From Spirochaetota bacterium (lineage in GTDB: Bacteria > Spirochaetota > Brevinematia > Brevinematales > Brevinemataceae): a stretch of DNA of 64,000 bases. The stretch is from NCBI GenBank assembly GCA_030154445.1, contig JAGUQW010000002.1:62001-126000 (forward strand), given 5' to 3'. The notes under the pieces were generated by a model. It saw only the letters and a list, made by a program, of their open reading frames with translations, made no database searches and was not told the DNA's origin. Position 1 is the first letter of the stretch. Each line of letters opens with the position of its first letter. A program made the position numbers and the translations under genes. Below, piece by piece: positions 1 to 64,000 of this stretch.

Positions 1-123
1 AAGTAACATAGACTCTAATGACATAAGCGGGAGTATAGGAGGTGTTTTAATATAAGAGACAAAATTCTGTGTACAATTTGTTAGTAAAAGAAATATTCCA
101 AAGAGGAATAAATTTTTGTTCAT
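1..123 (-). CDS. Putative lipoprotein, N-terminal 41 residues only
   Basis: The minus strand opens with ATG at 123 and stays open to the left edge, so only the first 41 codons are visible. The protein starts MNKNLFLFGIFLLLTNC: a short basic N-terminus, a hydrophobic core and a cysteine at residue 17 in a lipobox-like context (LLTNC). This is the usual look of a spirochaetal lipoprotein. An AAAGGTG ribosome-binding site lies 7 bases before the ATG. It follows the TPR gene on the same strand after a gap of 66 bases and may end the chemotaxis transcript. The function cannot be told from this fragment. Confidence 0.6.
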   Translation of the reverse strand, partial: MNKNLFLFGIFLLLTNCTQNFVSYIKTPPILPLMSLESMLL

Positions 124-189
124 TATTACACCTTTATAAGATATAAATATCTATTATATTATCGAATGAAATAGGGTAGATCTTTAATA

Positions 190-1056
190 TTAGAGATTTA
201 AATAGTACCATGCTTCTGCAAGATTTTCATTCAATCGAAGAGATGCTCTATAGTAACGATAATGTAGATCACTATAAGACTTGGTACGAAGTATTTTTCC
301 AATTTGAAAATTTAACTCAGCTTGATAAGGATTTAAATTCCATGCTTGCATATAATATTTTTCAGCTTGTTTAAGATTTTTTTCTTTTACAAGTATATTT
401 CCTAAATGAAAATAACTAAGAGATTTCAATTTATTGTTAGTACTGATATTGATAACATTTTTAAATGTTTTTTTAGCTTGATCGAATTGATTCAAATTTT
501 GTAGAGCGATTCCTTTAATATATATTAAGTCAGAACTACTATCTGTAAGATCACTAGCATTAAGATAAGCAAGAGCTTCTTGATATTTTTTTAATCTAGA
601 TAGAGAATGTGTTTGGATTATAAGGCGTAATTGTTCTATTTTTTTTTCTTGAAAGGGAATACGAGGAAGAATAAATAAAATATTTTGATAATCAATATCT
701 GTTTCAGCTGATAAAAATCTTATCCAAGATCGAGATAAAAAATTCCAATTAGTCATTATTTGAGGGATATCTTTTAATAAAGCTTCATCTAATAAAGGAA
801 GATAAATAGCAACATCTGATATAGCAAGATGTAACAACACTTTCAATTCTCTTTCTTGATAAGAAAGAGAATTGAAAGTGTTGTTATTTTTTAGATATTC
901 ATAAGCTTTATCATATTCTTGATTGTAATATAATTTATCAAAAATTTGAGTATTACTACATTTAACAATAGTTAAAAATAAAAATACAATAAACATTATT
1001 TGTTTGATATTTTTTATGTAAGGAGTTAATGTGAGATTATTAATAGTTAAATTCAT
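190..1056 (-). CDS. TPR-repeat protein with N-terminal membrane or lipoprotein signal
   Basis: This 288-residue protein has a hydrophobic segment at about residues 19-32 (MFIVFLFLTIVKC), followed by helical repeats. The last 140 residues show clear tetratricopeptide repeats (for example YFHLGNILVKEKNLKQAEKY followed by NPYQAELNFQIGKIL). The family role would be a protein-protein scaffold on the periplasmic face. The cysteine at residue 33 could be lipidated, but lysine before it is a poor lipobox. An alternative start at the internal ATG (996) has no ribosome-binding site, so the ATG at 1056, two bases after the cheY stop, is preferred and suggests translational coupling with cheY. The gene contains a perfect 26-bp inverted repeat (832-886), described separately. 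Its exact function is unknown. Confidence 0.75.
   Translation of the reverse strand: MNLTINNLTLTPYIKNIKQIMFIVFLFLTIVKCSNTQIFDKLYYNQEYDKAYEYLKNNNTFNSLSYQERELKVLLHLAISDVAIYLPLLDEALLKDIPQIMTNWNFLSRSWIRFLSAETDIDYQNILFILPRIPFQEKKIEQLRLIIQTHSLSRLKKYQEALAYLNASDLTDSSSDLIYIKGIALQNLNQFDQAKKTFKNVINISTNNKLKSLSYFHLGNILVKEKNLKQAEKYYMQAWNLNPYQAELNFQIGKILRTKSYSDLHYRYYRASLRLNENLAEAWYYLNL
832..886. repeat. Perfect 26-bp inverted repeat with 3-base loop inside the TPR gene
   Basis: Positions 832-857 and 861-886 are exact reverse complements separated by GAT. The palindrome lies wholly inside coding sequence and is translated (residues around NNNTFNSLSYQERELKVLL). It is not followed by a T-run and is therefore not an ordinary terminator. 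Confidence 0.97.
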
Positions 1057-1058
1057 AA

Positions 1059-1481
1059 TTATCCAAAAATTTTACCAATACGCTCTAAAACTTTACCTCG
1101 ATCTAGAGGTTTGACGATATAACCTTTAGCACCAAGTTTGATTGCCTCTTTTACTGTTTCAGCAGTTCCAAGTGCAGTTACCATAATAACATTCACTTCA
1201 GGATTGAGCTCTTTTAATTTTTTAAGAGCTGTTAGTCCATCCATTTCTGGCATTGTAATATCTAATGTTATTAAATGAATATTTTCTTGATTTTCTCTAT
1301 ACTTAATAAGTGCTTCAGCACCATTTAAAGCTGTATCTATAACTTTAAATTCTCTAGAAATGAAAATTTGTGACAATTGTTTTAAAATAAACTTAGAATC
1401 ATCTACACAAAGTACGCCAATTTGTTGACCTAATTTTGTTAATCCTGTAGGTAATCCATCTTCATTGAAAATAATTTTCAT
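1059..1481 (-). CDS. cheY: Chemotaxis response regulator CheY
   Basis: CheY is the single-domain receiver that carries the phosphoryl signal from CheA to the flagellar switch. In this 140-residue protein the acidic pocket is Asp27-Asp28 (CVDDS), the phosphoacceptor is Asp74 (LDITMPEMDG), and the conserved switch residues are Thr102 (VTALG) and Lys124 (VKPLD). An N-terminal extension of about 20 residues precedes the domain. It is the last chemotaxis gene of the operon, after cheX with a 38-base gap, matching the spirochaetal cheA-W-X-Y order. Confidence 0.96.
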   Translation of the reverse strand: MKIIFNEDGLPTGLTKLGQQIGVLCVDDSKFILKQLSQIFISREFKVIDTALNGAEALIKYRENQENIHLITLDITMPEMDGLTALKKLKELNPEVNVIMVTALGTAETVKEAIKLGAKGYIVKPLDRGKVLERIGKIFG

Positions 1482-1519
1482 AAGTACTCCTATATTTTCT
1501 TATATATGAATTTGTATAA

Positions 1520-1981
1520 TTAATTTTTTAGAGCAATGTTAATATCTATTATACCTAAAGATGTATCAATAGGGATGATTAAAGCTTCTATATTATCACT
1601 CTCAAATATGGTAATATGATTACCTACAATTAATGTTGGTGGACTAAAATTAAAGAATTTAGATTCTTTTGATAATTTGGTAACGGCACGAGCTGTAACC
1701 ATATTACCTATTTCAGAAATTGTTCCTCTTACAAGATCATTTACTTCTATAAAATGTTCGTCATTTAGTTTTCCTGCAAGAGCTAAAGCTGTTTCTTCAG
1801 TCATATCAAAAACAATACGCCCATAGACTGCTCCTGTTACTCCAATAATAACAGTAAATCCTTTCATTCCATCACCAAGTTTTTTTAGTTGTAATTGTTG
1901 TCGTGAAATAGAAGTATTTAGAATTTCACTCATGATTTCGAATGCTGATTCTACAAAAGGGTTGATATAATCAATTAACAT
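1520..1981 (-). CDS. cheX: CheY-P phosphatase CheX
   Basis: CheX dephosphorylates CheY-P and replaces CheZ in spirochaetes and Thermotoga. The protein is 153 residues, normal for the family. The catalytic E-x-x-N pair is visible as Glu90-Ile-Gly-Asn93 in the motif TISEIGNMVTARA. The C-terminus has the expected alternating beta strands (TIFESDNIEALIIPI). It lies between cheW and cheY in the same operon, which strongly supports the assignment. No CheZ gene is present in the cluster. Confidence 0.94.
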   Translation of the reverse strand: MLIDYINPFVESAFEIMSEILNTSISRQQLQLKKLGDGMKGFTVIIGVTGAVYGRIVFDMTEETALALAGKLNDEHFIEVNDLVRGTISEIGNMVTARAVTKLSKESKFFNFSPPTLIVGNHITIFESDNIEALIIPIDTSLGIIDINIALKN

Positions 1982-2061
1982 AAATTCTCCAATTTTATAA
2001 TAACAATATAAATTATTATATATACTTATTCTTAATAATTCAAGTTACGGTGTTAAAATAT

Positions 2062-2583
2062 TTATTTTATTATATTTTTAATTAATATTTGAATAAGAGA
2101 CGAAACATCAATAATTAAAATATTATCGGCGTTATCAATAATAATACCTGAAAAAATAGAGTTTTGAGTCCATTTACTCATATAATTTACAGGATTATAG
2201 TTTTCTGTAGTAACGCTAATATTTTTATCTATGTGATCAACATTAATAGCAAACAAATAAGATTCATGTTTGATTATTATTAAATATTCATCATTTTGAC
2301 AATTTATTAATACAGGATATTTATTGATAGTTATTTGTTCTTCTAATCCAAGCATTTTTTTCAAAGAATACACGGGAAGAATTTCTCCTCTAATATTTGT
2401 AATACCCATTAGTATTTCATCTGAATTAGGAATGCGGTATATTTTTTTACCCATAACAATATCTCTAATATTTAAAATATTTAAAGCATATATTTGAGTA
2501 TTAATACGAAAGGTGATAGTACTAAAAAGAGTATTAATATTTGTATTTTCTGTAAAATCTACTGTTAAATTTTCTATTGACAT
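2062..2583 (-). CDS. cheW: Chemotaxis coupling protein CheW
   Basis: CheW is the SH3-like adaptor that links chemoreceptors to CheA. The protein has 173 residues with a short N-terminal extension. The family signature is visible: a strand reading FSTITFRINTQIYALNIL, then IVMGKKIYRIPN, then GITNIRGEILPVYSLKKMLG, which is the highly conserved CheW core around NIRGEILPV. The start has a good AGAGG ribosome-binding site. It follows cheA after 8 bases and precedes cheX. Confidence 0.95.
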   Translation of the reverse strand: MSIENLTVDFTENTNINTLFSTITFRINTQIYALNILNIRDIVMGKKIYRIPNSDEILMGITNIRGEILPVYSLKKMLGLEEQITINKYPVLINCQNDEYLIIIKHESYLFAINVDHIDKNISVTTENYNPVNYMSKWTQNSIFSGIIIDNADNILIIDVSSLIQILIKNIIK

Positions 2584-2591
2584 AGATACCT

Positions 2592-4919
2592 CTATTTATA
2601 TTCTTTGAAAGAATATTGGATAATTTTTGGTAAATCAAGAATAAATCCAATTTCTCCATTACCTACAATAGTTGCAGCAGAAATACCTGGACTAGAAATC
2701 AATCGTTGATCTAATGGTTTCACAACAATGTCCTGTTCTTTTAAAATTTCTGGTACAATGATACCAACTTGTCTAGTTCCAAATCGTACAATAATGCAAA
2801 AATTATGTTCTAATTCTTCAATATTTTGATTGGGATTAGTATTGGTAAATGTATCTGTTTTGTTTTTTTTAAAAGAATCTATATTATAAAGAACTTTCGG
2901 TAAAGAGACTAAAGGGATCAATGTTTCTCTAAATTTAATAGCATAGTAATGATCTAATTTATGTAATATAGATTTATTTAAAATAACAGTTTCTTCAACA
3001 GATGTAATAGGAATAATATAATGAATATTTTCAATCATTATTACTAAACCTTGAATAATTGCCAGTGTTAAAGGTAATTGAATTCTAATAGTAGAGCCAA
3101 CACCTATTGTTGAAGAGACAGATACAGAACCACCAAGCTCTTGGATATTTCTATTTACGACGTCCATACCAACACCACGGCCAGATAAATTAGAAACTTC
3201 TTCAGCTGTAGAAAATCCAGGAAGAAAAATAAGAGAAAGCTTTTCTTTGTCACTCATAGTAGTTATTTGTGATAGAGTAACAAATCCTTTAGCAATAGCT
3301 TTTTCTGCAACTTTTTGGGCATCGATACCTTTACCATCATCAATAATTTTAATGAAAAGTGCATCTCCTTCTTGATAAGCTTTTAATTGAATGATACCAG
3401 TTTCATTTTTGCCTAATGCAAGTCTTTCTTGAGGTGTTTCGATTCCATGATCTAGAGAATTTCTAATCATATGCATAAGAGGATCGTATAAATCTTCTAT
3501 CATCCCCTTATCAATTTCAGTTTCTCCACCTTCTATTATTAATTCTACTTTTTTATTAACATTTTTTGCAATATCTCTCGCTAATCGAGTAAAACGCGAA
3601 AAAACTGTTTGAACAGGAATCATGCGTAAATTCATCATTCGAGTTTGTAGTGTTGATGAAATACGAGATAATTGTTGAATATATTCTATGTAGTGATTTA
3701 CACTTGTATCAATTAAAGCAAAATCACTTCTGAATTGATTGTTTCTAATTTTGTTTGTTTCAGGATCATCATGGAGAGGTAATAAAGTGGTTGATGACAA
3801 AAATGTACGAAGATTTAATTTGGTATTGTAAATAGATTTCTCTAAATCTGAACTAAATTGATTTAATCCAGAGCGGATAATAACTAATTCTCCTAGTAAG
3901 TTTAATAATTCATCAATACGAGAACTTTCTACTTTAAGAGTAGGACTGCGTTTTTCTTCTATTTTATTTGAAACTAGCTCATGTTCTAGATTACTTTTTT
4001 TTGTGAGTATTTCTTCAGAAGAAGAAATTATTTGGGAAGAATCCGGAGTTTTTATATTAATAGCCTGTGTTACTACAGTAACAGTTTCTTCTGAAAAAAT
4101 ACCATTCATACTTTGTTCTATTTCTAAAAAAAAATGAGGAGAGAGTGCTGTCACAGTAACTTTAGTGGTGACATCTGAAAGAGATAATTTTTTTTGAATA
4201 TAAGCAGGATCATCATCTGATGCAATGACAATATTCAAAAATGGCATGTATTCTTCATCTAAAGATTCTGGAGAAGGATTCATAATAATAGGTTCTGATA
4301 TATTATTAACAATATTTAAAACTTCAAATGGAGCAACTTCTTTTAATTCATATTCTTCATTAAAACGAATTTCAATAAATAATAATGCTTCTTTTTCTTT
4401 TAGTGATTCTTGAATACTGAAGAAGGTTTCATTATTAAGTCCGAAACGAGCAGCAATAGGCAAACTATCTATATTAAAAGAAAAATTATTATCCTCTTGT
4501 ATTGTTGAATTTGAAGTTTGAGGGTTATTTGATACTGTATTTTTAATAAGTTCTAAAGATTTGATTAGTGCATTTGCTTTGTCAATAGAAGGTATTTCTT
4601 CTTTTTCATGAGCCATTAGTAAAGTAAATAATTCATCTTTCACTTCAAGTAATAATGTAATATCGTCATTAGTGAACAAATATTTATTAGTTCGAACAAG
4701 ATCTAATACATCTTCCATAATATGTGTGAGTCTTGTTACATCATTAAAACCAACAGCTCCAGCACCACCTTTGATAGTATGAGCTACACGAAATACAGTA
4801 TCGATTCCATTTTTATTTGTGAGATCTTTTTCTAAATTTAATAAGCTTTCTTCAAGATTTTCTAACAAAGAAAATGCTTCATCTAAAAAGTCGTTAATCA
4901 ATTCTTTCCAATTATCCAT
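2592..4919 (-). CDS. cheA: Chemotaxis histidine kinase CheA
   Basis: CheA autophosphorylates on its Hpt histidine and donates the phosphoryl group to CheY and CheB. I place the start at ATG 4919, because a GGAGG site precedes it by five bases; an in-frame ATG at 4943 lacks one. This gives 775 residues and an 8-base overlap with the cheB 3' end. Domains in order: Hpt (His47 in AHTIKGGAG), a variable linker and P2-like region, the dimerisation domain around residues 320-440, the HATPase domain (N box MIRNSLDHG near residue 485, G1 IDDGKGID near 526, GRGVGMDVV near 578), and a C-terminal CheW-like domain ending in the regulatory strand region. It is complete. Confidence 0.97.
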   Translation of the reverse strand: MDNWKELINDFLDEAFSLLENLEESLLNLEKDLTNKNGIDTVFRVAHTIKGGAGAVGFNDVTRLTHIMEDVLDLVRTNKYLFTNDDITLLLEVKDELFTLLMAHEKEEIPSIDKANALIKSLELIKNTVSNNPQTSNSTIQEDNNFSFNIDSLPIAARFGLNNETFFSIQESLKEKEALLFIEIRFNEEYELKEVAPFEVLNIVNNISEPIIMNPSPESLDEEYMPFLNIVIASDDDPAYIQKKLSLSDVTTKVTVTALSPHFFLEIEQSMNGIFSEETVTVVTQAINIKTPDSSQIISSSEEILTKKSNLEHELVSNKIEEKRSPTLKVESSRIDELLNLLGELVIIRSGLNQFSSDLEKSIYNTKLNLRTFLSSTTLLPLHDDPETNKIRNNQFRSDFALIDTSVNHYIEYIQQLSRISSTLQTRMMNLRMIPVQTVFSRFTRLARDIAKNVNKKVELIIEGGETEIDKGMIEDLYDPLMHMIRNSLDHGIETPQERLALGKNETGIIQLKAYQEGDALFIKIIDDGKGIDAQKVAEKAIAKGFVTLSQITTMSDKEKLSLIFLPGFSTAEEVSNLSGRGVGMDVVNRNIQELGGSVSVSSTIGVGSTIRIQLPLTLAIIQGLVIMIENIHYIIPITSVEETVILNKSILHKLDHYYAIKFRETLIPLVSLPKVLYNIDSFKKNKTDTFTNTNPNQNIEELEHNFCIIVRFGTRQVGIIVPEILKEQDIVVKPLDQRLISSPGISAATIVGNGEIGFILDLPKIIQYSFKEYK

Positions 4920-6093
4920 TTGACCCTCCAGAATGTACACCATAATGAATCAAAGCTTGCAGAATACCTTTTCCTAGATCTTCTTGAGATAATATTAAAT
5001 CTACAGCATTTTGATTAACAGTAGATCCGGGCATTCCCCATACAGCGCTGCTAGTTTTATCTTGAGCAAATATTAAAGAACCTTTAGAATGAAGTTTCTT
5101 CATTCCTAAAGCACCATCACTACCCATTCCACTTAAAATAGCACCTATTACATGGCCATGAAAAGAATGTAATAAATGTTCAATTGCTAAATTGATAGAA
5201 GGTTTGAAAGGATGAGATTCATAATTATTTCTATCTGTATAATACACATATAAATTACCAAACGAATTTAAACGTCCGTGTAAACCACCTGGAAATATAT
5301 AAGCGTGACCTTTATCTAATGATATGTTATGCCTTAATTCGTGAACAGGAATCAGAGATACAGAATTTAGTTCAAGAGCGAAAGATTTTGTAAATTTTTC
5401 TGGCATATGTTGAATGATAACAATAGGGATAGAAATAGAATTATCTATATGCTTTAGAATACTTCTAATAACTTGAGGACCTCCTGTAGAAGCCCCCAAA
5501 ATAAGTAATTTAGGTTTAATATCTTTTTTTGTTAAAATACTATTAAGGTTAGATAATCCTGTAGGAGTATTTACTTGAGTTGTAGATGATGATAAATTAG
5601 AAATTTTTTGTGGAGTACTAGAAATATGATTGGATATAGGTGTTGAAGATAAGGAATTTGTTAACAATCGCCTATTCTTTTTTGCAGCTATTCCTGATAT
5701 AATCTTAGGAATAATAATTTTTTTTACATTAGGTATTATTGTTTCAGCGGAACCTTCTGTTTTTAATACAAAATCACAAAATCCAAAATCAATAGCTTTT
5801 TTGAAAATAGGATTGTCATAACGAACAAGGGTACTATGAATAATCACAAATGGTTTATCTTCAAAAGATAATTGTTCTTCTATATTTTGAAGCACATAAA
5901 GTCCATCACCATTGTTCATTTCAAGATCAAGTATTACTACATCAGGTTTTGTTGATAAAATTTGTTGAAAACCTATCTCTCCATTGTGTGCCATTCCTAC
6001 AACAGTTAATTCAGAAATATTATCAATAGTTTTAGACAGGTAATTTCGTACAAGAAGAGAATCGTCAATAATTAATATTTTGCCTAAAGACAT
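4912..6093 (-). CDS. cheB: Receptor methylesterase/deamidase CheB
   Basis: CheB removes methyl groups from receptor glutamates and deamidates glutamines after phosphorylation by CheA. This 393-residue protein has a receiver domain (acidic pair Asp10-Asp11, phosphoacceptor Asp56 in VVILDLEMN), a low-complexity serine/threonine linker (about 140-190), and the methylesterase domain with the triad Ser202 (LGASTGGPQ), His229 (IQHMPEKF) and Asp326 (MGSDGALGM). The usual proline after the phosphorylated loop is replaced (LEMNNGDG). It overlaps cheA by 8 bases and follows cheR by 15 bases. Pairing with cheR indicates a classical adaptation system. Confidence 0.96.
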   Translation of the reverse strand: MSLGKILIIDDSLLVRNYLSKTIDNISELTVVGMAHNGEIGFQQILSTKPDVVILDLEMNNGDGLYVLQNIEEQLSFEDKPFVIIHSTLVRYDNPIFKKAIDFGFCDFVLKTEGSAETIIPNVKKIIIPKIISGIAAKKNRRLLTNSLSSTPISNHISSTPQKISNLSSSTTQVNTPTGLSNLNSILTKKDIKPKLLILGASTGGPQVIRSILKHIDNSISIPIVIIQHMPEKFTKSFALELNSVSLIPVHELRHNISLDKGHAYIFPGGLHGRLNSFGNLYVYYTDRNNYESHPFKPSINLAIEHLLHSFHGHVIGAILSGMGSDGALGMKKLHSKGSLIFAQDKTSSAVWGMPGSTVNQNAVDLILSQEDLGKGILQALIHYGVHSGGSNG

Positions 6094-6108
6094 AAATACC
6101 TTCTAAAC

Positions 6109-6933
6109 TTATTTTTTGTTGGTATAATATATAACTTTTTGAAGCAGTATAGGGGTTAATAATACATTTAATCCAAATATACTTTCAGAAGGACTAATAA
6201 AAAAATATCTATTAGCTTTCAATCCTGTTATTAGTTTATTTAGTACATATTCTTGAGTAGTCTCATTAAAATAAATAAGTACATTTCTACAAAATATAAT
6301 ATCTATTAAAGAATTCGTGTGGTTATCTATAAGATTATGTCGTTTAAATACAATATTTTGTTTTAATAATGTTGGTATTTCAATAGTGTTCTCATTAGTA
6401 TGAAGATAAGAACGATATTCTTGAGGAATATGCTGTAATCCTTCAATAGGATAATGACCTTTTTCTGCTGTAGTTAAAGATGTCTGATCAATATCTGTAG
6501 CTAAAATAGAAAAAGTCCAATCATGTAAAAAATGCATGTCAAAATAATATTGAAAATATAGAGCTAAGGTATAGGGCTCTTCTCCACTGGAACAAGCACA
6601 ACTCCAAATAGAAATATGCTTAGTAAGATCATTTGCTTTTAATAATTCTGGAATAATAGTAGATCCTAATATTTGAAATTGCTCGATATTTCGAAAGAAA
6701 TGGGTATGATTTGTAGTAACAAATCCTATAAACTCAAATAATTTTTCAGTATTCATTAGTAAGTCGGAGTATAATTCATCTACTGTTATATTTTTAATTT
6801 TAATAATATTTTGAATACGCTGATCTAACACTTTAAGATGGCTTGCAGGAAAAATAATACCACTAGCGGTGTGTATTAATTCTGCTATTTTTTGCAATAG
6901 TAAGCTTGGTGTTTTAAAAATACTTTGGGTCAT
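6109..6933 (-). CDS. cheR: Chemoreceptor methyltransferase CheR
   Basis: CheR methylates receptor glutamates using S-adenosylmethionine. The ATG at 6933 has a GAGG site six bases upstream, giving 274 residues; an upstream in-frame TTG at 6945 overlaps that site and is less likely. The N-terminal helical domain is followed by the Rossmann-type methyltransferase fold. The SAM-binding motif reads IWSCACSSGEEPYTLAL, and FCRNVLIYF is the conserved CheR motif near the C-terminus. The short spacing to cheB supports co-transcription. Confidence 0.95.
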   Translation of the reverse strand: MTQSIFKTPSLLLQKIAELIHTASGIIFPASHLKVLDQRIQNIIKIKNITVDELYSDLLMNTEKLFEFIGFVTTNHTHFFRNIEQFQILGSTIIPELLKANDLTKHISIWSCACSSGEEPYTLALYFQYYFDMHFLHDWTFSILATDIDQTSLTTAEKGHYPIEGLQHIPQEYRSYLHTNENTIEIPTLLKQNIVFKRHNLIDNHTNSLIDIIFCRNVLIYFNETTQEYVLNKLITGLKANRYFFISPSESIFGLNVLLTPILLQKVIYYTNKK

Positions 6934-6961
6934 CGTTGTCCTCAAAAAATTTATATAACTT

Positions 6962-7813
6962 TTAATTTTCTAAAATATTATCAATTTGTTCTGACAGATC
7001 GTATTCTAAAAGATCGGCGATTAATACAAAATCTTTATTTTCAAAAGCATGTAACATTTGTAAAGAAAGATCTTTCATTGCTAAAGAATGTTGTTCAATA
7101 TGATGATCTGAAGAATTAGTTGCAGCAAATCTAGTGAAAACTTCAATAACATCAATTATTTTACAAAGATTTTGAATTGCTTTTACATCATTTCCTGTTT
7201 GAAAATGAGTGGCAATATCAGGAAGTTGATCTTGTATTTCTGTTAATAATGCGTAAGTACTTTCTTTAGAGTAACTTTTTTCATTTGATATTTTATGTTG
7301 TAATGTATCAAATATATTCACGATTTTTTCTAGTTGTTCACCAATCTCTTTAGTTTCATCGAGAGGAACAACATCTTCATCTAACCTAGTAATAACTTGT
7401 TTAACAATTGCTTTTAGAATAGGAATATCTGTAGGAGGAAAAGAAAGAGAGTTTTGAAGAGCCTCTAAACTTTCTATAATCCATGCAAAACTGTTAATGA
7501 GTTCATTTTTTTTAGCTAATGATCCATTTTTTAATTCTTGTGCTCCTAAAATAACAAATTGCTTACCATCTTCTAACAAAGAAATACTGAGTTCTAGTTT
7601 TGTAGTTACTACTAATTCAACTTTGTTCACTTTATCTACAGAAGTTGCTAACATTTGAGGATCATCAATAGAATAATATTTGTTATCAATAGTCATAGAG
7701 GTAATAATAAGATTTTCTTCTAATTCTTTTAATATAGCATTTAATAAGTGTTGTATTGTATCAGATTTTTGAGGACTAACTCCTATGGGAGTTTCATTGA
7801 TAAATAATTCCAT
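6962..7813 (-). CDS. Uncharacterised protein upstream of cheR
   Basis: I do not recognise this 283-residue soluble protein. It has no signal peptide or membrane segment. The first 100 residues look like mixed alpha/beta (MELFINETPIG, then VNKVELVVTTKLELSISLL), and the rest is largely helical with acidic heptad-like stretches (LDETKEIGEQLEKIVNIFDTL). It is the first gene of the cheR-B-A-W-X-Y transcription unit, 28 bases upstream of cheR and 29 bases downstream of the phosphohexomutase gene. The position suggests a chemotaxis or flagella-associated role, but that is an inference from context only. Confidence 0.7.
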   Translation of the reverse strand: MELFINETPIGVSPQKSDTIQHLLNAILKELEENLIITSMTIDNKYYSIDDPQMLATSVDKVNKVELVVTTKLELSISLLEDGKQFVILGAQELKNGSLAKKNELINSFAWIIESLEALQNSLSFPPTDIPILKAIVKQVITRLDEDVVPLDETKEIGEQLEKIVNIFDTLQHKISNEKSYSKESTYALLTEIQDQLPDIATHFQTGNDVKAIQNLCKIIDVIEVFTRFAATNSSDHHIEQHSLAMKDLSLQMLHAFENKDFVLIADLLEYDLSEQIDNILEN

Positions 7814-7842
7814 AATATATTTCTCTCTAAATATTTTTTATA

Positions 7843-9537
7843 TTATAAGTTTAATTGTTGTATAAAAGTAGACTTTAAAATATCGTGCCTTTCTTCTACT
7901 TCAGTAACACAATGAATACAAGCCACTTCACCATGGGTAGAAAAATAAAATTTTATTTTTGGTTCTGTTCCAGAAGGGCGAGCAATGATTCTGGTCTTTT
8001 CATCATAAGATAAAACTAAAACATTAGATGCAGGTAATTTTGTATTATTATTATTTAAATAGTCAGTACTTTTTAGTAATCCAAATTCAGATATATTTTG
8101 AGGAGGATTGGTTCTTAGTTGATCCATGATAGCGTTGATTTTTTCGACACCATCTTTACCTGGAATAGTAATAGAATATTGAGATTCTTTATAGTGGCCA
8201 TATTTGATATCAATTTCTAATAATAATTGATCTAAAAATTTACCCTGTTTTTTGTAATAAGCGACTAATTCTGCTACAATAGCTGTTGCTGAAATACCAT
8301 CTTTATCTCTAATTTTATCAGAAATATTGTAACCATGGCTTTCTTCCAAACCTAATAAGAATTTTTTACCAGATTGTAGTTGTTTTTCCATTTCTAAAGC
8401 TATCCATTTGAATCCTGTCAATGTTTCTGTATAAAACAGTTTGTGTTCTTCTGCTATTTTGCTAATGAGAGGAGATGTTACAATAGTACTTACAATAAAA
8501 GAAGAATTTGGTACTGCTTTTTGAAGTAAATAATTTGCAATAAGAAAACCAATTTGATTTCCATTTAGTAGTGTATATGTTCCTGTAGAATTTTTGTACG
8601 CAACGCCAATTCTATCTGCATCAGGGTCTGTTGCTATAAAAACATCTGCGTTTATTGTTTGTGCATATTCTATACCTAAGCGCATTGCTTCTGGATCTTC
8701 AGGATTAGGAAAAGGCACTGTAGGAAAATTACCATCAGGAATTGATTGTTCAGACATAATCTCAACATTTTTAAATCCAAATTTTTTGAGTAATTTTGGA
8801 GCTATTTTGTAGCCACAACCATAAAGAGGAGAATATAAAATTTTGATATCACTAGCAGCACACAATTTTTTATCAAGAGTAAATGTCTGAGCTTCTTGTA
8901 AATATTGATTTATGATATTATCACAGTAATGAAATAATGGTGATTTGATGGCATCTTTAAAAGAATGTAGTGATCTTACTTTGTCCAAAGAATCGATTTT
9001 TCTTACTTCAGCAATCATGTTAATATCATGTGGAGGTGTTACTTGAGCTCCATCTTCCCAAAAAATTTTAATCCCATTGTATTCTTTTGGATTATGTGAA
9101 GCTGTATTCATAATTCCAGCTTGAGCTTCTAATTGTCTAATAGCATAAGAAACAATAGGGGTAGGACAAATATCTTTGAAAAAATATACAGTAATATTGT
9201 TTTCTATAAGTACAGAAGCTGCTTCTTGAGCAAATTCTAAAGAGTTGATACGAGAATCTCTTCCTATCACCACTCCTTTTTTAGAACCACCTTGAGCATG
9301 GATATAATTAGCTAAGCCTTGTGCAACTTTACGAATATTATAGATATTCATACGGTTGGTACCAGCACCTCTAATACCTCTCAATCCACCTGTACCAAAT
9401 TCTAAATCTTGCCAAAATCGATCTGTTAATTCTGTTTCATTTTCTGTGTTGATCAATAATGATATTTCTTGTTGAGTTTGCTTATCATACTTATCTGTTG
9501 TCCATTCTTGTGCTTTTTGTAAAATTTCTGGATTCAT
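7843..9537 (-). CDS. Phosphohexomutase (phosphoglucomutase/phosphomannomutase family)
   Basis: This enzyme interconverts hexose 1- and 6-phosphates through a phosphoserine intermediate. The 564-residue protein has all four alpha-D-phosphohexomutase landmarks: the catalytic Ser147 in TASHNP, the metal loop DPDADR (residues 304-309), the sugar-binding loop GLEESHGY, and the phosphate-binding loop RPSGTEPKIKF near the C-terminus. The GTGGLRG motif near residue 50 is typical of the long bacterial PGM/PMM subgroup. A GGAGG ribosome-binding site precedes the ATG. Whether glucose or mannose is the preferred substrate cannot be read from sequence. Confidence 0.93.
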   Translation of the reverse strand: MNPEILQKAQEWTTDKYDKQTQQEISLLINTENETELTDRFWQDLEFGTGGLRGIRGAGTNRMNIYNIRKVAQGLANYIHAQGGSKKGVVIGRDSRINSLEFAQEAASVLIENNITVYFFKDICPTPIVSYAIRQLEAQAGIMNTASHNPKEYNGIKIFWEDGAQVTPPHDINMIAEVRKIDSLDKVRSLHSFKDAIKSPLFHYCDNIINQYLQEAQTFTLDKKLCAASDIKILYSPLYGCGYKIAPKLLKKFGFKNVEIMSEQSIPDGNFPTVPFPNPEDPEAMRLGIEYAQTINADVFIATDPDADRIGVAYKNSTGTYTLLNGNQIGFLIANYLLQKAVPNSSFIVSTIVTSPLISKIAEEHKLFYTETLTGFKWIALEMEKQLQSGKKFLLGLEESHGYNISDKIRDKDGISATAIVAELVAYYKKQGKFLDQLLLEIDIKYGHYKESQYSITIPGKDGVEKINAIMDQLRTNPPQNISEFGLLKSTDYLNNNNTKLPASNVLVLSYDEKTRIIARPSGTEPKIKFYFSTHGEVACIHCVTEVEERHDILKSTFIQQLNL

Positions 9538-9567
9538 AATAAGCCTCCGTATTTTATAATTAGTATT

Positions 9568-10515
9568 TTATATTTTTATGAAATATTGAAATCCAACTTG
9601 TGTTAATAAAGATAAATAATAAAAAAGTAATAATGTAAAAGGGTAACTACAAATTAATATAGCGAGACTTCCAATACTGTCGAGCTCTTTGAATGATAAA
9701 GAATTTTTGAGAGCTATTCCTATAGAGGATACGATGCATAATGTAATGAAACTCAGAATATATTGAGCAATCGCTAAAATAATTGGTACTACAAATGATT
9801 GAGAAAAAGCGTTATGAGTGATAATAGGGAGCAATCTGATATTTCTGAGATCTGTTGTATTCCACGAATCAAAAAGAGGATTTATTTCAAAAGACAACGG
9901 TAATATGTAATTTTTTGCTAAGCTATTACTAGGAATTAAGGTGTTCTTATTATTAATAAAAAGAGTAGCTTTGTAGAGAATAATTTTTTTATCTATTATT
10001 TTAGCATATTCTGCAAATAAAGCAAAAGCTTGATTTTTTTGATTGAATCCTCTAAAAAACATTTTTTGCACTAAATAGGAAGTAGGATTTTGTTGAGCAA
10101 TAGTACCAAAAACCAGGCATTCTACATCGTTTTGAAGGATCATTCCTTTTTTTGAAGGTAAAAGTGGGAGTTGATCAAATTCTTTTAAAACAATAGCTTC
10201 TGGTGCATTGGTAGGAGCTGAAATGATAGAAGGTTTTTTTTGAGTATAAGGTATTAAAATTTCTTTGATTCCAAATAAAGAAATAATAATGAAAAAAATA
10301 TAACTAAATATACAAATATTCAACTTGATATTTGTATTGTTTTTTTTGTGAGAAAGAAGTAAAGATACCAGTAATGTTGTCCCAGCGATAGGGATGTAAA
10401 CATCTAATAATTCAAAAATAGCCAAAGTTATTTGAGAAGATTGGAAATAATAATAAGTAAACACACAAATACAGCTAATAAGATGAAGAAAAAAAGCTAT
10501 AAAAATTTTTTTAAT
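9568..10515 (-). CDS. Multi-spanning membrane protein, probably initiated at ATT
   Basis: I do not recognise this protein by family. The best start is ATT at 10515: an AAAGGA site lies 7 bases upstream, the ATT overlaps the TAA of the preceding gene (ATTAA), and it yields a sensible first helix (KKIFIAFFLHLISCICVF after the initiator). The next possible start, GTG at 10464, has no ribosome-binding site and cuts that helix. With ATT the protein has 315 residues: three hydrophobic helices in the first 100, a central beta-rich extracytoplasmic region (about 105-240), and two or three helices at the end. The topology resembles LptF/LptG permeases and the gene sits next to a similar one, but no LptF/G motif is visible, so this stays a hypothesis. 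Confidence 0.65.
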   Translation of the reverse strand: MKKIFIAFFLHLISCICVFTYYYFQSSQITLAIFELLDVYIPIAGTTLLVSLLLSHKKNNTNIKLNICIFSYIFFIIISLFGIKEILIPYTQKKPSIISAPTNAPEAIVLKEFDQLPLLPSKKGMILQNDVECLVFGTIAQQNPTSYLVQKMFFRGFNQKNQAFALFAEYAKIIDKKIILYKATLFINNKNTLIPSNSLAKNYILPLSFEINPLFDSWNTTDLRNIRLLPIITHNAFSQSFVVPIILAIAQYILSFITLCIVSSIGIALKNSLSFKELDSIGSLAILICSYPFTLLLFYYLSLLTQVGFQYFIKI

Positions 10516-11689
10516 AATGAATTCCTTTCGTTATATTTTTAATAGTGGTAGCAATAATAATACAAGTATATAATACAATAACTAATAAAAAATTAATAAG
10601 TAATATTGGTGAATTAGGATTATTTTTATATAATTCTAAGGAAATATTTATTATATAAGTTGATAAATAGGGAGTATAAATAGATAGAATTAAAATAATC
10701 GCTAGCGCTCCTAAAAATTGCTGTGCTATAGTTACAACCACTCCAAGAAATGATGCTATTGAAAATATACACAAAATAGTTAAGAAGATATTAGTATAAT
10801 CAAACATTTGTGTTTTGATTGTTTGGGATATCTTGACATATTTTGATTGAGATAACAATAATTTTCTAGATGATAGGGATGCTTTTTTGTAAGAGATTAA
10901 CATAGGATCATCGTTTGTTGAGGATGTTTCTTTAGTATTATCAGAACTAACAACAATATCTTTTAATACAGTATTACTATTAGTAGGTAATTTTATTCCT
11001 ACAGTAATATAGAGATTTCTAATTTTTGTATGTAAGATACTCATATTATCAAACCAACGCTGGATCAGCTGTTGCCCTAATTTGTATTGAGGTATAGATA
11101 AATGGGTAAGTTCAAAAGGAATAATTTTAGAACCGGATTGTTTGTAATAACCAAACGAAGAAAAAGATTGTGGATTAGAAAGTGTAAAAGAATTTTTGTT
11201 TGTTTTGATATTATCAAATAATAAATAGTTAGAACCAATCCATAAAGCTTTAGTTTTGTTTTGAGAAAATAGAGTTTGTTGTTTTGGTAATTTTTGTGGG
11301 TCAATTACTAATGTTCCTTGACTTGTAGAAATAATACTATTATTTGGAATTGTTATATTAGGTTTAATATTAGTAATAGAAATATCAAAGTTTTTTTGAG
11401 AAAAGGGAAATGAGATCATTAATAATAAAGTAGATAAAATAGTGCTTGTTATGATTAATAATAAACGAGAAGAGATAGTTCTAGGTGTATTCATACCACA
11501 AAACAAAGCTTGATGAAACCATAAAAACCAAGGGATAGATAACAATATAACATCTCTTAATACAAAAAGCACTAACTCTTCTGAGTAATTCAAAGCAAAC
11601 AAAATTAAAGGTATAGAAGAACAAAAAAATAATAAGACAAAAAAATGTTTTAACAGAGTAGAAAAATAATAAGAAATAATAGAGGTCAT
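10511..11689 (-). CDS. Multi-spanning membrane protein with central periplasmic domain
   Basis: This 392-residue protein has three hydrophobic helices in the first 100 residues (about 14-32, 39-58, 77-96), a central hydrophilic region of about 190 residues (97-290) with polar beta-like strands, and three C-terminal helices (about 300-322, 328-350, 364-386). This 3-plus-3 topology with a periplasmic insertion is that of LptF/LptG (YjgP/YjgQ) permeases, but I see no conserved family motif, so I only suggest it. An AAGGA site precedes the ATG. It is directly coupled to the next gene, whose start overlaps its stop. The two probably form one complex. Confidence 0.7.
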   Translation of the reverse strand: MTSIISYYFSTLLKHFFVLLFFCSSIPLILFALNYSEELVLFVLRDVILLSIPWFLWFHQALFCGMNTPRTISSRLLLIITSTILSTLLLMISFPFSQKNFDISITNIKPNITIPNNSIISTSQGTLVIDPQKLPKQQTLFSQNKTKALWIGSNYLLFDNIKTNKNSFTLSNPQSFSSFGYYKQSGSKIIPFELTHLSIPQYKLGQQLIQRWFDNMSILHTKIRNLYITVGIKLPTNSNTVLKDIVVSSDNTKETSSTNDDPMLISYKKASLSSRKLLLSQSKYVKISQTIKTQMFDYTNIFLTILCIFSIASFLGVVVTIAQQFLGALAIILILSIYTPYLSTYIINISLELYKNNPNSPILLINFLLVIVLYTCIIIATTIKNITKGIHY

Positions 11690-11698
11690 AATTTCCTT

Positions 11699-11733
11699 AA
11701 CAGTAATATATAAATATATTATATATTACTGTT
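11699..11733. repeat. 13-bp inverted repeat in the leader of the 11689 gene
   Basis: Perfect 13-base arms (11699-11711 and 11721-11733) flank a 9-base AT-only loop. On the minus strand the hairpin ends directly before the AAGGA ribosome-binding site of the membrane-protein gene, so folding could hide or expose it. On the plus strand it is followed by a T-run. Confidence 0.8.
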
Positions 11734-11762
11734 TTTTTTATAATATTTCAAGTAAATAGAGA

Positions 11763-11809
11763 TAAAATTATTTAAATACAAATATAACATTTGTATTTAA
11801 ATAATTTTA
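11763..11809. repeat. Perfect 21-bp inverted repeat upstream of the DUF305 gene
   Basis: Positions 11763-11783 and 11789-11809 are exact reverse complements separated by five bases. The loop-proximal AATATAACA (11781-11789) is also complementary to TGTTATATT at 11811-11819, so two mutually exclusive hairpins are possible in the short space before the gene. The second element overlaps the likely -10 region (TATATT) 20-25 bases before the ATG. Confidence 0.93.
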
Positions 11810-11837
11810 ATGTTATATTAAAATAAAGGAGATTTAT

Positions 11838-12458
11838 ATGTATAAATTATTATTATTAATGATATTGGTATATTCTAATATTATTTACAGTCAGGATCAC
11901 AACAATCATTCTATGGCTAGTGAGGATAATAACAGTCAAAAAGTTATGATGCTTATGCATAAACCTATGATGGAGCAGAAATATCAACAAACAGACTCTC
12001 CTGATGTAGATTTTCTTGTAAATATGATTCCTCATCATAAAGGAGCCGTATTATCGTCAGAAGAATATTTGAAATCAGGAAAAAATGAAACTGTCAAAAA
12101 ATTAGCTATGGATATTATTACTGCTCAACAAAAAGAAATTCTTGAATTTCAACAAGCAAGTGAAAAATTAAAAACAGAACTTGGTGAATATTCCAAGAAA
12201 GAAGTTTCTAAGATAACTAAAGAATCTAAAAAAGCTATGGACCAAATGATGAAAGAAATGAGTTCAATTACTCTTTCTGGAGATATTGATAGGGATTATC
12301 TTATAGGGATGCTTCCACATCATCAAGGTGCTATTAATGTATCTCAAATTATTCTTAAAGTTACTACTAATGAAACAATAAAAGAAATAGCTAATCGTAT
12401 TATAGCTGATCAACAAAAAGAAATTGCTGATATTCATAAAATTATTGCAGATATGTAG
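11838..12458 (+). CDS. Exported DUF305 protein (two four-helix DUF305 units)
   Basis: This 206-residue protein has a signal peptide (MYKLLLLMILVYSNIIYS, cleavage near residue 18) and a His/Met-rich linker (residues 21-45: DHNNHSM, MMLMHKPMM). Two copies of the DUF305 signature follow: DFLVNMIPHHKGAV with His66-His67 and DYLIGMLPHHQGAI with His161-His162. DUF305 proteins are ferritin-like helical proteins, often linked to copper or other metal handling; the His/Met-rich segment fits that, but the metal is an inference. It is monocistronic, with a palindromic leader and its own terminator. The start has an AAAGGAG site. Confidence 0.88.
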   Translation: MYKLLLLMILVYSNIIYSQDHNNHSMASEDNNSQKVMMLMHKPMMEQKYQQTDSPDVDFLVNMIPHHKGAVLSSEEYLKSGKNETVKKLAMDIITAQQKEILEFQQASEKLKTELGEYSKKEVSKITKESKKAMDQMMKEMSSITLSGDIDRDYLIGMLPHHQGAINVSQIILKVTTNETIKEIANRIIADQQKEIADIHKIIADM

Positions 12459-12484
12459 TTGTCACTATTTAAATAATAAATAAT

Positions 12485-12531
12485 AAAATCCCCATAAAAT
12501 ATTATATTAAAATGTTTTGTGGGGATTTTTT
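12485..12531 (+). terminator. Rho-independent terminator after the DUF305 gene
   Basis: A stem formed by AAAATCCCCA and TGGGGATTTT, followed by T residues, lies 26 bases after the DUF305 stop codon. Confidence 0.85.
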
Positions 12532-12541
12532 GCAACTTCAC

Positions 12542-12570
12542 TTGAAAAATTATAAGAAATATTTTATAAT
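12542..12570 (+). promoter_or_regulatory. Sigma-70-type promoter of the walJ-queH pair
   Basis: TTGAAA at 12542-12547 and TATAAT at 12565-12570 are separated by 17 bases, and the first codon follows 29 bases later. Confidence 0.75.
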
Positions 12571-12599
12571 ATTCTATAATATTTTTTTTAGGAGCGGTT

Positions 12600-13361
12600 A
12601 TGAGATGTGCTTCATTAATTAGTGGAAGTAAAGCTAATGCTTTTTATTTAGAAACTAATGAACATGCATTATTAGTTGATGCAGGATTATCCTTTCCTAA
12701 ATTAGAAACTACATTTGCTGAATTAAAAATTGATATCAATAAAATTCGTGGTATTTTGGTAACTCATGAGCATGAAGATCATATTAAGCACCTAAAAAGA
12801 GTAGCAAGTGTTCTTAAATTACCTGTGTATATTACTGCAGAATCTTACAAAAAGGCAGGATTATCTTTACAAGATCATCATATTATTAAAGCTGGTGATG
12901 ATCTTTTATTTGGAGATATTCATATTAATGCTTTTCGAGTATTACATGATTCTGAAATGTGTTTGGGTTTTCTTGCTAGTAATAATAATAAAAAGTTATT
13001 TTTTGCTTCTGATATAGGCTCTTTTGATGATAAAATTTTAGAAAAAGCATATAATGTTGAATTTATAGGAATAGAAGCAAACTACGAACCGTCTATGCTC
13101 ACTCGTTGTACCTACCCACAATATCTAAAAGATAGAATTTCTAGTGGTGCGGGACATTTATCTAATTCTGAAGCAGCTATTTTTGTTAAAGAAACTGTAG
13201 GAAAAAATACTAAAAATACAATGTTTTTACATATTAGTGAAAATAGTAATTGCACATCATATATAGAAAAAATGATAGATCAGGATCTTTACCACAAATT
13301 TCCTGAGATACACTATCATATTACAAGCAGACATGGTCATGGACCATTGATAGAGGTATAA
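12600..13361 (+). CDS. MBL-fold metallohydrolase, YycJ/WalJ type
   Basis: The 253-residue protein belongs to the metallo-beta-lactamase superfamily. It begins with the YycJ/VicX signature (ISGSKANAFYLETNEHALLVDAG) and has the metal-binding motif THEHEDHIKHL, the downstream Asp in FFASDIGSFDD, and a C-terminal HGHG. YycJ-type enzymes are linked to DNA repair or cell-wall signalling in Firmicutes; the substrate here is unknown. It starts after an AGGAG site and is followed one base later by queH, so both are on one transcript. There is no signal peptide and it should act in the cytoplasm. Confidence 0.88.
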   Translation: MRCASLISGSKANAFYLETNEHALLVDAGLSFPKLETTFAELKIDINKIRGILVTHEHEDHIKHLKRVASVLKLPVYITAESYKKAGLSLQDHHIIKAGDDLLFGDIHINAFRVLHDSEMCLGFLASNNNKKLFFASDIGSFDDKILEKAYNVEFIGIEANYEPSMLTRCTYPQYLKDRISSGAGHLSNSEAAIFVKETVGKNTKNTMFLHISENSNCTSYIEKMIDQDLYHKFPEIHYHITSRHGHGPLIEV

Positions 13362-13362
13362 A

Positions 13363-13983
13363 TTGAAAAAAATATTGTTACAAACTTGTTGTGCTCCTTG
13401 TGTTACAACTTGTGTTGAAGTTCTCAGAAAAAAACTTCCTTGGGAAAAAGTATTAGATAAAGAACCTGATTTTGATGAAATTGCGATTTATTTTTATAAT
13501 CCTAATATTCATCCAGAAGAAGAATATCATAAAAGAGCTCTAGAAACCAAACGATTTGCAGACCTAGCTAATTGTGTATTTATAGAAGGGGAATATGAGA
13601 CAGAAATATGGTATGATAGAATAAAAGGATTAGAGCAAGAACCTGAAAAGGGAAAACGCTGTACGACTTGTTATGGAATGAGATTACAGAAGACTTTTGA
13701 TTATGCCAAAAATCACGGTTATGACGCTGTTGCTAGTACATTGACATTAAGTCCACATAAGGATGAAAAAAGAGTTAATGCTATTGGACAAGTATTTTAT
13801 AAAAAAACAGGTATAGAGTACCTTGTTTCTAATTTTAAAAAAAATAATGGATTTAAAATATCTAAAGATTTGTCACGACAACATTGTATCTATTGTCAAA
13901 AATATTGCGGTTGTGAATTTTCCTTGATGGAGCGTTTACAACAAGAAGCTGAAAAACTTCAAAATATTCAAAATCAAGCATAG
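13363..13983 (+). CDS. queH: Epoxyqueuosine reductase QueH
   Basis: QueH (DUF208) performs the last step of queuosine tRNA modification, reducing epoxyqueuosine. The 206-residue protein shows the N-terminal LLQTCCAPCVTTCVEVL motif, a central RCTTCYGMRL with two cysteines, the conserved STLTLSPHK segment, and the C-terminal cysteine cluster HCIYCQKYCGCEFS. These cysteines bind the iron-sulfur cluster and metal in the family. The start is TTG at 13363 with GAGG six bases upstream, one base after the preceding stop codon, so translation is probably coupled. Confidence 0.93.
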   Translation: MKKILLQTCCAPCVTTCVEVLRKKLPWEKVLDKEPDFDEIAIYFYNPNIHPEEEYHKRALETKRFADLANCVFIEGEYETEIWYDRIKGLEQEPEKGKRCTTCYGMRLQKTFDYAKNHGYDAVASTLTLSPHKDEKRVNAIGQVFYKKTGIEYLVSNFKKNNGFKISKDLSRQHCIYCQKYCGCEFSLMERLQQEAEKLQNIQNQA

Positions 13984-14035
13984 AGTATTTCTTCATAAGA
14001 TATGTGGATATTTCTAAAAAATTAGTCTAATAAAT

Positions 14036-14062
14036 AAAAAACTCCTCATTGAGGAGTTTTTT
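14036..14062. terminator. Bidirectional terminator between queH and the DUF368 gene
   Basis: ACTCCTC (14041-14047), a 3-base loop and GAGGAGT (14051-14057) are flanked by A- and T-runs. It serves the two convergent transcripts. Confidence 0.9.
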
Positions 14063-14063
14063 T

Positions 14064-14978
14064 TTATTTATTAGTTTCTTGTGCTTGAAGCTTGGAACTT
14101 AGTAAAGCTAAAAATATTCCAGTGATTATAGTGAAAATACTAACAAACCATGCTATGATACTACTTTGAGCAGCTATCATTTGAAGTAGTATCTGAATAC
14201 AGGAAGCAAATATTAATCCTAAAATAAAATAGAATGTAGCACCTGGTCTTTGTTCTAATAATTTTGTCATGAGTAAGGTTGCTAATATGATACCAATTAT
14301 CACACCACCACCAATAATAGCGATAGGGAAAAGAGAGCGTTCTGAGATGTAATTGAGAATAGGTCCATATTCTCCTAGAGCTATTAATAAAGCAGAGCCA
14401 GAGATACCTGGAATAACCATAGTAAATGCTACTATTATACCAATAATAAAAAGCCATATAATTCTATGCATTGGTAAAGCAACAATCTGAAATAATCCAA
14501 AATCTTTGATAAGTCGAGATTGTTCTGTAATAATATTACTAGGTTCTCTTAAAGAACTGATTGCAAATAAAGAAGCAAACCCTAAACAAATTAATCCTAA
14601 ACGGGTAAAAGAAAATTTGACATCTGTTTGCATTTTTGCTAATACAGGAATAGAGCCTAAAATTAATCCTAAAAAGAATCCAAATGTAGGAGTATAAGAA
14701 AATGGTAAAGGACTGCCTTTTGGAAGATCAATACCTAATAAAAAAGAAATAAGCTGAGCAAATACTAAGAATCCTATTATAATTCCCAGACCTAAATTAC
14801 ATAAAAATAATAAATATTCTTTTCTATTCTCTGGTTTAATTAAAAAATAACCAACAGCTTCTGTTAATTTTTGATAGATACCGAGAACAAAAGCCATCGT
14901 TCCTCCAGAAACTCCTGGAATAATATTAGAAATACCAATGATTATCCCTTTAAGGGTAATATTAAAAAATTCTTTCAT
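14064..14978 (-). CDS. DUF368 membrane protein, probable undecaprenyl-phosphate translocase (PopT family)
   Basis: The 304-residue protein has eight or more hydrophobic helices and the two DUF368 signatures in inverted halves: ISNIIPGVSGGTMAFVLGIY and FTMVIPGISGSALLIALGEY. DUF368 (PopT) proteins are known to recycle the lipid carrier undecaprenyl phosphate across the cytoplasmic membrane for cell-wall synthesis. I chose the ATG at 14978 because AAGGA precedes it; an ATG at 15005 overlaps the dus 3' end and has no such site. It is the last gene of the FliG-like/tsaD/PseG-like/dus transcription unit, 13 bases after dus. Confidence 0.9.
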   Translation of the reverse strand: MKEFFNITLKGIIIGISNIIPGVSGGTMAFVLGIYQKLTEAVGYFLIKPENRKEYLLFLCNLGLGIIIGFLVFAQLISFLLGIDLPKGSPLPFSYTPTFGFFLGLILGSIPVLAKMQTDVKFSFTRLGLICLGFASLFAISSLREPSNIITEQSRLIKDFGLFQIVALPMHRIIWLFIIGIIVAFTMVIPGISGSALLIALGEYGPILNYISERSLFPIAIIGGGVIIGIILATLLMTKLLEQRPGATFYFILGLIFASCIQILLQMIAAQSSIIAWFVSIFTIITGIFLALLSSKLQAQETNK

Positions 14979-14991
14979 TCTATATCCTTGT

Positions 14992-15963
14992 TTATAATTC
15001 ATCATAAAGTTTTATTGCTTGGTATACATCTTCTAAAGTAGAACTTTTAGCTAAGGCTGATCTAATTTTAGAAACCCCTTCAAACCCTGATAACAAACTC
15101 ATCAAAGCTCCTCGTAATGGAAGAATATTATGATAACCAGTTATTTCAAACCAAGACTCTGCATAATTTTTTAATAAATCGAGAAGTTCTTGAGGGGTAG
15201 GGGTATTATAAGATCCAGTATTAGAATAGTCTATGATTTGTTGAAATAAATAAGGTTTAGCTATAGCACCTCTTCCTATCATTAATCCATCAACTTGATA
15301 TTTTTGAAATACATTTAGTGCTTCTTCTGGGGTTTTTATATCTCCGTTAGCAATTAGTGTTTTAGAAGTAAGTTTGCGTGCTCTTTGAAAATAATCCCAA
15401 TTAGCTGAACCAAATTTGAATTTATCACTAGTTAATCGACAATGAAGCATGATAATGTCAACTTCAGAACCATCTAATGCAGAAATAATATTATCTAAAT
15501 TGTCGTAAGAAAACCCACAACGAATTTTGGCTTCTACACTGACACCACTAGATTTAACGGCGTTAATAATATCTGCAATTTTATGAGGTTCTTCTAACAA
15601 ACGAGATCCAGCACCATTTCTGAGAACTTTAGGAGCGGGACATCCAAAATTGATATTAATAGATTTTACTCCAAAAATATCTTGAATAATTTTAGATGCT
15701 TTATAAAAGCTTTCAGGAGAATCTTTTCCAAATAGTTGAATTGATGTTTGTTCAGGAGCATCAGAAATATCTGCATAACGCAAAGTTTTGTGAGATTCTC
15801 GTAAGATTCCATCTACACTAACCATCTCTGTAACACTATATCCAGCACCATGTTGTCTATTCATAATTCGCATAGGTTTGTGACTATAGCCAGCTAAAGG
15901 AGCTAGAATAAGATTGTTTTTAGTAGTAACATCACCAAAATGCAAGGATTTAATAAATGACAT
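14992..15963 (-). CDS. tRNA-dihydrouridine synthase (Dus, DusB-like)
   Basis: Dus enzymes reduce uridines in the D-loop of tRNA with FMN. The 323-residue protein is a TIM barrel with the motifs ILAPLAGYSHKPMR, VTEMVS, NFGCPAPKVLRNGAGSRLL (catalytic cysteine in GCPAP), the SVEAKIRCG strand, and IGRGAIAKPYLF, which binds the FMN phosphate. The length is normal. Its ATG overlaps the stop codon of the upstream PseG-like gene by one base (TAATG), so the two are translationally coupled. The position modified is not predictable beyond a DusB-like pattern. Confidence 0.93.
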   Translation of the reverse strand: MSFIKSLHFGDVTTKNNLILAPLAGYSHKPMRIMNRQHGAGYSVTEMVSVDGILRESHKTLRYADISDAPEQTSIQLFGKDSPESFYKASKIIQDIFGVKSININFGCPAPKVLRNGAGSRLLEEPHKIADIINAVKSSGVSVEAKIRCGFSYDNLDNIISALDGSEVDIIMLHCRLTSDKFKFGSANWDYFQRARKLTSKTLIANGDIKTPEEALNVFQKYQVDGLMIGRGAIAKPYLFQQIIDYSNTGSYNTPTPQELLDLLKNYAESWFEITGYHNILPLRGALMSLLSGFEGVSKIRSALAKSSTLEDVYQAIKLYDEL

Positions 15964-17618
15964 TAGGTATCAATTCTCTTAATACAATAAAATTCTAAAA
16001 ACTCTTCTTTATTTTCGTTTACATAAGTACTAACTTGAGCAATAACAAATCCAGCTTGTTCAACCAAATATTTACCACCTTTTTCTGTAATACGAAAATA
16101 ACCTGTATTGAGAGATTTTTTTGTATTAACAATAGGAGCACGAAAAGCTAATAATCCACCAATGGGTATCAAAGTAGATAATTTTTTGATATAAGTAAGA
16201 GGATCTGCTAATAATTCTATTTTTTTCCAAGCAGTAATAACATGATGAACAGGACCTTGTTCATATATTTTGTCCATAGAATCAATGATTTTAATATTAT
16301 GGCTATCCAAAGCTACTCTGCGTGCAAAACTAGATAATTCTACGCCTTGAGCTGAGAATCCATTATGAGAAGCTTCTTGAACAAAAATGCCATGTTCTGC
16401 ACCTAGATCGATTAATTTATAAGTTAAATGATGATTAGGAATAGGAAGTATTTTTTTTATTATTTGAATTCTTCTTTGACTATCTTCTCTCAAATTTAAA
16501 ACACCTTGTTTGTAACTTTGTTGACTTTGTTCAGAATTATCTGTAATAATAGTATCACCACTAATTTGAATTGTTGGTGATTCAATATTATATATATAAG
16601 TACTATTACAGTTTATACAAGAAAATAAATTTTGTTTAGTAGTTCTTAATAGAGACTTTTTGTTTGAAGAACTACATAAAGGACAAAAAGCAGGTCGACT
16701 AGCAATAGCATTACTTAGATTTAGAAACCATTCTTGAAAATTAAAATTACTAGGTATACTTAGTTTACCATTAGTAGATTTTGATATAGCTTTTTTAATT
16801 TTTGTTGTTGTTAAAAATATATATCCTAATAAACTATTTATTTGAGAAGAATTGGATATATCTTGATATTGCTTAAAATTATGGGCAATAGCAATCACAT
16901 GTTTCTTAGCAGCTAAGCTTTCTAAAAGAGTTGTTCCTGGACCACAAAAGATAAGATCGTTTTCTTGAATATAAGGTAATAAATCAGATACATTATAAAT
17001 AACTTTTAAATGTTCCTGTTCTTCTATATTATAATGACTAAGAGGTCCTGCAATTACTGTAATTTGGTAAGAAGTATCTTTCAATCCTTTTATAATTCTT
17101 TCTGCATTATTATGAGGATCACTCCCACCTAAAGTAATAAGAATTTTATTGATTGAATTTTTTTCAGAAGGAAGTAAAAATAATTTTTCATTAATAGGAG
17201 TTTGATAAATTTCTGTAAAATTAGCGTGTTTTGTTTTTTTTGTTGGTAATGGAGCGACATAGATTTCTGAACAAATTCCAAGTTTATGATTGTCTAAAGA
17301 AATCATAGGAATACCACAAGTAATCAGAGTTTTAGATAAAGATTCATTAAGATGAACACAATCATTAATAATCAAATTAAATTCAAATTCTTTCAAAATA
17401 TCAGAAATATTAACACTATTTTTGTATGCTGAAATTTGATGATTTTTATCTAGTAATAAAGGGTTGAGAGATGATGTATCTTTTAAATCGGTAATTACCC
17501 AAATAAAAGATTTGGAATAAAATTTTGAAATTTGTAAAGATCGTTTTAAATGCCCTATTCCAAATTTTTTCCCTGCCTGTACGATAAATAATACTGTAAG
17601 ATCTTTGTTTTGACTCAT
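15963..17618 (-). CDS. PseG-like glycosyltransferase/hydrolase domain fused to a zinc-ribbon methyltransferase
   Basis: The 551-residue protein has two units. Residues 1-300 form a GT-B fold like PseG (UDP-sugar hydrolase of pseudaminic acid synthesis) or related glycosyltransferases: FGIGHLKRSLQI at the N-terminus, ITLGGSDPHNNAERII in the middle, and LIFCGPGTTLLESLAAKK. Residues about 312-350 carry a CPLC...CINC zinc ribbon, and 385-545 form a SAM-dependent methyltransferase (LIDLGAEHGIFVQEASHNG). Such ribbon-plus-methyltransferase modules occur in sugar C-methyltransferases. This suggests modification of a nonulosonic or deoxy sugar, perhaps for flagellar glycosylation, which is an inference. 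Its ATG overlaps the tsaD stop (ATGA). Confidence 0.8.
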   Translation of the reverse strand: MSQNKDLTVLFIVQAGKKFGIGHLKRSLQISKFYSKSFIWVITDLKDTSSLNPLLLDKNHQISAYKNSVNISDILKEFEFNLIINDCVHLNESLSKTLITCGIPMISLDNHKLGICSEIYVAPLPTKKTKHANFTEIYQTPINEKLFLLPSEKNSINKILITLGGSDPHNNAERIIKGLKDTSYQITVIAGPLSHYNIEEQEHLKVIYNVSDLLPYIQENDLIFCGPGTTLLESLAAKKHVIAIAHNFKQYQDISNSSQINSLLGYIFLTTTKIKKAISKSTNGKLSIPSNFNFQEWFLNLSNAIASRPAFCPLCSSSNKKSLLRTTKQNLFSCINCNSTYIYNIESPTIQISGDTIITDNSEQSQQSYKQGVLNLREDSQRRIQIIKKILPIPNHHLTYKLIDLGAEHGIFVQEASHNGFSAQGVELSSFARRVALDSHNIKIIDSMDKIYEQGPVHHVITAWKKIELLADPLTYIKKLSTLIPIGGLLAFRAPIVNTKKSLNTGYFRITEKGGKYLVEQAGFVIAQVSTYVNENKEEFLEFYCIKRIDT

Positions 17619-18622
17619 AGTCTTTTTCCTTTTGAAATAAGAGGATACCTAGCATAGCTATCCCAAGATTTATTTTTATAATAGTTATTTTTATAATCAA
17701 TATAAGCTCGACCCGCTACCATAGCAGCATTATCACCACAAAGAGCTAAAGGAGTGTGGAATATTTGATATCCAGAACTGGTCAATTTGTCTAGCTCAGT
17801 TCTGAGACGAATATTAGCAGCAACGCCACCAACAGTAATTATAGTTTTTATTTTTGTATCCTGAAGGACATTTTTTAATTTTTTAAGTAAACTCATTACG
17901 GCTGCTTTTTGAAAACTTGCACAAATATCGGCTATAGGATAAGGCGGTTTAAGTTCGCGTAATTTATAATAGACAGCAGTTTTTAATCCGCTATAACTAA
18001 AATGATATCTATCATTAGGATTATCAGCTAATCCATAAGGTAATTTCCAAAAATCTTCGTTTCCTTCAAGAGCATATTTTTGAATAATTGGTCCACCAGG
18101 ATAACCAAGATCTAACATTTTTGCAACTTTATCGAAAGCTTCACCCACAGCATCATCAATAGTTGTACCAAGGATTGTTTTTTTCTCAAAAGATTCGATT
18201 AAAAATAATAAGGTATGTCCTCCAGAGCAAACTAATGCAATATGAGGAAAAAGGATTTTATTATTCAAATGAGGAGTGTACAAATGCGCCTCAATATGAT
18301 CTATAGGAATGAAATCTTTGTTCAAAGCGTAAGATAAAGATTTGGCTGTCATCGTACCAATAACTAAAGATCCTATCAAACCTGGTCCTGAACTTGCAGC
18401 AATAGCGTCAATATCTTCTAAAGAAAATCCTAAAGTAGTCTGTTGAAATATTTCTAAAATCTTAATTAAATGATTCCGAGAAGCTATTTCAGGAACAACA
18501 CCAGAAAAAGGCTTGTGTAATTCTATTTGAGAATAAATTTGATGAGCAAGTATTTTTTTGCCATCTTCAACAATTGCTAGAGAACATTCATCACAAGAAC
18601 TCTCTATACCTAGAATTATCAT
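17615..18622 (-). CDS. tsaD: tRNA N6-threonylcarbamoyladenosine transferase TsaD
   Basis: TsaD transfers the threonylcarbamoyl group to A37 of ANN-decoding tRNAs. The protein has 335 residues from ATG 18622, which is preceded by AGGTG; a GTG three codons earlier is less likely. It shows the ASKHA motifs LGIESSCDECS at the N-terminus, the metal ligands His109 and His113 (IDHIEAHLYTP), VCSGGHT, the conserved DDAVGEAFDKVAKML, and VGGVAANIRLR. It is followed directly by the PseG-like fusion with a 4-base overlap. Confidence 0.96.
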   Translation of the reverse strand: MIILGIESSCDECSLAIVEDGKKILAHQIYSQIELHKPFSGVVPEIASRNHLIKILEIFQQTTLGFSLEDIDAIAASSGPGLIGSLVIGTMTAKSLSYALNKDFIPIDHIEAHLYTPHLNNKILFPHIALVCSGGHTLLFLIESFEKKTILGTTIDDAVGEAFDKVAKMLDLGYPGGPIIQKYALEGNEDFWKLPYGLADNPNDRYHFSYSGLKTAVYYKLRELKPPYPIADICASFQKAAVMSLLKKLKNVLQDTKIKTIITVGGVAANIRLRTELDKLTSSGYQIFHTPLALCGDNAAMVAGRAYIDYKNNYYKNKSWDSYARYPLISKGKRL

Positions 18623-18668
18623 AACACACACCTATTTGGCAAATTATTCTATCATTATAACAAACTTC

Positions 18669-19991
18669 CTAAAAAATTTCAAGATGAGAGTCTAATATCT
18701 GAAGAAAATATAATTTATAAATAGCAATAGAAACATTGTTTTGAGCTTTTAAGATAGATCTTTCTGTTATTTTAGGAAATACAATGATTTGTTGATGATA
18801 AGATTGATATAAGATAGATATAATTCCGCTTATATTTTTCCTATATTTGGATGGTAGTGTGTCAAAGCATAACAATAAATCTCTGATATCACATTCCCTT
18901 GCTAGTAATTCCCAATCTCTTGTTTTCGTTATTAATTTGTGGACTAAGTCTTCAAATACTATAGAATTATTGTTGAATATTAATTGAATAATATTTTGTA
19001 GGCATTGATGACTTTTTTGAATAGGATAAATACTAGTATTTAGATCTTGTAATAATTGTTTTTGACCTTGTGGAGAAAACCCTTTTTTAATAATTTCTCT
19101 ATTAGAAAATATACTATTTTGTAAAAAACTTAATAAACTGTGATAGGGTATACGATTTATAAATAAAGAAAAATGAGTAGATTGTGCTAATTTATAAAAA
19201 CAAGGAATCTTTTGTAAATCCAATTTAGTAAGAGCATTTTTGTAAATATTATTTTGATAAAAATTAATTATTTGATGATGAAATGATAATACAGATGGAA
19301 TTTTGGGAGAGTGCTGTAAAAATAATATCAAATTATTTTCAATAATATAGTAAATACTAGATAGTAAATTTGGATTTTCTATAGAAGAAAGAAGATTTAT
19401 TTCATTTGATATCTCTTGAAAGGTATTTTTTGAAAAATATAAAGAAATATTAGGTAATTTTATTTTTTTTAAAAATAATGCTAACATTTTAGGAGTTACA
19501 AGATTATTTGTTATTATATAATGGAATAATTCTTGTAAATCTTTTTGTAGAAAAGTGAGCCATAATTCTGTTGATAAAAATCTTGGTTGGAATCGATAAA
19601 GTTCTAATTCTAAGTTATAAAAGTTTGTCGGTGTATAATAATGAGTGTATTGTAATTTATTAGATAAATATGTTGCAAAATCAAGAGGTAAGAATAAAAA
19701 AAAATCTTGATAATGATTAGAAAGACAAAAATTTTTTTTATGAGGATTGAATAAATCAATAGAAATATCAGAAATAAAATGAACAGTTAAATCTTGATTA
19801 GGGTGTAGAAATGATAAGGTATTTCTTAATTCTTCTAAAAAGGGTTCTATAGTAAATTGATCAAATGAAATTTCTAAGAGAAAACACAGATCATCTATAT
19901 TAATACTAATAAGAGCTAAATAATTCAGAGTATAATTTTCTGAACTTTTTAAAAAATAAGAAGGAAGTATATTTTTAAGAATTCTAATCAT
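18669..19991 (-). CDS. Divergent FliG-C-like protein
   Basis: This 440-residue protein has no signal peptide. Most of it is helical and unrecognised, but the last 100 residues match the pattern of the C-terminal domain of the flagellar switch protein FliG: VFEDLVHKL, then LLARECDIRDLLLCFDTLP, then KYRKNISGIISILYQ, then a helix with an AQ motif (ILKAQNNVSIAIYKL). In FliG the corresponding text is a FEDL helix, an EVD-x-x-DL-x-x-AL helix and a final R-x-x-x-AQ helix. Some of the usual charged torque residues are absent. It may be a flagellar accessory or a decayed FliG paralogue. I start at ATG 19991 (AGGA upstream), because an in-frame ATG at 20051 lies inside tRNA-Asn. Confidence 0.6.
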   Translation of the reverse strand: MIRILKNILPSYFLKSSENYTLNYLALISINIDDLCFLLEISFDQFTIEPFLEELRNTLSFLHPNQDLTVHFISDISIDLFNPHKKNFCLSNHYQDFFLFLPLDFATYLSNKLQYTHYYTPTNFYNLELELYRFQPRFLSTELWLTFLQKDLQELFHYIITNNLVTPKMLALFLKKIKLPNISLYFSKNTFQEISNEINLLSSIENPNLLSSIYYIIENNLILFLQHSPKIPSVLSFHHQIINFYQNNIYKNALTKLDLQKIPCFYKLAQSTHFSLFINRIPYHSLLSFLQNSIFSNREIIKKGFSPQGQKQLLQDLNTSIYPIQKSHQCLQNIIQLIFNNNSIVFEDLVHKLITKTRDWELLARECDIRDLLLCFDTLPSKYRKNISGIISILYQSYHQQIIVFPKITERSILKAQNNVSIAIYKLYFLQILDSHLEIF

Positions 19992-20010
19992 AGATTTTCC
20001 TATACAATCA

Positions 20011-20036
20011 AAAAAAGATCCTATAAAGGATCTTTT
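20011..20036 (-). terminator. Terminator of the tRNA-Asn/Lys transcript
   Basis: The stem AAAAGATCCT/AGGATCTTTT with a 4-base loop is followed on the minus strand by a run of T, four bases after the tRNA-Asn end. Confidence 0.85.
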
Positions 20037-20039
20037 ATG

Positions 20040-20112
<73 letters not shown>

Positions 20113-20120
20113 ATAATTCT

Positions 20121-20193
20121 TGAACCGCCTGGGGTTCGAACCCAGGGCCCCGTGATTAAAAGTCACGTGCTCTACCAACTGAGCTAGCGATCC
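20121..20193 (-). tRNA. tRNA-Lys (TTT)
   Basis: A 73-base cloverleaf is present: acceptor GGATCGC pairs with GCGGTTC (two wobble pairs), the anticodon loop CTTTTAA has anticodon TTT, and the T-loop is GTTCGAACC. CCA is not encoded. It is transcribed first, 8 bases before tRNA-Asn. Confidence 0.97.
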
Positions 20194-20213
20194 AACACAT
20201 TTAGTGTACAAAT

Positions 20214-20242
20214 ATTATACTCTATTATTTATATTTTGTCAA
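20214..20242 (-). promoter_or_regulatory. Promoter of tRNA-Lys/tRNA-Asn
   Basis: On the minus strand TTGACA and TATAAT are separated by exactly 17 bases, with the tRNA-Lys 5' end 20 bases downstream. It is a perfect sigma-70 consensus. Confidence 0.9.
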
Positions 20243-20258
20243 TACTTTTTTATTTTTT

Positions 20259-21152
20259 TTATTTAATGATTTTATGTGTTTTATTAAATAGAAATAAACT
20301 TATAGGAGGAGCAACAAAAATAGAAGAATAAGTACCGGTAATAACACCTATAATTAATAATAAACCAAAATTTTGTAAAATATTACCAGACCAAATATAA
20401 ATTGATCCAGCAACAAATAATGTAGTAGTAGATGTTAATACTGTTCTTGTTAGAGTTTGACTAATACTTTTATTTATTATATTATAAAAATTTTCTTGTG
20501 GAAGTAGTGTATGATTTTCACGAATTCTATCAAAAATAACAATAGTATCATTAATAGAATAACCTAAAATTGTTAAAAATGCTGCAAGGATAGTTAAATT
20601 AATGGGTATTTGTAAAATAACAGTAAAAATTAATAAAATTGTCATATCATGAAGTAGAGCACATATTGCACCCATACCATAAATAAAATCAAAACGAAAA
20701 GCAACATAAACAAGAATAAGAGCTGTTACGATACTTAATAATTTTAATGCTTGTTTAGCAAAGTCATTACCAACGCTTGGACCAATATATTCAGAAGAAA
20801 GTACAACAATATTAGCTTCTTTATATTTTTTTCTTAGTGGATTTAATAAATGATCCCCAGAACCACTTTCTTCAAATTCTGAAGGAGCTGTGATAAGAAA
20901 ACTTTCTACACCATTATTTTGTGTTAATGTTGTAATTGATATTTGTGTATCAGGGATTAATATTCTAATTTCTTGTACGGTAGACGGTGCAGTAAATTCA
21001 ATACGAATACCACCAGCAAAATCTGTTCCTAAAGTAAGTCCATTATGTAAATAACTAATGATTCCAGTAATTGATAATACTATAAAAATAATGAGAGCAA
21101 TCATTCTTTTACCAAGAAAATCAAAATTCAATTTATTTGTTGTTTCTATCAT
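20259..21152 (-). CDS. secF: Protein translocase subunit SecF
   Basis: SecF with SecD uses the proton motive force to complete protein export through SecYEG. The 297-residue protein has the usual first helix, a periplasmic domain with the conserved GTDFAGG motif (LTLGTDFAGGIRIEF), and five C-terminal helices with ILGYSINDTIVIFDRIREN, the RND-type motif of the family. It is complete and lies 8 bases after secD. It ends directly before the tRNA-Lys promoter. Confidence 0.96.
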   Translation of the reverse strand: MIETTNKLNFDFLGKRMIALIIFIVLSITGIISYLHNGLTLGTDFAGGIRIEFTAPSTVQEIRILIPDTQISITTLTQNNGVESFLITAPSEFEESGSGDHLLNPLRKKYKEANIVVLSSEYIGPSVGNDFAKQALKLLSIVTALILVYVAFRFDFIYGMGAICALLHDMTILLIFTVILQIPINLTILAAFLTILGYSINDTIVIFDRIRENHTLLPQENFYNIINKSISQTLTRTVLTSTTTLFVAGSIYIWSGNILQNFGLLLIIGVITGTYSSIFVAPPISLFLFNKTHKIIK

Positions 21153-21160
21153 GATAACTC

Positions 21161-22696
21161 CTACACGATTTCTCTATGTTTTGTACCAATTAATGTTTCT
21201 AAAAGTAACTTTGATACGAAAAGAGATGTGAAAATATTTGCAATAATACCAAATGCTAATGTTACTCCAAATCCTTTGATAGAACCTGAACCAAATACAG
21301 ATAATGCAATAGCTGCAATGATTGTAGTTAAGTTAGAATCCCAAATGGTAGCTCCTGCATGATCATAAGCAGTATAAAAAGCTGAAAGATAATGGCGTGT
21401 TTTCTTTTTTTCTTCACGAATTCTTTCATAAATAATAATATTAGCATCTACTGCCATACCTACTGTTAATGCAATTCCTGCAATACCAGCTAAGGTTAAA
21501 GTTGCTCCCATAGAAGCAAGAATAGATAAGAGAAATACTACATTTAAGGATAGTGCAAATGCAGCAACAAAACCAGCTATACGATAATTAATAAGTATAA
21601 ATATAATAACTGCTAGTGCTCCGAAAACTAATGCTTGAACACCTTTTTGAATAGAATCAGCTCCTAACTGAGGTCCTATAATTCTTTCTTCAATCACTTT
21701 TAGACGAACTGGTAAAGAACCAGCTTCTAATATGTTTGCAAGATATGTTGCTTCAGATAATCCAAAAGTTCCAGAAATTTGTCCACGACCATTTGGTATC
21801 TCACCTTGAATAACAGGAGCACTACGAACTCTATCATCTAAAATAATAGCAAATTGTTTGTTAATATTATTTTTAGTAATATCTGCAAATATTGCACTAC
21901 CTTCATCTGTTAATTCAAACGATACGACATTACGCCCAAGATTATCTGTTTCTGTAAATGCAGATTTAATAGATGTTCCATCTAAATCTACTTTGGTGTA
22001 AATAAGATACCAGCCTTTTAATTGAGGGACATCTGTTTCATCATTTTCCCAATAAGATACCCATTCAGTATCTTTAGGAAGAATAAAAGTAGCAGGTATA
22101 TCATCACGGCTAGTAATACCATATTGACCATCAAAAGGGATTCCTTGATTTGCTAAAGTATTTAGTAAATCTTGATTAACAAAACGAAATTCTAATTTAC
22201 CAACTTTAGAAAGCCCTTCTTTGAGCAAATTGGGATCACTAACACCAGGTAATTCAATAGTTATTTTTCCATCGAAAGTAGAACGAATAGCAGGTTCTGC
22301 CACTCCGAAAGTATCAATACGATTTTTGATAATTTCTAAAGAACGAGTCAATGCAACAATTTTTTCAGCTTCAAAATTTTCTTCAACAGCAACAGGATCT
22401 TCATCGTATTGACGAAGTAACTGCACTCTAAGATCATCTTCGTCTGGAATAGTAGCTACATAAACACCACCTTGAAGATCGAGCCCAAGAGAAAGAGTTT
22501 TTGCTCTAATTTTTTTTAATTTTTGCACATAAGTACGAGTATCAATGTCTGCAACTGCTAATTCTTCAGCAGGCATTCCAATAAGTGCTTTATCTTCTGG
22601 TGAAATTAGTACATACCATTGATATGTAGGATATAATCCCCATATAGCCCATCCAATAATAGAGAGCAGTATGAAATAACGTGAAATTTTATTCAT
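21161..22696 (-). CDS. secD: Protein translocase subunit SecD
   Basis: This 511-residue protein has an N-terminal membrane helix, the conserved GLDLQGGVYV motif, a large periplasmic domain including VEEIIGPQLG-like text (ERIIGPQLGADS), and a C-terminal six-helix RND-type domain with GIALTVGMAVDANIIIYERIREE and the SVFGSGSIKGFGVTLAFGI strand. The length is at the short end of the family. It is the middle gene of the yajC-secD-secF operon and has a conventional start. Confidence 0.96.
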   Translation of the reverse strand: MNKISRYFILLSIIGWAIWGLYPTYQWYVLISPEDKALIGMPAEELAVADIDTRTYVQKLKKIRAKTLSLGLDLQGGVYVATIPDEDDLRVQLLRQYDEDPVAVEENFEAEKIVALTRSLEIIKNRIDTFGVAEPAIRSTFDGKITIELPGVSDPNLLKEGLSKVGKLEFRFVNQDLLNTLANQGIPFDGQYGITSRDDIPATFILPKDTEWVSYWENDETDVPQLKGWYLIYTKVDLDGTSIKSAFTETDNLGRNVVSFELTDEGSAIFADITKNNINKQFAIILDDRVRSAPVIQGEIPNGRGQISGTFGLSEATYLANILEAGSLPVRLKVIEERIIGPQLGADSIQKGVQALVFGALAVIIFILINYRIAGFVAAFALSLNVVFLLSILASMGATLTLAGIAGIALTVGMAVDANIIIYERIREEKKKTRHYLSAFYTAYDHAGATIWDSNLTTIIAAIALSVFGSGSIKGFGVTLAFGIIANIFTSLFVSKLLLETLIGTKHREIV

Positions 22697-22729
22697 ATAT
22701 AGAATCCTTAAAAATAATGAAAATTTATA

Positions 22730-23071
22730 TTAATCAAGTTTACCATTATCTAAAACAGATGCTACACCTGATTTAGAAACTTCAATTTTAGAATCTTGAC
22801 TTTTAATATAGATAGTTTTTTCACCAATAAATTCCACAGTACCCACAATATGACCTAATGTAATAATACGATCACCTTGTTTTAAGCCATCAATTTGTTT
22901 TTGTAATTTCTTACGTCTCTTATTGTCTGGAAGAAATACAAGAAGGTACATAAATACAACCATTATAATAATTGGTAAAAAAGTCATAAAGCTTCCTGCT
23001 GTCGTAGGTTGAGCACCACCACCTATTGTAGCAGCAGCAGCAGGTGCCATTTGATAAAATAATCCTAACAT
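22730..23071 (-). CDS. yajC: Preprotein translocase accessory protein YajC
   Basis: YajC is a small single-span membrane protein associated with SecDF. The 113-residue protein has a hydrophobic helix (about 30-47, FLPIIIMVVFMYLLVFL), the conserved R-R-K-K-L-Q-K stretch, and the family signature LKQGDRIITLGHIVGTVEFI. The start is preceded by AAGGAG. It begins the sec operon; its promoter region overlaps the long inverted repeat at 23114-23171. Confidence 0.95.
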   Translation of the reverse strand: MLGLFYQMAPAAAATIGGGAQPTTAGSFMTFLPIIIMVVFMYLLVFLPDNKRRKKLQKQIDGLKQGDRIITLGHIVGTVEFIGEKTIYIKSQDSKIEVSKSGVASVLDNGKLD

Positions 23072-23113
23072 AATATTCTCCTTAATTAATAACTAATATT
23101 TGATATTGTAGCA

Positions 23114-23171
23114 TTTTTATATATTAATGTAAAGATATTTTATCAAATATCTTTACATTAATATATAAAAA
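23114..23171. repeat. Perfect 27-bp inverted repeat upstream of yajC
   Basis: Arms 23114-23140 and 23145-23171 are exact reverse complements with a 4-base loop. It lies between the yajC start and the tRNA-Gly terminator. It is AT-rich and lacks the T-run of a terminator on the minus strand. Confidence 0.95.
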
Positions 23172-23196
23172 AAGTCCCTAATTTTAGGGACTTTTT
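23169..23196 (-). terminator. Terminator after tRNA-Gly
   Basis: AGTCCCTAA and TTAGGGACT form a stem flanked by A- and T-runs, three bases after the tRNA-Gly 3' end on the minus strand. Confidence 0.88.
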
Positions 23197-23198
23197 CT

Positions 23199-23269
23199 AG
23201 CGGCTGGGGAGAATCGAACTCCCAGCATCAGCTTGGAAGGCTGAGGTATTACCATTATACGACAGCCGC
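23199..23269 (-). tRNA. tRNA-Gly (TCC)
   Basis: A 71-base cloverleaf is present: acceptor GCGGCTG pairs with CAGCCGC, the anticodon loop CTTCCAA has anticodon TCC, and the T-loop is GTTCGATTC. CCA is not encoded. Confidence 0.96.
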
Positions 23270-23281
23270 ATTATTATTGTA

Positions 23282-23310
23282 ATTATAAATTATTTTTTCT
23301 CTTTTGTCAA
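23282..23310 (-). promoter_or_regulatory. Promoter of tRNA-Gly
   Basis: The minus strand carries TTGACA and TATAAT with a 17-base spacer, 12 bases before the tRNA 5' end. It lies just beyond the end of the ankyrin gene that stops at 23316. Confidence 0.88.
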
Positions 23311-23315
23311 TGATT

Positions 23316-24254
23316 TTATTTTATTTTTTTTGATTTAAAGAATTCTTTGCTAAAATTAGTTTTATTTTTTAAAATTTCTTGTATATATTTAATGAAGTTT
23401 TCATCTTCAGTAGCAAGTAATACATCAAGAGGGCTTTGACTATCAAAATTAATAGTTGTATAATTAGCTTTTTTATCCAATAACAATTTAGAAATATAAC
23501 GATTTTTTTTGTTAAATGCCCAATGAAGAGCTGTATTTCCATTAACATCTACTTTGTTGATAGTTTTATTTTGTCTGATTAATTGTATAGCAAGAGGGTA
23601 ATTCTCAATAAAGATTTCTTTAATAACTGGATCTACTTGCTCACTAACAAGAATGTCTTTAATACTATTTTCAGTTTCTAATGTATCTAAAATTGAAGGT
23701 GTAACACCTGCGTTATTTTTTATATTTTTAGCACCAGCTAATAATAAGTATCTAGATTGAGTATTATTATTTTTTAGTAGTGCCTCAATGATTGGAGTTG
23801 ATCCCAGTTTATTAGTAGCATTTATGTTAGCACCTGCTCTAATAAGAAGTAAGACAAGTTCGTCTTTAGAATTAATAGCGAAATGAAGAGGAGTGTTTCC
23901 TATATCGTCAGCACTATCAATATTAGCTCCGAATTCGATTAATAATTTAGCAAGAGATTCTTTATTTCGTGATACAGCCCAATGTAAGGGGGTGCTACCA
24001 CTACGATTTCTAGCGTTAATATCTGCTCCATTAATAATAAGTATTAATGCTATTTGAGGATCAGATACCAAATGAAGTGCTGTGAGACCATCACTGTTAG
24101 TAACTGTTACATCAGCTCTATGTTTTATCATATATTCTACTAATGATATATTATTTCTTATAACAGCTTCTAAAAAAGAAGAATTTTGACTGAATAAATT
24201 AGAAGTAATTATAAGAAAAAAAGTTAATAATAAATATGTAACTCTTTGTTTCAC
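23316..24254 (-). CDS. Exported ankyrin-repeat protein (last gene of the ECF operon)
   Basis: This 312-residue protein has a signal peptide (YLLLTFFLIITSNLFSQ, cleavage near residue 23) followed by about eight ankyrin repeats, for example GLTALHLVSDPQIALILIINGAD, split into TALHLV and related TPLHWAV, TPLHFAI and TALHWAF cores. Ankyrin repeats bind other proteins; this one should act in the periplasm or at the outer membrane. The start is GTG at 24254, directly after the stop of the upstream ankyrin gene, with GAGGA seven bases before it. The lysine-rich C-terminus (FFKSKKIK) ends the protein. Confidence 0.88.
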   Translation of the reverse strand: MKQRVTYLLLTFFLIITSNLFSQNSSFLEAVIRNNISLVEYMIKHRADVTVTNSDGLTALHLVSDPQIALILIINGADINARNRSGSTPLHWAVSRNKESLAKLLIEFGANIDSADDIGNTPLHFAINSKDELVLLLIRAGANINATNKLGSTPIIEALLKNNNTQSRYLLLAGAKNIKNNAGVTPSILDTLETENSIKDILVSEQVDPVIKEIFIENYPLAIQLIRQNKTINKVDVNGNTALHWAFNKKNRYISKLLLDKKANYTTINFDSQSPLDVLLATEDENFIKYIQEILKNKTNFSKEFFKSKKIK

Positions 24255-25643
24255 TTATGTGTCCTCTGTGGATGTATCTAATTCTGGAGAATTTTCTTCA
24301 TAAGTAGCACTATCCTCATCAGAGACTTCTTCATAAGTAGCAGTCTCAGAGGCTTCATCATCATAGTATCCTTCATCATCATAGTATCCTGCTTCATCAG
24401 CGGGAGGTTCAATTGTAGATTCTATAAAAGATTCTAAAGGAACAGATGAGGAAATTGCATTAACATTTTTGAGAAGGTCTGTCATTGCTTTATTACCATT
24501 ATCAATAGCTAAACTTAAGGCAGTATGTTTGTCAATAGACTCTATATTATAATTAATACCTTTTTTAATAAGTAATTCAGCTGTTGAAACATGATCATTT
24601 TGAACAGCAAATAATAAAGCATTCCAATTGTCAGAATCAGTTGCGTTCAAATTTACTCCACTATTTAATAGTTCTTCAATTGCTTCATTATGACCTAATT
24701 GAGCAGCAGCCATAAGAGCGGTCCAATTACTTACTGTAGATTCTCTCTCTTCCCCATTGATAATCCTATTAACAAAAGCTGTAGCAGTTTGATTTGCATT
24801 AGCACCCATATGGCCTAAGTATTTTATCATATTAGTATTATTATTAAATGTTGCTACAATAAGTGCTGTAGTACCAGCTACATTAGCATTATTTATATCT
24901 AATCCTATAGTTTCTAATAAATATTCGACAATCTCTTTATGATCATTTTCAGCTGCAAAGCGTAAAGCTGTATCACCATTAATATTTTTAGTTTTTGGAT
25001 TTACGCCACGCTCAATCAATTCTTTAATTTTGTTGAGATTTCCCTCTATAGCAGCTTGGTGAATACTATTATTTCCATCATTATCCCAATTATGGATAGC
25101 AATACTCTCTTCTGGAGTTAAATTAGTTAATAAATTATATGATTTTTTAGGATAATCAAAAATACGATAGGTATTAGATATATATATAGTTTTTTCTATA
25201 TAATTTGAAATATTAGTAATAATATTTGATATCTGTAAAGGAGCTTGAATAGGTGCTGGAATTGATTTATCTATATAAATATTCGGAGAATACAACAATC
25301 GAGGAAGAGTGATACTTTTCTCTTGATCAAAAGCTCCATATTGGATTAGCAAATTTTTAATAATTGGTGTAGTAAAACTTAAAGCAGTATTACCTGCTTT
25401 TGAGACAATATTAGGATTAGCTCCATTTTCTAATAAATAACGAACAATATCTGAATATCCATTCCAAGATGCAACATGGAGAGCTGTAAATCCAGAAATA
25501 TCAGTCATATTAATGTCAACTGATCTAGTATTTATTGCAGAAACAATACCAGTATAATCATTATTTTCAGCCAATTGAATAAGATTTTGAGTATAATTTG
25601 CGATGGGAGTAGTTAATAATAATATTATTATTATTTTTTTCAT
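24255..25643 (-). CDS. Exported ankyrin-repeat protein with acidic C-terminal tail
   Basis: The 462-residue protein starts at ATG 25643, preceded by AGAGAT, with signal peptide MKKIIIILLLTTPIANYTQ. Two blocks of ankyrin repeats follow (about 25-110 and 180-390; cores TALHVAS, TALRFAA, TALIVAT, TALMAAA, NALLFAV, TALSLAI). A spacer without repeats lies at about 110-175. The last 50 residues are extremely acidic and contain repeats of Y-Y-D-D-E and A-T-Y-E-E. An acidic tail of this kind could bind cations or mimic nucleic acid, but that is speculation. Five to seven ankyrins of this type are clustered around the ECF sigma operon. Confidence 0.85.
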   Translation of the reverse strand: MKKIIIILLLTTPIANYTQNLIQLAENNDYTGIVSAINTRSVDINMTDISGFTALHVASWNGYSDIVRYLLENGANPNIVSKAGNTALSFTTPIIKNLLIQYGAFDQEKSITLPRLLYSPNIYIDKSIPAPIQAPLQISNIITNISNYIEKTIYISNTYRIFDYPKKSYNLLTNLTPEESIAIHNWDNDGNNSIHQAAIEGNLNKIKELIERGVNPKTKNINGDTALRFAAENDHKEIVEYLLETIGLDINNANVAGTTALIVATFNNNTNMIKYLGHMGANANQTATAFVNRIINGEERESTVSNWTALMAAAQLGHNEAIEELLNSGVNLNATDSDNWNALLFAVQNDHVSTAELLIKKGINYNIESIDKHTALSLAIDNGNKAMTDLLKNVNAISSSVPLESFIESTIEPPADEAGYYDDEGYYDDEASETATYEEVSDEDSATYEENSPELDTSTEDT

Positions 25644-25712
25644 AGAAATCTCTTTAATAAATTTTAGTGATTTTATTTTGAATAGTACTATATCATATAT
25701 AGATGTCAATTA

Positions 25713-26267
25713 TTATTTATTGTATTTATTTTGTATATATAATTGATAGATTTGATTTTCATCATATAATATATCAATTATATTGTTTTCTGTATAAAGC
25801 CATTGAGAAAGTATTGTTGAAAGTTTCTTTTTTAATTCTTGATAAAGTTTTTTATTGGTATCATTTTCAATAAGAATTAAATTTATAAGAATTTGATTTT
25901 TCTCAGCTATCACTTGTTTAATAGCTTGAATATTTTGAAAATCTTGAGGAGTATTATTTTCAAATTTAATTATATCAGATAATGTTATTTCTAATAGTAA
26001 TTTTTGTTGTAGAATATCTTTAACTGCAGGTGATAATATTGATGAATACAATTCAATATCTTTTTCAAATTCTACTATAGCAAAATTTATTAAATTTTGC
26101 TCATGTAATGGTAATTGTTTAAAAATAGAAGGTGAAATTTCTGTAGGTTTTTGGATATAATTAAAATTAATTATATTATCTATATGTCTACGATTTTTTG
26201 TAAAATTACTAATTGCATAAGGTTTGCTTGTTATTAATATCAATAATACTAAGAAAATTTGAGTCAT
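25713..26267 (-). CDS. Exported helical protein in the ECF operon
   Basis: I do not recognise this family. The protein has 184 residues from ATG 26267 (GGAG upstream; an ATG four codons earlier overlaps the ribosome-binding site). A signal peptide (MTQIFLVLLILITSKPYA) is followed by an almost wholly helical domain rich in Glu, Lys, Leu and Ile (for example LQQKLLLEITLSDIIKFE). The size and composition resemble small periplasmic helical sensors such as the Spy/CpxP/CnrX group, without their L-T-x-x-Q motif. It lies in the ECF sigma operon between the 26345 gene and the ankyrin genes. Confidence 0.65.
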   Translation of the reverse strand: MTQIFLVLLILITSKPYAISNFTKNRRHIDNIINFNYIQKPTEISPSIFKQLPLHEQNLINFAIVEFEKDIELYSSILSPAVKDILQQKLLLEITLSDIIKFENNTPQDFQNIQAIKQVIAEKNQILINLILIENDTNKKLYQELKKKLSTILSQWLYTENNIIDILYDENQIYQLYIQNKYNK

Positions 26268-26318
26268 AATATTCTCCATGATAAAGTTATTACTTTATAT
26301 CATGGATCGGAATATATT

Positions 26319-26338
26319 TACAATTCTATAGAATTGTA
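26319..26338. repeat. 20-bp perfect palindrome between two exported-protein genes
   Basis: TACAATTCTA followed by its exact reverse complement TAGAATTGTA, six bases after the 26345 gene. A weaker inverted repeat (CCATGATAAAGT/ACTTTA-TA-TCATGG) lies at 26277-26306. Both may slow or end transcription within the operon. Confidence 0.75.
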
Positions 26339-26344
26339 TAAATA

Positions 26345-26893
26345 TTATTTAGTAACACATTCATAGCGTTTGAGTAACTCTTCTGTTAACATATCAGGGT
26401 TTTTAATAGCATTAGTTATTTTTTCTTGAATTTTTATATTATAATTTTGATAAGTATCTTGGAATATTTTTTGTATACTTTTAGTATGGCTATCCATTAA
26501 AATGTAACTTTTAGTGCTTAAATCAAATAATTTTATATAAGTATCTAAAATTTCTTGAGATCTATTTGTATGTATTTTATGTTCTTGAATGAATGTTACT
26601 AATTCTTTTTCAAGATATTCAATTTGTATGTTTAATAATTTCATATTTTTTTTAAATTCATCTTGTTTTTCTTTTGTATTTGTTACAGCAATTGAAATTT
26701 CTTTATCGAAATCAAAAATAGCATGTTTATCAAATATTTGCATATATTTTTCATTTTTGTATCTTTTTGGAGCTCCCCAAAAGGGAAATTTATAATTTTT
26801 AACAGTTTCTTTTCTATATTGTTTGTGATCTGCAAAAGTAGGAAGAGTCAATAAAGACAAAATAGTAATAATAAAGTATTTTTTTTTTAACAT
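26345..26893 (-). CDS. Exported helical protein, possible periplasmic stress or metal sensor
   Basis: The 182-residue protein has a signal peptide (MLKKKYFIITILSLLTLPTFA) and then a highly charged helical region (KQDEFKKNMKLLNIQIEYLE, HTNRSQEILDTYIKLF). A helical hairpin after a signal peptide, encoded right after a sigma factor and a one-span membrane protein, resembles CnrX/ZraP-type periplasmic sensors in sigma-antisigma operons. No L-T-x-x-Q motif is seen, so the link is contextual. The gene starts three bases after the stop of the membrane protein gene. Confidence 0.6.
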   Translation of the reverse strand: MLKKKYFIITILSLLTLPTFADHKQYRKETVKNYKFPFWGAPKRYKNEKYMQIFDKHAIFDFDKEISIAVTNTKEKQDEFKKNMKLLNIQIEYLEKELVTFIQEHKIHTNRSQEILDTYIKLFDLSTKSYILMDSHTKSIQKIFQDTYQNYNIKIQEKITNAIKNPDMLTEELLKRYECVTK

Positions 26894-26896
26894 GAT

Positions 26897-27208
26897 TTAT
26901 TTCTCCGCTGGATCTTTATAAGAAGAAATTAATGTGGAATATATATAATTAGAATTGAGGACATTTTTTCTATCTTGTTCTAATAGTTTAAGAGCTATTT
27001 TTTGTTGGTATTCATTATAAGAAATAATAGATCCCAAGGTAGATACTATTATAAGTAAAAACATTGCAGTCATTAGAGGTATTTTAGAAGACATGTAATA
27101 GTGCGGTGTTTTATAAATCAAAAAGTCTGTTTTTGAATCTATTGTATTAAAATCAATAGATTCTTTCTTGATGCAATTTAATAATTGATCTAATTTATCT
27201 TGAGTCAT
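26897..27208 (-). CDS. Single-span membrane protein, candidate anti-sigma factor
   Basis: The 103-residue protein has about 42 cytoplasmic residues rich in Lys and Asp, one membrane helix (about 43-62, IPLMTAMFLLIIVSTLGSII), and a 40-residue external part. Its ATG overlaps the sigma-factor stop (ATGA), the classical coupling of an ECF sigma factor with its anti-sigma factor. No zinc-binding ZAS motif is present, so the assignment rests on position and topology, like CnrY-type anti-sigma factors. Confidence 0.6.
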   Translation of the reverse strand: MTQDKLDQLLNCIKKESIDFNTIDSKTDFLIYKTPHYYMSSKIPLMTAMFLLIIVSTLGSIISYNEYQQKIALKLLEQDRKNVLNSNYIYSTLISSYKDPAEK

Positions 27209-27705
27209 AATATTTCTCCTAGTTCATTTTTTAGTATTTTTGTTAATTTTTCTCTTGCTCTGTGTCGTAGTGATTTGGTTGCATTGAGAGCCAATCCTAA
27301 TATATCAGAGCATTCTTGGAAAGAACGTTCTTCTAAATCTTTTAATATAATAATCTCTTGTTCTCTTGATGAAAGTTGATTCATTCCTATCCATAGTTGT
27401 TCTAGCGTTTCAGATTGTATACTTTGTTGTTCGGGAGTATATTTATTATCAGCAATGTCTTCAATAGTATTTAATCCTAAACAAATTCTAGCACGTGATT
27501 TTATATATTCTTTATAAACTGTATTTCGTGCTATTGTTATAGTATAGGCAACGGGTGACTCCATTTGAGAAACTTTATCCCAACGTTTCCAAACTTCTAC
27601 AAATGCTCTAGATGTACTTTCTTCTGCTAGATCTTTATTAGTTTTAGCTCTGCATAGGCGATATACAAGAGTTTTATTTTTTTTATAAAACTCTTCAAAT
27701 GTCAT
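27205..27705 (-). CDS. ECF-family RNA polymerase sigma factor
   Basis: The 166-residue protein has sigma region 2 (FEEFYKKNKTLVYRLCRA, FVEVWKRWDKV, and AYTITIARNTVYKEYIKS) and region 4 (LSSREQEIIILKDLEERSF, then ILGLALNATKSLRHRAREKL with the helix-turn-helix). I start at ATG 27705; the ORF extends 16 codons further upstream but without a better signal. It heads an operon of a short membrane protein, two exported helical proteins and two exported ankyrin proteins, all on the minus strand. The organisation suggests that an envelope signal controls these exported proteins. Confidence 0.9.
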   Translation of the reverse strand: MTFEEFYKKNKTLVYRLCRAKTNKDLAEESTSRAFVEVWKRWDKVSQMESPVAYTITIARNTVYKEYIKSRARICLGLNTIEDIADNKYTPEQQSIQSETLEQLWIGMNQLSSREQEIIILKDLEERSFQECSDILGLALNATKSLRHRAREKLTKILKNELGEIL

Positions 27706-27817
27706 ATTATTTTCACTCCAAATGAATTTTATACTACAATATAATAAGGTCACTATCGATCAAATCGATTTATAATTGTTACTTTTTTATTAAATATTTG
27801 AGTGAAAGAACTGATTA

Positions 27818-28840
27818 TTATTTTTTAATTAATCTTTTCATAGTAATATCTGTTGGTGAAATAATATCTTTAAGTCGTATACCTTTTGTAGTTTGAACAT
27901 CAAGGTCTGCATGATAAGTGATTAATAATTTAGTAATATCAAGATGCTTTTTACTAATAGAAAGAAATATAGGGGTAACACCAAATTTGTTTGCTAAATT
28001 AGGATTTGCTCCTTTTTCTAATAAAAGTTGTACGGTAGAACTATTTCCTAAAGCACTAGCTATAGCTAATAATGAAGTTTTAGTAGAGGCTATAGTTGAG
28101 TTGATATCAGCTCCTTTATTAAGGTATAACTTTACTATGCTAGTATATCCTTTTGTAACAGCTTCAAATATTGGCAACAACCTATTAGGCATAGGATCAT
28201 TAATATCAGCTCTATGTTTTATTAATAATTCTACAATTTCTGTGTATCCATTTATAGTTGCTAGATGAAGTGCGGATAGTCCTTCATTATTTTTTGTATT
28301 TACTTGCATATATTCAGTTAAAAATAAAGCTACAAGTTTGGTATATCCTTTTTTACTAGCAATCATTAAAGCTGTATTACCTTTGTAATCTTTTGTGTTA
28401 ATAAAAGCACCATGATTAATTAATAATTTTACAATTTCTAAAGAATCATCAGTGGTCAGCATGAGAGCAGTTCTATTTTGAGCGTCTCTACTATTAATAT
28501 CTTTTGGATTTATAGTAAGTATCTCTTTAACAAGATTGATATTATTTTCTTGTACTGCTTCTAAAAGGCTTACCTTTATATTTGTAGAAATAAGGTTAGT
28601 GTTTTGTGAAGAATTGTCTATGGAATCAAAAACTATAGGTGAATTTGATAAATCTTGTGTATAAATTGTATTATTTTCTTGTACTTTTTCTAAAAGGCTT
28701 GATTCTATATTTGTAGAAATAAGGCTAGTGTTTTGTGAAGAATTATCTATGAAATCAAAAATTATGGGTAAATTTGATAAATCTTGTGTATAAATTATAT
28801 TTGATACCATAAATATGGTAAGTAGTAATAAATATTTTAT
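27818..28840 (-). CDS. Exported ankyrin-repeat protein, probably initiated at ATA, with N-terminal duplication
   Basis: The first ATG (28810) would give no signal peptide and lies 30 bases from the GGAG site. Counting back, ATA at 28840 sits six bases after GGAG and gives a signal peptide (KYLLLLTIFMVSNIIYTQ after the initiator) like those of its paralogues. From ATA the protein has 340 residues. Residues around 15-100 contain two tandem copies of a 43-residue unit (IYTQDLSN...QENN). Seven or so ankyrin repeats follow (TALMLTT, TALMIAS, SALHLAT, LPIFEAV, SLLAIAS, TPIFLSI). It is transcribed alone, upstream of the ECF gene, with 111 bases between. Confidence 0.78.
   Translation of the reverse strand: MKYLLLLTIFMVSNIIYTQDLSNLPIIFDFIDNSSQNTSLISTNIESSLLEKVQENNTIYTQDLSNSPIVFDSIDNSSQNTNLISTNIKVSLLEAVQENNINLVKEILTINPKDINSRDAQNRTALMLTTDDSLEIVKLLINHGAFINTKDYKGNTALMIASKKGYTKLVALFLTEYMQVNTKNNEGLSALHLATINGYTEIVELLIKHRADINDPMPNRLLPIFEAVTKGYTSIVKLYLNKGADINSTIASTKTSLLAIASALGNSSTVQLLLEKGANPNLANKFGVTPIFLSISKKHLDITKLLITYHADLDVQTTKGIRLKDIISPTDITMKRLIKK
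28541..28798 (-). repeat. Tandem duplication of 129 bp in the ankyrin gene
   Basis: Two direct copies of 129 bp (28670-28798 and 28541-28669) encode near-identical 43-residue segments that begin (I/T)IYTQDLSN and end VQENN. Divergence is small, so the duplication is recent. Confidence 0.92.
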
Positions 28841-29021
28841 AACATGCTCCTTAATATATAATAATTATATTATATATTATTATAATAATTTTTTTTTGTC
28901 TAGTTTTACAACATGATATATATCGTAAAAATGATCTGTAATCTTGAATATTGTAAAAAACTAATTAATATACCAAATATATATCATACATATGAGTATA
29001 TTATGTAGTAATTTATATATA

Positions 29022-29834
29022 TTAGATATTATTAAATAATTGTTGGTTACTTAATAATTTAAATAAAGATTCAATCTTGTCTTGCGGGAACATATTTTTA
29101 TTGATAATGGTGGTGGAGATATTTTCATTTTGATTGTTGATATGATGAATATTAGCACCATTTTTGATAAGAAATTTAAAGCTCGTGATAGTTTTCTCCA
29201 CATTAAGGTGAGGGTAATATTCTTCAGAGCTGTCTGTGATTACCCAAAATAATGTTTTATTATCATATAATAAATTCATGTTAATCTGGTATCTTTTTTT
29301 CATATAATTTATAGCTTTTTTATTCATAGCTTTTACTAACAATCCTGTAGTGATATAAATATTTTTTTCTCCGTTAATATTAGGGTGATTGATAGTACTT
29401 AAATAATTAGCCATTGGATAATCATTATTAATTAACGCTTCATATAATAGAGAATATTTCAAATCTAATAATTCAATATTATTTTGTATTAGTAGTTTTG
29501 CTATTTTTAATTGCTTGTATTTTACGGCTATAGAGAGGGCATTACCGATAAGACAGCCATGACCTGCGTATAAAAGTTGATTAATAGGAACTTTTTTAAT
29601 AAGCATATCTTGGACGAGATTAATTTTTCCTTTTTCAATAGCAATACTCAAAGGAGAGCTATCATCTTCGTATGGAGAATAATTTGTAACTCCTTTATTT
29701 TGTTGTATCATATTTTTAGCATCTTCATAAGATTCGTTAGCAATAAGATTTCTCAATACATTAAAATCATTTTCTATAGAAAAATTTAGTGCCATAGAAT
29801 GCAATAATAAAATCATAAATAAAAGAATTGTCAT
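29022..29834 (-). CDS. Exported ankyrin-like protein
   Basis: The 270-residue protein starts at ATG 29834 (GGAG upstream, same leader as the next gene), with signal peptide MTILLFMILLLHSMA. Repeats are degenerate ankyrins: SPLSIAIEKGKINLVQDML, ALSIAVKYKQLKIAKLLIQ, and SLLYEALINNDYPMANYL. Repeats at the C-terminus are harder to recognise (INYMKKRYQINMNLLYDN, then SFKFLIKNGANIHHIN). It is one of three stand-alone ankyrin genes here. Its function is unknown; an exported binding protein is likely. Confidence 0.75.
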   Translation of the reverse strand: MTILLFMILLLHSMALNFSIENDFNVLRNLIANESYEDAKNMIQQNKGVTNYSPYEDDSSPLSIAIEKGKINLVQDMLIKKVPINQLLYAGHGCLIGNALSIAVKYKQLKIAKLLIQNNIELLDLKYSLLYEALINNDYPMANYLSTINHPNINGEKNIYITTGLLVKAMNKKAINYMKKRYQINMNLLYDNKTLFWVITDSSEEYYPHLNVEKTITSFKFLIKNGANIHHINNQNENISTTIINKNMFPQDKIESLFKLLSNQQLFNNI

Positions 29835-29900
29835 AAAAGTCTCCATTACTGAATTAGTAGAAATCAATTAATTTTTATTAATTTATTATACGATACAATC

Positions 29901-29950
29901 AAATACAAAATAAGCCTGTAATTATAATATTACAGGCTTATTTTGTATTT
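29901..29950. repeat. Perfect 22-bp inverted repeat between two ankyrin genes
   Basis: Arms 29901-29922 and 29929-29950 are exact reverse complements with a 6-base loop. It touches the stop codon of the 30629 gene and probably acts as its terminator, although the trailing T-run is weak. Confidence 0.93.
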
Positions 29951-30629
29951 ATTTGCAAGAATCTTTTTTAGTTCTATGATTGATACCACCAGCTTTGGCG
30001 AGTATATCGACCATTGATTGATTGTTACCAGCACAAGCTACACTCATCGCACTGTGATTAAGTTGTTTACTAATGATATTGATATCTACTTTTTGTTTAA
30101 GTAAAAATTTTACAGCATCTTTTCTATCGTTAGAAACTGCCACCATAAGAGCAGTTTCTCCATCTCTTTCGTCTTGAGCGTTAAGATCGATCTTACTTTT
30201 CATTAAAGGATATAAATATTCTATAGTTTTAATATCACCACCCAAAATAGCAGACTTAAAGACATGTTGTACATCAGCTCTATCTGTAGCAAATAGATTT
30301 GCATTATGTTCTTCAATTAGATATTTAGTAATATCTAAGTATCCTAAAAAAGTAGCCCATAATAGAGCAGTTTGTCCTAGACTTTTTTCATCTTTAACTT
30401 CTATATTCTGTCCATTATTTATCATTTTTTTGATTTCCATTAAGTTACCTTGTTTTACTGTATCAAACCACAATGCATCAGGGCCTTTGGACTTTTGATA
30501 AAATAAACGATGAGATAATCGGCTTGTGCTAGCTTTGTTCGTCATCTGTTCATAGGTAAACCTAGGATAATCCTTAGTATTCTGCCCAAATATAGGGGAT
30601 ACCAATAAAATTAATAATAATATTTTCAT
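29949..30629 (-). CDS. Exported ankyrin-repeat protein
   Basis: The 226-residue protein starts at ATG 30629, with GGAG six bases upstream; an ATG five codons earlier overlaps that site. A signal peptide (MKILLLILLVSPIFGQ) precedes a basic linker and four or five ankyrin repeats (TALLWATFLGYLDITKYLIE, FKSAILGGDIKTIEYLY, TALMVAVSNDRKDAVKFLL, SAMSVACAGNNQSMVDILA). It ends RTKKDSCK. Its leader and -10 region are nearly identical to those of the neighbouring ankyrin gene at 29834, indicating a local duplication. Confidence 0.82.
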   Translation of the reverse strand: MKILLLILLVSPIFGQNTKDYPRFTYEQMTNKASTSRLSHRLFYQKSKGPDALWFDTVKQGNLMEIKKMINNGQNIEVKDEKSLGQTALLWATFLGYLDITKYLIEEHNANLFATDRADVQHVFKSAILGGDIKTIEYLYPLMKSKIDLNAQDERDGETALMVAVSNDRKDAVKFLLKQKVDINIISKQLNHSAMSVACAGNNQSMVDILAKAGGINHRTKKDSCK

Positions 30630-30679
30630 AAAAATCTCCATCACTAAATTAGTAGGAACTAATTAGTTTTTATTAATTT

Positions 30680-30707
30680 ATTATACCATATTTATAGACT
30701 AATTCAA
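30680..30707 (-). promoter_or_regulatory. Promoter of the 30629 ankyrin gene
   Basis: On the minus strand TTGAAT and TATAAT are 16 bases apart, 51 bases before the ATG. The 60 bases from the -10 element to the start codon are about 88% identical to the same region of the 29834 gene. Confidence 0.7.
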
Positions 30708-30825
30708 ATACTATTTATTTGTTAATACTTTAAGTATTTCTGTACAGTGAACTATCGATATATTATTATAATATTTTTGATTTATTTTGTAAAGAATATA
30801 CTAGAAAAATTCATATTAAAATAGA

Positions 30826-32544
30826 CTAATCTATCTTATTATATTTCCTAAAAGCTTGTACTACTTCAAATATTCCATAAGGTACTAAAGCCTTGCCAAG
30901 TAAAAACCAAAATGCACCAAAAATTTTAACCCACCATTCAGGATTACTACTAGTTATATAAGTAGTTAATAGTTTGTAATTAGTTGGATTGAAATATTCC
31001 ACCATATTAGAGAAAAATTGACCAGATGTAAATAATCCTCCAATAGATTTCCAATATACACCTGTAAAGAAATGATTATTAATATCGTAATAGGGAAATG
31101 ATATATAAAACATTGAAAAACATACAAACCATACTATAGCAGTAAAGAAAACACCCTGTCCCCAATTTTGACCATGATTATTAGAAACTTTCCCTATCCA
31201 TAAAGATAACCATTCAGTGATCAATTTAATACTAGATTTTTTATTTAATTGTATCCATAGCTCATTCTCATACAAATCTTTCTCTTCTGCTTTATACTCT
31301 AAAGCTCTGATAATATTATTTTGTTTGAGTTCTTCATTTTTGAGAAGGGTTGCCGTTTCCCAATTAGCACATTTTGGAGCAAATAAAACTCTGGATAAAG
31401 TTCCTGCAATTACACAGCCTTTCATATCTAAAGTAGTAATATTATCATTGCTAAAATCTAATCTACCATTGATAATAGTATTTGTAAGTGAAATTTTTTC
31501 AATAACTATTTTTTCAATAACTATTTGTTTTATAAAATCTTCTCTTTGTCTTTTAAAAGATCTGTATCTTGTTATAAGATCTTCTTCTTGTTTTATAGAA
31601 TCTTTGTGTTTTTTTATAAGATCTTTGTATTGTTCATCAAACTCTTCTTCTTGTTTTATAAACTCTTCTTTTTGTTTTATAAACTCTTCTTTTTGTTTTA
31701 TAAACTCTTCTTTTTGTTCATTAAACTCTATAGAGATTTTTAGATCTTTTTCTAAATTTTTTATATATTTATCTATTACTTGATCATTTGAATCTTTAAT
31801 ACATTTATTGATTTCTCCAAAATAAATATGAGAGTCCTTACCTAGTATCAAATTATGAAAAGTAGGATTGCTATCAAAATAAGCTCCATAAAAAGCCCCC
31901 CTCTCATTAAACTGAGTATAGTTAAATTTGTTTTCACCATGGAATTTCACTCGTTTAAAGTCTGCCTTACCCATAAAACGAGTGAAAGAAAAATTACAAT
32001 TCGTTAATGTAGAATTTTTAAAATCAGCTTTGTTCTTAAAAGTAGAATTAGTGAAATTTATTGTATTTAGTTCTATACCATAAAAAAACACCTCTTTATG
32101 AAATGTTACTGAGTCAAAAGTAATATTTTTTATTTTGATATTTTTTATATCCTTTGTACTTTTACAATAAAAATTATTTAAATAAGATCTTTTTACTATT
32201 AATTGATTAATTTGAGTATCATCTATATGAATTACATTTAGATTTAGATTTTGTATAGTTATATTTTTATCACATTTTATATTATTTAGAAAAATATTTT
32301 TTTTTCTATTCTCTGTTTCAAAACTCTCTACATTTGCCAAAAAATCAACAGTCTCTTTAAAATGAATGTTAGATAATGAAACCTCGGGTGATTTGGTACC
32401 TTGCATGCTTATTGAAAACCGAAATTCAACTTTTTTATTTATAATTATATTAGATTCACTAACTTCATTACTGTGATGTTCAAAAAGTAATTTATTATAA
32501 TTTGTATTATCATCTACATTAATAATAATTATATTCTCACTCAT
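30826..32544 (-). CDS. Pentapeptide-repeat protein with coiled coil and C-terminal membrane domain
   Basis: The 572-residue protein has three parts. Residues about 50-240 and 385-425 read as a pentapeptide-type right-handed beta-helix (NFTNSTFKNKADFKNSTLTN, CNFSFTRFMGKADF). Residues 285-370 form a long coiled coil with near-identical heptads E-E-F-I-K-Q-K. Residues about 465-565 have two or more membrane helices (GVFFTAIVWFVCFSMFYISF and WWVKIFGAFWFLLGKAL) ending in FEVVQAFRKYN, as in other pentapeptide-repeat membrane proteins. Its ATG follows the stop of the restriction-modification gene without a gap (TAGATG), so both are expressed together. A membrane effector for that system is conceivable but unproven. 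Confidence 0.8.
   Translation of the reverse strand: MSENIIIINVDDNTNYNKLLFEHHSNEVSESNIIINKKVEFRFSISMQGTKSPEVSLSNIHFKETVDFLANVESFETENRKKNIFLNNIKCDKNITIQNLNLNVIHIDDTQINQLIVKRSYLNNFYCKSTKDIKNIKIKNITFDSVTFHKEVFFYGIELNTINFTNSTFKNKADFKNSTLTNCNFSFTRFMGKADFKRVKFHGENKFNYTQFNERGAFYGAYFDSNPTFHNLILGKDSHIYFGEINKCIKDSNDQVIDKYIKNLEKDLKISIEFNEQKEEFIKQKEEFIKQKEEFIKQEEEFDEQYKDLIKKHKDSIKQEEDLITRYRSFKRQREDFIKQIVIEKIVIEKISLTNTIINGRLDFSNDNITTLDMKGCVIAGTLSRVLFAPKCANWETATLLKNEELKQNNIIRALEYKAEEKDLYENELWIQLNKKSSIKLITEWLSLWIGKVSNNHGQNWGQGVFFTAIVWFVCFSMFYISFPYYDINNHFFTGVYWKSIGGLFTSGQFFSNMVEYFNPTNYKLLTTYITSSNPEWWVKIFGAFWFLLGKALVPYGIFEVVQAFRKYNKID
31640..31725 (-). repeat. 21-bp tandem repeats encoding heptads
   Basis: Three to four near-perfect copies of a 21-base unit encode EEFIKQK heptads of the coiled coil. 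Loss or gain of a copy keeps the reading frame and would change the coil length by one heptad. Confidence 0.88.
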
Positions 32545-35500
32545 CTACTTCCCACCCTCAACAATCGTTATTTCCTCAGCACTCAATCCATAGAGAGCAT
32601 AGACAAAATCATCTACTTCATTTTGTAGGGCGTCTAGTTGTTCGTCGGCAATATCTTTAGTGATAAGCTTTTGTATTTGTTGATCTTTTATGGCTTTGGC
32701 TCTATCAAAAAGCTCTTCAGCTATTTGTAGCTGTTCCTCTGTCGGTATGATGATAGGCACTTGTCTCATATCATTAATTTGAATACTGATAGTGTTATTA
32801 ACTATTTGCTTCATATAATGAAACATAAAATATGAATTAATCATAACTAATAAATATTTACTAGTTATAATAGGATATAGAGGATATAAACTCATACTCT
32901 TAACATCATTGATTGTAGACTCTTTTATTCTAGCTTTGATAAAAGTTGATTTATCTTTTATAACTGTACTTTTAGTTAGTAAGACATCACTCCATGAAAA
33001 ACCTTCTTTAAAAAAGAAAGTATAACCTTGCCAACGAGCTTTAGGATCTGTTTTTAAGAATTTCACATTTTCTACAGACCAGTTGATACAGTAAGAAGTA
33101 GGCATATACCAACGATTACCGTCCTTGTCCCCTTTGTCATAAGGTACAAAGCTTCGCTCTCCTTTGATACCATTATCTTTTTCGTCTTGAGTGAGTGTGT
33201 TGACATCAGCGATCTCATCATCACTAATAATCTGATAGAGAAAGCCCTGACCAAAGATATCTCGTCCATGTTCTGTTTTTAATGCTAAGAATAATGCTCT
33301 TATCTCTAGTTCTGTCATTTTTGTAATATCATGAGTAGTAGCAAATTCTTTGTTGAATTTTGCTATTTTTTCTATGCGTTGTCGATAGGTACGCTCTGCG
33401 TCTTTATTACTTGCTCTTACACCTATATAAAAACCATTATTCGCTGTAGCTAGTCCTTGTCCACCATCTGTGAGTAATCCTAGTAAGGCTATATCTCCAG
33501 CTTTTAGGGTGGCTTTGTAGCTATTTAATAGATTTTTATTTTTATCAATATTGGCACTGGTTTTAATGATATCCCAATAACTTGTCATTAAACTGTGAAT
33601 AGTATCAAAGTATTTATTAGCTATAGCTAAATTATAAACATTCGGGGTAAAAAACACTTGATTAGGAGCTTCTCTATAGGTGTTTATATCTATAAGAATA
33701 TTATTTCCCTCATAGAGAATTGCTTGATTTCTATTGTCTACATAATTAAATTGATAATTATCACTAGTTGTACTACTTTTATATGCAATTACAATAATAG
33801 GCTCTACTGCAGCATGTTCAAACACATTATCTACTAATCTCATTTCTACAAGTTTTTTACTTTGTAAATATTGTCTTAATTTTTGTTTGCTTTGTAATGT
33901 TAAAAAAGTGTTAGAAGTAATATATCCTAAAATACCACCGTCTTTTAAGAATTCAAAACCTCGTAAATAAAAATAATTATAGAGATCGTCTTGAATACCA
34001 TATTCTTCTTTGTACTGACTCATCATAGTAGAGGAGATACCTTTATTAGATACATAAGGAGGATTCCCAATCACTATATCAAAACTCTCAATACCAAACA
34101 TTAACCCACTATCAAAAAAGCTACACGAAACTATCGTATTAAAAGGATCGTAATTTTTCAACTGCTCAATATGAGATTTGACATTACTGATTAGTGCTTT
34201 AACTTCAGTTTTTACCTGTTCTTTTTCTGTTAATACAGCATTATAGTAAGTGTGCATAGCTCGACTGAGTTCTGCTCTATGTGTTTTATTAAAATATAAA
34301 GGTATATCCTTAACAGATATAAGACTATTAGCCGTCATCACTTTAAATTCCAAATTGGGCAGAACTTCGAGATTGATATAATCACTATCCGTATAATAGG
34401 TGTGTTTTAATAGCTCTATCCACAATCTCAATCGGCAGATATTAACAGAGTTTGGGTTGATATCCACGCCGTATAATTGGTTTTCTATGATATGCTTTTT
34501 AGTCTCAAAAATCGCTTTTTGTATCTCTTGTCTTTCTTCTGAGATCTTGCCCTCTCTTCTCTCATAGACAAAATTATCTCCAAAACTAGACTTAATAATC
34601 AATTCATCATTTTCAATAGATACCTTAATATCTTTGTGTAACAATCCTAATTGGCTTTTGATCTTGATTAGCTCATTCAAACTAGACACCAAAAAGTGAC
34701 CACTTCCCACGGCTGGATCGATGATAGTCATATTATCTACGAGAGCTTGGGCTTTTTCTATATCTTCTTTTTTATAGAAATTCTTTTTTGCATAAGAAAT
34801 AAGCTCTTTAAAGTCTTCAAATTCCAAAGCAAATTCTTTATTAAAAATATCAATGATGCGTTTTTGCAGGACTTTTTCTGACATATACATGGTAATACTA
34901 GCAGGGGTAAAATGTGAGCCGTCCTTGTAGCCATTCAATCGCTCAAAGACAGTACCCAGTACAGAAGATTTGATTAGCGTGTTTTTATCCACACTATCGC
35001 TATCACTATTATAAGAAAAACAATTCAAAAAGCGTAGTAGGTATTCTAATAGATTTAATTCTTTTTTGGTAAAGTCTTTATCTTTATAAAGTACGCTATC
35101 AGATTTGATTTTGAGGGGTCTTTCTATATCTAAATCAGAAATACGATATTGTCTTTCAATCTCTGTTTCTTCAAATAGAGAGCTATTAAGATAAGGGATT
35201 GTATCGTATTTTTTGTCATCTGAGTGTCTTTCTGCTCTTGGTGTGGACAATATACTAAAAAACAATTTTGATAATAAATGGTAGCCTGTAATATGTTTAG
35301 AATCCAAAATATGAAAGTCGGGGTCATTACGAAAAACTTTTAGTTGAGATTCTAATATTTTTAAAAAGAGTATCCTATTTAGCCACAATATATTTAATCC
35401 CAATGCCGTCTCAAATAATTCTTCGTTCTTTTCTTTGTTGCCTATTTTTGATTCTGTTAAGTCTAGGAGGGTGTTTTGGATAGTGCTTTTAACGAGTTTA

Positions 35501-36216
35501 TTATCTTTTTCTTGTAGTCCCATGATATGAAGTAGCTCTTGATAAAATTCTCTGTTTAGTTCATTGGCGTCATTTTCTAGTGCTTGGTTTAATAATAAAG
35601 GCTTATCAAAGATTCTATAAATCAAGGTGCTATCATCGTTAAAAAGATCTATCTTTGTTATTGTAATAGTAGTCTCAATATTAAGTTCACTAATTTTTTT
35701 ATAAAAACCGTCTTTATTTTTATAATATTGTGTGAATGCATTTTTAATAGAGGATTTTTTAGTTAAATTTAGAAATTCTTTTTCTTCAAAAAGATAGAGA
35801 TATTGAAAATTAGTAATCATTATATAAGTGATTTCGTTTTGCTCTTTTTTGGACTGCTCCATATAGTAATATAGAGCTTCTTGAAAGGCTTTTTTATTCA
35901 GTTCATCGTCTGTAATCATTTCTGCATTCTTTTTTGTTTTTGTTTCTATGATTACTTTTAGTTTATTTTGATACCATATTGATAAATCTATGCTATCGTG
36001 ATCCATTTCATATTGATAATTATCTATTGATGAAAAGAGATTTTTTAGTTTTTGTTTCTGTGTTTCTTCTGTAGCTGTGTATTGTATTTTTTTGATTACC
36101 TCTATGTATAGTACTAAGCCTTTTTGAAAATTTGTTATATTTATGGTGTCAATATGATAATCAGATAATTTCTTTGATTTTAATATCTTATCAATAGTTT
36201 GTATGGTTAATGTCAT
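32545..36216 (-). CDS. Type IIG restriction-modification enzyme (fused endonuclease and N6-adenine methyltransferase)
   Basis: The 1223-residue protein combines nuclease and methyltransferase. Near the N-terminus a PD-(D/E)xK-type motif reads IDLSIWYQNKLKVIIETK (Asp77, Glu91, Lys93). The central methyltransferase has DPAVGSGHFLV (near residue 500) for SAM binding and the catalytic IGNPPYVSN (near 715) of N6-adenine enzymes. The C-terminal 300 residues include a target-recognition-like region (IQINDMRQVPIIIPTEEQL and the helix after it). No separate methylase or specificity gene is nearby, as expected for type IIG. It has its own promoter and is coupled to the pentapeptide-repeat gene. The recognition site cannot be predicted. 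Confidence 0.88.
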   Translation of the reverse strand: MTLTIQTIDKILKSKKLSDYHIDTINITNFQKGLVLYIEVIKKIQYTATEETQKQKLKNLFSSIDNYQYEMDHDSIDLSIWYQNKLKVIIETKTKKNAEMITDDELNKKAFQEALYYYMEQSKKEQNEITYIMITNFQYLYLFEEKEFLNLTKKSSIKNAFTQYYKNKDGFYKKISELNIETTITITKIDLFNDDSTLIYRIFDKPLLLNQALENDANELNREFYQELLHIMGLQEKDNKLVKSTIQNTLLDLTESKIGNKEKNEELFETALGLNILWLNRILFLKILESQLKVFRNDPDFHILDSKHITGYHLLSKLFFSILSTPRAERHSDDKKYDTIPYLNSSLFEETEIERQYRISDLDIERPLKIKSDSVLYKDKDFTKKELNLLEYLLRFLNCFSYNSDSDSVDKNTLIKSSVLGTVFERLNGYKDGSHFTPASITMYMSEKVLQKRIIDIFNKEFALEFEDFKELISYAKKNFYKKEDIEKAQALVDNMTIIDPAVGSGHFLVSSLNELIKIKSQLGLLHKDIKVSIENDELIIKSSFGDNFVYERREGKISEERQEIQKAIFETKKHIIENQLYGVDINPNSVNICRLRLWIELLKHTYYTDSDYINLEVLPNLEFKVMTANSLISVKDIPLYFNKTHRAELSRAMHTYYNAVLTEKEQVKTEVKALISNVKSHIEQLKNYDPFNTIVSCSFFDSGLMFGIESFDIVIGNPPYVSNKGISSTMMSQYKEEYGIQDDLYNYFYLRGFEFLKDGGILGYITSNTFLTLQSKQKLRQYLQSKKLVEMRLVDNVFEHAAVEPIIVIAYKSSTTSDNYQFNYVDNRNQAILYEGNNILIDINTYREAPNQVFFTPNVYNLAIANKYFDTIHSLMTSYWDIIKTSANIDKNKNLLNSYKATLKAGDIALLGLLTDGGQGLATANNGFYIGVRASNKDAERTYRQRIEKIAKFNKEFATTHDITKMTELEIRALFLALKTEHGRDIFGQGFLYQIISDDEIADVNTLTQDEKDNGIKGERSFVPYDKGDKDGNRWYMPTSYCINWSVENVKFLKTDPKARWQGYTFFFKEGFSWSDVLLTKSTVIKDKSTFIKARIKESTINDVKSMSLYPLYPIITSKYLLVMINSYFMFHYMKQIVNNTISIQINDMRQVPIIIPTEEQLQIAEELFDRAKAIKDQQIQKLITKDIADEQLDALQNEVDDFVYALYGLSAEEITIVEGGK

Positions 36217-36242
36217 TTTAAATCCTTATTTAGATCTATGTT

Positions 36243-36270
36243 ATTATACTACATAAATGAAAAATAACAA
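36243..36270 (-). promoter_or_regulatory. Promoter of the restriction-modification gene
   Basis: TTGTTA and TATAAT on the minus strand are 16 bases apart, about 27 bases before the ATG at 36216. Confidence 0.65.
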
Positions 36271-36355
36271 TATTAATATTATAAACGATTATTTCATTTT
36301 TTGTAATGAATAAAGAGAAGTATACCCTCTATATTTCACATTTAAAACGAAAAAA

Positions 36356-36387
36356 AAGCTCATCCTAAACTTAATTAAGATGAGCTT
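36356..36387 (-). terminator. Terminator after the Abi_2 remnant
   Basis: AAGCTCATC and GATGAGCTT form a stem; on the minus strand it is followed by a run of T. It lies three bases beyond the stop of the remnant. Confidence 0.85.
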
Positions 36388-36389
36388 CT

Positions 36390-36911
36390 TTATATTTGAA
36401 AATAAGATGTATTATTTACTTTTGATTGGTCAAATCCTAAATGTATATAATCAGATTTTTTTACAATATCTCGTATTACTGTTAGATGTGTATTTACTTC
36501 GATTTTTAATACTGGATTTTTTACAATTGTTTTCAAACTATCATATAATATTTGATACATTTTCGCAAAACAATTCTTCTGAAACCATGCACTATCAATT
36601 ACATTGTTTGTATTATATCGAACTGAGCGATTTGTAGGATAATATTGAGAACTTCTTGCAATAAAGTGATCCATATGTGCACTCATATTTCTAAGAGATT
36701 TAATAACATGTAGTGTTTGAGTAAGTTGTGTTTTGTTTTTTTTATTCATAAAATTTATAATATTATTTAAAATAATAATATTTTTAGGTATCTTTTTTAA
36801 ATCTAACATCCGTACTAATATTCCAAATGTAACGCAGTGTATAGCTTTCCAAATAGGAAGTTCTTTAGTTAAATATTTCTCTTTATAATGTTTTAATATT
36901 CCATAACAATT
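36390..36911 (-). pseudogene. Abi_2 (AbiD/AbiF-type) abortive-infection protein, C-terminal remnant
   Basis: The reading frame is open from 36911 but begins directly after a stop codon, and the first ATG (36809) is internal to the domain. The visible 173 codons carry the second half of Abi_2: KELPIWKAIHCVTFGIL, which corresponds to the conserved LPIW-x-x-x-E-x-x-x-FG motif, and later VIKSLRNMSAHMDHFIAR, the conserved LR-x-x-x-A-H segment. Abi_2 proteins normally have about 300 residues, so the first half is missing. It may be a decayed phage-defence gene. The normal terminator is kept. Confidence 0.72.
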
Positions 36912-36937
36912 TTAATAACTTTTTACTGATATACATT

Positions 36938-37123
36938 TTATTCTTTCATCAACTTTTCACGAATGTCGGCATCCGATCTATTAATATAGTGTTTTGCTGT
37001 AATCGAAATATCACTATGTCCGAGTAATTTTGATACTAAAATAAATGTTTCGTAATAAGAGTTGACATTTACAGTGAATTTAACAAAAGCTCTATCATTT
37101 TTTTTGTTATAGAGGTTTTCCCT
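36938..37123 (-). pseudogene. Tyrosine recombinase, C-terminal remnant
   Basis: This 61-codon fragment has no start and contains VSKLLGHSDISITAKHYINR, which is the LGH-x-x-x-x-T-x-x-Y box of tyrosine recombinases with the catalytic His and the nucleophile Tyr, followed by SDADIREKLMKE and a stop. The sequence before YYETFILVSK is not clearly recombinase and may be joined by deletion. It marks a former integrase near tRNA-Thr. Confidence 0.7.
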
Positions 37124-37127
37124 CTAT
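37109..37127. repeat. Short hairpin at the recombinase remnant
   Basis: ATAGAGG, a five-base spacer and CCTCTAT form a 7-bp inverted repeat at the upstream end of the recombinase remnant. It might be part of an old recombination site; nothing else supports this. Confidence 0.35.
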
Positions 37128-37237
37128 TTCCATTATTTCTGAAACATAGTAACATACTGCATACTCCATATAATAAATTCCCCAATTCATTACATACGCA
37201 CGGTATAAAATTATAAAAGATCTTAGTTTAGTGGATT

Positions 37238-37980
37238 TTAATCGTCTATTTCAATTGTACTATCCTTGTACACTGATAATACTTCATAAGCTACTATTTT
37301 TGTTTGTATCAGATAATTTGTTTAAAAACAATATCAAAGATTAGTTTAGTATCTTTTATTTCATATATTCTTAAATCTTGTAGGATAGGAGTATAAGAAA
37401 AAATAAAAGGACTGTCTATAGGTTGATCCCAAATTGCTATTCTAAATTCTCTTTGTTTTTGATATTTACTATGCTTAGTATCCTATTTTTTCTTACAATA
37501 AGGCGTTGTACTATAATCTTCATATTTTACAATTTGTGCACGATAATGTATCCCACACTTTCTTAAAGATTCCATAATATTAATAATCAATTGATGATTA
37601 TAAAATATTACTGTATTAGTATTAAATAGATTTAAAATTTCTATTTGTTCTGGTGGATTATCTTGATCTATTTCAAAATAAGACATACAAAAAATATGAC
37701 TAGGATCATTCCCAGATGAAAAATTTATTTCTCGGATATCTTCATTTGACAAAGATATTTTACCTACAATTGGATCTTCATAAGTAATAATAGACGAATC
37801 AGGATCTAAATAAGGTCTTAATATTATTTTATTCCCTTCATCAAAATCGCCTCTTTCAGCATCATTTTCTATTTTTTGAAAATATTGTAATGTATTACAA
37901 TATAGTTGACCGTTAATTAAATCCTCTAGATGTTTTTTTTCTCCAAATCGATAATATTCCCTATAGAATAAATCACCCAT
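37238..37980 (-). pseudogene. Uncharacterised gene broken by an in-frame amber stop and a frameshift
   Basis: From ATG 37980 the frame runs 165 codons (MGDLFYREYYRFGEKKHLED...) to TAG at 37483-37485. The same frame continues after the TAG with protein-like text (DTKHSKYQKQREFRIAIWDQ, then SPFIFSYTPILQDLRIYE) to TGA at 37309. A shifted frame then gives KIVAYEVLSVYKDSTIEIDD and a stop at 37238. I do not recognise the family. No promoter is visible; the tRNA-Thr terminator lies 28 bases upstream. Its leader GGGAAGTAGATG is shared with the 3' junction of the restriction enzyme gene. Suppression of the amber codon cannot be excluded. Confidence 0.6.
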
Positions 37981-38007
37981 CTACTTCCCCCTCTCAAAAA
38001 ACAAAAA

Positions 38008-38038
38008 AAGCAAGTATAGAAATTATCTACACTTGCTT
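38008..38038 (-). terminator. Terminator of tRNA-Thr
   Basis: AAGCAAGT-x-TAGA pairs with TCTA-x-ACTTGCTT (one mismatch) around a short loop and is followed by a T-run on the minus strand. Confidence 0.82.
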
Positions 38039-38061
38039 GAAATAAAAGAACCTAAGTTCCT

Positions 38062-38134
38062 AGCCCCCTGTGGGAATCGAACCCACGACCCTCTGATTAC
38101 AAATCAGATGCTCTACCATCTGAGCTAAAGAGGC
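38062..38134 (-). tRNA. tRNA-Thr (TGT)
   Basis: A 73-base cloverleaf is present: acceptor GCCTCTT pairs with AGGGGGC (two wobble pairs), the anticodon loop TTTGTAA has anticodon TGT, and the T-loop is GTTCGATTC. CCA is not encoded. It borders the defence and mobile-DNA scar. Confidence 0.96.
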
Positions 38135-38153
38135 AACTAGTATTTGTTCATAT

Positions 38154-38182
38154 ATTCTAACATATCTTATCTTTATTGTCAA
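38154..38182 (-). promoter_or_regulatory. Promoter of tRNA-Thr
   Basis: TTGACA and TAGAAT on the minus strand are 17 bases apart, 19 bases before the tRNA. Confidence 0.8.
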
Positions 38183-38208
38183 TAGTTTTTTTAAAAAAAA
38201 TAAATGAA

Positions 38209-38237
38209 TTGAGATAAAAATATTTATATGCTATAAT
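38209..38237 (+). promoter_or_regulatory. Promoter of the sbcD-sbcC fusion gene
   Basis: TTGAGA and TATAAT are 17 bases apart with a TG two bases before the -10; the ATG is 37 bases downstream. Confidence 0.8.
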
Positions 38238-38274
38238 AGTATGATATTAATACAATGTATTTATAAGAGGTCTT

Positions 38275-41200
38275 ATGAAAATTCTCTGTACAGCAGATTG
38301 GCATATTGGGAAAAAATTAGAATCTTTTTCTCGTCTTGAAGAACAAAAAATAATTTTAAATCAATTAGTCGAAATATCCAAACAAGAAAATTCAGATGCT
38401 GTTATTGTGGCGGGAGATTGTTTTGATACTCAAAGCCCAAATCCCGAAATGACAAAACTTTTTGTATCTACGCTTGCTCGATTAGCTCGTGGTGGGGATT
38501 GTCTTGTTCTAGTTATTGCAGGAAATCACGATAATCCTCTATTTTTGTCTACCTCGGAAGCTTTTGCTTCTCAAGTGGGAGTAGTTATCTTAGGTTATCC
38601 TAGTCAAGAACCATCTCTCGAAGAAAATAATTCAGCGTGGAAAGTAACACAAACAGCACAAGGGATGATAGAAATATTTTTCAAAAAAGCTAACAAAACA
38701 GTTCGCTTTTTAATGTCTCCTTATGCCAATGCCCAGCGTCTTAAAAAAGATCTAGGAGTGCTAGACACAGATAAAAAAGCTTGGGAGATTTTGTGTGAGG
38801 AATGGGAGAAAAATATTGCTCAAGACCCAGCAATCAAAAATATTCTCATCTCTCATAGTTATTTATTACCAGCCAAAAAAGATAGTCTTATTCAAGAGGA
38901 CGCTCCTAAGGAAGATATCGGTGAGCGTTCTATTGTGGGGACTTTAGGCGGGATTTCTTTAGATAATATCCCTCAAGGGATAGACTATGTTATTGCTGGT
39001 CATATCCATAGACCGCAGTCCTTATATAGTACCAAAACTAAGGCTTTTTATACAGGGAGTCCCTTGATTTATAGTCTTTCTGAAAGTGGGCAAGAAAAAA
39101 GTGTTTTGATCTTAAATCTTGGACGAACAGACAAAGAATACCTTCTCCCTTTTAAAAAGTTACGAGATGTTAAAGAAATTAGATTTGATAATTTTGATAC
39201 TATAGGTGAGCGATTGGAACAAGAAAAAAATAATTATCTGGTATTGATTTGGGAAGGAGATAGATATTTCACCTCAGAGGAACATCAATATTTAAGAAAT
39301 ACCCATCCTTATTTAATTCGTGTTGAATCTCGCCCTAAGATTGTTAGAGATGATAGTATTATACAAAGTATAGAAACTTTACATGAGCAAAGTACCACAG
39401 ATTTATTCATAGAATATTTTAGATCCAAACATCGAGATCTCCTGCCTCCTGAAGATTTACTCAGTGTGTTTGATGAGTGTTTACAAGAAGAATCTACGAG
39501 TAATGTCCTAACCAAAAAAAGAGGTTTTCTTCCAAAAAATCTAAAAATCAAGGGTTTTTATTCTTATAAGGAAGAAGTAGAGATTGATTTTACAGAATTA
39601 GAACAAAAAGGATTTTTCGGGATTTTTGGTAATACAGGTAGTGGCAAGTCTGCGCTCATAGAGGCAATGATCATAGCTGTCTTTTATAAAGTAGAACGAA
39701 TTGGGATTTTGGGAGCTGGTGGAAAAGGTAATTTTTCTAATTCTTATGCTATTATGAATTTGGATTCTAATGAATTGTTGATAGAATTTATTTTTGAGAT
39801 TATAGGGGTAGAAGGTGTAGAGGAATATCTCTGCCGTGTGTCTGCAACTAGAGACAAAAAAAAACATACAGAAGTAAAAAGCAAAAGAGAAGTGTTTTTA
39901 AAAGAGCAAGAGGAATGGATCCCTTCTGAGATTACCTTAGGAGAAGATATTCTGGGGATTACCTATGATGATTTCCGTAAAACAATTATCTTACAACAAA
40001 GAGATTTCTTGGGCTTTATTTCTTCTGTACCCAAAGAAAATTCAGAAACATTGATTAGATTGTTTCAATTAGAGCGATTTGATTTATACTATATTATTGA
40101 TTCTTTAGAAAAAAAAGAATATGGTGAATTCAAGACTTTAGAAGTGAAATTACAAAATTTTGAAGATACGACAGATGTGGCATTAGAAGAATTCAATATT
40201 CAAAAAACTTCTTTAGAGTCAGAAAGGGCTGTTCTTGATGAGCGTATAGAAGCTCAAAGAACTTTAGTAAATAAACTGACCCAACAATTAGAGCAACAAC
40301 AACACTCTATTCATATACAAAAAAAATTCACTAAAATGCAATTAGACGAAGAGCTATTTAATCAGGCCAGAGAACATTTGAATATTATCGATCTTGTTAA
40401 TTTAGATAGTCAGATTGCTAAAAAAGAAGAACAAAAACAACAATCAGAGCTAACTTATAAAAATTTACAAAACAAATTGATTGTAGAAAAAGAAAAATTA
40501 GGTGATATCGAACAACAAGGGATAGAATCTAAAATACAACTAGAAATAATACAAACTCAGTTCAATGACAAACAGCAAGAATGGGATGCTTTGATAATGG
40601 ATAATATCTCTGAGCAAGCAATAATTTTTGAAAATCGACAAAAAGACTACAAAAGAGTAGCACAACTATCTGAGGAATTAGCTAAAAAAATAAATAGTTT
40701 CAAAGAGAATATTGCTCAAAAAGATAAAACCCTTCAAGCGTTGACTGAATGTCAAATAGAAGAAAAAAAAATAAGAGATTTACTAGGTTTGGGCGTAGCA
40801 TTAGAATATCTACAGGATGGATGTGCTTGTCCTTTGTGTGGTTCTGAGGATCATCCTTCTCCTTATAAGGCTGGCAGTGATGGTGAATTGCAAGAGATTA
40901 GCAATCAGGTTAAAATTTTACAACAACAATATCTCAAAATTCAACAGCAGGAAGAATCTCTAAAAGAAAGTCTTCATACTCAAGAAAACAATATCAAACA
41001 ATTAAAAGATACTCTAGGAGAGTACACTAATCAAGCTCAATTCGATAAGGCTTATCAGGAGATAGTAGTTCAAAAATTAGCTCAAGAAAAACAAAAAACG
41101 ATAGTCAGAGAAGACTTACAAATAGCTAAAAATCAATACAAAAAATTAGAAACTCAAACACTCAATTATAGAGAACAATATCAAAATCAAGTTCGCTTGA

Positions 41201-42129
41201 CTGATAATATAGCAATAGAATTACGCTATACCGAAAAAGAAATTTCTCAAAAAAATCAAGAGTTAATGAGTCATAGAGAAGAAAGAATTGCCTATCTGCA
41301 AGAAAAGCAGCTAACAGAAAATAATTATAAAAAGATCAAAGAATATCCTCAAAAAACAGAACTAGAAATTAATACCTTTTTTACAGAATTTTTAATGCTT
41401 TCTGGAGAAATGAAAACAATAAAAACCTTTATTCAAGATAATGATGTAAATGTTGAAAATGAAAAAGATATTCAGCAAAATATCTTGAAAGAGTTTAGTG
41501 ATGAGCAATATAAACAATTACAAGAATTGGGATCTTTAGATAATAAAATCCATACTATTGTAGAAGGTATAGCTCAAAAACAAAAATTACAAGAAGAATA
41601 CGATAAATTAGTTTTAAGAAAAAATAATATAGAACTACTTAAAAAATTGTTTAAATATAGTGGATTTGTACACTTTATAGGACAAAAATATTTGAATAAG
41701 CTTTGTTATACGGCAAATCAACGATTCTTAAAATTTACCCAAAATCAATTTGAATTGTCTGCTCCAGATGCTTTAGATGATAAAAAGGGAAAAATTGTTG
41801 TAATTGATAGACTTGCTGGTGGGATAAAAAGAGATATGTTGACTTTATCTGGTGGACAAAGCTTTCAAGCGGCATTAGCATTAGCATTAGCATTAGCTGA
41901 TGAAAGTGGGACAGGACATCGATTTTTCTTTATTGATGAAGGTTTTGGAACTTTAGATGAGGAAAATCTCTATGTAGTTTTAGATACATTGAGAGAATTA
42001 GCAGAAGAAGAGAATAGAGTAGTCGGTATTATTTCTCATGTACAGATGATAAAAGAAGAGGTGATGGCTTGCTTGAATGTAGAATTAGACAAAAATAAAG
42101 GGACACGAGTTTCGTTAGTAGTGTCATAA
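38275..42129 (+). CDS. sbcDC: SbcD-SbcC fusion: nuclease and ATPase of the palindrome-cleaving complex
   Basis: SbcCD (bacterial Mre11-Rad50) cleaves hairpins and DNA ends. Here both subunits are one 1284-residue protein. Residues 1-400 are SbcD: Asp8-x-His10 (ADWHIG), Asp48 (AGDCFD), Asn84-His85-Asp86 (GNHD) and His243-x-His245 (GHIH). From about residue 423 SbcC follows: NLKIKGFYSYKEEVEIDF, Walker A GNTGSGKS (452-459), long coiled coils, the zinc hook CPLC at 852-855, a second coil, the LSGGQSFQAALALAL signature, and Walker B FFIDEGFGTLD (Asp1221-Glu1222). All key residues are present. SbcD and SbcC are usually separate adjacent genes. A single reading frame with no break supports a true fusion. 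Confidence 0.95.
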   Translation: MKILCTADWHIGKKLESFSRLEEQKIILNQLVEISKQENSDAVIVAGDCFDTQSPNPEMTKLFVSTLARLARGGDCLVLVIAGNHDNPLFLSTSEAFASQVGVVILGYPSQEPSLEENNSAWKVTQTAQGMIEIFFKKANKTVRFLMSPYANAQRLKKDLGVLDTDKKAWEILCEEWEKNIAQDPAIKNILISHSYLLPAKKDSLIQEDAPKEDIGERSIVGTLGGISLDNIPQGIDYVIAGHIHRPQSLYSTKTKAFYTGSPLIYSLSESGQEKSVLILNLGRTDKEYLLPFKKLRDVKEIRFDNFDTIGERLEQEKNNYLVLIWEGDRYFTSEEHQYLRNTHPYLIRVESRPKIVRDDSIIQSIETLHEQSTTDLFIEYFRSKHRDLLPPEDLLSVFDECLQEESTSNVLTKKRGFLPKNLKIKGFYSYKEEVEIDFTELEQKGFFGIFGNTGSGKSALIEAMIIAVFYKVERIGILGAGGKGNFSNSYAIMNLDSNELLIEFIFEIIGVEGVEEYLCRVSATRDKKKHTEVKSKREVFLKEQEEWIPSEITLGEDILGITYDDFRKTIILQQRDFLGFISSVPKENSETLIRLFQLERFDLYYIIDSLEKKEYGEFKTLEVKLQNFEDTTDVALEEFNIQKTSLESERAVLDERIEAQRTLVNKLTQQLEQQQHSIHIQKKFTKMQLDEELFNQAREHLNIIDLVNLDSQIAKKEEQKQQSELTYKNLQNKLIVEKEKLGDIEQQGIESKIQLEIIQTQFNDKQQEWDALIMDNISEQAIIFENRQKDYKRVAQLSEELAKKINSFKENIAQKDKTLQALTECQIEEKKIRDLLGLGVALEYLQDGCACPLCGSEDHPSPYKAGSDGELQEISNQVKILQQQYLKIQQQEESLKESLHTQENNIKQLKDTLGEYTNQAQFDKAYQEIVVQKLAQEKQKTIVREDLQIAKNQYKKLETQTLNYREQYQNQVRLTDNIAIELRYTEKEISQKNQELMSHREERIAYLQEKQLTENNYKKIKEYPQKTELEINTFFTEFLMLSGEMKTIKTFIQDNDVNVENEKDIQQNILKEFSDEQYKQLQELGSLDNKIHTIVEGIAQKQKLQEEYDKLVLRKNNIELLKKLFKYSGFVHFIGQKYLNKLCYTANQRFLKFTQNQFELSAPDALDDKKGKIVVIDRLAGGIKRDMLTLSGGQSFQAALALALALADESGTGHRFFFIDEGFGTLDEENLYVVLDTLRELAEEENRVVGIISHVQMIKEEVMACLNVELDKNKGTRVSLVVS

Positions 42130-42162
42130 TATTTTTATATAAATAAATCTAAAAAAATATTA

Positions 42163-43710
42163 TTATTTTTCAATAATGGTTTTTTCTTCTAATAATTGAT
42201 CAATGATTTCCAAGCTTTTTTGTTGTTCTGTATCTTCAAGGGTAAGTAAAGTGCTTTCTTGATGGAGTCTAGATACACCTGTTATTCCATAAGTATATGC
42301 ATTATCATAATCATTAATTTTGAATTCTAGTTTTTGTTTCGCTGAAACAATAGCTATAATATTTTGTGAATTTTCTTGATCTGGTTTTTGACCTTTGTTA
42401 AAACGATAAATAACAAAATAACGAATTAGCTCTTTATCTGAATTATTCCAAGTAAGAGTGTATTCATTATTTTTAGTTAATAGTATAAAATTTTCTACTT
42501 GAAAAGGTTTGATATTAATCATGTTTCTATTTTTAGGAACTAATGCAAAGTTATTATTTATAGAATTATTTAAATAATATTTAATATTTTTAGTATCTTG
42601 CACAATCCATTTTGCACTATAATAAGAGACTCCATCAACATAATCAAATTTTCTTGCAAAATCTACTTGTTCTTTGATATAAGTTACAGGCCAATTTTGT
42701 TCACCTAATTTATAAACCCCTAATCCTATATATAAATTAACTTTATCTTTGACTATATCATTCCACCATTTAACTAAAACACCATAAGGTGCAGGTTTAC
42801 TATCAAAATGCCAATAAATTTGTGGCATCACATAATCAATCCATCCATTATCTATCCATTTGATAACATCAGCATACAGATGGTCGTAGTTAGTCTGACC
42901 AGCCAAAGTATCTGATCCTAGAGGATCTTCGGATTTATTTCGCCAAACTCCAAAAGGACTTATTCCAAATTGAACATATTTTTTACTTTGTTTTATTTTT
43001 ATACTTAATTTTTGAATAAAATTATTTACACTGTCTCTACGCCAGTCTTCTCTTGTTTTGAATTTTTTACCATGTTTTTCCCAAGATATATCATCATTAA
43101 AAGGAACTGCCACCCCTTTATTATAAGTGATGTAGGGATAAAAATAATCATCCATATGTAAGGCATCAATATCATAATTGTTTACAATTTCCATAACTTC
43201 TTTGATGACATATTGTTGAACTAAAGGATTTCCAGGATCAAAATAATAACGATTATTATATTGTATTACCCATGCTGGATTTTTACGAGCAATATGATTT
43301 GAGCATAATGTTTCAAAACCTTCTCCATTAAGAATACGATAAGGATTGACCCAAACATGTGTTTCTATAGCTCGTTTTTTAGCTTCTTCAATAAAAAAAG
43401 CTAAAGGATCGTAATTAGGATGTTCTCCTTGAGTACCAGTAAGATAGCGAGACCAAGGTGAAAGTTTGGATTCATAAAAAACATCAGAAGTAGGTTTAAC
43501 TTGAAGAATAGCAGCATTAAATTTTAATTCTTGAAGAGTATCTAATATTTTTATTAGTTCCATTTTTTGCGTTTCTTTAGATGAACCTTGTGTAGTAGGC
43601 CAATCAATATTAAAAACAGTGGCTATCCAAGCTGCTCGTAATTCTCGTTTGGGTTCTGTAGAAAATATAAATACAGGTATAAATAATAAAGCCATTAATA
43701 AAATTCGCAT
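42163..43710 (-). CDS. Exported glycoside hydrolase-like protein (GHL10/DUF187, YngK family)
   Basis: The 515-residue protein has a signal peptide (MRILLMALLFIPVFIFS) and a TIM-barrel GHL10 domain starting PKRELRAAWIATVFNIDWP, with FNAAILQVKPTSDVFY, ETHVWVNPYRI, and the DALHMDDYFYPYI segment that carries acidic residues expected for catalysis. GHL10 proteins are thought to act on cell-wall glycans. After the barrel (from about residue 390) a fibronectin-III-like domain follows (NEYTLTWNNSDKELIRYFVI). An AAGGA site precedes the start. It is convergent with the sbcDC gene. The substrate is unknown. Confidence 0.88.
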   Translation of the reverse strand: MRILLMALLFIPVFIFSTEPKRELRAAWIATVFNIDWPTTQGSSKETQKMELIKILDTLQELKFNAAILQVKPTSDVFYESKLSPWSRYLTGTQGEHPNYDPLAFFIEEAKKRAIETHVWVNPYRILNGEGFETLCSNHIARKNPAWVIQYNNRYYFDPGNPLVQQYVIKEVMEIVNNYDIDALHMDDYFYPYITYNKGVAVPFNDDISWEKHGKKFKTREDWRRDSVNNFIQKLSIKIKQSKKYVQFGISPFGVWRNKSEDPLGSDTLAGQTNYDHLYADVIKWIDNGWIDYVMPQIYWHFDSKPAPYGVLVKWWNDIVKDKVNLYIGLGVYKLGEQNWPVTYIKEQVDFARKFDYVDGVSYYSAKWIVQDTKNIKYYLNNSINNNFALVPKNRNMINIKPFQVENFILLTKNNEYTLTWNNSDKELIRYFVIYRFNKGQKPDQENSQNIIAIVSAKQKLEFKINDYDNAYTYGITGVSRLHQESTLLTLEDTEQQKSLEIIDQLLEEKTIIEK

Positions 43711-43775
43711 GGAACATCCTTGATTTCATTTGTATAAGTTTTAGATAACGGAATTAATAAAATTTTCTTTATATC

Positions 43776-43804
43776 TTGTAGGAATATTAATATTGTGTTA
43801 TACT
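43776..43804 (+). promoter_or_regulatory. Promoter of the HAD phosphatase gene
   Basis: TTGTAG and TATACT are 17 bases apart, 29 bases before the ATG at 43834. Confidence 0.6.
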
Positions 43805-43833
43805 TATTAAAGTAATTTGAAGGATTTGTAGAA

Positions 43834-44712
43834 ATGAAAAATCTAAAAATAAAATTAGAGCAGGATCTAAAAGATTTTGATGCTAAAAAAATCAAAGCAA
43901 TTGCTATAGATATTGATGGAACATTGATTAATGAACATACTATTTGTACAGAACGAACAGAAAAAGCAGTCAAAGCATTAATACAAACAGGACGAGAAGT
44001 ATATATTGTTACAGGAAGATCAACACTAACAGCAATGCCATTTGCAAAACAAATAGGTATCCCAAATTATATGATCAACTACAATGGAGCTTCTGTTTGG
44101 AATATGCAAACTCAAAAGCGTGAGAATGAACATACATTGGCTAGTAATATCATACAAATTCTTATCAAGCTTCTTAGAGATCGTCAGATGATGTCTTTAG
44201 CCTATGTAAATGATCAATTTTATTATGAAATAGAGAATGCATATTTGGAACAATATTTCAAACGAATTACTATTCTTGGCTTTAAAAAACCATTGGATGA
44301 GTTACCTATGGATCTTTTTCACAAATTATTTATTATGGGATCAGATGAAGAAATTATAGAAATGCATAAACTTCTTAGTGAGAATTATGGAGATCAACTA
44401 TCTATATTTTTAACAACACCGGGTATGCACAATATTACACATCCTGAAAATCCTGCTCGTTGTATAGAATTAATGGCAAAAGGTGTTAACAAAGGTGAAG
44501 CATTAACTGCGTTATTAAAACAACAAAATATCACGATGGATGAAGTTGTTGCCTTTGGTGATGATAATAACGATATAGAAATGTTAGAATCTGTAGCTTG
44601 GGGGGTTGCTATGCATAATGCTAGATCTACAGTTAAAAAAGTAGCACGATTAGAAACCTTATCTCATAATGATGATGGGGTAGCCTATTTCATTGAAAAC
44701 TATCTTCTATAA
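43834..44712 (+). CDS. HAD-superfamily phosphatase, Cof type
   Basis: The 292-residue protein is a Cof-type (HAD-IIB) hydrolase. Motif I is IAIDIDGTLINEH (nucleophile and acid/base aspartates), motif II is VTGRS, and the C-terminal motif is VVAFGDDNNDIEML with the metal-binding aspartates. The segment MINYNGASVW is typical of the family. Residues 1-20 are an extra helix before motif I. Cof-type enzymes dephosphorylate sugar phosphates or cofactors such as FMN and PLP; the substrate here cannot be read. It stands alone between its promoter and a terminator. Confidence 0.9.
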   Translation: MKNLKIKLEQDLKDFDAKKIKAIAIDIDGTLINEHTICTERTEKAVKALIQTGREVYIVTGRSTLTAMPFAKQIGIPNYMINYNGASVWNMQTQKRENEHTLASNIIQILIKLLRDRQMMSLAYVNDQFYYEIENAYLEQYFKRITILGFKKPLDELPMDLFHKLFIMGSDEEIIEMHKLLSENYGDQLSIFLTTPGMHNITHPENPARCIELMAKGVNKGEALTALLKQQNITMDEVVAFGDDNNDIEMLESVAWGVAMHNARSTVKKVARLETLSHNDDGVAYFIENYLL

Positions 44713-44733
44713 AAATTATCCTAAAATCAAATA

Positions 44734-44760
44734 AAAAGAGCTATATTATATAGCTCTTTT
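44734..44760. terminator. Bidirectional terminator between the HAD gene and the OMP gene
   Basis: AAAAGAGCTATA and TATAGCTCTTTT form a perfect 12-bp stem between two convergent genes. Confidence 0.88.
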
Positions 44761-44788
44761 ATTTTTATATAAATCAAAAATATATATA

Positions 44789-45682
44789 TTAATTATTTTT
44801 GATATCTTTTTGTGCAAAGTCTAAAATAAAGATAAGACCAGCTCTAATTTGTATATCAAAAGGATTTTTATCTGGAAAAAATGCCCACTCATTAAAGTCA
44901 GAATTATAAATATTCCATTGTATTCTTGTCCAAAGAGTGATACCATTCCCTAATATAAAATCCAAACGAGCGTAGTGTTCCATAGGGATACTTTCTTTTT
45001 TGGAAATGCCACTATTATAAAACAGACCATTATTAACTATAAACTTAGAAAACCATCTAAAACCTATGTTTTTATGAAATTGTACATAATATAAGAATTC
45101 AAGAGAAGGACTGTTAATCCAAAATTTGTCAATTTGCCCATTAACTTCACTTATTTGATTTCCTGCAAGAAAAAATCCAAAAATAAATTCAGATAACAAA
45201 AAATGTCCAAAATTTCCATTGATAGGATTTGTAAAATTAGCTATATAACGAGATCTAAATTCTAATCTACTTTCACTATTAGCATGTAAAGTAAACCATG
45301 GTGAGATATTCATAAAAGCTTGAAATACAAAATAAAAACTTTCGTCGTCTGTTCTATCGTATACAACACCATCTTCATTATATCCTACACTTCCTCCCAC
45401 TTCCAAACCTGCACCAAAAGAGATCCAATTGTAATTAGGTACAGATGCAGCATAATATATCTCCCAAGCAAAGCTATTATTAGCCCATAACTCGGTAGAA
45501 TCAGATTTATATAAATTTCCTGAATTTACAGAAGCTTCCATACCTAGATAATTCACTGGTTTTATTTTATTTTTCCATGAGGATTTTGATGGAATAGCAA
45601 AGCCTTCTGTGTCTGTAGACTGAGCGAAAATGCTAATATTATTTAATAATAATATTAGCATTGTTATGTATAGATACTTCAT
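44789..45682 (-). CDS. Probable outer-membrane beta-barrel protein
   Basis: The 297-residue protein has a signal peptide (MKYLYITMLILLLNNISIFAQ) and alternating amphipathic strands with many aromatic residues (FAWEIYYAASVPNYNWISFG, ESFYFVFQAFMNISPWFTLH, FRWFSKFIVNNGLFY). The late strand GLIFILDFA looks like a barrel closing strand, but charged residues (QKDIKNN) follow it. I do not recognise the family. The hairpin at 45629-45662 is inside the signal-peptide codons. It may be a spirochaetal porin-like protein. Confidence 0.65.
   Translation of the reverse strand: MKYLYITMLILLLNNISIFAQSTDTEGFAIPSKSSWKNKIKPVNYLGMEASVNSGNLYKSDSTELWANNSFAWEIYYAASVPNYNWISFGAGLEVGGSVGYNEDGVVYDRTDDESFYFVFQAFMNISPWFTLHANSESRLEFRSRYIANFTNPINGNFGHFLLSEFIFGFFLAGNQISEVNGQIDKFWINSPSLEFLYYVQFHKNIGFRWFSKFIVNNGLFYNSGISKKESIPMEHYARLDFILGNGITLWTRIQWNIYNSDFNEWAFFPDKNPFDIQIRAGLIFILDFAQKDIKNN
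45629..45662. repeat. 15-bp perfect inverted repeat in the signal-peptide coding region
   Basis: Arms 45629-45643 and 45648-45662 with a 4-base loop lie 21-54 bases into the OMP gene. In mRNA the hairpin would form shortly after the start codon and could affect translation. Confidence 0.9.
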
Positions 45683-45748
45683 TAGAATATCTCCAATATA
45701 TATTGATATATACTAATATATTAATATTTATAGAGGAACGTCAAATTA

Positions 45749-47464
45749 TTATTTGGAAATAAATTTTTGAGACTTTTTAATTTGATTGTGAAGACTTTTT
45801 AATCCATCTAAGGTGTCTTTACAAATACTATGAAGTATGAACAGATGTTCTTCTTGAGATATTGTGTCATTAAGAGTCTGTGCTTTTTGAATAGATTCTT
45901 GAATAGCAATAGAAATAAATAAAGAAATTTTGTGATTTTCGGGAGATGATAATAGATGTTGCAAGCGTGTTGATTCTTTAAGAGCCATATCTAAGTTTTT
46001 ATTTTTGTAAGCTTTACTTATTGATATTAAGATTTGAGAACAAGTAGGGATGAGCTTTTTTGTATTTATAACAATATTGTCCAAAAATTTAATATATTGT
46101 TCTTTTTGTATAGAATGTTGAATAGTTAATATTTTTTTGTCTATTTTTTTAGTTAATAAAGAAAAAGCTTGTTCTATAGTGGTGTGTTCAGCTCCATCTA
46201 AATAAGCACCATCCATTCCTGCAATGATTATTTGTGCTTTGCTCTTTGGTATTTCTTGAGAAAACCAATCTCGAAAAAGTATAAAACGAGCATCTGCATA
46301 CACAGTGGTGTTAGGAAGACGACCTTTTATTTGCTGAGAATGTGAGGTATGAGTTGTCTTGGCTTGTAATGTGTGGTAAGAATTCAAACGATGATGTGAT
46401 GTGCGTGAAAATTCTGACAATATATTTCCAGAACTGTGTGTTTTTTGTTTGGTAAAAGATAAATCTTGTCCAATCATAATTATAGGATTTGCGTCTATTT
46501 TACGTGCAAAATCAAAAGCTGAAGTAGATACTGAGCCTCCGGATGCCAAAAGACCACAAGATCCCCAAAATTCTTGAAATGGTGTATACAGAGGAAAAAC
46601 AGAATCCATAAGAATAATATTTTGATCTTTATATCCTTCAAAGGAACTATCATGAATAGCTGGATCTGCTACAAGAATATGATTTTTATTTAAACTGTAG
46701 CGTAGGTAGAGAGAATTTTTTTCTTGAGGATCTACAGTGATAACAAAATCAGGATTGATATGTACTTGCTGAAGGATAGATAAAGCCGTATCACAAGCAA
46801 TCAATATAGCATGACTTTGTTGTTTTTGTAAGAAAGGTAGGCTTGCTTCAAGAGAGGGGCCTGCTCCTATAACAATAGCTGGTTTTTGAGATGCCCAATC
46901 AAGATAAGGAATAAGTTTTTGACTTATAAAATAGCGATGCATATTGCGAAAAATATTTTTAGTCCATATTTTACCAAAACGAAGAAGAGTTGCATTACCA
47001 ACTTCATATTTTCGAATACCAGCCGCGATATAGTCTTTTATAGTTATAAATTGATCGGGGAATAATTCACTATAAGGTCTATGAATAGTAAATGATATAT
47101 TATTTAATTTTTTATCTTGGATAATTTGACTGATATTTGTTAATTCTTGAATAAATATTACTCTAGGATTGTCTAAAAGTACTTGTAATTCAGGTTTTAT
47201 TTGTAGTACCGTATCAAAAATGATAGAAACGGGTTCAAAAACAATACAAATACTATTTGTTTCTTCAAGTATTTTTTCCAATAGATATCCAAAACCAAGA
47301 CCACCGATAAAATAAGTGGGATGATTTGGAGATAGTTGAGTAAAAATTTTATTAGCTTCAGCTTTAGGGCGTGAGGAATGTAAGCGGATTACGCGTTGGT
47401 TTTGAGCAATAATTAAGTTGAATGTATTATCTATATTAGTAATATTTTCTTGAATTCGAAGCAT
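45749..47464 (-). CDS. DUF115 (MptE/Maf-like) protein, possible flagellin glycosyltransferase
   Basis: The 571-residue cytoplasmic protein has the DUF115 core: KPAIVIGAGPSLEASLPFL, HAILIACDTALSILQQ, PDFVITVDPQ, FGSCGLLASGGSVSTSAFDF and IMIGQDLSFT. DUF115 proteins include MptE-like enzymes and the motility accessory factors (Maf), which attach nonulosonic sugars to flagellin; spirochaetes encode several. An N-terminal domain of about 190 residues precedes the core. Given the PseG-like fusion in this window a role in sugar attachment is plausible. It follows the tandem DUF502 gene after four bases. Confidence 0.85.
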   Translation of the reverse strand: MLRIQENITNIDNTFNLIIAQNQRVIRLHSSRPKAEANKIFTQLSPNHPTYFIGGLGFGYLLEKILEETNSICIVFEPVSIIFDTVLQIKPELQVLLDNPRVIFIQELTNISQIIQDKKLNNISFTIHRPYSELFPDQFITIKDYIAAGIRKYEVGNATLLRFGKIWTKNIFRNMHRYFISQKLIPYLDWASQKPAIVIGAGPSLEASLPFLQKQQSHAILIACDTALSILQQVHINPDFVITVDPQEKNSLYLRYSLNKNHILVADPAIHDSSFEGYKDQNIILMDSVFPLYTPFQEFWGSCGLLASGGSVSTSAFDFARKIDANPIIMIGQDLSFTKQKTHSSGNILSEFSRTSHHRLNSYHTLQAKTTHTSHSQQIKGRLPNTTVYADARFILFRDWFSQEIPKSKAQIIIAGMDGAYLDGAEHTTIEQAFSLLTKKIDKKILTIQHSIQKEQYIKFLDNIVINTKKLIPTCSQILISISKAYKNKNLDMALKESTRLQHLLSSPENHKISLFISIAIQESIQKAQTLNDTISQEEHLFILHSICKDTLDGLKSLHNQIKKSQKFISK

Positions 47465-47468
47465 TTAA

Positions 47469-48776
47469 TTATTTTTCATCATCTGTTAAAATACCACCAG
47501 ATATCACTATTCCGAAAGCTTTGTCTGTAGACATATCTAAGGGAATTAACTTATCAGTGTTCACTAATATAAACCAACCTGTAGTAGGAATAGGTGTTGT
47601 TGGTATAAAAACAGTTGAAATATTTTTATTAGTACAATCGGTAATGTAAGAACTATCTTTTCCTGTAATAAATCCTATGGCATAAGTAGATTGAGTTGGA
47701 AAAGGAACTAGCACTGCTTTGTCAAAAGTACTATTTTTGGAAGGATCGGGTGAAAACACTTTAGTAATTTGTTCTACAATACCATAAACTTTGTTAAACA
47801 TAGGGATATTATTGAATAATTTATGAGAAAGAGATTTTACCCATAAACCAAAAGCACTTTCTCCTAAAAATCCAATAATAATAATGATAATAGTAAGAAT
47901 AGCAGTAATAATAATATTAATAATGAATTCATAGTATTGATCAGGGATACTTGCTGGAAGTATTTGAGGAAGTAGTTTTGAGATATTAGTAGTAAATTGA
48001 TACAAATGATTAAAAACCCATCCTAATATAGCTATAGTTGCTGATATAGGAGTTAGTAAGAGAATCCCATTTAGAAACCAAATTCGCAAAATATTAGATC
48101 GTTGAGGAATATCAATAATTTTTGGTAATGGACTATTGGCACTATTTTCTTGTAAAGATCCAACAGAGATAACAGTAGTCATTGCTTGCCCGCTATTTAG
48201 TTTGCAAGGCGTTATTTTATCTTTTTTACAAAGAAGAAAAAATCCAGCAGATACTACAGGAGCAGAAGGAACATAAACTGTTATCCAATTATCTCCCTCT
48301 TTTTCACCCAAAAGATGTCTTGCGTGGGTAGAGGTAACAAAAGCAATACTTTGTGAATATTCATTAGGGTAAGGAATCATCACACTTTCTGAAATACCTG
48401 TAGTTAAATTATTTGAGTTATCTTGTTGGAAAACACTTTCTGTAATTTTTTTAAAGGTAGTATAAATAGGTCTTATAAAAGTAGGTTTCATAAGTATTTG
48501 ATCTATTAAAAAAGAAAAAAATTTACCTAAAAATGTAGATGCTAACATTCCAAAAATGAAAATGATCAAAATAATACATAATAAATATAAGAGATCTACA
48601 ATACTGTTGATATAAACCTGTTCTGTAATAAATATGGGTATTATACTAGATAAATCAGGGATGAAACTTCTTAATAAAGACCAACCCCAATAGACAAGCC
48701 CTAATGTCACTCCGAAAGGTAGAATTAGTAGTATTCCGTCTTTAAATGCATGTGTAATAGAAATTCTTTTTTTCAT
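47469..48776 (-). CDS. Membrane protein with two tandem DUF502 domains
   Basis: The 435-residue protein is an internal duplication. The first half (1-210) has two membrane helices, the motif IRPIYTTFKKITESVF, SVMIPYPNEYSQSIAFVTS and VYVPSAPVVSAGFFLLCKKD. The second half (230-435) repeats this: FNNIPMFNKVYGIVEQITKVF, AVLVPFPTQSTYAIGFITG, and VFIPTTPIPTTGWFILVNTD. These are the signatures of DUF502, normally a single ~200-residue domain. The function of DUF502 is unknown. The second half has kept the motifs, so both may be active. It lies between the PBP and the DUF115 genes in one operon. Confidence 0.88.
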   Translation of the reverse strand: MKKRISITHAFKDGILLILPFGVTLGLVYWGWSLLRSFIPDLSSIIPIFITEQVYINSIVDLLYLLCIILIIFIFGMLASTFLGKFFSFLIDQILMKPTFIRPIYTTFKKITESVFQQDNSNNLTTGISESVMIPYPNEYSQSIAFVTSTHARHLLGEKEGDNWITVYVPSAPVVSAGFFLLCKKDKITPCKLNSGQAMTTVISVGSLQENSANSPLPKIIDIPQRSNILRIWFLNGILLLTPISATIAILGWVFNHLYQFTTNISKLLPQILPASIPDQYYEFIINIIITAILTIIIIIIGFLGESAFGLWVKSLSHKLFNNIPMFNKVYGIVEQITKVFSPDPSKNSTFDKAVLVPFPTQSTYAIGFITGKDSSYITDCTNKNISTVFIPTTPIPTTGWFILVNTDKLIPLDMSTDKAFGIVISGGILTDDEK

Positions 48777-48801
48777 TGTATCTTCCTTATTATATTTTTA
48801 A

Positions 48802-50376
48802 TTATTTAGTATTTTGGTATCCTACTGATAGAACAATTCTTCGTACAATATTTGCAAAAAGAGGGGCTGATACACCGCCACCACTTCGTTTGTTACCTTT
48901 TGGATTGTGAATTGCGACAACAATAGCTAAATTTGGATCTTCAATTGGTAAAATCCCAATAAAGATTGTATTATTTTTACCTATGCTATATCCTGTTTGT
49001 CCAGCAATCATTCCTGTTCCTGTTTTACCACCAATCCTTACTCCATCAATAACAGCTTTAGCTCCCGTTCCTCGGGCACTGACTACACTTTCCATAGCGT
49101 ATAATAATTCTTTGGCTTTTTGAGGATGCAGTAGTTGTTTAGGGGGAGATATATTATTTGTATATAATTCTTCTCCCGAAGAATTTCGAATAGAAGTAAT
49201 AAGTTGAGGATCTTTATACACACCCTGTCCCCCAATAACAGAACTGGCAATTAATAATTGTAATGTCGTAACACCAATTTCTTGACCAATAGCTATCATG
49301 GGTTTTGATAAGGATGTCCATTTTGAAGGTTCGTGTAAAATCCCCTTTTCTATACTAGTCAGCGGTAAATTAGGTTTTTTCCCAAATCCTAATTCTAATA
49401 ACCACAAATAATAATCATTGATACCAAATAAGGATGATAGACGAGCAAACGATATGTTAGCAGATTTGGTTAGCATTGTTGATAAAGGAATATAACCAAA
49501 TTTAGGTTGTGAAAAAGTATAATCAGCAACTTTATACGAAGTAAAATCATCGAATGTTGGACTTTCAGTAGAAGCAAAACCCTGTTCCATAGCAAAGGCT
49601 GCGGTAAATATTTTCATAACAGATCCAGGTTCGTAAATATGTGATGTAGATACTGGTCTATGTATGTCATCACTTACTTGTACTAATGCAAGTATTTCTT
49701 TAGTTTTGACATTGATGATACCAACACTACCACTGTTAGCATCAGACTCTTGAACTACCCTATATAATTCTTCATAAGCTATTCTAGATATTTCAGCATC
49801 TAAACTCAAAGTAACACTAGAACCTTGAACTAGAGTTTTGTTTTGTGTGTATTCAACTCCATATAATCCAACACCATCTCTTCCTAATATACCAATAATA
49901 GGAGCTAAAAAAGGATAAGGATAAAAACGGGATTCTTCTGCAGTGATTCCTAATTCATCATTTTTTAGGAATCCTTCTTTTTTTAATAAGTTGTATAGTA
50001 GTTCTACTGGAGCTAATATAGAAGGGGTCATATCTCTTTTTATATAAGCAAAACTTTTGTTAGTTTTGTCAAAATTTACAAGATCACTAACTGAGAAATA
50101 TCCTGTGGAACGAAGGTATTGTGTTATGTATTCTTTTAATTCAAGAGAAATACGATCAGGTCGTACATATAAAGAACTCGTGGAAGATATTCCAGCGATT
50201 AATCGACCTCTAGTATCATAAATATTTCCACGAGGGATAGAAATACGATAATTAACAGATGACAATCGTTTGTCAGGAAATAAAGTGGTTTGTACAAGCT
50301 TGATACCTGTAAAAAGGAATCCAAATAAAAAACATACCGAAAGGGTAAGAAAACGATAAGATTGTTTCATATACAT
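48802..50376 (-). CDS. Class B penicillin-binding protein (FtsI/PBP2-type transpeptidase)
   Basis: This septal or elongation transpeptidase cross-links peptidoglycan. The 524-residue protein has an N-terminal membrane helix (about 10-27), the dimer/pedestal region with the PRGNIYDTRG motif, and the transpeptidase domain with SxxK Ser252-Val-Met-Lys255 (EPGSVMK), SxN (KSANIS, near residue 307) and KTG (GGKTGTGM, near 450). The length and PRGxIYDRxG motif fit FtsI more than PBP2. The start could be the ATG at 50376 or at 50370; AGG spacing slightly favours the second. It is the first gene of the operon that continues with DUF502 and DUF115. Confidence 0.92.
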   Translation of the reverse strand: MYMKQSYRFLTLSVCFLFGFLFTGIKLVQTTLFPDKRLSSVNYRISIPRGNIYDTRGRLIAGISSTSSLYVRPDRISLELKEYITQYLRSTGYFSVSDLVNFDKTNKSFAYIKRDMTPSILAPVELLYNLLKKEGFLKNDELGITAEESRFYPYPFLAPIIGILGRDGVGLYGVEYTQNKTLVQGSSVTLSLDAEISRIAYEELYRVVQESDANSGSVGIINVKTKEILALVQVSDDIHRPVSTSHIYEPGSVMKIFTAAFAMEQGFASTESPTFDDFTSYKVADYTFSQPKFGYIPLSTMLTKSANISFARLSSLFGINDYYLWLLELGFGKKPNLPLTSIEKGILHEPSKWTSLSKPMIAIGQEIGVTTLQLLIASSVIGGQGVYKDPQLITSIRNSSGEELYTNNISPPKQLLHPQKAKELLYAMESVVSARGTGAKAVIDGVRIGGKTGTGMIAGQTGYSIGKNNTIFIGILPIEDPNLAIVVAIHNPKGNKRSGGGVSAPLFANIVRRIVLSVGYQNTK

Positions 50377-50529
50377 ACGCCTACTTAAATCTACAAAGAA
50401 TAAATCAAATTCTATATTATTATGACAGTTTTTACTTGAAATTGCAATTTAATACTTGCTAATACTAATAAAATATATATATATTACATAGGAAGTATTA
50501 ATACAAAGATTTAATCTTTATTATAAAAA

Positions 50530-50558
50530 TTGATTTAATTTATGTTTTTTGATATAAT
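50530..50558 (+). promoter_or_regulatory. Promoter of the cyclophilin gene
   Basis: TTGATT and TATAAT are separated by 17 bases, 52 bases before the ATG. Confidence 0.72.
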
Positions 50559-50610
50559 TAATAAATCAAATTATTATATAAAATATATATTATAAATTCA
50601 TGGAGGATTT

Positions 50611-51174
50611 ATGAAAATGAACAAAATTAGTTTATTAATCGCGTTAGGAGTGGTAATTATGTCTGAAAGTAATACAGAAGCACAAACAGGGATTATTCAA
50701 CCTGTAAATCCAAAAAACCCAGTAGTAACTATAGAAACAGAATTAGGGCTTATTAAAGCTGAAATTTTTGAAGATAAAGCACCTATTACATCAGCTAATT
50801 TTCTTAAATTAGTAAAAGAAGGATTTTATAATGGAATTATTTTCCACCGTATTATAAAAGATTTTATGATACAAACTGGAGATCCTCAAGGAACAGGAAT
50901 GGGTGGTCCAGGATATACTATCAAAGATGAATATCATCCTCGTCTCAAGCACACAACTATGGGAGTTTTATCCATGGCTAATGCTGGGCCAAATACTGGT
51001 GGTTCTCAGTTTTTTATTACTTTAGCACCAACCTCTTGGTTAGATGGTAAGCATGCTATTTTTGGTCAAGTAATTCAAGGACTTGATATTGTTAAAAAAA
51101 TAGGTGAAGCACAGACAGGGGCAAATGACAAACCTGTCAAACAAATTTCTATGAAAAAAGTAACTGTTAATTAA
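50611..51174 (+). CDS. Cyclophilin-type peptidyl-prolyl isomerase, probably periplasmic
   Basis: The 187-residue protein catalyses cis-trans isomerisation of prolyl bonds. A hydrophobic N-terminus (KISLLIALGVVIMS, then a TEAQ site) suggests export. The cyclophilin core is complete: IIFHRIIKDFMIQTGDPQG (catalytic Arg and Phe), TMGVLSMANAGPNTGGSQFF, and LAPTSWLDGKHAIFGQVI. The domain is the short bacterial form (PpiA/PpiB). It has an AGGAGG-like site and stands alone with promoter and terminator. Confidence 0.93.
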   Translation: MKMNKISLLIALGVVIMSESNTEAQTGIIQPVNPKNPVVTIETELGLIKAEIFEDKAPITSANFLKLVKEGFYNGIIFHRIIKDFMIQTGDPQGTGMGGPGYTIKDEYHPRLKHTTMGVLSMANAGPNTGGSQFFITLAPTSWLDGKHAIFGQVIQGLDIVKKIGEAQTGANDKPVKQISMKKVTVN

Positions 51175-51195
51175 ATTTATAATAATATTATTATA

Positions 51196-51228
51196 AAAAA
51201 AGCAAAAGTCTTAGACTTTTGCTTTTTT
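51196..51228 (+). terminator. Terminator after the cyclophilin gene
   Basis: AGCAAAAGTC, a 3-base loop and GACTTTTGCT form a stem with flanking A- and T-runs, 26 bases after the stop codon. Confidence 0.9.
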
Positions 51229-51293
51229 TTTATGTAATGTTATAATTTTTTATAATACTAATATTAAGAATTTTTGTTTTTTTTCAAATTGTC

Positions 51294-51322
51294 TTGACGA
51301 TATATTTATAATACAGTATAAT
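51294..51322 (+). promoter_or_regulatory. Promoter of the accA-pfp unit
   Basis: TTGACG and TATAAT are separated by 17 bases, about 68 bases before the accA start. Confidence 0.82.
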
Positions 51323-51390
51323 TATGATATTATAAAATTACTAAAAAATTGAACTATTTTTATTACAAATATGAGAGAGGCTGTTTGAAG

Positions 51391-52335
51391 ATGAGTGTGA
51401 AATATTTTGATTTTGAATACGAATTAAAAGAGATAGATCTTGCAATAGAAATTCTTAAATCCGATTTAGAGACAGACTCGGTACAAATCCATACATTAGA
51501 AGATAAAAAAAAAGATATTTTACAACATGTGTATAAAAATTTAACACCATGGCAAACAACCCAAGTTGCTCGTCATCCAAATAGACCAAGTTTTGTGGAA
51601 TATACACAAAGTATGTTTTCTGAGTTTATAGAAATACATGGAGATCGTTTGTATGGCGATGATAAATCTATCATTACGGGTTGGGCAACATTAGGTGGTG
51701 AGAAATTTATGGTGATAGGCCAAGAAAAAGGTAAAGACACACTGTCTCGTGTAAAATGTAATTTTGGAATGTCTAATCCTGAAGGTTATCGAAAAGTTCT
51801 TAGAGTTGCAAAAATAGCTGAAAAATTTAAAAAGCCTATTCTTACTTTTGTAGATACCCCTGGGGCTTATCCTGGTATTGGTGCAGAAGAACGAGGACAA
51901 GGTGAAGCAATTGCTAAAAATATTATGGAGTTTTTTGGGATTAAAATTCCTATTATATCTACTATTATAGGAGAAGGTGGTAGTGGTGGAGCTTTAGGGA
52001 TAGCTGTAGCTGACAAAGTTTTTATTCTAGAACATTCTATTTACTCTGTAATTTCTCCAGAATCTTGTGCTTCTATTTTATGGCATGATTCTAAAAAAGC
52101 ACAACAAGCTTCGGAAGCACTAAAATATACACCACATTATCTAAAAGAATTTAAAGTGGTAGATCAAATAATTCCAGAACCTATAGGTGGAGCACATAGA
52201 GATCAGCAATTAATGATGGATACTCTCGCTGAAAACATATTGAGTAATATAGTGTTATTAAAGAAAAAAAATATGACTAAACTTCTCAATGAAAGATATG
52301 ATAGATTTAGAAATATTGGTTATTATACAAATTAA
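51391..52335 (+). CDS. accA: Acetyl-CoA carboxylase carboxyltransferase subunit alpha
   Basis: AccA with AccD transfers the carboxyl group from biotin to acetyl-CoA in the first step of fatty-acid synthesis. From ATG 51391 the protein has 314 residues. It shows an N-terminal helical part, then the crotonase-fold core: FSEFIEIHGDRLYGDD, TFVDTPGAYPGIGAEERGQG, IGEGGSGGALGIAVAD and VISPESCASILW, all standard AccA signatures. GAGG precedes the start by about ten bases; a TTG two codons upstream is an alternative. No accD, accB or accC is in the window. It is followed by pfp after 18 bases. Confidence 0.95.
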   Translation: MSVKYFDFEYELKEIDLAIEILKSDLETDSVQIHTLEDKKKDILQHVYKNLTPWQTTQVARHPNRPSFVEYTQSMFSEFIEIHGDRLYGDDKSIITGWATLGGEKFMVIGQEKGKDTLSRVKCNFGMSNPEGYRKVLRVAKIAEKFKKPILTFVDTPGAYPGIGAEERGQGEAIAKNIMEFFGIKIPIISTIIGEGGSGGALGIAVADKVFILEHSIYSVISPESCASILWHDSKKAQQASEALKYTPHYLKEFKVVDQIIPEPIGGAHRDQQLMMDTLAENILSNIVLLKKKNMTKLLNERYDRFRNIGYYTN

Positions 52336-52353
52336 TGAAATAAGGAGATTTGA

Positions 52354-54081
52354 ATGAGTCAGTTAAATAATAATTTAGTTAATATGGAAAAGGGGCATTC
52401 TCTGTTTGAGAATTTTATTAGAACATTACCTGTTCCTATTCTTAAAGAATTTGTAAAAGGTTCGTCCTTACAAGCTGTTGAATTTAAAAAATCTAATCAA
52501 GTATTAACAACAAATGATTTAAATGCTATTGAAACAGCGTTTCCTTTGTCTATAGAAAAAAGTGAAAATAAGATTCTTGTTACAAATGGTGTATTAAATA
52601 TTAAAAACAAGCGTGTTGCTGTTTTATTTTCCGGAGGTCCTGCATCTGGTGGACATAATGTTATTGTAGGTATTAAAAAAGCCTTGGGTGAACATAATAC
52701 ATTACTAGCTACAAAAGCTGGCCCTAAAGGATTATTAGCTGGAGAATTTTTTGAAATTACAGAAGCTATGGTTGCTTCTATTTGTAATACTGGTGGTTTT
52801 GATTTTATGGGTTCAGATAGAACAAAAATCAAATCTGATGAACAATTTGCTCAAGTTAAAAAAATAGTAGCTGAATATAAAATAGATGCTATTATTATTG
52901 TTGGTGGAGATGATTCTAATACTAATGCAGCTATTTTAGCTGAATTACTAATACCTTTAGGTGTTGCTGTTATTGGGGTCCCAAAAACAATAGACGGAGA
53001 TCTACAATTAGGAGATTTGTTGCCTATTTCTTTTGGATTTGATACAGCCACAAAAATTTACGCTGAAATGGTTGGTAATATTTTACAAGATACAGCATCT
53101 TCTCTAAAATATTGGCATTTTGTAAAAATTATGGGAAGAGCTGCTAGTCATGTAGCTTTAGAAACTGCATTACAAACAAGACCTGCTTATACAATTATCT
53201 CAGAAGAAATTCTTGAAAAAAAAATGTCTCTTGCTCAAGTAATTGAAGATATTACAAATACAATCAAAATTCGTGTTAATCAAGGAATAAATCATGGACT
53301 TGTGTTGATTCCTGAAGGATTTATTGAATTTATTCCAGAGATGCGTATACTACTTAATGAAATGGACGAGATCATGGGGCATAATTTAGATATAATTAGT
53401 ACTATGGATATTAACGCTAAAAAAGAATTTATTGTTTCTAAACTAAGTGCTGGAACACGAGTGTTATATCAAGATTTACCAAGTAGTATTCAAGATATGT
53501 TATTGTTAGAGAGAGATTCTCATGGAAATCTTCCTTTATCTCAAATACCTACAGAAATTTTAGTAATAGAAATGGTTGCTACTTGTATTACAAAATTACA
53601 ATTATCTTCAAGTAAAGATTCATTGTTTACAACATACAAATTTAACGCTTTAAATCATTTTTTTGGTTATGAAGGTCGATGTGGAGCACCAACACTATTT
53701 GATGCTGCGTATTGTCTTAACTTGGGATTAATAGCTGGATCTTTAGTATTGGGTGGGCATACAGGTTATATCGCTGCTATTACGGATCTTCAAAATGGAG
53801 GAGTGGCTCAAGCTATTCCACTAACAGGACTTCTAAATATAGAGCGTAGACACGGTCAGGATGAGTTTGTAATTGAAAAAGCTCTTGTAAAATTAGATTC
53901 TCCAGCTTTTGAATTCTTTGTATCTCGTAGAAAACAATGGGCAGAAAATGAATGCTTTACTTCGCCAGGACCGCGTCAATTAATGGGATCTGTAGCAAAA
54001 ACACTACCTATTACAGTTGCCTTAAATAGAAAATATGAGAATTTAACATTTAATTTGGGTGCAGACACAGAGATTAAATAA
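52354..54081 (+). CDS. pfp: Pyrophosphate-dependent 6-phosphofructokinase
   Basis: PFP phosphorylates fructose 6-phosphate with PPi in a reversible step of glycolysis. The 575-residue length matches the long (plant/spirochaete) form. Motifs: LFSGGPASGGHNVI for phosphate binding, VGGDDSNTNA with Asp187 where ATP enzymes have glycine (the PPi signature), PKTIDGDL with Lys211 and catalytic Asp214, and KIMGRAASHVALE for the substrate. The AAGGAG site and 18-base gap link it to accA. Use of PPi instead of ATP is typical of spirochaetal glycolysis. Confidence 0.95.
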   Translation: MSQLNNNLVNMEKGHSLFENFIRTLPVPILKEFVKGSSLQAVEFKKSNQVLTTNDLNAIETAFPLSIEKSENKILVTNGVLNIKNKRVAVLFSGGPASGGHNVIVGIKKALGEHNTLLATKAGPKGLLAGEFFEITEAMVASICNTGGFDFMGSDRTKIKSDEQFAQVKKIVAEYKIDAIIIVGGDDSNTNAAILAELLIPLGVAVIGVPKTIDGDLQLGDLLPISFGFDTATKIYAEMVGNILQDTASSLKYWHFVKIMGRAASHVALETALQTRPAYTIISEEILEKKMSLAQVIEDITNTIKIRVNQGINHGLVLIPEGFIEFIPEMRILLNEMDEIMGHNLDIISTMDINAKKEFIVSKLSAGTRVLYQDLPSSIQDMLLLERDSHGNLPLSQIPTEILVIEMVATCITKLQLSSSKDSLFTTYKFNALNHFFGYEGRCGAPTLFDAAYCLNLGLIAGSLVLGGHTGYIAAITDLQNGGVAQAIPLTGLLNIERRHGQDEFVIEKALVKLDSPAFEFFVSRRKQWAENECFTSPGPRQLMGSVAKTLPITVALNRKYENLTFNLGADTEIK

Positions 54082-54123
54082 TTATTCGTAAAAAATATTT
54101 GTATTATTTTGTTATAAAAAATA

Positions 54124-54152
54124 AAAACCATCAATAATTTATTGATGGTTTT
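54124..54152 (+). terminator. Hairpin after pfp, probable terminator or attenuator
   Basis: AAAACCATCAATAA and TTATTGATGGTTTT form a long stem, 43 bases after the pfp stop and 16 before the next ATG. The T-run is short, so read-through into the small membrane protein gene is possible. Confidence 0.7.
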
Positions 54153-54168
54153 ATGTAAGGATCAAATC

Positions 54169-54591
54169 ATGGCATTAACACTATTTTTAAAAAAGAAAAA
54201 TCATAATAACATCAAAATAGGTATTCTTGGATTTTCTTGGACTACTTTCTTTTTTGGATTGTTTGTTCCTTTATTTCGTAAAGATTTCAAAGTATTTCTT
54301 CCTTTTTTCTTATTGTATATAGCGGCTATTTATTTTATGCCTTATACTTATTCTAATATAAATGGAATGGTTTCTTTTCAGATGTCAGATGATCTGGGAA
54401 TTTATAGTTTATTTTCAACGGTATTCTATTGGATTATTAATATTTTTGGTGCTGTTTTTTATAATAAAATATATACACAAGCATTAATAAATAAAGGATA
54501 TATTCCTGTATCTGTAGAAGGTATGGCAATTTTGAAAGCTTATCGTATAAAATTGGCTGATGATTTTGATGAAGAAGATATCGCTGAGTAA
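54169..54591 (+). CDS. Small membrane protein, HrgC/DUF2628-like
   Basis: The 140-residue protein starts at ATG 54169, with AAGGA seven bases upstream. It has a basic N-terminus and the text FSWTTFFFGLFVPLFRKDFK, a motif seen in small HrgC-like/DUF2628 membrane proteins, then a second helix (FLPFFLLYIAAIYFM), a third (FSTVFYWIINIFGAVFY), the segment NKIYTQALINKGYIPV, and an acidic C-terminus (DDFDEEDIAE). The function of the family is not known. Confidence 0.68.
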   Translation: MALTLFLKKKNHNNIKIGILGFSWTTFFFGLFVPLFRKDFKVFLPFFLLYIAAIYFMPYTYSNINGMVSFQMSDDLGIYSLFSTVFYWIINIFGAVFYNKIYTQALINKGYIPVSVEGMAILKAYRIKLADDFDEEDIAE

Positions 54592-54652
54592 TATTGTTAT
54601 TTTGTGGAGAATATATTATAATATAAGCAATTGATGTTAAGGAAATATAAAT

Positions 54653-56200
54653 ATGTTTAGATTCTTAATGCTTTTGCTAATATTTTCGCCTCAAATTATT
54701 TTTACACAAGTTGATGAAATTATATTACCCGAGTTAGATTTTGCTATTGATGATCAAAGTTCTCTAAATACAGCAAGTTCTGAAGTTGCTATTTTAAAAG
54801 AAAGAACACCTCAATTTCAAGAAGTCTATTTGGATGAATTGAAAACAGGGATTACAGATGCATCTTTGGGTTTGGCTTTATCTCAAAAAAATCAAAATAA
54901 AGTATCTTATATTCAATTTTCTTATGGATCTTTTTGTAATACACAAATTAATACCTTATCTCAAAATCTTGTTAAAAATTTATTTTATCGTGTTTCATAT
55001 CTAGGACAATTCCGTCAAAATATAGTGTTTAATAATTATGAATATGCTAATACTGCTCTTTATAATAATGCTGTAAATACTTCTTTTATTATAGATTTAA
55101 CTAATACTAGTGTGAATATTGATTTTTCTTATAATCAAAACAAAACACATTTTGTTGATAATATAGAAAATGTTCAATTTTCGCAATACATTCCTACGAC
55201 AATACAGGTCAAAAAATGGTTAAATGATAGTTCTTATTTAGATATTAGAACTCATGTAGGTATTTCACTTATAGAATTTCAAAATACTCAAGGACTTAAA
55301 ACCAAAAATAAAACACTAATTGATAGTGATATTGATTTGTCTTATAAGGCAAATTTTACTGATTGGAATTATTTTGAGATGCAATTTGTATATTATTTGA
55401 ATGACTATTCTCAGTATCAAGAACATACAGGTTTGTTAAAAATTAAAAGTGATTTTTTATTAGGTAAAGGTTTTGGGATCAATATAGGAATGGTTCTGGT
55501 TGCTTCTTCAGTAGATAATTTTTTTGGATGGCCTGAAATTGCTATGATTTATAATTACTTAGATATTGTAGCTATTGATCTTAGTGTTTCTGGTGATTTT
55601 AATTTGTATAATGCTGAAAAATCATCGAAAGAATTACAATTATATTCTTTTATTCCAGCGCCAGAATCTCGTTGGATTTACGAATTATCTTTTAGAATAA
55701 CCCCAAGTCCTTATTTTTGGATAGGTGGAGATATACAGTATAGTGATTATAAAAATAAAAGAATATATATGTACAATACAAGTGACCAATTATATTCTTT
55801 TATGACTACAGATAAAGTAACGATCTTAAGTTCTGGGCTTACTATAGGTACAGAACTTATTAATATTTTTAATATAGCCCTTTTTTATCGTTATGAAGGA
55901 ATTCAAAAAGATTGGCTTTTATATACTCCACATAAATTTGATGTTTTAATGAATTTAGGATATCGTCCTGCTGGTTTCAATCTGGAAACTAGATATACAA
56001 TGTATGCTCCGCGTAATTTAACTGCATTCAATAAATCAGCTATGATTCATCTTTTAAATTTCCGAATTTCACAAAAAATATATCAAATGACAGAAGTATT
56101 TATAGAAGTAAACAATGTTTTAAATCAAAATATTCAATTTATCTCAGGCACATACTACGGTGGTATTCAAGCTAATGGTGGTGTGAAATTAAATTTTTAG
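54653..56200 (+). CDS. Outer-membrane beta-barrel protein
   Basis: The 515-residue protein has a signal peptide (MFRFLMLLLIFSPQIIFTQ), a short acidic linker, and about 400 residues of alternating amphipathic strands. It ends GGVKLNF, a typical outer-membrane signal with terminal phenylalanine. The second half (FNIALFYRYEGIQKDWLLY, HLLNFRISQKIYQMTEVFIE followed by NNVLNQNIQF) resembles TonB-dependent receptor barrels, but no plug domain is present and the barrel is short. It is followed by the S55-type peptidase gene 11 bases later. The transported ligand is unknown. Confidence 0.75.
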   Translation: MFRFLMLLLIFSPQIIFTQVDEIILPELDFAIDDQSSLNTASSEVAILKERTPQFQEVYLDELKTGITDASLGLALSQKNQNKVSYIQFSYGSFCNTQINTLSQNLVKNLFYRVSYLGQFRQNIVFNNYEYANTALYNNAVNTSFIIDLTNTSVNIDFSYNQNKTHFVDNIENVQFSQYIPTTIQVKKWLNDSSYLDIRTHVGISLIEFQNTQGLKTKNKTLIDSDIDLSYKANFTDWNYFEMQFVYYLNDYSQYQEHTGLLKIKSDFLLGKGFGINIGMVLVASSVDNFFGWPEIAMIYNYLDIVAIDLSVSGDFNLYNAEKSSKELQLYSFIPAPESRWIYELSFRITPSPYFWIGGDIQYSDYKNKRIYMYNTSDQLYSFMTTDKVTILSSGLTIGTELINIFNIALFYRYEGIQKDWLLYTPHKFDVLMNLGYRPAGFNLETRYTMYAPRNLTAFNKSAMIHLLNFRISQKIYQMTEVFIEVNNVLNQNIQFISGTYYGGIQANGGVKLNF

Positions 56201-56211
56201 ATAAGGGAACC

Positions 56212-57924
56212 ATGATGAAAAAAATATTAATATTATTATTATTTGTTAATACCACATATGCACAAGAAAAAATAGAATTTTTTGATCCTTATGAATTAAA
56301 AAAAGGAATGAAAGGGTACGCTCTCACTGTAATGCAAGGATTAGAACCAGAAAAAATGGGTATTGAAGTAATTTCTTTTATGCCAAATAAACTTACTAAA
56401 AGTGGTATGATATTAGTAAAATTATTTGGTGATAATGTTGAGCGTACGCGTGTAGCTGCTGGAATGAGCGGTAGTCCTGTATATATAGATGGAAAACTAG
56501 TAGGTGCATTAGCATATACATGGGCAAATGCTATAGAATTGCTAGCTGGGGTAGTACCAATTCAAGATATGATATCTGATAAAACAAGAAGTGGTAATAC
56601 TGTTTTTGTTCCTCAACATGCAACTTCTATCCAAACAGCATGGTTTATGAATGGTATAGAAGAGTCAGATATGCTTCAAAAAATACAAAATGTATCAACT
56701 ATTAATACTTATAGACAAGGTATAGAAGAATTTATTACTGTTCCATCTTCTAGAAGTAATGGTATTATTCCATTAAAAGCAGGAGACGCTGTAGCAATAA
56801 AATTAATCGAAGGAGACATCAATCTTGCATCTATAGGTACTGTTACCTATGTAGATGGAGAGGATGTTTATATCTATGGACATCCTATGGATAGTGAAGG
56901 GCCGGTTAGCTTACCATTAGCAAAAGCTGAAATTTATGATATTATGTCAAGTACAAAATTATCGTTCAAATTAGGTAGAGCTCTTCCTGAGACTATAGGA
57001 TCAACAATTTTTGATGGATTATCTTCTGTTTATGGACGCTTTGATAAAAAAGCTGTAATGATTCCTGTTACTATTAATGTTACAGGAAAAAAATATTCTA
57101 ATTCTTATAATATGAATATGGCTCGTTCTCCTAAATATTTGCCAACATTACTTAGTGAAGGAATGGGGGCTATTCTTGAAAGAGAATTAGGGAAAAATAT
57201 AGAAAAACAAGTAAAATTATCGTGGGTATTAAATTTCACCAATAATCAAGTTGTTTCTAATGATACAACATGGGTTAGAAACACGGCTTATGAACCAAAA
57301 TCTATTAAAAACTACTGGAAAAATTATATTTCTATTTTGTGGTCTAATAGTTTAGTTCACTTAGTTCCTTCAAAAATAGTATTTAATATAGATGTAAAGG
57401 ATGAATTTTATGAGTATTATGGTGTTGAAGGGGTAAAGTTGTCCAAAACTGCTTATTTACCTGGAGAAGATATAAATATTAATCTTATTTTGCAACAATA
57501 TGTATCTAATGATATTTATACTAATATGGTATTGTCATTACCTGAAAATATTGCAGAAGGTGTATATACTCTTATTGTTGGTAGTGCAGTTGCTATAAAA
57601 TCAGAATTAACTGAATTATTTCCTGAAAAATTTACTATAAGAACGGAAAAACAGTTGTTAACTGAATTAAAAAAACCTATTAATAATAATATGATAGAAG
57701 CTGTATTAATAGATGTACGATCAGGAAGTTTGATAGGTAATAAATTTTTTGACAATATTCCTCAAGCAAGACAATCTTTGTTTGAAAGTAAAACAAGTTC
57801 TGGAAGAAATATTCTAACTCCAAAATTATTTCAAAACACATTAAATATGGATGCACCTGTAATTGGTGGTAAATTTGTGACTATAAAAATCATTGTCCCA
57901 ATGCCATTAAAGACTATTAGTTAA
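56212..57924 (+). CDS. Exported S55 (SpoIVB-type) serine peptidase-like protein
   Basis: The 570-residue protein has a short signal peptide (KKILILLLFVNTTYA). The first 230 residues match the SpoIVB peptidase domain: PYELKKGMKGYALTVMQG, then RTRVAAGMSGSPVYIDGKLV with the catalytic serine in GMSGSP, VVPIQDM, and the VDGEDVYIYGHPM segment with a histidine. The C-terminal 300 residues are beta-rich and unrecognised. SpoIVB cleaves membrane signalling proteins during sporulation; no sporulation is implied here, and spirochaetes keep S55 domains of unknown role. It follows the barrel gene after 11 bases, suggesting a joint envelope function. Two ATGs in tandem allow either start. Confidence 0.82.
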   Translation: MMKKILILLLFVNTTYAQEKIEFFDPYELKKGMKGYALTVMQGLEPEKMGIEVISFMPNKLTKSGMILVKLFGDNVERTRVAAGMSGSPVYIDGKLVGALAYTWANAIELLAGVVPIQDMISDKTRSGNTVFVPQHATSIQTAWFMNGIEESDMLQKIQNVSTINTYRQGIEEFITVPSSRSNGIIPLKAGDAVAIKLIEGDINLASIGTVTYVDGEDVYIYGHPMDSEGPVSLPLAKAEIYDIMSSTKLSFKLGRALPETIGSTIFDGLSSVYGRFDKKAVMIPVTINVTGKKYSNSYNMNMARSPKYLPTLLSEGMGAILERELGKNIEKQVKLSWVLNFTNNQVVSNDTTWVRNTAYEPKSIKNYWKNYISILWSNSLVHLVPSKIVFNIDVKDEFYEYYGVEGVKLSKTAYLPGEDININLILQQYVSNDIYTNMVLSLPENIAEGVYTLIVGSAVAIKSELTELFPEKFTIRTEKQLLTELKKPINNNMIEAVLIDVRSGSLIGNKFFDNIPQARQSLFESKTSSGRNILTPKLFQNTLNMDAPVIGGKFVTIKIIVPMPLKTIS

Positions 57925-58368
57925 TGGAATTTTAATAACACATTTTTTTATCAAAGAATTTGGGTGATAATGTATTCTGTAAGCATCTTCGGGATATAAA
58001 ACAACTATATTTTTTTCTATGAGTCGTATTCTTGTTTGTGAATAACCTGAATACAAAATTTGATCACTTTTGGAATTATAGTGTTGTAATACTTGTAACT
58101 CAGAAATATCATTAATATCCATAATTTCTTCACCAGATATGATTATATAAACATAAATATATTGACGATGTGATCTCCAATGCGATGAGATATTGTCTTT
58201 ATGAGTATATTCTTCAATAAAATAAGAAAAACTTTCTTGTTCTACGGTATGTGTATTTGGTATTGATTCGGTTAAAATATGACTATTCCAAGTGAAAAAA
58301 TTCAAAGCTTGAACCAATTCTTTGGATAAGTTATCAACAATAATACGATCAGTTCGTGTTAAAATCAT
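57907..58368 (-). CDS. YhcH/YjgK/YiaL-family (DUF386) protein
   Basis: The 153-residue protein belongs to the YhcH/TabA cupin-like family: SHWRSHRQYIYVYIIISGEE resembles the conserved HR-x-Y-x-D-x-Q-x-x-x-x-GEE motif, and IVVLYPEDAYRIHYHP resembles the F-P-x-D-x-H-x-P motif. One conserved metal-binding acid is replaced (Y-V-Y instead of I-D-I-Q). Some family members affect sialic-acid or sugar metabolism and biofilms. Its 3' end overlaps the convergent S55-type gene by 18 bases. It starts eight bases after uvrB. Confidence 0.82.
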   Translation of the reverse strand: MILTRTDRIIVDNLSKELVQALNFFTWNSHILTESIPNTHTVEQESFSYFIEEYTHKDNISSHWRSHRQYIYVYIIISGEEIMDINDISELQVLQHYNSKSDQILYSGYSQTRIRLIEKNIVVLYPEDAYRIHYHPNSLIKKCVIKIPLTNSL

Positions 58369-58376
58369 AATAATCT

Positions 58377-60380
58377 CTATAATATTTTTTTAATTTTATC
58401 TATTTCTTTTTTTAATTTTACAATAGCATCTCTACAAATAGCAGCTTCTACAAATAATAGTTTTTCAGAATAATCATCCATTAATTTAGAAATTTCTTTA
58501 ATTTTTTTACTGCTGGTTTTTTTAGTATTTAAAATTTCTTTAATTTCATGTTTGGTTGTTTTTTTTGCATCATCAGCCATATATTTTCTTTCTAAAATTT
58601 CTGTGATATCTTTTTTTATAGTTTGCGGAGTAATATTATGCTCTTTATTATAAGAATCTTGAAGCTTACGACGACGAGATGTTTCTCGTATAGCTTCTTT
58701 CATTGCAGAGCTTATCTTATCAGCATACATCAAGACCATTCCTTCACTATTGCGAGCACTGCGGCCTATAATTTGAATCAAGGAACGAGTAGATCGTAAA
58801 AATCCTACTTTATCTGCATCTAAAATACAAACAAGAGACACTTCAGGTAAATCAATACCCTCTCTTAATAAATTAATACCAATGATCACATCATATGTAC
58901 CAGCTCTTAAATCTCTCAAAATTTCTGTTCTTTTAATCGTATCTACATCACTATGGATATAAGATACCAAAAGTCCAGACTCAATAAGATGTTCTGTCAA
59001 ATTTTCAGCCATTCTTTTGGTGAGAGTTGTAACAATCACTCGTTGATTTTTTTCTTTTCGTATTTTAGCTTCTGTAATAATATCTAAAATTTGCCCTTCT
59101 GAAGGTCGTATTTCTACAATAGGGTCTAATAAACCTGTAGGTCTGATAATTTGTTCAACAACAGCTTCCGAGTGTTGAATTTCAAAATCTGCGGGGGTAG
59201 CAGAAACAAAAAGAACTTTGTCTGATATATCGAAAAATTCTTCTACTTTAAGGGGTCTATGATCAATCGCTGAGGGCAATCTAAATCCATGATTTACAAG
59301 AGTTGTCCTTCTACTTAGATTACCATTAAACATACCACTAACTTGAGGAATAGCAATATGAGATTCATCTATAATAGTTAAATAATCACCTTTGGGAAAG
59401 TAATCTAATAAAGTAAAAGGACGCTCTCCTTGTTTTCTGAAAGTGAGATGTCGAGAATAATTCTCTATACCATTACAATAACCAACACTTAGCATCATAT
59501 CGATATCATACTTTACACGAGCTTCCAAACGACTTGCCTCATCACCCCTACCTTCAGCCTGTAGTTCTTGCACTCTCTCAATCAACTCTACTTCTATATT
59601 TTCAATAGCTGTTTCTATTTTATTATCTGTAGTAAGAAACAATCTTGCTGGATAAATAAGAGTTCTATCAATATTTTCAAGAATAGTGCCTGTAACATAT
59701 TGAATTTTTGTAATAGAAGTAATACAAAAATTTTGATCTAATGCTATTCTCAAGAGATCTTTGGAATAAGAAGCATGAATATCTAAGCAATCATTATAAT
59801 AACGAAAACAAGCTCTATCTAAAGTAAACTCTCTTTCTTCATAGAGAATACGAGTAAGATGTTGGGTGATTGTTTTGAGATCAATAGTCATACCAACAGT
59901 TAGTAATAAAATTAATTCTTTATAGTCTGTTGGTGCTCCCATACCATAAATACAAGAAACAGATGCTATAATAATAGTATCCTTTCTTTCTAATAAAGAA
60001 GCAACAGCAGAAATTCTCATACGATCTAACTCATCATTAATGCGAGATTCTTTTTCTATATAAATATTTTTTTGAGGAATATACGCTTCGGGTTGGTAAT
60101 AAGTAAAATTTGAAACGAAATATTCAACAGCATTTTCTGGAAAAAAATCTTTGAACTCTCTAAATAATTGTGCAGCGAGGGTTTTATTAGGAGATAAGAT
60201 AAGTGTAGGAACTTGTAAATATTGGATAATACCAGCCATAGTAAAGGTTTTACCACTCCCTGTAACACCGAGTAAAGTTTGATTTTTCATTCCGAGATGA
60301 TAATTTTCAGTTAATTGTTTAATAGCTGCAGGTTGATCCCCTGCAGGATCAAATTTTGAATGAAGAAAAAATTTATTCAT
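58377..60380 (-). CDS. uvrB: Excinuclease ABC subunit UvrB
   Basis: UvrB is the damage-verifying helicase-like subunit of nucleotide excision repair. The 667-residue protein has Walker A GVTGSGKT (38-45), the damage-sensing beta-hairpin YYQPEAYIPQKNIYIEKE, the helicase motifs DESH and VSATPADFE, VTTLTKRMAENL, GINLLREGIDLPEVSLV with SLIQIIGRSARN, and a C-terminal UVR domain (SEKLLFVEAAICRDAIVKLK) for UvrA/UvrC contact. All key elements are present. It is divergent from the MCP gene. Confidence 0.97.
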   Translation of the reverse strand: MNKFFLHSKFDPAGDQPAAIKQLTENYHLGMKNQTLLGVTGSGKTFTMAGIIQYLQVPTLILSPNKTLAAQLFREFKDFFPENAVEYFVSNFTYYQPEAYIPQKNIYIEKESRINDELDRMRISAVASLLERKDTIIIASVSCIYGMGAPTDYKELILLLTVGMTIDLKTITQHLTRILYEEREFTLDRACFRYYNDCLDIHASYSKDLLRIALDQNFCITSITKIQYVTGTILENIDRTLIYPARLFLTTDNKIETAIENIEVELIERVQELQAEGRGDEASRLEARVKYDIDMMLSVGYCNGIENYSRHLTFRKQGERPFTLLDYFPKGDYLTIIDESHIAIPQVSGMFNGNLSRRTTLVNHGFRLPSAIDHRPLKVEEFFDISDKVLFVSATPADFEIQHSEAVVEQIIRPTGLLDPIVEIRPSEGQILDIITEAKIRKEKNQRVIVTTLTKRMAENLTEHLIESGLLVSYIHSDVDTIKRTEILRDLRAGTYDVIIGINLLREGIDLPEVSLVCILDADKVGFLRSTRSLIQIIGRSARNSEGMVLMYADKISSAMKEAIRETSRRRKLQDSYNKEHNITPQTIKKDITEILERKYMADDAKKTTKHEIKEILNTKKTSSKKIKEISKLMDDYSEKLLFVEAAICRDAIVKLKKEIDKIKKIL

Positions 60381-60413
60381 ATTATTAAAATCCTTAACAT
60401 TTTCGTCGATATA

Positions 60414-60443
60414 TTGTATAGTATACTATATATATAGTATAAT
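60414..60443 (+). promoter_or_regulatory. Promoter of the MCP gene with overlapping palindrome
   Basis: TTGTAT and TATAAT are 18 bases apart. A perfect 20-bp palindrome (60422-60441, TATACTATAT and its complement) covers the spacer and the -10 and lies between divergent uvrB and MCP genes, so a dimeric regulator could act here. Confidence 0.55.
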
Positions 60444-60448
60444 TCAAA

Positions 60449-60472
60449 ATTATACTATTAATTATACTATTA
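60449..60472 (+). repeat. 12-bp tandem repeat in the MCP leader
   Basis: ATTATACTATTA occurs twice in direct succession, ending 18 bases before the ATG and just before the ribosome-binding site (AAAGGA). Confidence 0.92.
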
Positions 60473-60489
60473 AATAAAGGAAAATCATA

Positions 60490-62328
60490 ATGTTAAATAA
60501 TAATAAAAATTTATTGCAAAATTTTTTTTATAGTATCCGTGTTAGAATTTTTCTAATTATAGGGATGATGGCTTTTTCAATATATTGTGTTGTTAGTGTT
60601 CTATCTTATCGTTCTGATACTCGTTCTCTTACTGTTTCTAGACAATTTTATCTTAATGAATTAAAATTATTAATTCAGACTGAATATAATATAGCATTAG
60701 GGCAAGAAATATCTGAGAAAGGACTAGAAGAGTTAGCTGAAAAATCAAATATATTATTAGATAAAGGACCTTTATATAATTATATTATTACATCTCGTTC
60801 TGAAGATGGCAAAAAATCAGTTGAAGAATTTAACAAAGTATTTGACTTGGCAGTATTAGTAACAAAAAATAAAGGTAATTTAGAAGAGTTGAAAAGATTA
60901 AACGAAGAAGCTGCAGCATATCCTTCATATGAATTATATTATAGAACAGTATTGTCAATTTCTAATAATATATTACAAGTAAAATTTGATAAACAAATAG
61001 TATTTTTTACTTTACTTATTACATTTATCATAAGTTTTTTATTTCTACAGGTAATTGCTGGAAGAATAGGGCTGATTACATATATGGCAAAAAAACTTAT
61101 TAATGATGATGAAAGTTTACAGTTAAATGAAAGATTGAATTTTACAGCACAAGATGAAACTCAATATATTGTTACTAATATAAATGTTTTTATGGATAAA
61201 TTAGAAAACTATACAGTACAATTAATTAATAATGCAAAAGGTTTAATATATCAAATTACTCAAATGTTTGAAGTATCAAAAAGTTGGACTTTGGAAACTC
61301 AAGTAATGAGACATTCTACAGAAAGAATTTCTCGTCAGATGTCAGAACAAATTTACAGCTTAAATCAAGCTGCTGCAGCTTTGGAAGAAATGGAAAGAAC
61401 ATTAGATGCTATTTTCAATACTATTTTACGACAATCAACGGCTATGACTCAATCTGCTGCTACTTTAGAAGAGATGGGAAGACAGGTAGAAGGTGTTGCT
61501 AAAATATCAGCTGATACTGCTGGTTTAGCAACGAGACTTACAGAGATAGCTAATAAAGGAAATGAAGCTGTAGAAGCTTCTATTGTATCTATCAAGGATG
61601 TTGCTGAATATTCTTCTCAAATATTAAAATTATTACAATTAATTTCGGGTATTGCTAAACAAACAAATCTTTTAGCGATGAATGCTTCTATTGAAGCTGC
61701 GCATGCAGGTGAAGCTGGACGTGGATTCGCTATTGTAGCAGAAGAAATAAGACGTCTTTCTGAAACTACAAATAAAAATGCGAAAGAAATAAAAACAGTA
61801 GTTGATACTATGGTTGATAAAATAGATAATTCTGTAGAACAAGCCAGAATTGCAGGTGAGGATTTAATTCAAATTAATACTTATGCTGAAAATGTATCTG
61901 AACGAATTGACCAACTAAATAATATGATGCAACAACAAAATACTGCGACACATGAAATGATAACGACAATAGAAGGCTTGGTTACTTTAGCTCAAGAAAT
62001 TAAGATATCTATGGAAGAACAACAATTTGGATTACATGAATATAGTAAAACTATTGATACTTTACAAGATAATTTTGGTGAAGTAAAATCAACACTAAAT
62101 GGACATATGTCCAGTGTGAATAATTTATTAGTTATTCTCACTGATATGGGAATAAGAATTTCTATTCAAAAAACTATTATGGATAATGTTCAAAAATTTC
62201 TAAATATTTATAAAGTGAATCCTGATTTACAAGTATCAGAATCTTATATCAAAAATACTCAAGATGCTATGTTTTTAGAATACAAAAAAAATACACAACA
62301 AAAAATGATGGATGAAAATAACAAATAA
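60490..62328 (+). CDS. Methyl-accepting chemotaxis protein
   Basis: The 612-residue protein is a transmembrane chemoreceptor. TM1 is about residues 17-37 and TM2 about 169-192, with a 130-residue periplasmic sensor of unknown ligand. A HAMP-like linker follows, then a coiled-coil signalling domain with the hairpin tip [20 protein letters not shown] and [16 protein letters not shown], the most conserved MCP motif. The tail beyond residue 560 lacks an NWETF-type CheR/CheB pentapeptide. It should signal through the CheA/CheW encoded earlier in the window. It is monocistronic with a terminator. Confidence 0.95.
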
Positions 62329-62340
62329 CAAATAAAAAAT

Positions 62341-62373
62341 AAAAAAAGCTCCTTATTGAAGGAGCTTTTTTTA
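62341..62373. terminator. Bidirectional terminator between the MCP and alpha-2-macroglobulin-like genes
   Basis: AAAGCTCCTT, a 4-base loop and AAGGAGCTTT with flanking A- and T-runs separate the convergent genes. Confidence 0.92.
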
Positions 62374-62377
62374 TTTG

Positions 62378-64000
62378 TTATTTAATAGTAATATTGTCTT
62401 GTGATTGAAAACCAAATACATCGGGAGAGGTGATAAATTGTACTGAGCTTGGTGGTGCTGTCCATATTCCAAAAGTTTGAGCAATAACAAGATAACGAAT
62501 AATAATCTTACTTTTATTAACTTTTGTGAAAATATGAATTTTATCGTGTTTGGCAATATAAGTAGCATTTTTCAAATATTCTTTTTGCTTAGTAGGGGTA
62601 TCTAATATAATTCCACCATATAAAGGATCTATAATTTCTATTTGTTGACTGCCTGAAGCTTGAGGAGTAATTTCTAATTCTATGATATATTTTTCTCCAA
62701 ATATTAAGTTGTTATCAACAATAGAATTTGTAGTACTTTGATTATAAATATTTTTTTTAATTTGATAGCCACTATTGTTTTGAGTAGGATTTTTTTTGGG
62801 AATAGAACCATAAACTAAATAATAATAAATTTTTTTTTGTTCTGTATCCATAGTGATAGAAATATTTTTTTCTTTAATAGGGATAGTAATTTTATTGTTT
62901 GTATTATCTAAGGTAAATGTTTTTTTATTTATAGTAATATCAACTTTATAAGTATTATCAGAAGGATATTTCTGTAAAAAATTAACAAATACAAATATAT
63001 TATCTTGTTTCTGAATATCTAATCCATTTAATATTTTAAATCCATCTTGATAGTCTCCATAATATTTAATTAATGTTGAGGCTATAAATCTTGAATTAGA
63101 ATTTTTTATTAGAATAGTTGTACCTGTTTCCGTTGTTTGATTCATTAATAATAAAGTTTGTTTGGAAATATCTTGTAAAGGAAAATTTAGTAGATGCATT
63201 GTGTCTAAAATTAACGCATGAGTATTGTTATAAGAAGATAAAATTGGATAAATATTTTTAAAACTTTCTTTATCTAATAATTTGTTTGAAGCAAGTATAT
63301 TAAGAGCATAAATTTGAATTAAAGCATCATTTGCTGAAGTATTCTTATTTTTTTTACTAATTTGTTGAGTAGTTTTTGTTAAATTGTTAAATAAATTACT
63401 GTCTATTTGATAGTTATGTTTATTTGCTAATTGTAAACTTTCGTACATTTGTAGTAATATCATAGGATTGGAAGTAATAATATTACCCAAAGGACTAGTT
63501 GCTATATTAGTAGAATTGATATAATAAGAGGATAGTGAGTTTAAATCATCTTGAAGTAAAGTGTTCAGCTTTTTTTTATTCCAATCTATTAGTTGATTTG
63601 TAATAAATAAGTCTTCATTTCCTATAAATAATAATAATCGTTGTAATATTTGTTCTATATACAAGCTTTCAGAAGTCAAAATTTTATTCAGGCTATTTTT
63701 CATTTGTATCATGGGCGTAGATGACAATTGAAGAGTGATCTCTTGCTCAAGATTGTTCTCAAGATCTGTCTCTAATGTAATATTAGTTGTATTATTTAAA
63801 TACCCGGAATAACTAGAATATGTCCATGGATTATCAAGAATAACAGGAATATTCTTAATAAAATTATCTGAAAAATTAGTAGAATCTACTAGTATATTCC
63901 AAGATCTTTCTATATTTTTGATAGTATTTGTATTGGTAACAATAGCATATGATTTTTTAGGAATTAAAATATTTTTAGTAAAGTATGAATCAACATTATC
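62378..64000 (-). CDS. Alpha-2-macroglobulin-like protein, C-terminal part, thioester residue apparently lost
   Basis: The frame is open to the right edge; 540 codons are visible and the start lies outside the window. The C-terminus matches bacterial alpha-2-macroglobulins: LEITPQASGSQQIEIIDPLY (the I-x-D-P-L motif), then HDKIHIFTKVNKSKIIIRYL, AQTFGIWTAPPSSVQF and SPDVFGFQSQDNITI. Near residue 110 the segment SESLYIEQILQRLLLF aligns with the thioester motif Y-G-C-T-E-Q, but tyrosine replaces the cysteine. Bacterial homologues act in the periplasm to trap proteases; several lack the thioester. The upstream DNPWTYSSYSGYL segment also fits. It is exported in related proteins, but the signal is not visible here. 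Confidence 0.75.
   Translation of the reverse strand, partial: DNVDSYFTKNILIPKKSYAIVTNTNTIKNIERSWNILVDSTNFSDNFIKNIPVILDNPWTYSSYSGYLNNTTNITLETDLENNLEQEITLQLSSTPMIQMKNSLNKILTSESLYIEQILQRLLLFIGNEDLFITNQLIDWNKKKLNTLLQDDLNSLSSYYINSTNIATSPLGNIITSNPMILLQMYESLQLANKHNYQIDSNLFNNLTKTTQQISKKNKNTSANDALIQIYALNILASNKLLDKESFKNIYPILSSYNNTHALILDTMHLLNFPLQDISKQTLLLMNQTTETGTTILIKNSNSRFIASTLIKYYGDYQDGFKILNGLDIQKQDNIFVFVNFLQKYPSDNTYKVDITINKKTFTLDNTNNKITIPIKEKNISITMDTEQKKIYYYLVYGSIPKKNPTQNNSGYQIKKNIYNQSTTNSIVDNNLIFGEKYIIELEITPQASGSQQIEIIDPLYGGIILDTPTKQKEYLKNATYIAKHDKIHIFTKVNKSKIIIRYLVIAQTFGIWTAPPSSVQFITSPDVFGFQSQDNITIK

Follow-up and report, generated by a model that had tools for sequence, protein, structure and literature searches.

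A canonical-type SbcD-SbcC fusion kept in a single reading frame across a family of spirochaetes

A gene from a spirochaete draft genome encodes SbcD and SbcC as one polypeptide, and we think it very probable that the product is a functional single-chain Mre11-Rad50 (SbcCD) nuclease, derived from a Fusobacteria/Clostridia-type operon that was acquired by the ancestor of the family and whose two genes were then joined. We also consider it rather likely that in the whole family an obligate single-chain enzyme built from canonical genes has taken the place of two-subunit SbcCD, whereas the published view of such fusions is of divergent, virus- or plasmid-derived extras. The gene lies within a 64,000-nucleotide stretch of contig JAGUQW010000002.1 (the window; Table 1), part of a 1.5-Mb genome that is 95.5% complete in 18 contigs. 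That SbcD and SbcC share one frame of 1284 residues had been noticed in a sequence-only reading, and it is borne out by an intact open reading frame, matches to both families and orthologues in three further assemblies. Upstream of the ATG are a Shine-Dalgarno-like stretch and a promoter-like site, the latter coming from a scan in which the overall number of sites was not above that in shuffles.

Table 1. Coordinates of the fused gene, its upstream signals and its parts, given as positions in the window
Feature	Position	Strand	Basis
Promoter-like site TTGAGA-17-TATAAT, 11/12, extended -10	38209..38237	+	Consensus match only, upstream of the ATG
AAGAGG, Shine-Dalgarno-like, shortly 5' of the ATG	38265..38270	+	Read from the sequence
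Fused sbcDC gene, 1284 aa, ATG to stop	38275..42129	+	Single uninterrupted ORF of 1284 codons; TIGR00619 and TIGR00618; full-length orthologues in G001-G003
SbcD nuclease and capping domains, ~residues 1-340 (approximate limits)	38275..39294	+	TIGR00619, PF00149; invariant metal ligands in 22 SbcDs
SbcD C-terminal two-helix segment, ~residues 373-406	39391..39492	+	Aligns with the C-termini of Cetobacterium, Ilyobacter and Acetoanaerobium SbcD
Linker STSNVLTKKR, ~10 residues	39493..39522	+	Junction comparison; followed by GFLP at the former SbcC Met1 position
SbcC N-terminal ATPase lobe, ~residues 417-604	39523..40086	+	Match to E. coli SbcC 6s6v_C; alignment
Walker A	39628-39651	+	In the SbcC N-terminal lobe; alignment
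Zinc-hook motif CPLC, residues 852-855	40828..40839	+	Invariant in four fusions
SbcC C-terminal lobe	41575..42126	+	PDB match to E. coli SbcC; alignment
LSGGQ	41845-41859	+	In the SbcC C-terminal lobe
Walker B and D-loop	~41923-41958	+	In the SbcC C-terminal lobe

SbcD (Mre11) occupies the N-terminal and SbcC (Rad50) the C-terminal part of the chain, and every catalytic and structural motif was found. The NCBIfam model for SbcD, TIGR00619, matches residues 1-275 (E 2e-45; 155.6 bits, the cut-off being 77.65), and that for SbcC, TIGR00618, matches in two stretches (E 5e-51), below its strict cut-off, which only one of 14 control genomes passed. E. coli SbcC (6s6v_C, 2.9e-26) and SbcD (7dog/6s6v_A) are among the best matches in the PDB. 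The metal ligands D8, H10, D48, N84, H85, H194, H243 and H245 are invariant in an alignment of 22 SbcDs, and the Walker A motif (GSVGVGKS in the fusion of G003), Q-loop region, CPLC hook, LSGGQ signature, Walker B/D-loop and H-loop are conserved in all four fusions that we recovered. With the bacterial SbcCD of E. coli, Cetobacterium and Ilyobacter the protein shares an operon-like domain order, a nuclease domain with all metal-binding residues, a split ABC ATPase (Walker A, LSGGQ, Walker B) with a coiled coil and a CxxC zinc hook of the CPxC form, and the C-terminal helices of SbcD; it falls among bacterial SbcCD in trees built from either half or from the two combined. It differs in being one gene and one chain, with a linker of ~10 residues and no separate SbcC start in place of two separate subunits, and because of this single-frame architecture we class it as a fused variant of SbcCD. 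Conservation of the metal ligands and of the ATPase motifs speaks for an enzyme that is active and would work in the manner of SbcCD. By analogy with the Thermotoga maritima structure cited in PMC3175470, the two C-terminal helices of SbcD would be expected to contact the SbcC coiled coil at its base. A structure predicted from a two-row alignment had a mean pLDDT of 34.7, too low for use.

At the junction, the fusobacterial SbcC start MRPIRLEITGLQSF aligns with FLPKNLKIKGFYSY in the fusion, SbcC resuming at what was its second residue, and the four fusions have in common the junction motif KKRGFLPxxLKIxGFYSYK. The start codon of SbcC is absent at its position in all four. It is possible to imagine that the gene is fused and its products are separate, with cleavage of the linker by a protease, or a cryptic internal start, freeing SbcD and SbcC; the linker is probably exposed, and a few ATG, GTG or TTG codons do lie near the junction. 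But each of these codons occurs in a single species, the junction comparison gave no codon position common to the four fusions, and none of them is preceded by an evident Shine-Dalgarno-like stretch; we regard this alternative as unlikely. Since the SbcC start codon has been lost in all four fusions and no internal start is conserved, free SbcC is probably not produced by this family. The fused chain would be expected to remain uncleaved in cells. Among the nearest relatives in the trees, sbcD and sbcC overlap by 14 nt in Cetobacterium and abut in Ilyobacter, and the two frames overlap by 11 nt in Acetoanaerobium, stop codon not counted; from such layouts small changes could join the two genes.

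Looking for the fusion in relatives, as had been suggested from the sequence, we found it full-length and in one unbroken frame in each of the three further sampled genomes of the family (G001, G002 and G003), with protein identities to the fusion of the source genome of 85%, 57% and 43-45%, respectively. It also occurs in a public record from an 'uncultured Brevinema sp.' (CAMRBT010000137.1), a 4203-bp contig that nearly coincides in place and length with that of G001 and is apparently the same. The fusion is under purifying selection, as judged from the comparison of the source genome with G001: dN/dS is 0.128 over the whole gene, 0.05 in the SbcD half, 0.046-0.10 in the SbcC ATPase lobes and 0.046 in the linker, the last from 14 codons only, and the coiled coil is looser than the rest at 0.23. 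Across the phylum, an SbcD passes the family cut-off in 113 of 296 sampled genomes, and it lies in a frame of more than 1200 aa in only four of the 113, all from the fusion's family, the remaining frames listed being 685 aa or shorter. Within this sample the fusion is confined to one spirochaete family. Two longer-than-usual spirochaete SbcD frames, of 611 and 685 aa, are far too short to be fusions, and the 611-aa case has a separate sbcC frame. Nine other genomes of the same order (G004-G012) yielded no canonical SbcD and at most traces of SbcC, which suggests that SbcCD has been lost from, or is absent in, the order's other families. A class-mate, G013, has sbcD and sbcC on different contigs with different neighbours, the usual operon having been broken up.

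The fusion protein occurs once in its own genome, where it is the only canonical SbcD and SbcC that we found at 95.5% completeness. A second SbcD-like protein there (G000:C13, L082:3855-4874), a 344-aa frame, scores 42 bits, under the cut-off, and has no adjoining ATPase, and we do not count it as a spare SbcCD; a lone SbcD-like phosphoesterase of ~340 aa is kept in the genus beside uvrC-like and peroxiredoxin-like genes (L082, L085, L086). Could the fusion have been repurposed, for instance for anti-phage defence together with a neighbouring restriction-modification gene, its general role in repair being gone? An Eco57I-type restriction-methylase gene at 32545-36216 invites the idea, which we nevertheless judge very unlikely: the source genome, G002 and G003 have no neighbour of the fusion in common, and the sole canonical SbcCD has kept all its motifs. 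The restriction-methylase gene (1223 aa) together with a 139-aa frame and a gene for a 165-aa hypothetical protein adjoins a tRNA-Thr (38062-38134), and none of the three is among the neighbours of the fusion in G002 or G003; the region 32545-38134 is possibly a small tRNA-linked island.

The sequence-only reading had also drawn attention to long perfect palindromes in the window as known substrates of SbcCD. The window does hold perfect inverted repeats, nine in number (arms 14-27 bp, loops no longer than 10), whereas ten shuffles yielded none; several of the nine resemble terminator hairpins. The longest have arms of 27 and 26 bp (~55-58 bp in all), too short to support the proposed link, since in E. 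coli cells it takes palindromes several times this length to provoke SbcCD; a tie between the repeats and the fusion is not established. The repeat with 27-bp arms (23114-23171, 4-nt loop) is AT-rich and intergenic, beside a tRNA-Gly (23199-23269). That with 26-bp arms (832-886, 3-nt loop) is found at only one place in the genome and lies inside a minus-strand frame for a TPR protein (190-1056), which is not the intergenic position of a terminator.

As to origin, the two halves tell the same story. The fusion groups with Cetobacterium, Ilyobacter and Acetoanaerobium in the tree of the SbcD half (support 92/92), in that of the SbcC heads (99/98) and in the concatenated tree (100/99). A grouping with the class-mate G013 is rejected (p 0.016), as is a single clade of all spirochaete sequences (p ~4e-60). 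The shared neighbours of the two halves indicate a joint arrival of sbcD and sbcC, and acquisition of an operon followed by loss of a stop codon is the best reading of these trees. Besides spirochaetes, the outgroups are limited to E. coli and to records that are plasmid-borne or labelled as plasmid, and the branch to the fusion clade is long (1.5-2.3 changes per column), so the donor is not pinned down, and Fusobacteria and Clostridia are only the nearest of the groups sampled.

Fused Mre11/Rad50 as such is already known. Yoshida, Claverie and Ogata reported such SbcDC fusions in 2011 from Mimivirus (R555), Bacillus phage 0305phi8-36, five bacteria and several eukaryotes, the bacterial ones including Deferribacter pDF308, a Clostridium kluyveri plasmid, Anaerostipes and Ruminococcus (PMC3175470). 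These are divergent, lie outside the canonical clades and are linked to plasmids and viruses as their presumed spreaders, and in cellular hosts they are additional to a normal pair, except in Deferribacter (PMC3175470). The Brevinema-type fusion resembles them in joining an N-terminal nuclease to a C-terminal ATPase and in the length of its linker, as a span of 9-12 residues was the estimate for joining the subunits in the T. maritima complex (PMC3175470). It differs from them in being canonical in sequence, in being the only canonical copy with no accompanying normal pair found, and in having been kept vertically across a whole family. One might still suppose that a divergent fusion of the Mimivirus R555 or Deferribacter kind was acquired ready-made, given that bacterial fusions exist and are thought to travel with viruses and plasmids (PMC3175470). 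We find this extremely unlikely, as both halves match the canonical SbcD and SbcC models and fall, in the trees, among the sampled SbcCD genes, together with those of Fusobacteria and Acetoanaerobium. Among the published fusions, the sequence comparison was with that of Deferribacter, for which phmmer gave no match at E <= 1 and Pfam gave PF00149 alone. In the phage set no match covered 80% of the query, and the sole plasmid match that did so consists of two separate genes. Two phage records that seemed to span the whole query (H31 and H43) proved to have two overlapping frames each, and viral contigs gave two distant SbcD matches only. Fused Mre11/Rad50 in general is not a new idea, though for this lineage the library searched held no paper joining Brevinema with SbcC. 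What is new here is a fusion that is of canonical type, the sole copy and inherited through a family.

Could an assembly or sequencing error have masked a frameshift or stop codon that keeps two normal genes apart? This is a concern with an 18-contig draft, and the sequence-only reading had placed it near residues 400-425 and could not exclude it. It is hardly conceivable, and for a missed stop it is excluded: the junction is unbroken in four assemblies, whose proteins are 43-85% identical, a motif is conserved across it, and the SbcC start is missing from all of them.

We return to a functional single-chain nuclease made from an acquired operon as the best explanation. A Fusobacteria/Clostridia-type sbcD-sbcC operon would have entered the ancestor of the family, as the trees suggest, and the stop codon of sbcD and the start codon of sbcC, both of them lost in the present genes, would have disappeared afterwards, joining the proteins through ~10 residues. 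In the complexes of E. coli and Thermotoga each subunit, nuclease and ATPase, is present twice, and the nuclease holds the base of the coiled coil with its C-terminal helices, so the tether joins parts that are already neighbours; with the two-helix segment of SbcD kept, a short tether to the first strand of SbcC should be tolerated. Two fused chains may dimerise through SbcD and the ATP-bound heads, their coiled coils meeting at the zinc hook, and the dimer would do what SbcCD ordinarily does, which is to bind DNA ends and to trim or nick those that are broken, blocked or closed as hairpins so that they can be repaired. The idea that fusion matters by fixing the stoichiometry at 1:1 finds little room here, the normal complex being 2:2 already; what probably changes instead is that neither SbcD nor SbcC can be made alone. 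The net effect is likely to be obligate co-synthesis and assembly, with no new activity.

The fusion runs counter to the published idea that fusions of this kind have a viral or plasmid origin. A single-chain complex may be practical for structural and single-molecule work. If our reading is true, these spirochaetes hold a natural covalent Mre11-Rad50, in which a linker of ~10 residues limits the path that SbcD can take in the switch from the resting to the cutting state, and models that move the nuclease far from the N-terminus of the ATPase can be tested against it. The family would then represent a natural experiment on the mechanics of Mre11-Rad50, in which selection has kept, in the sole copy of the enzyme, a short tether that joins nuclease to ATPase and is tolerated.
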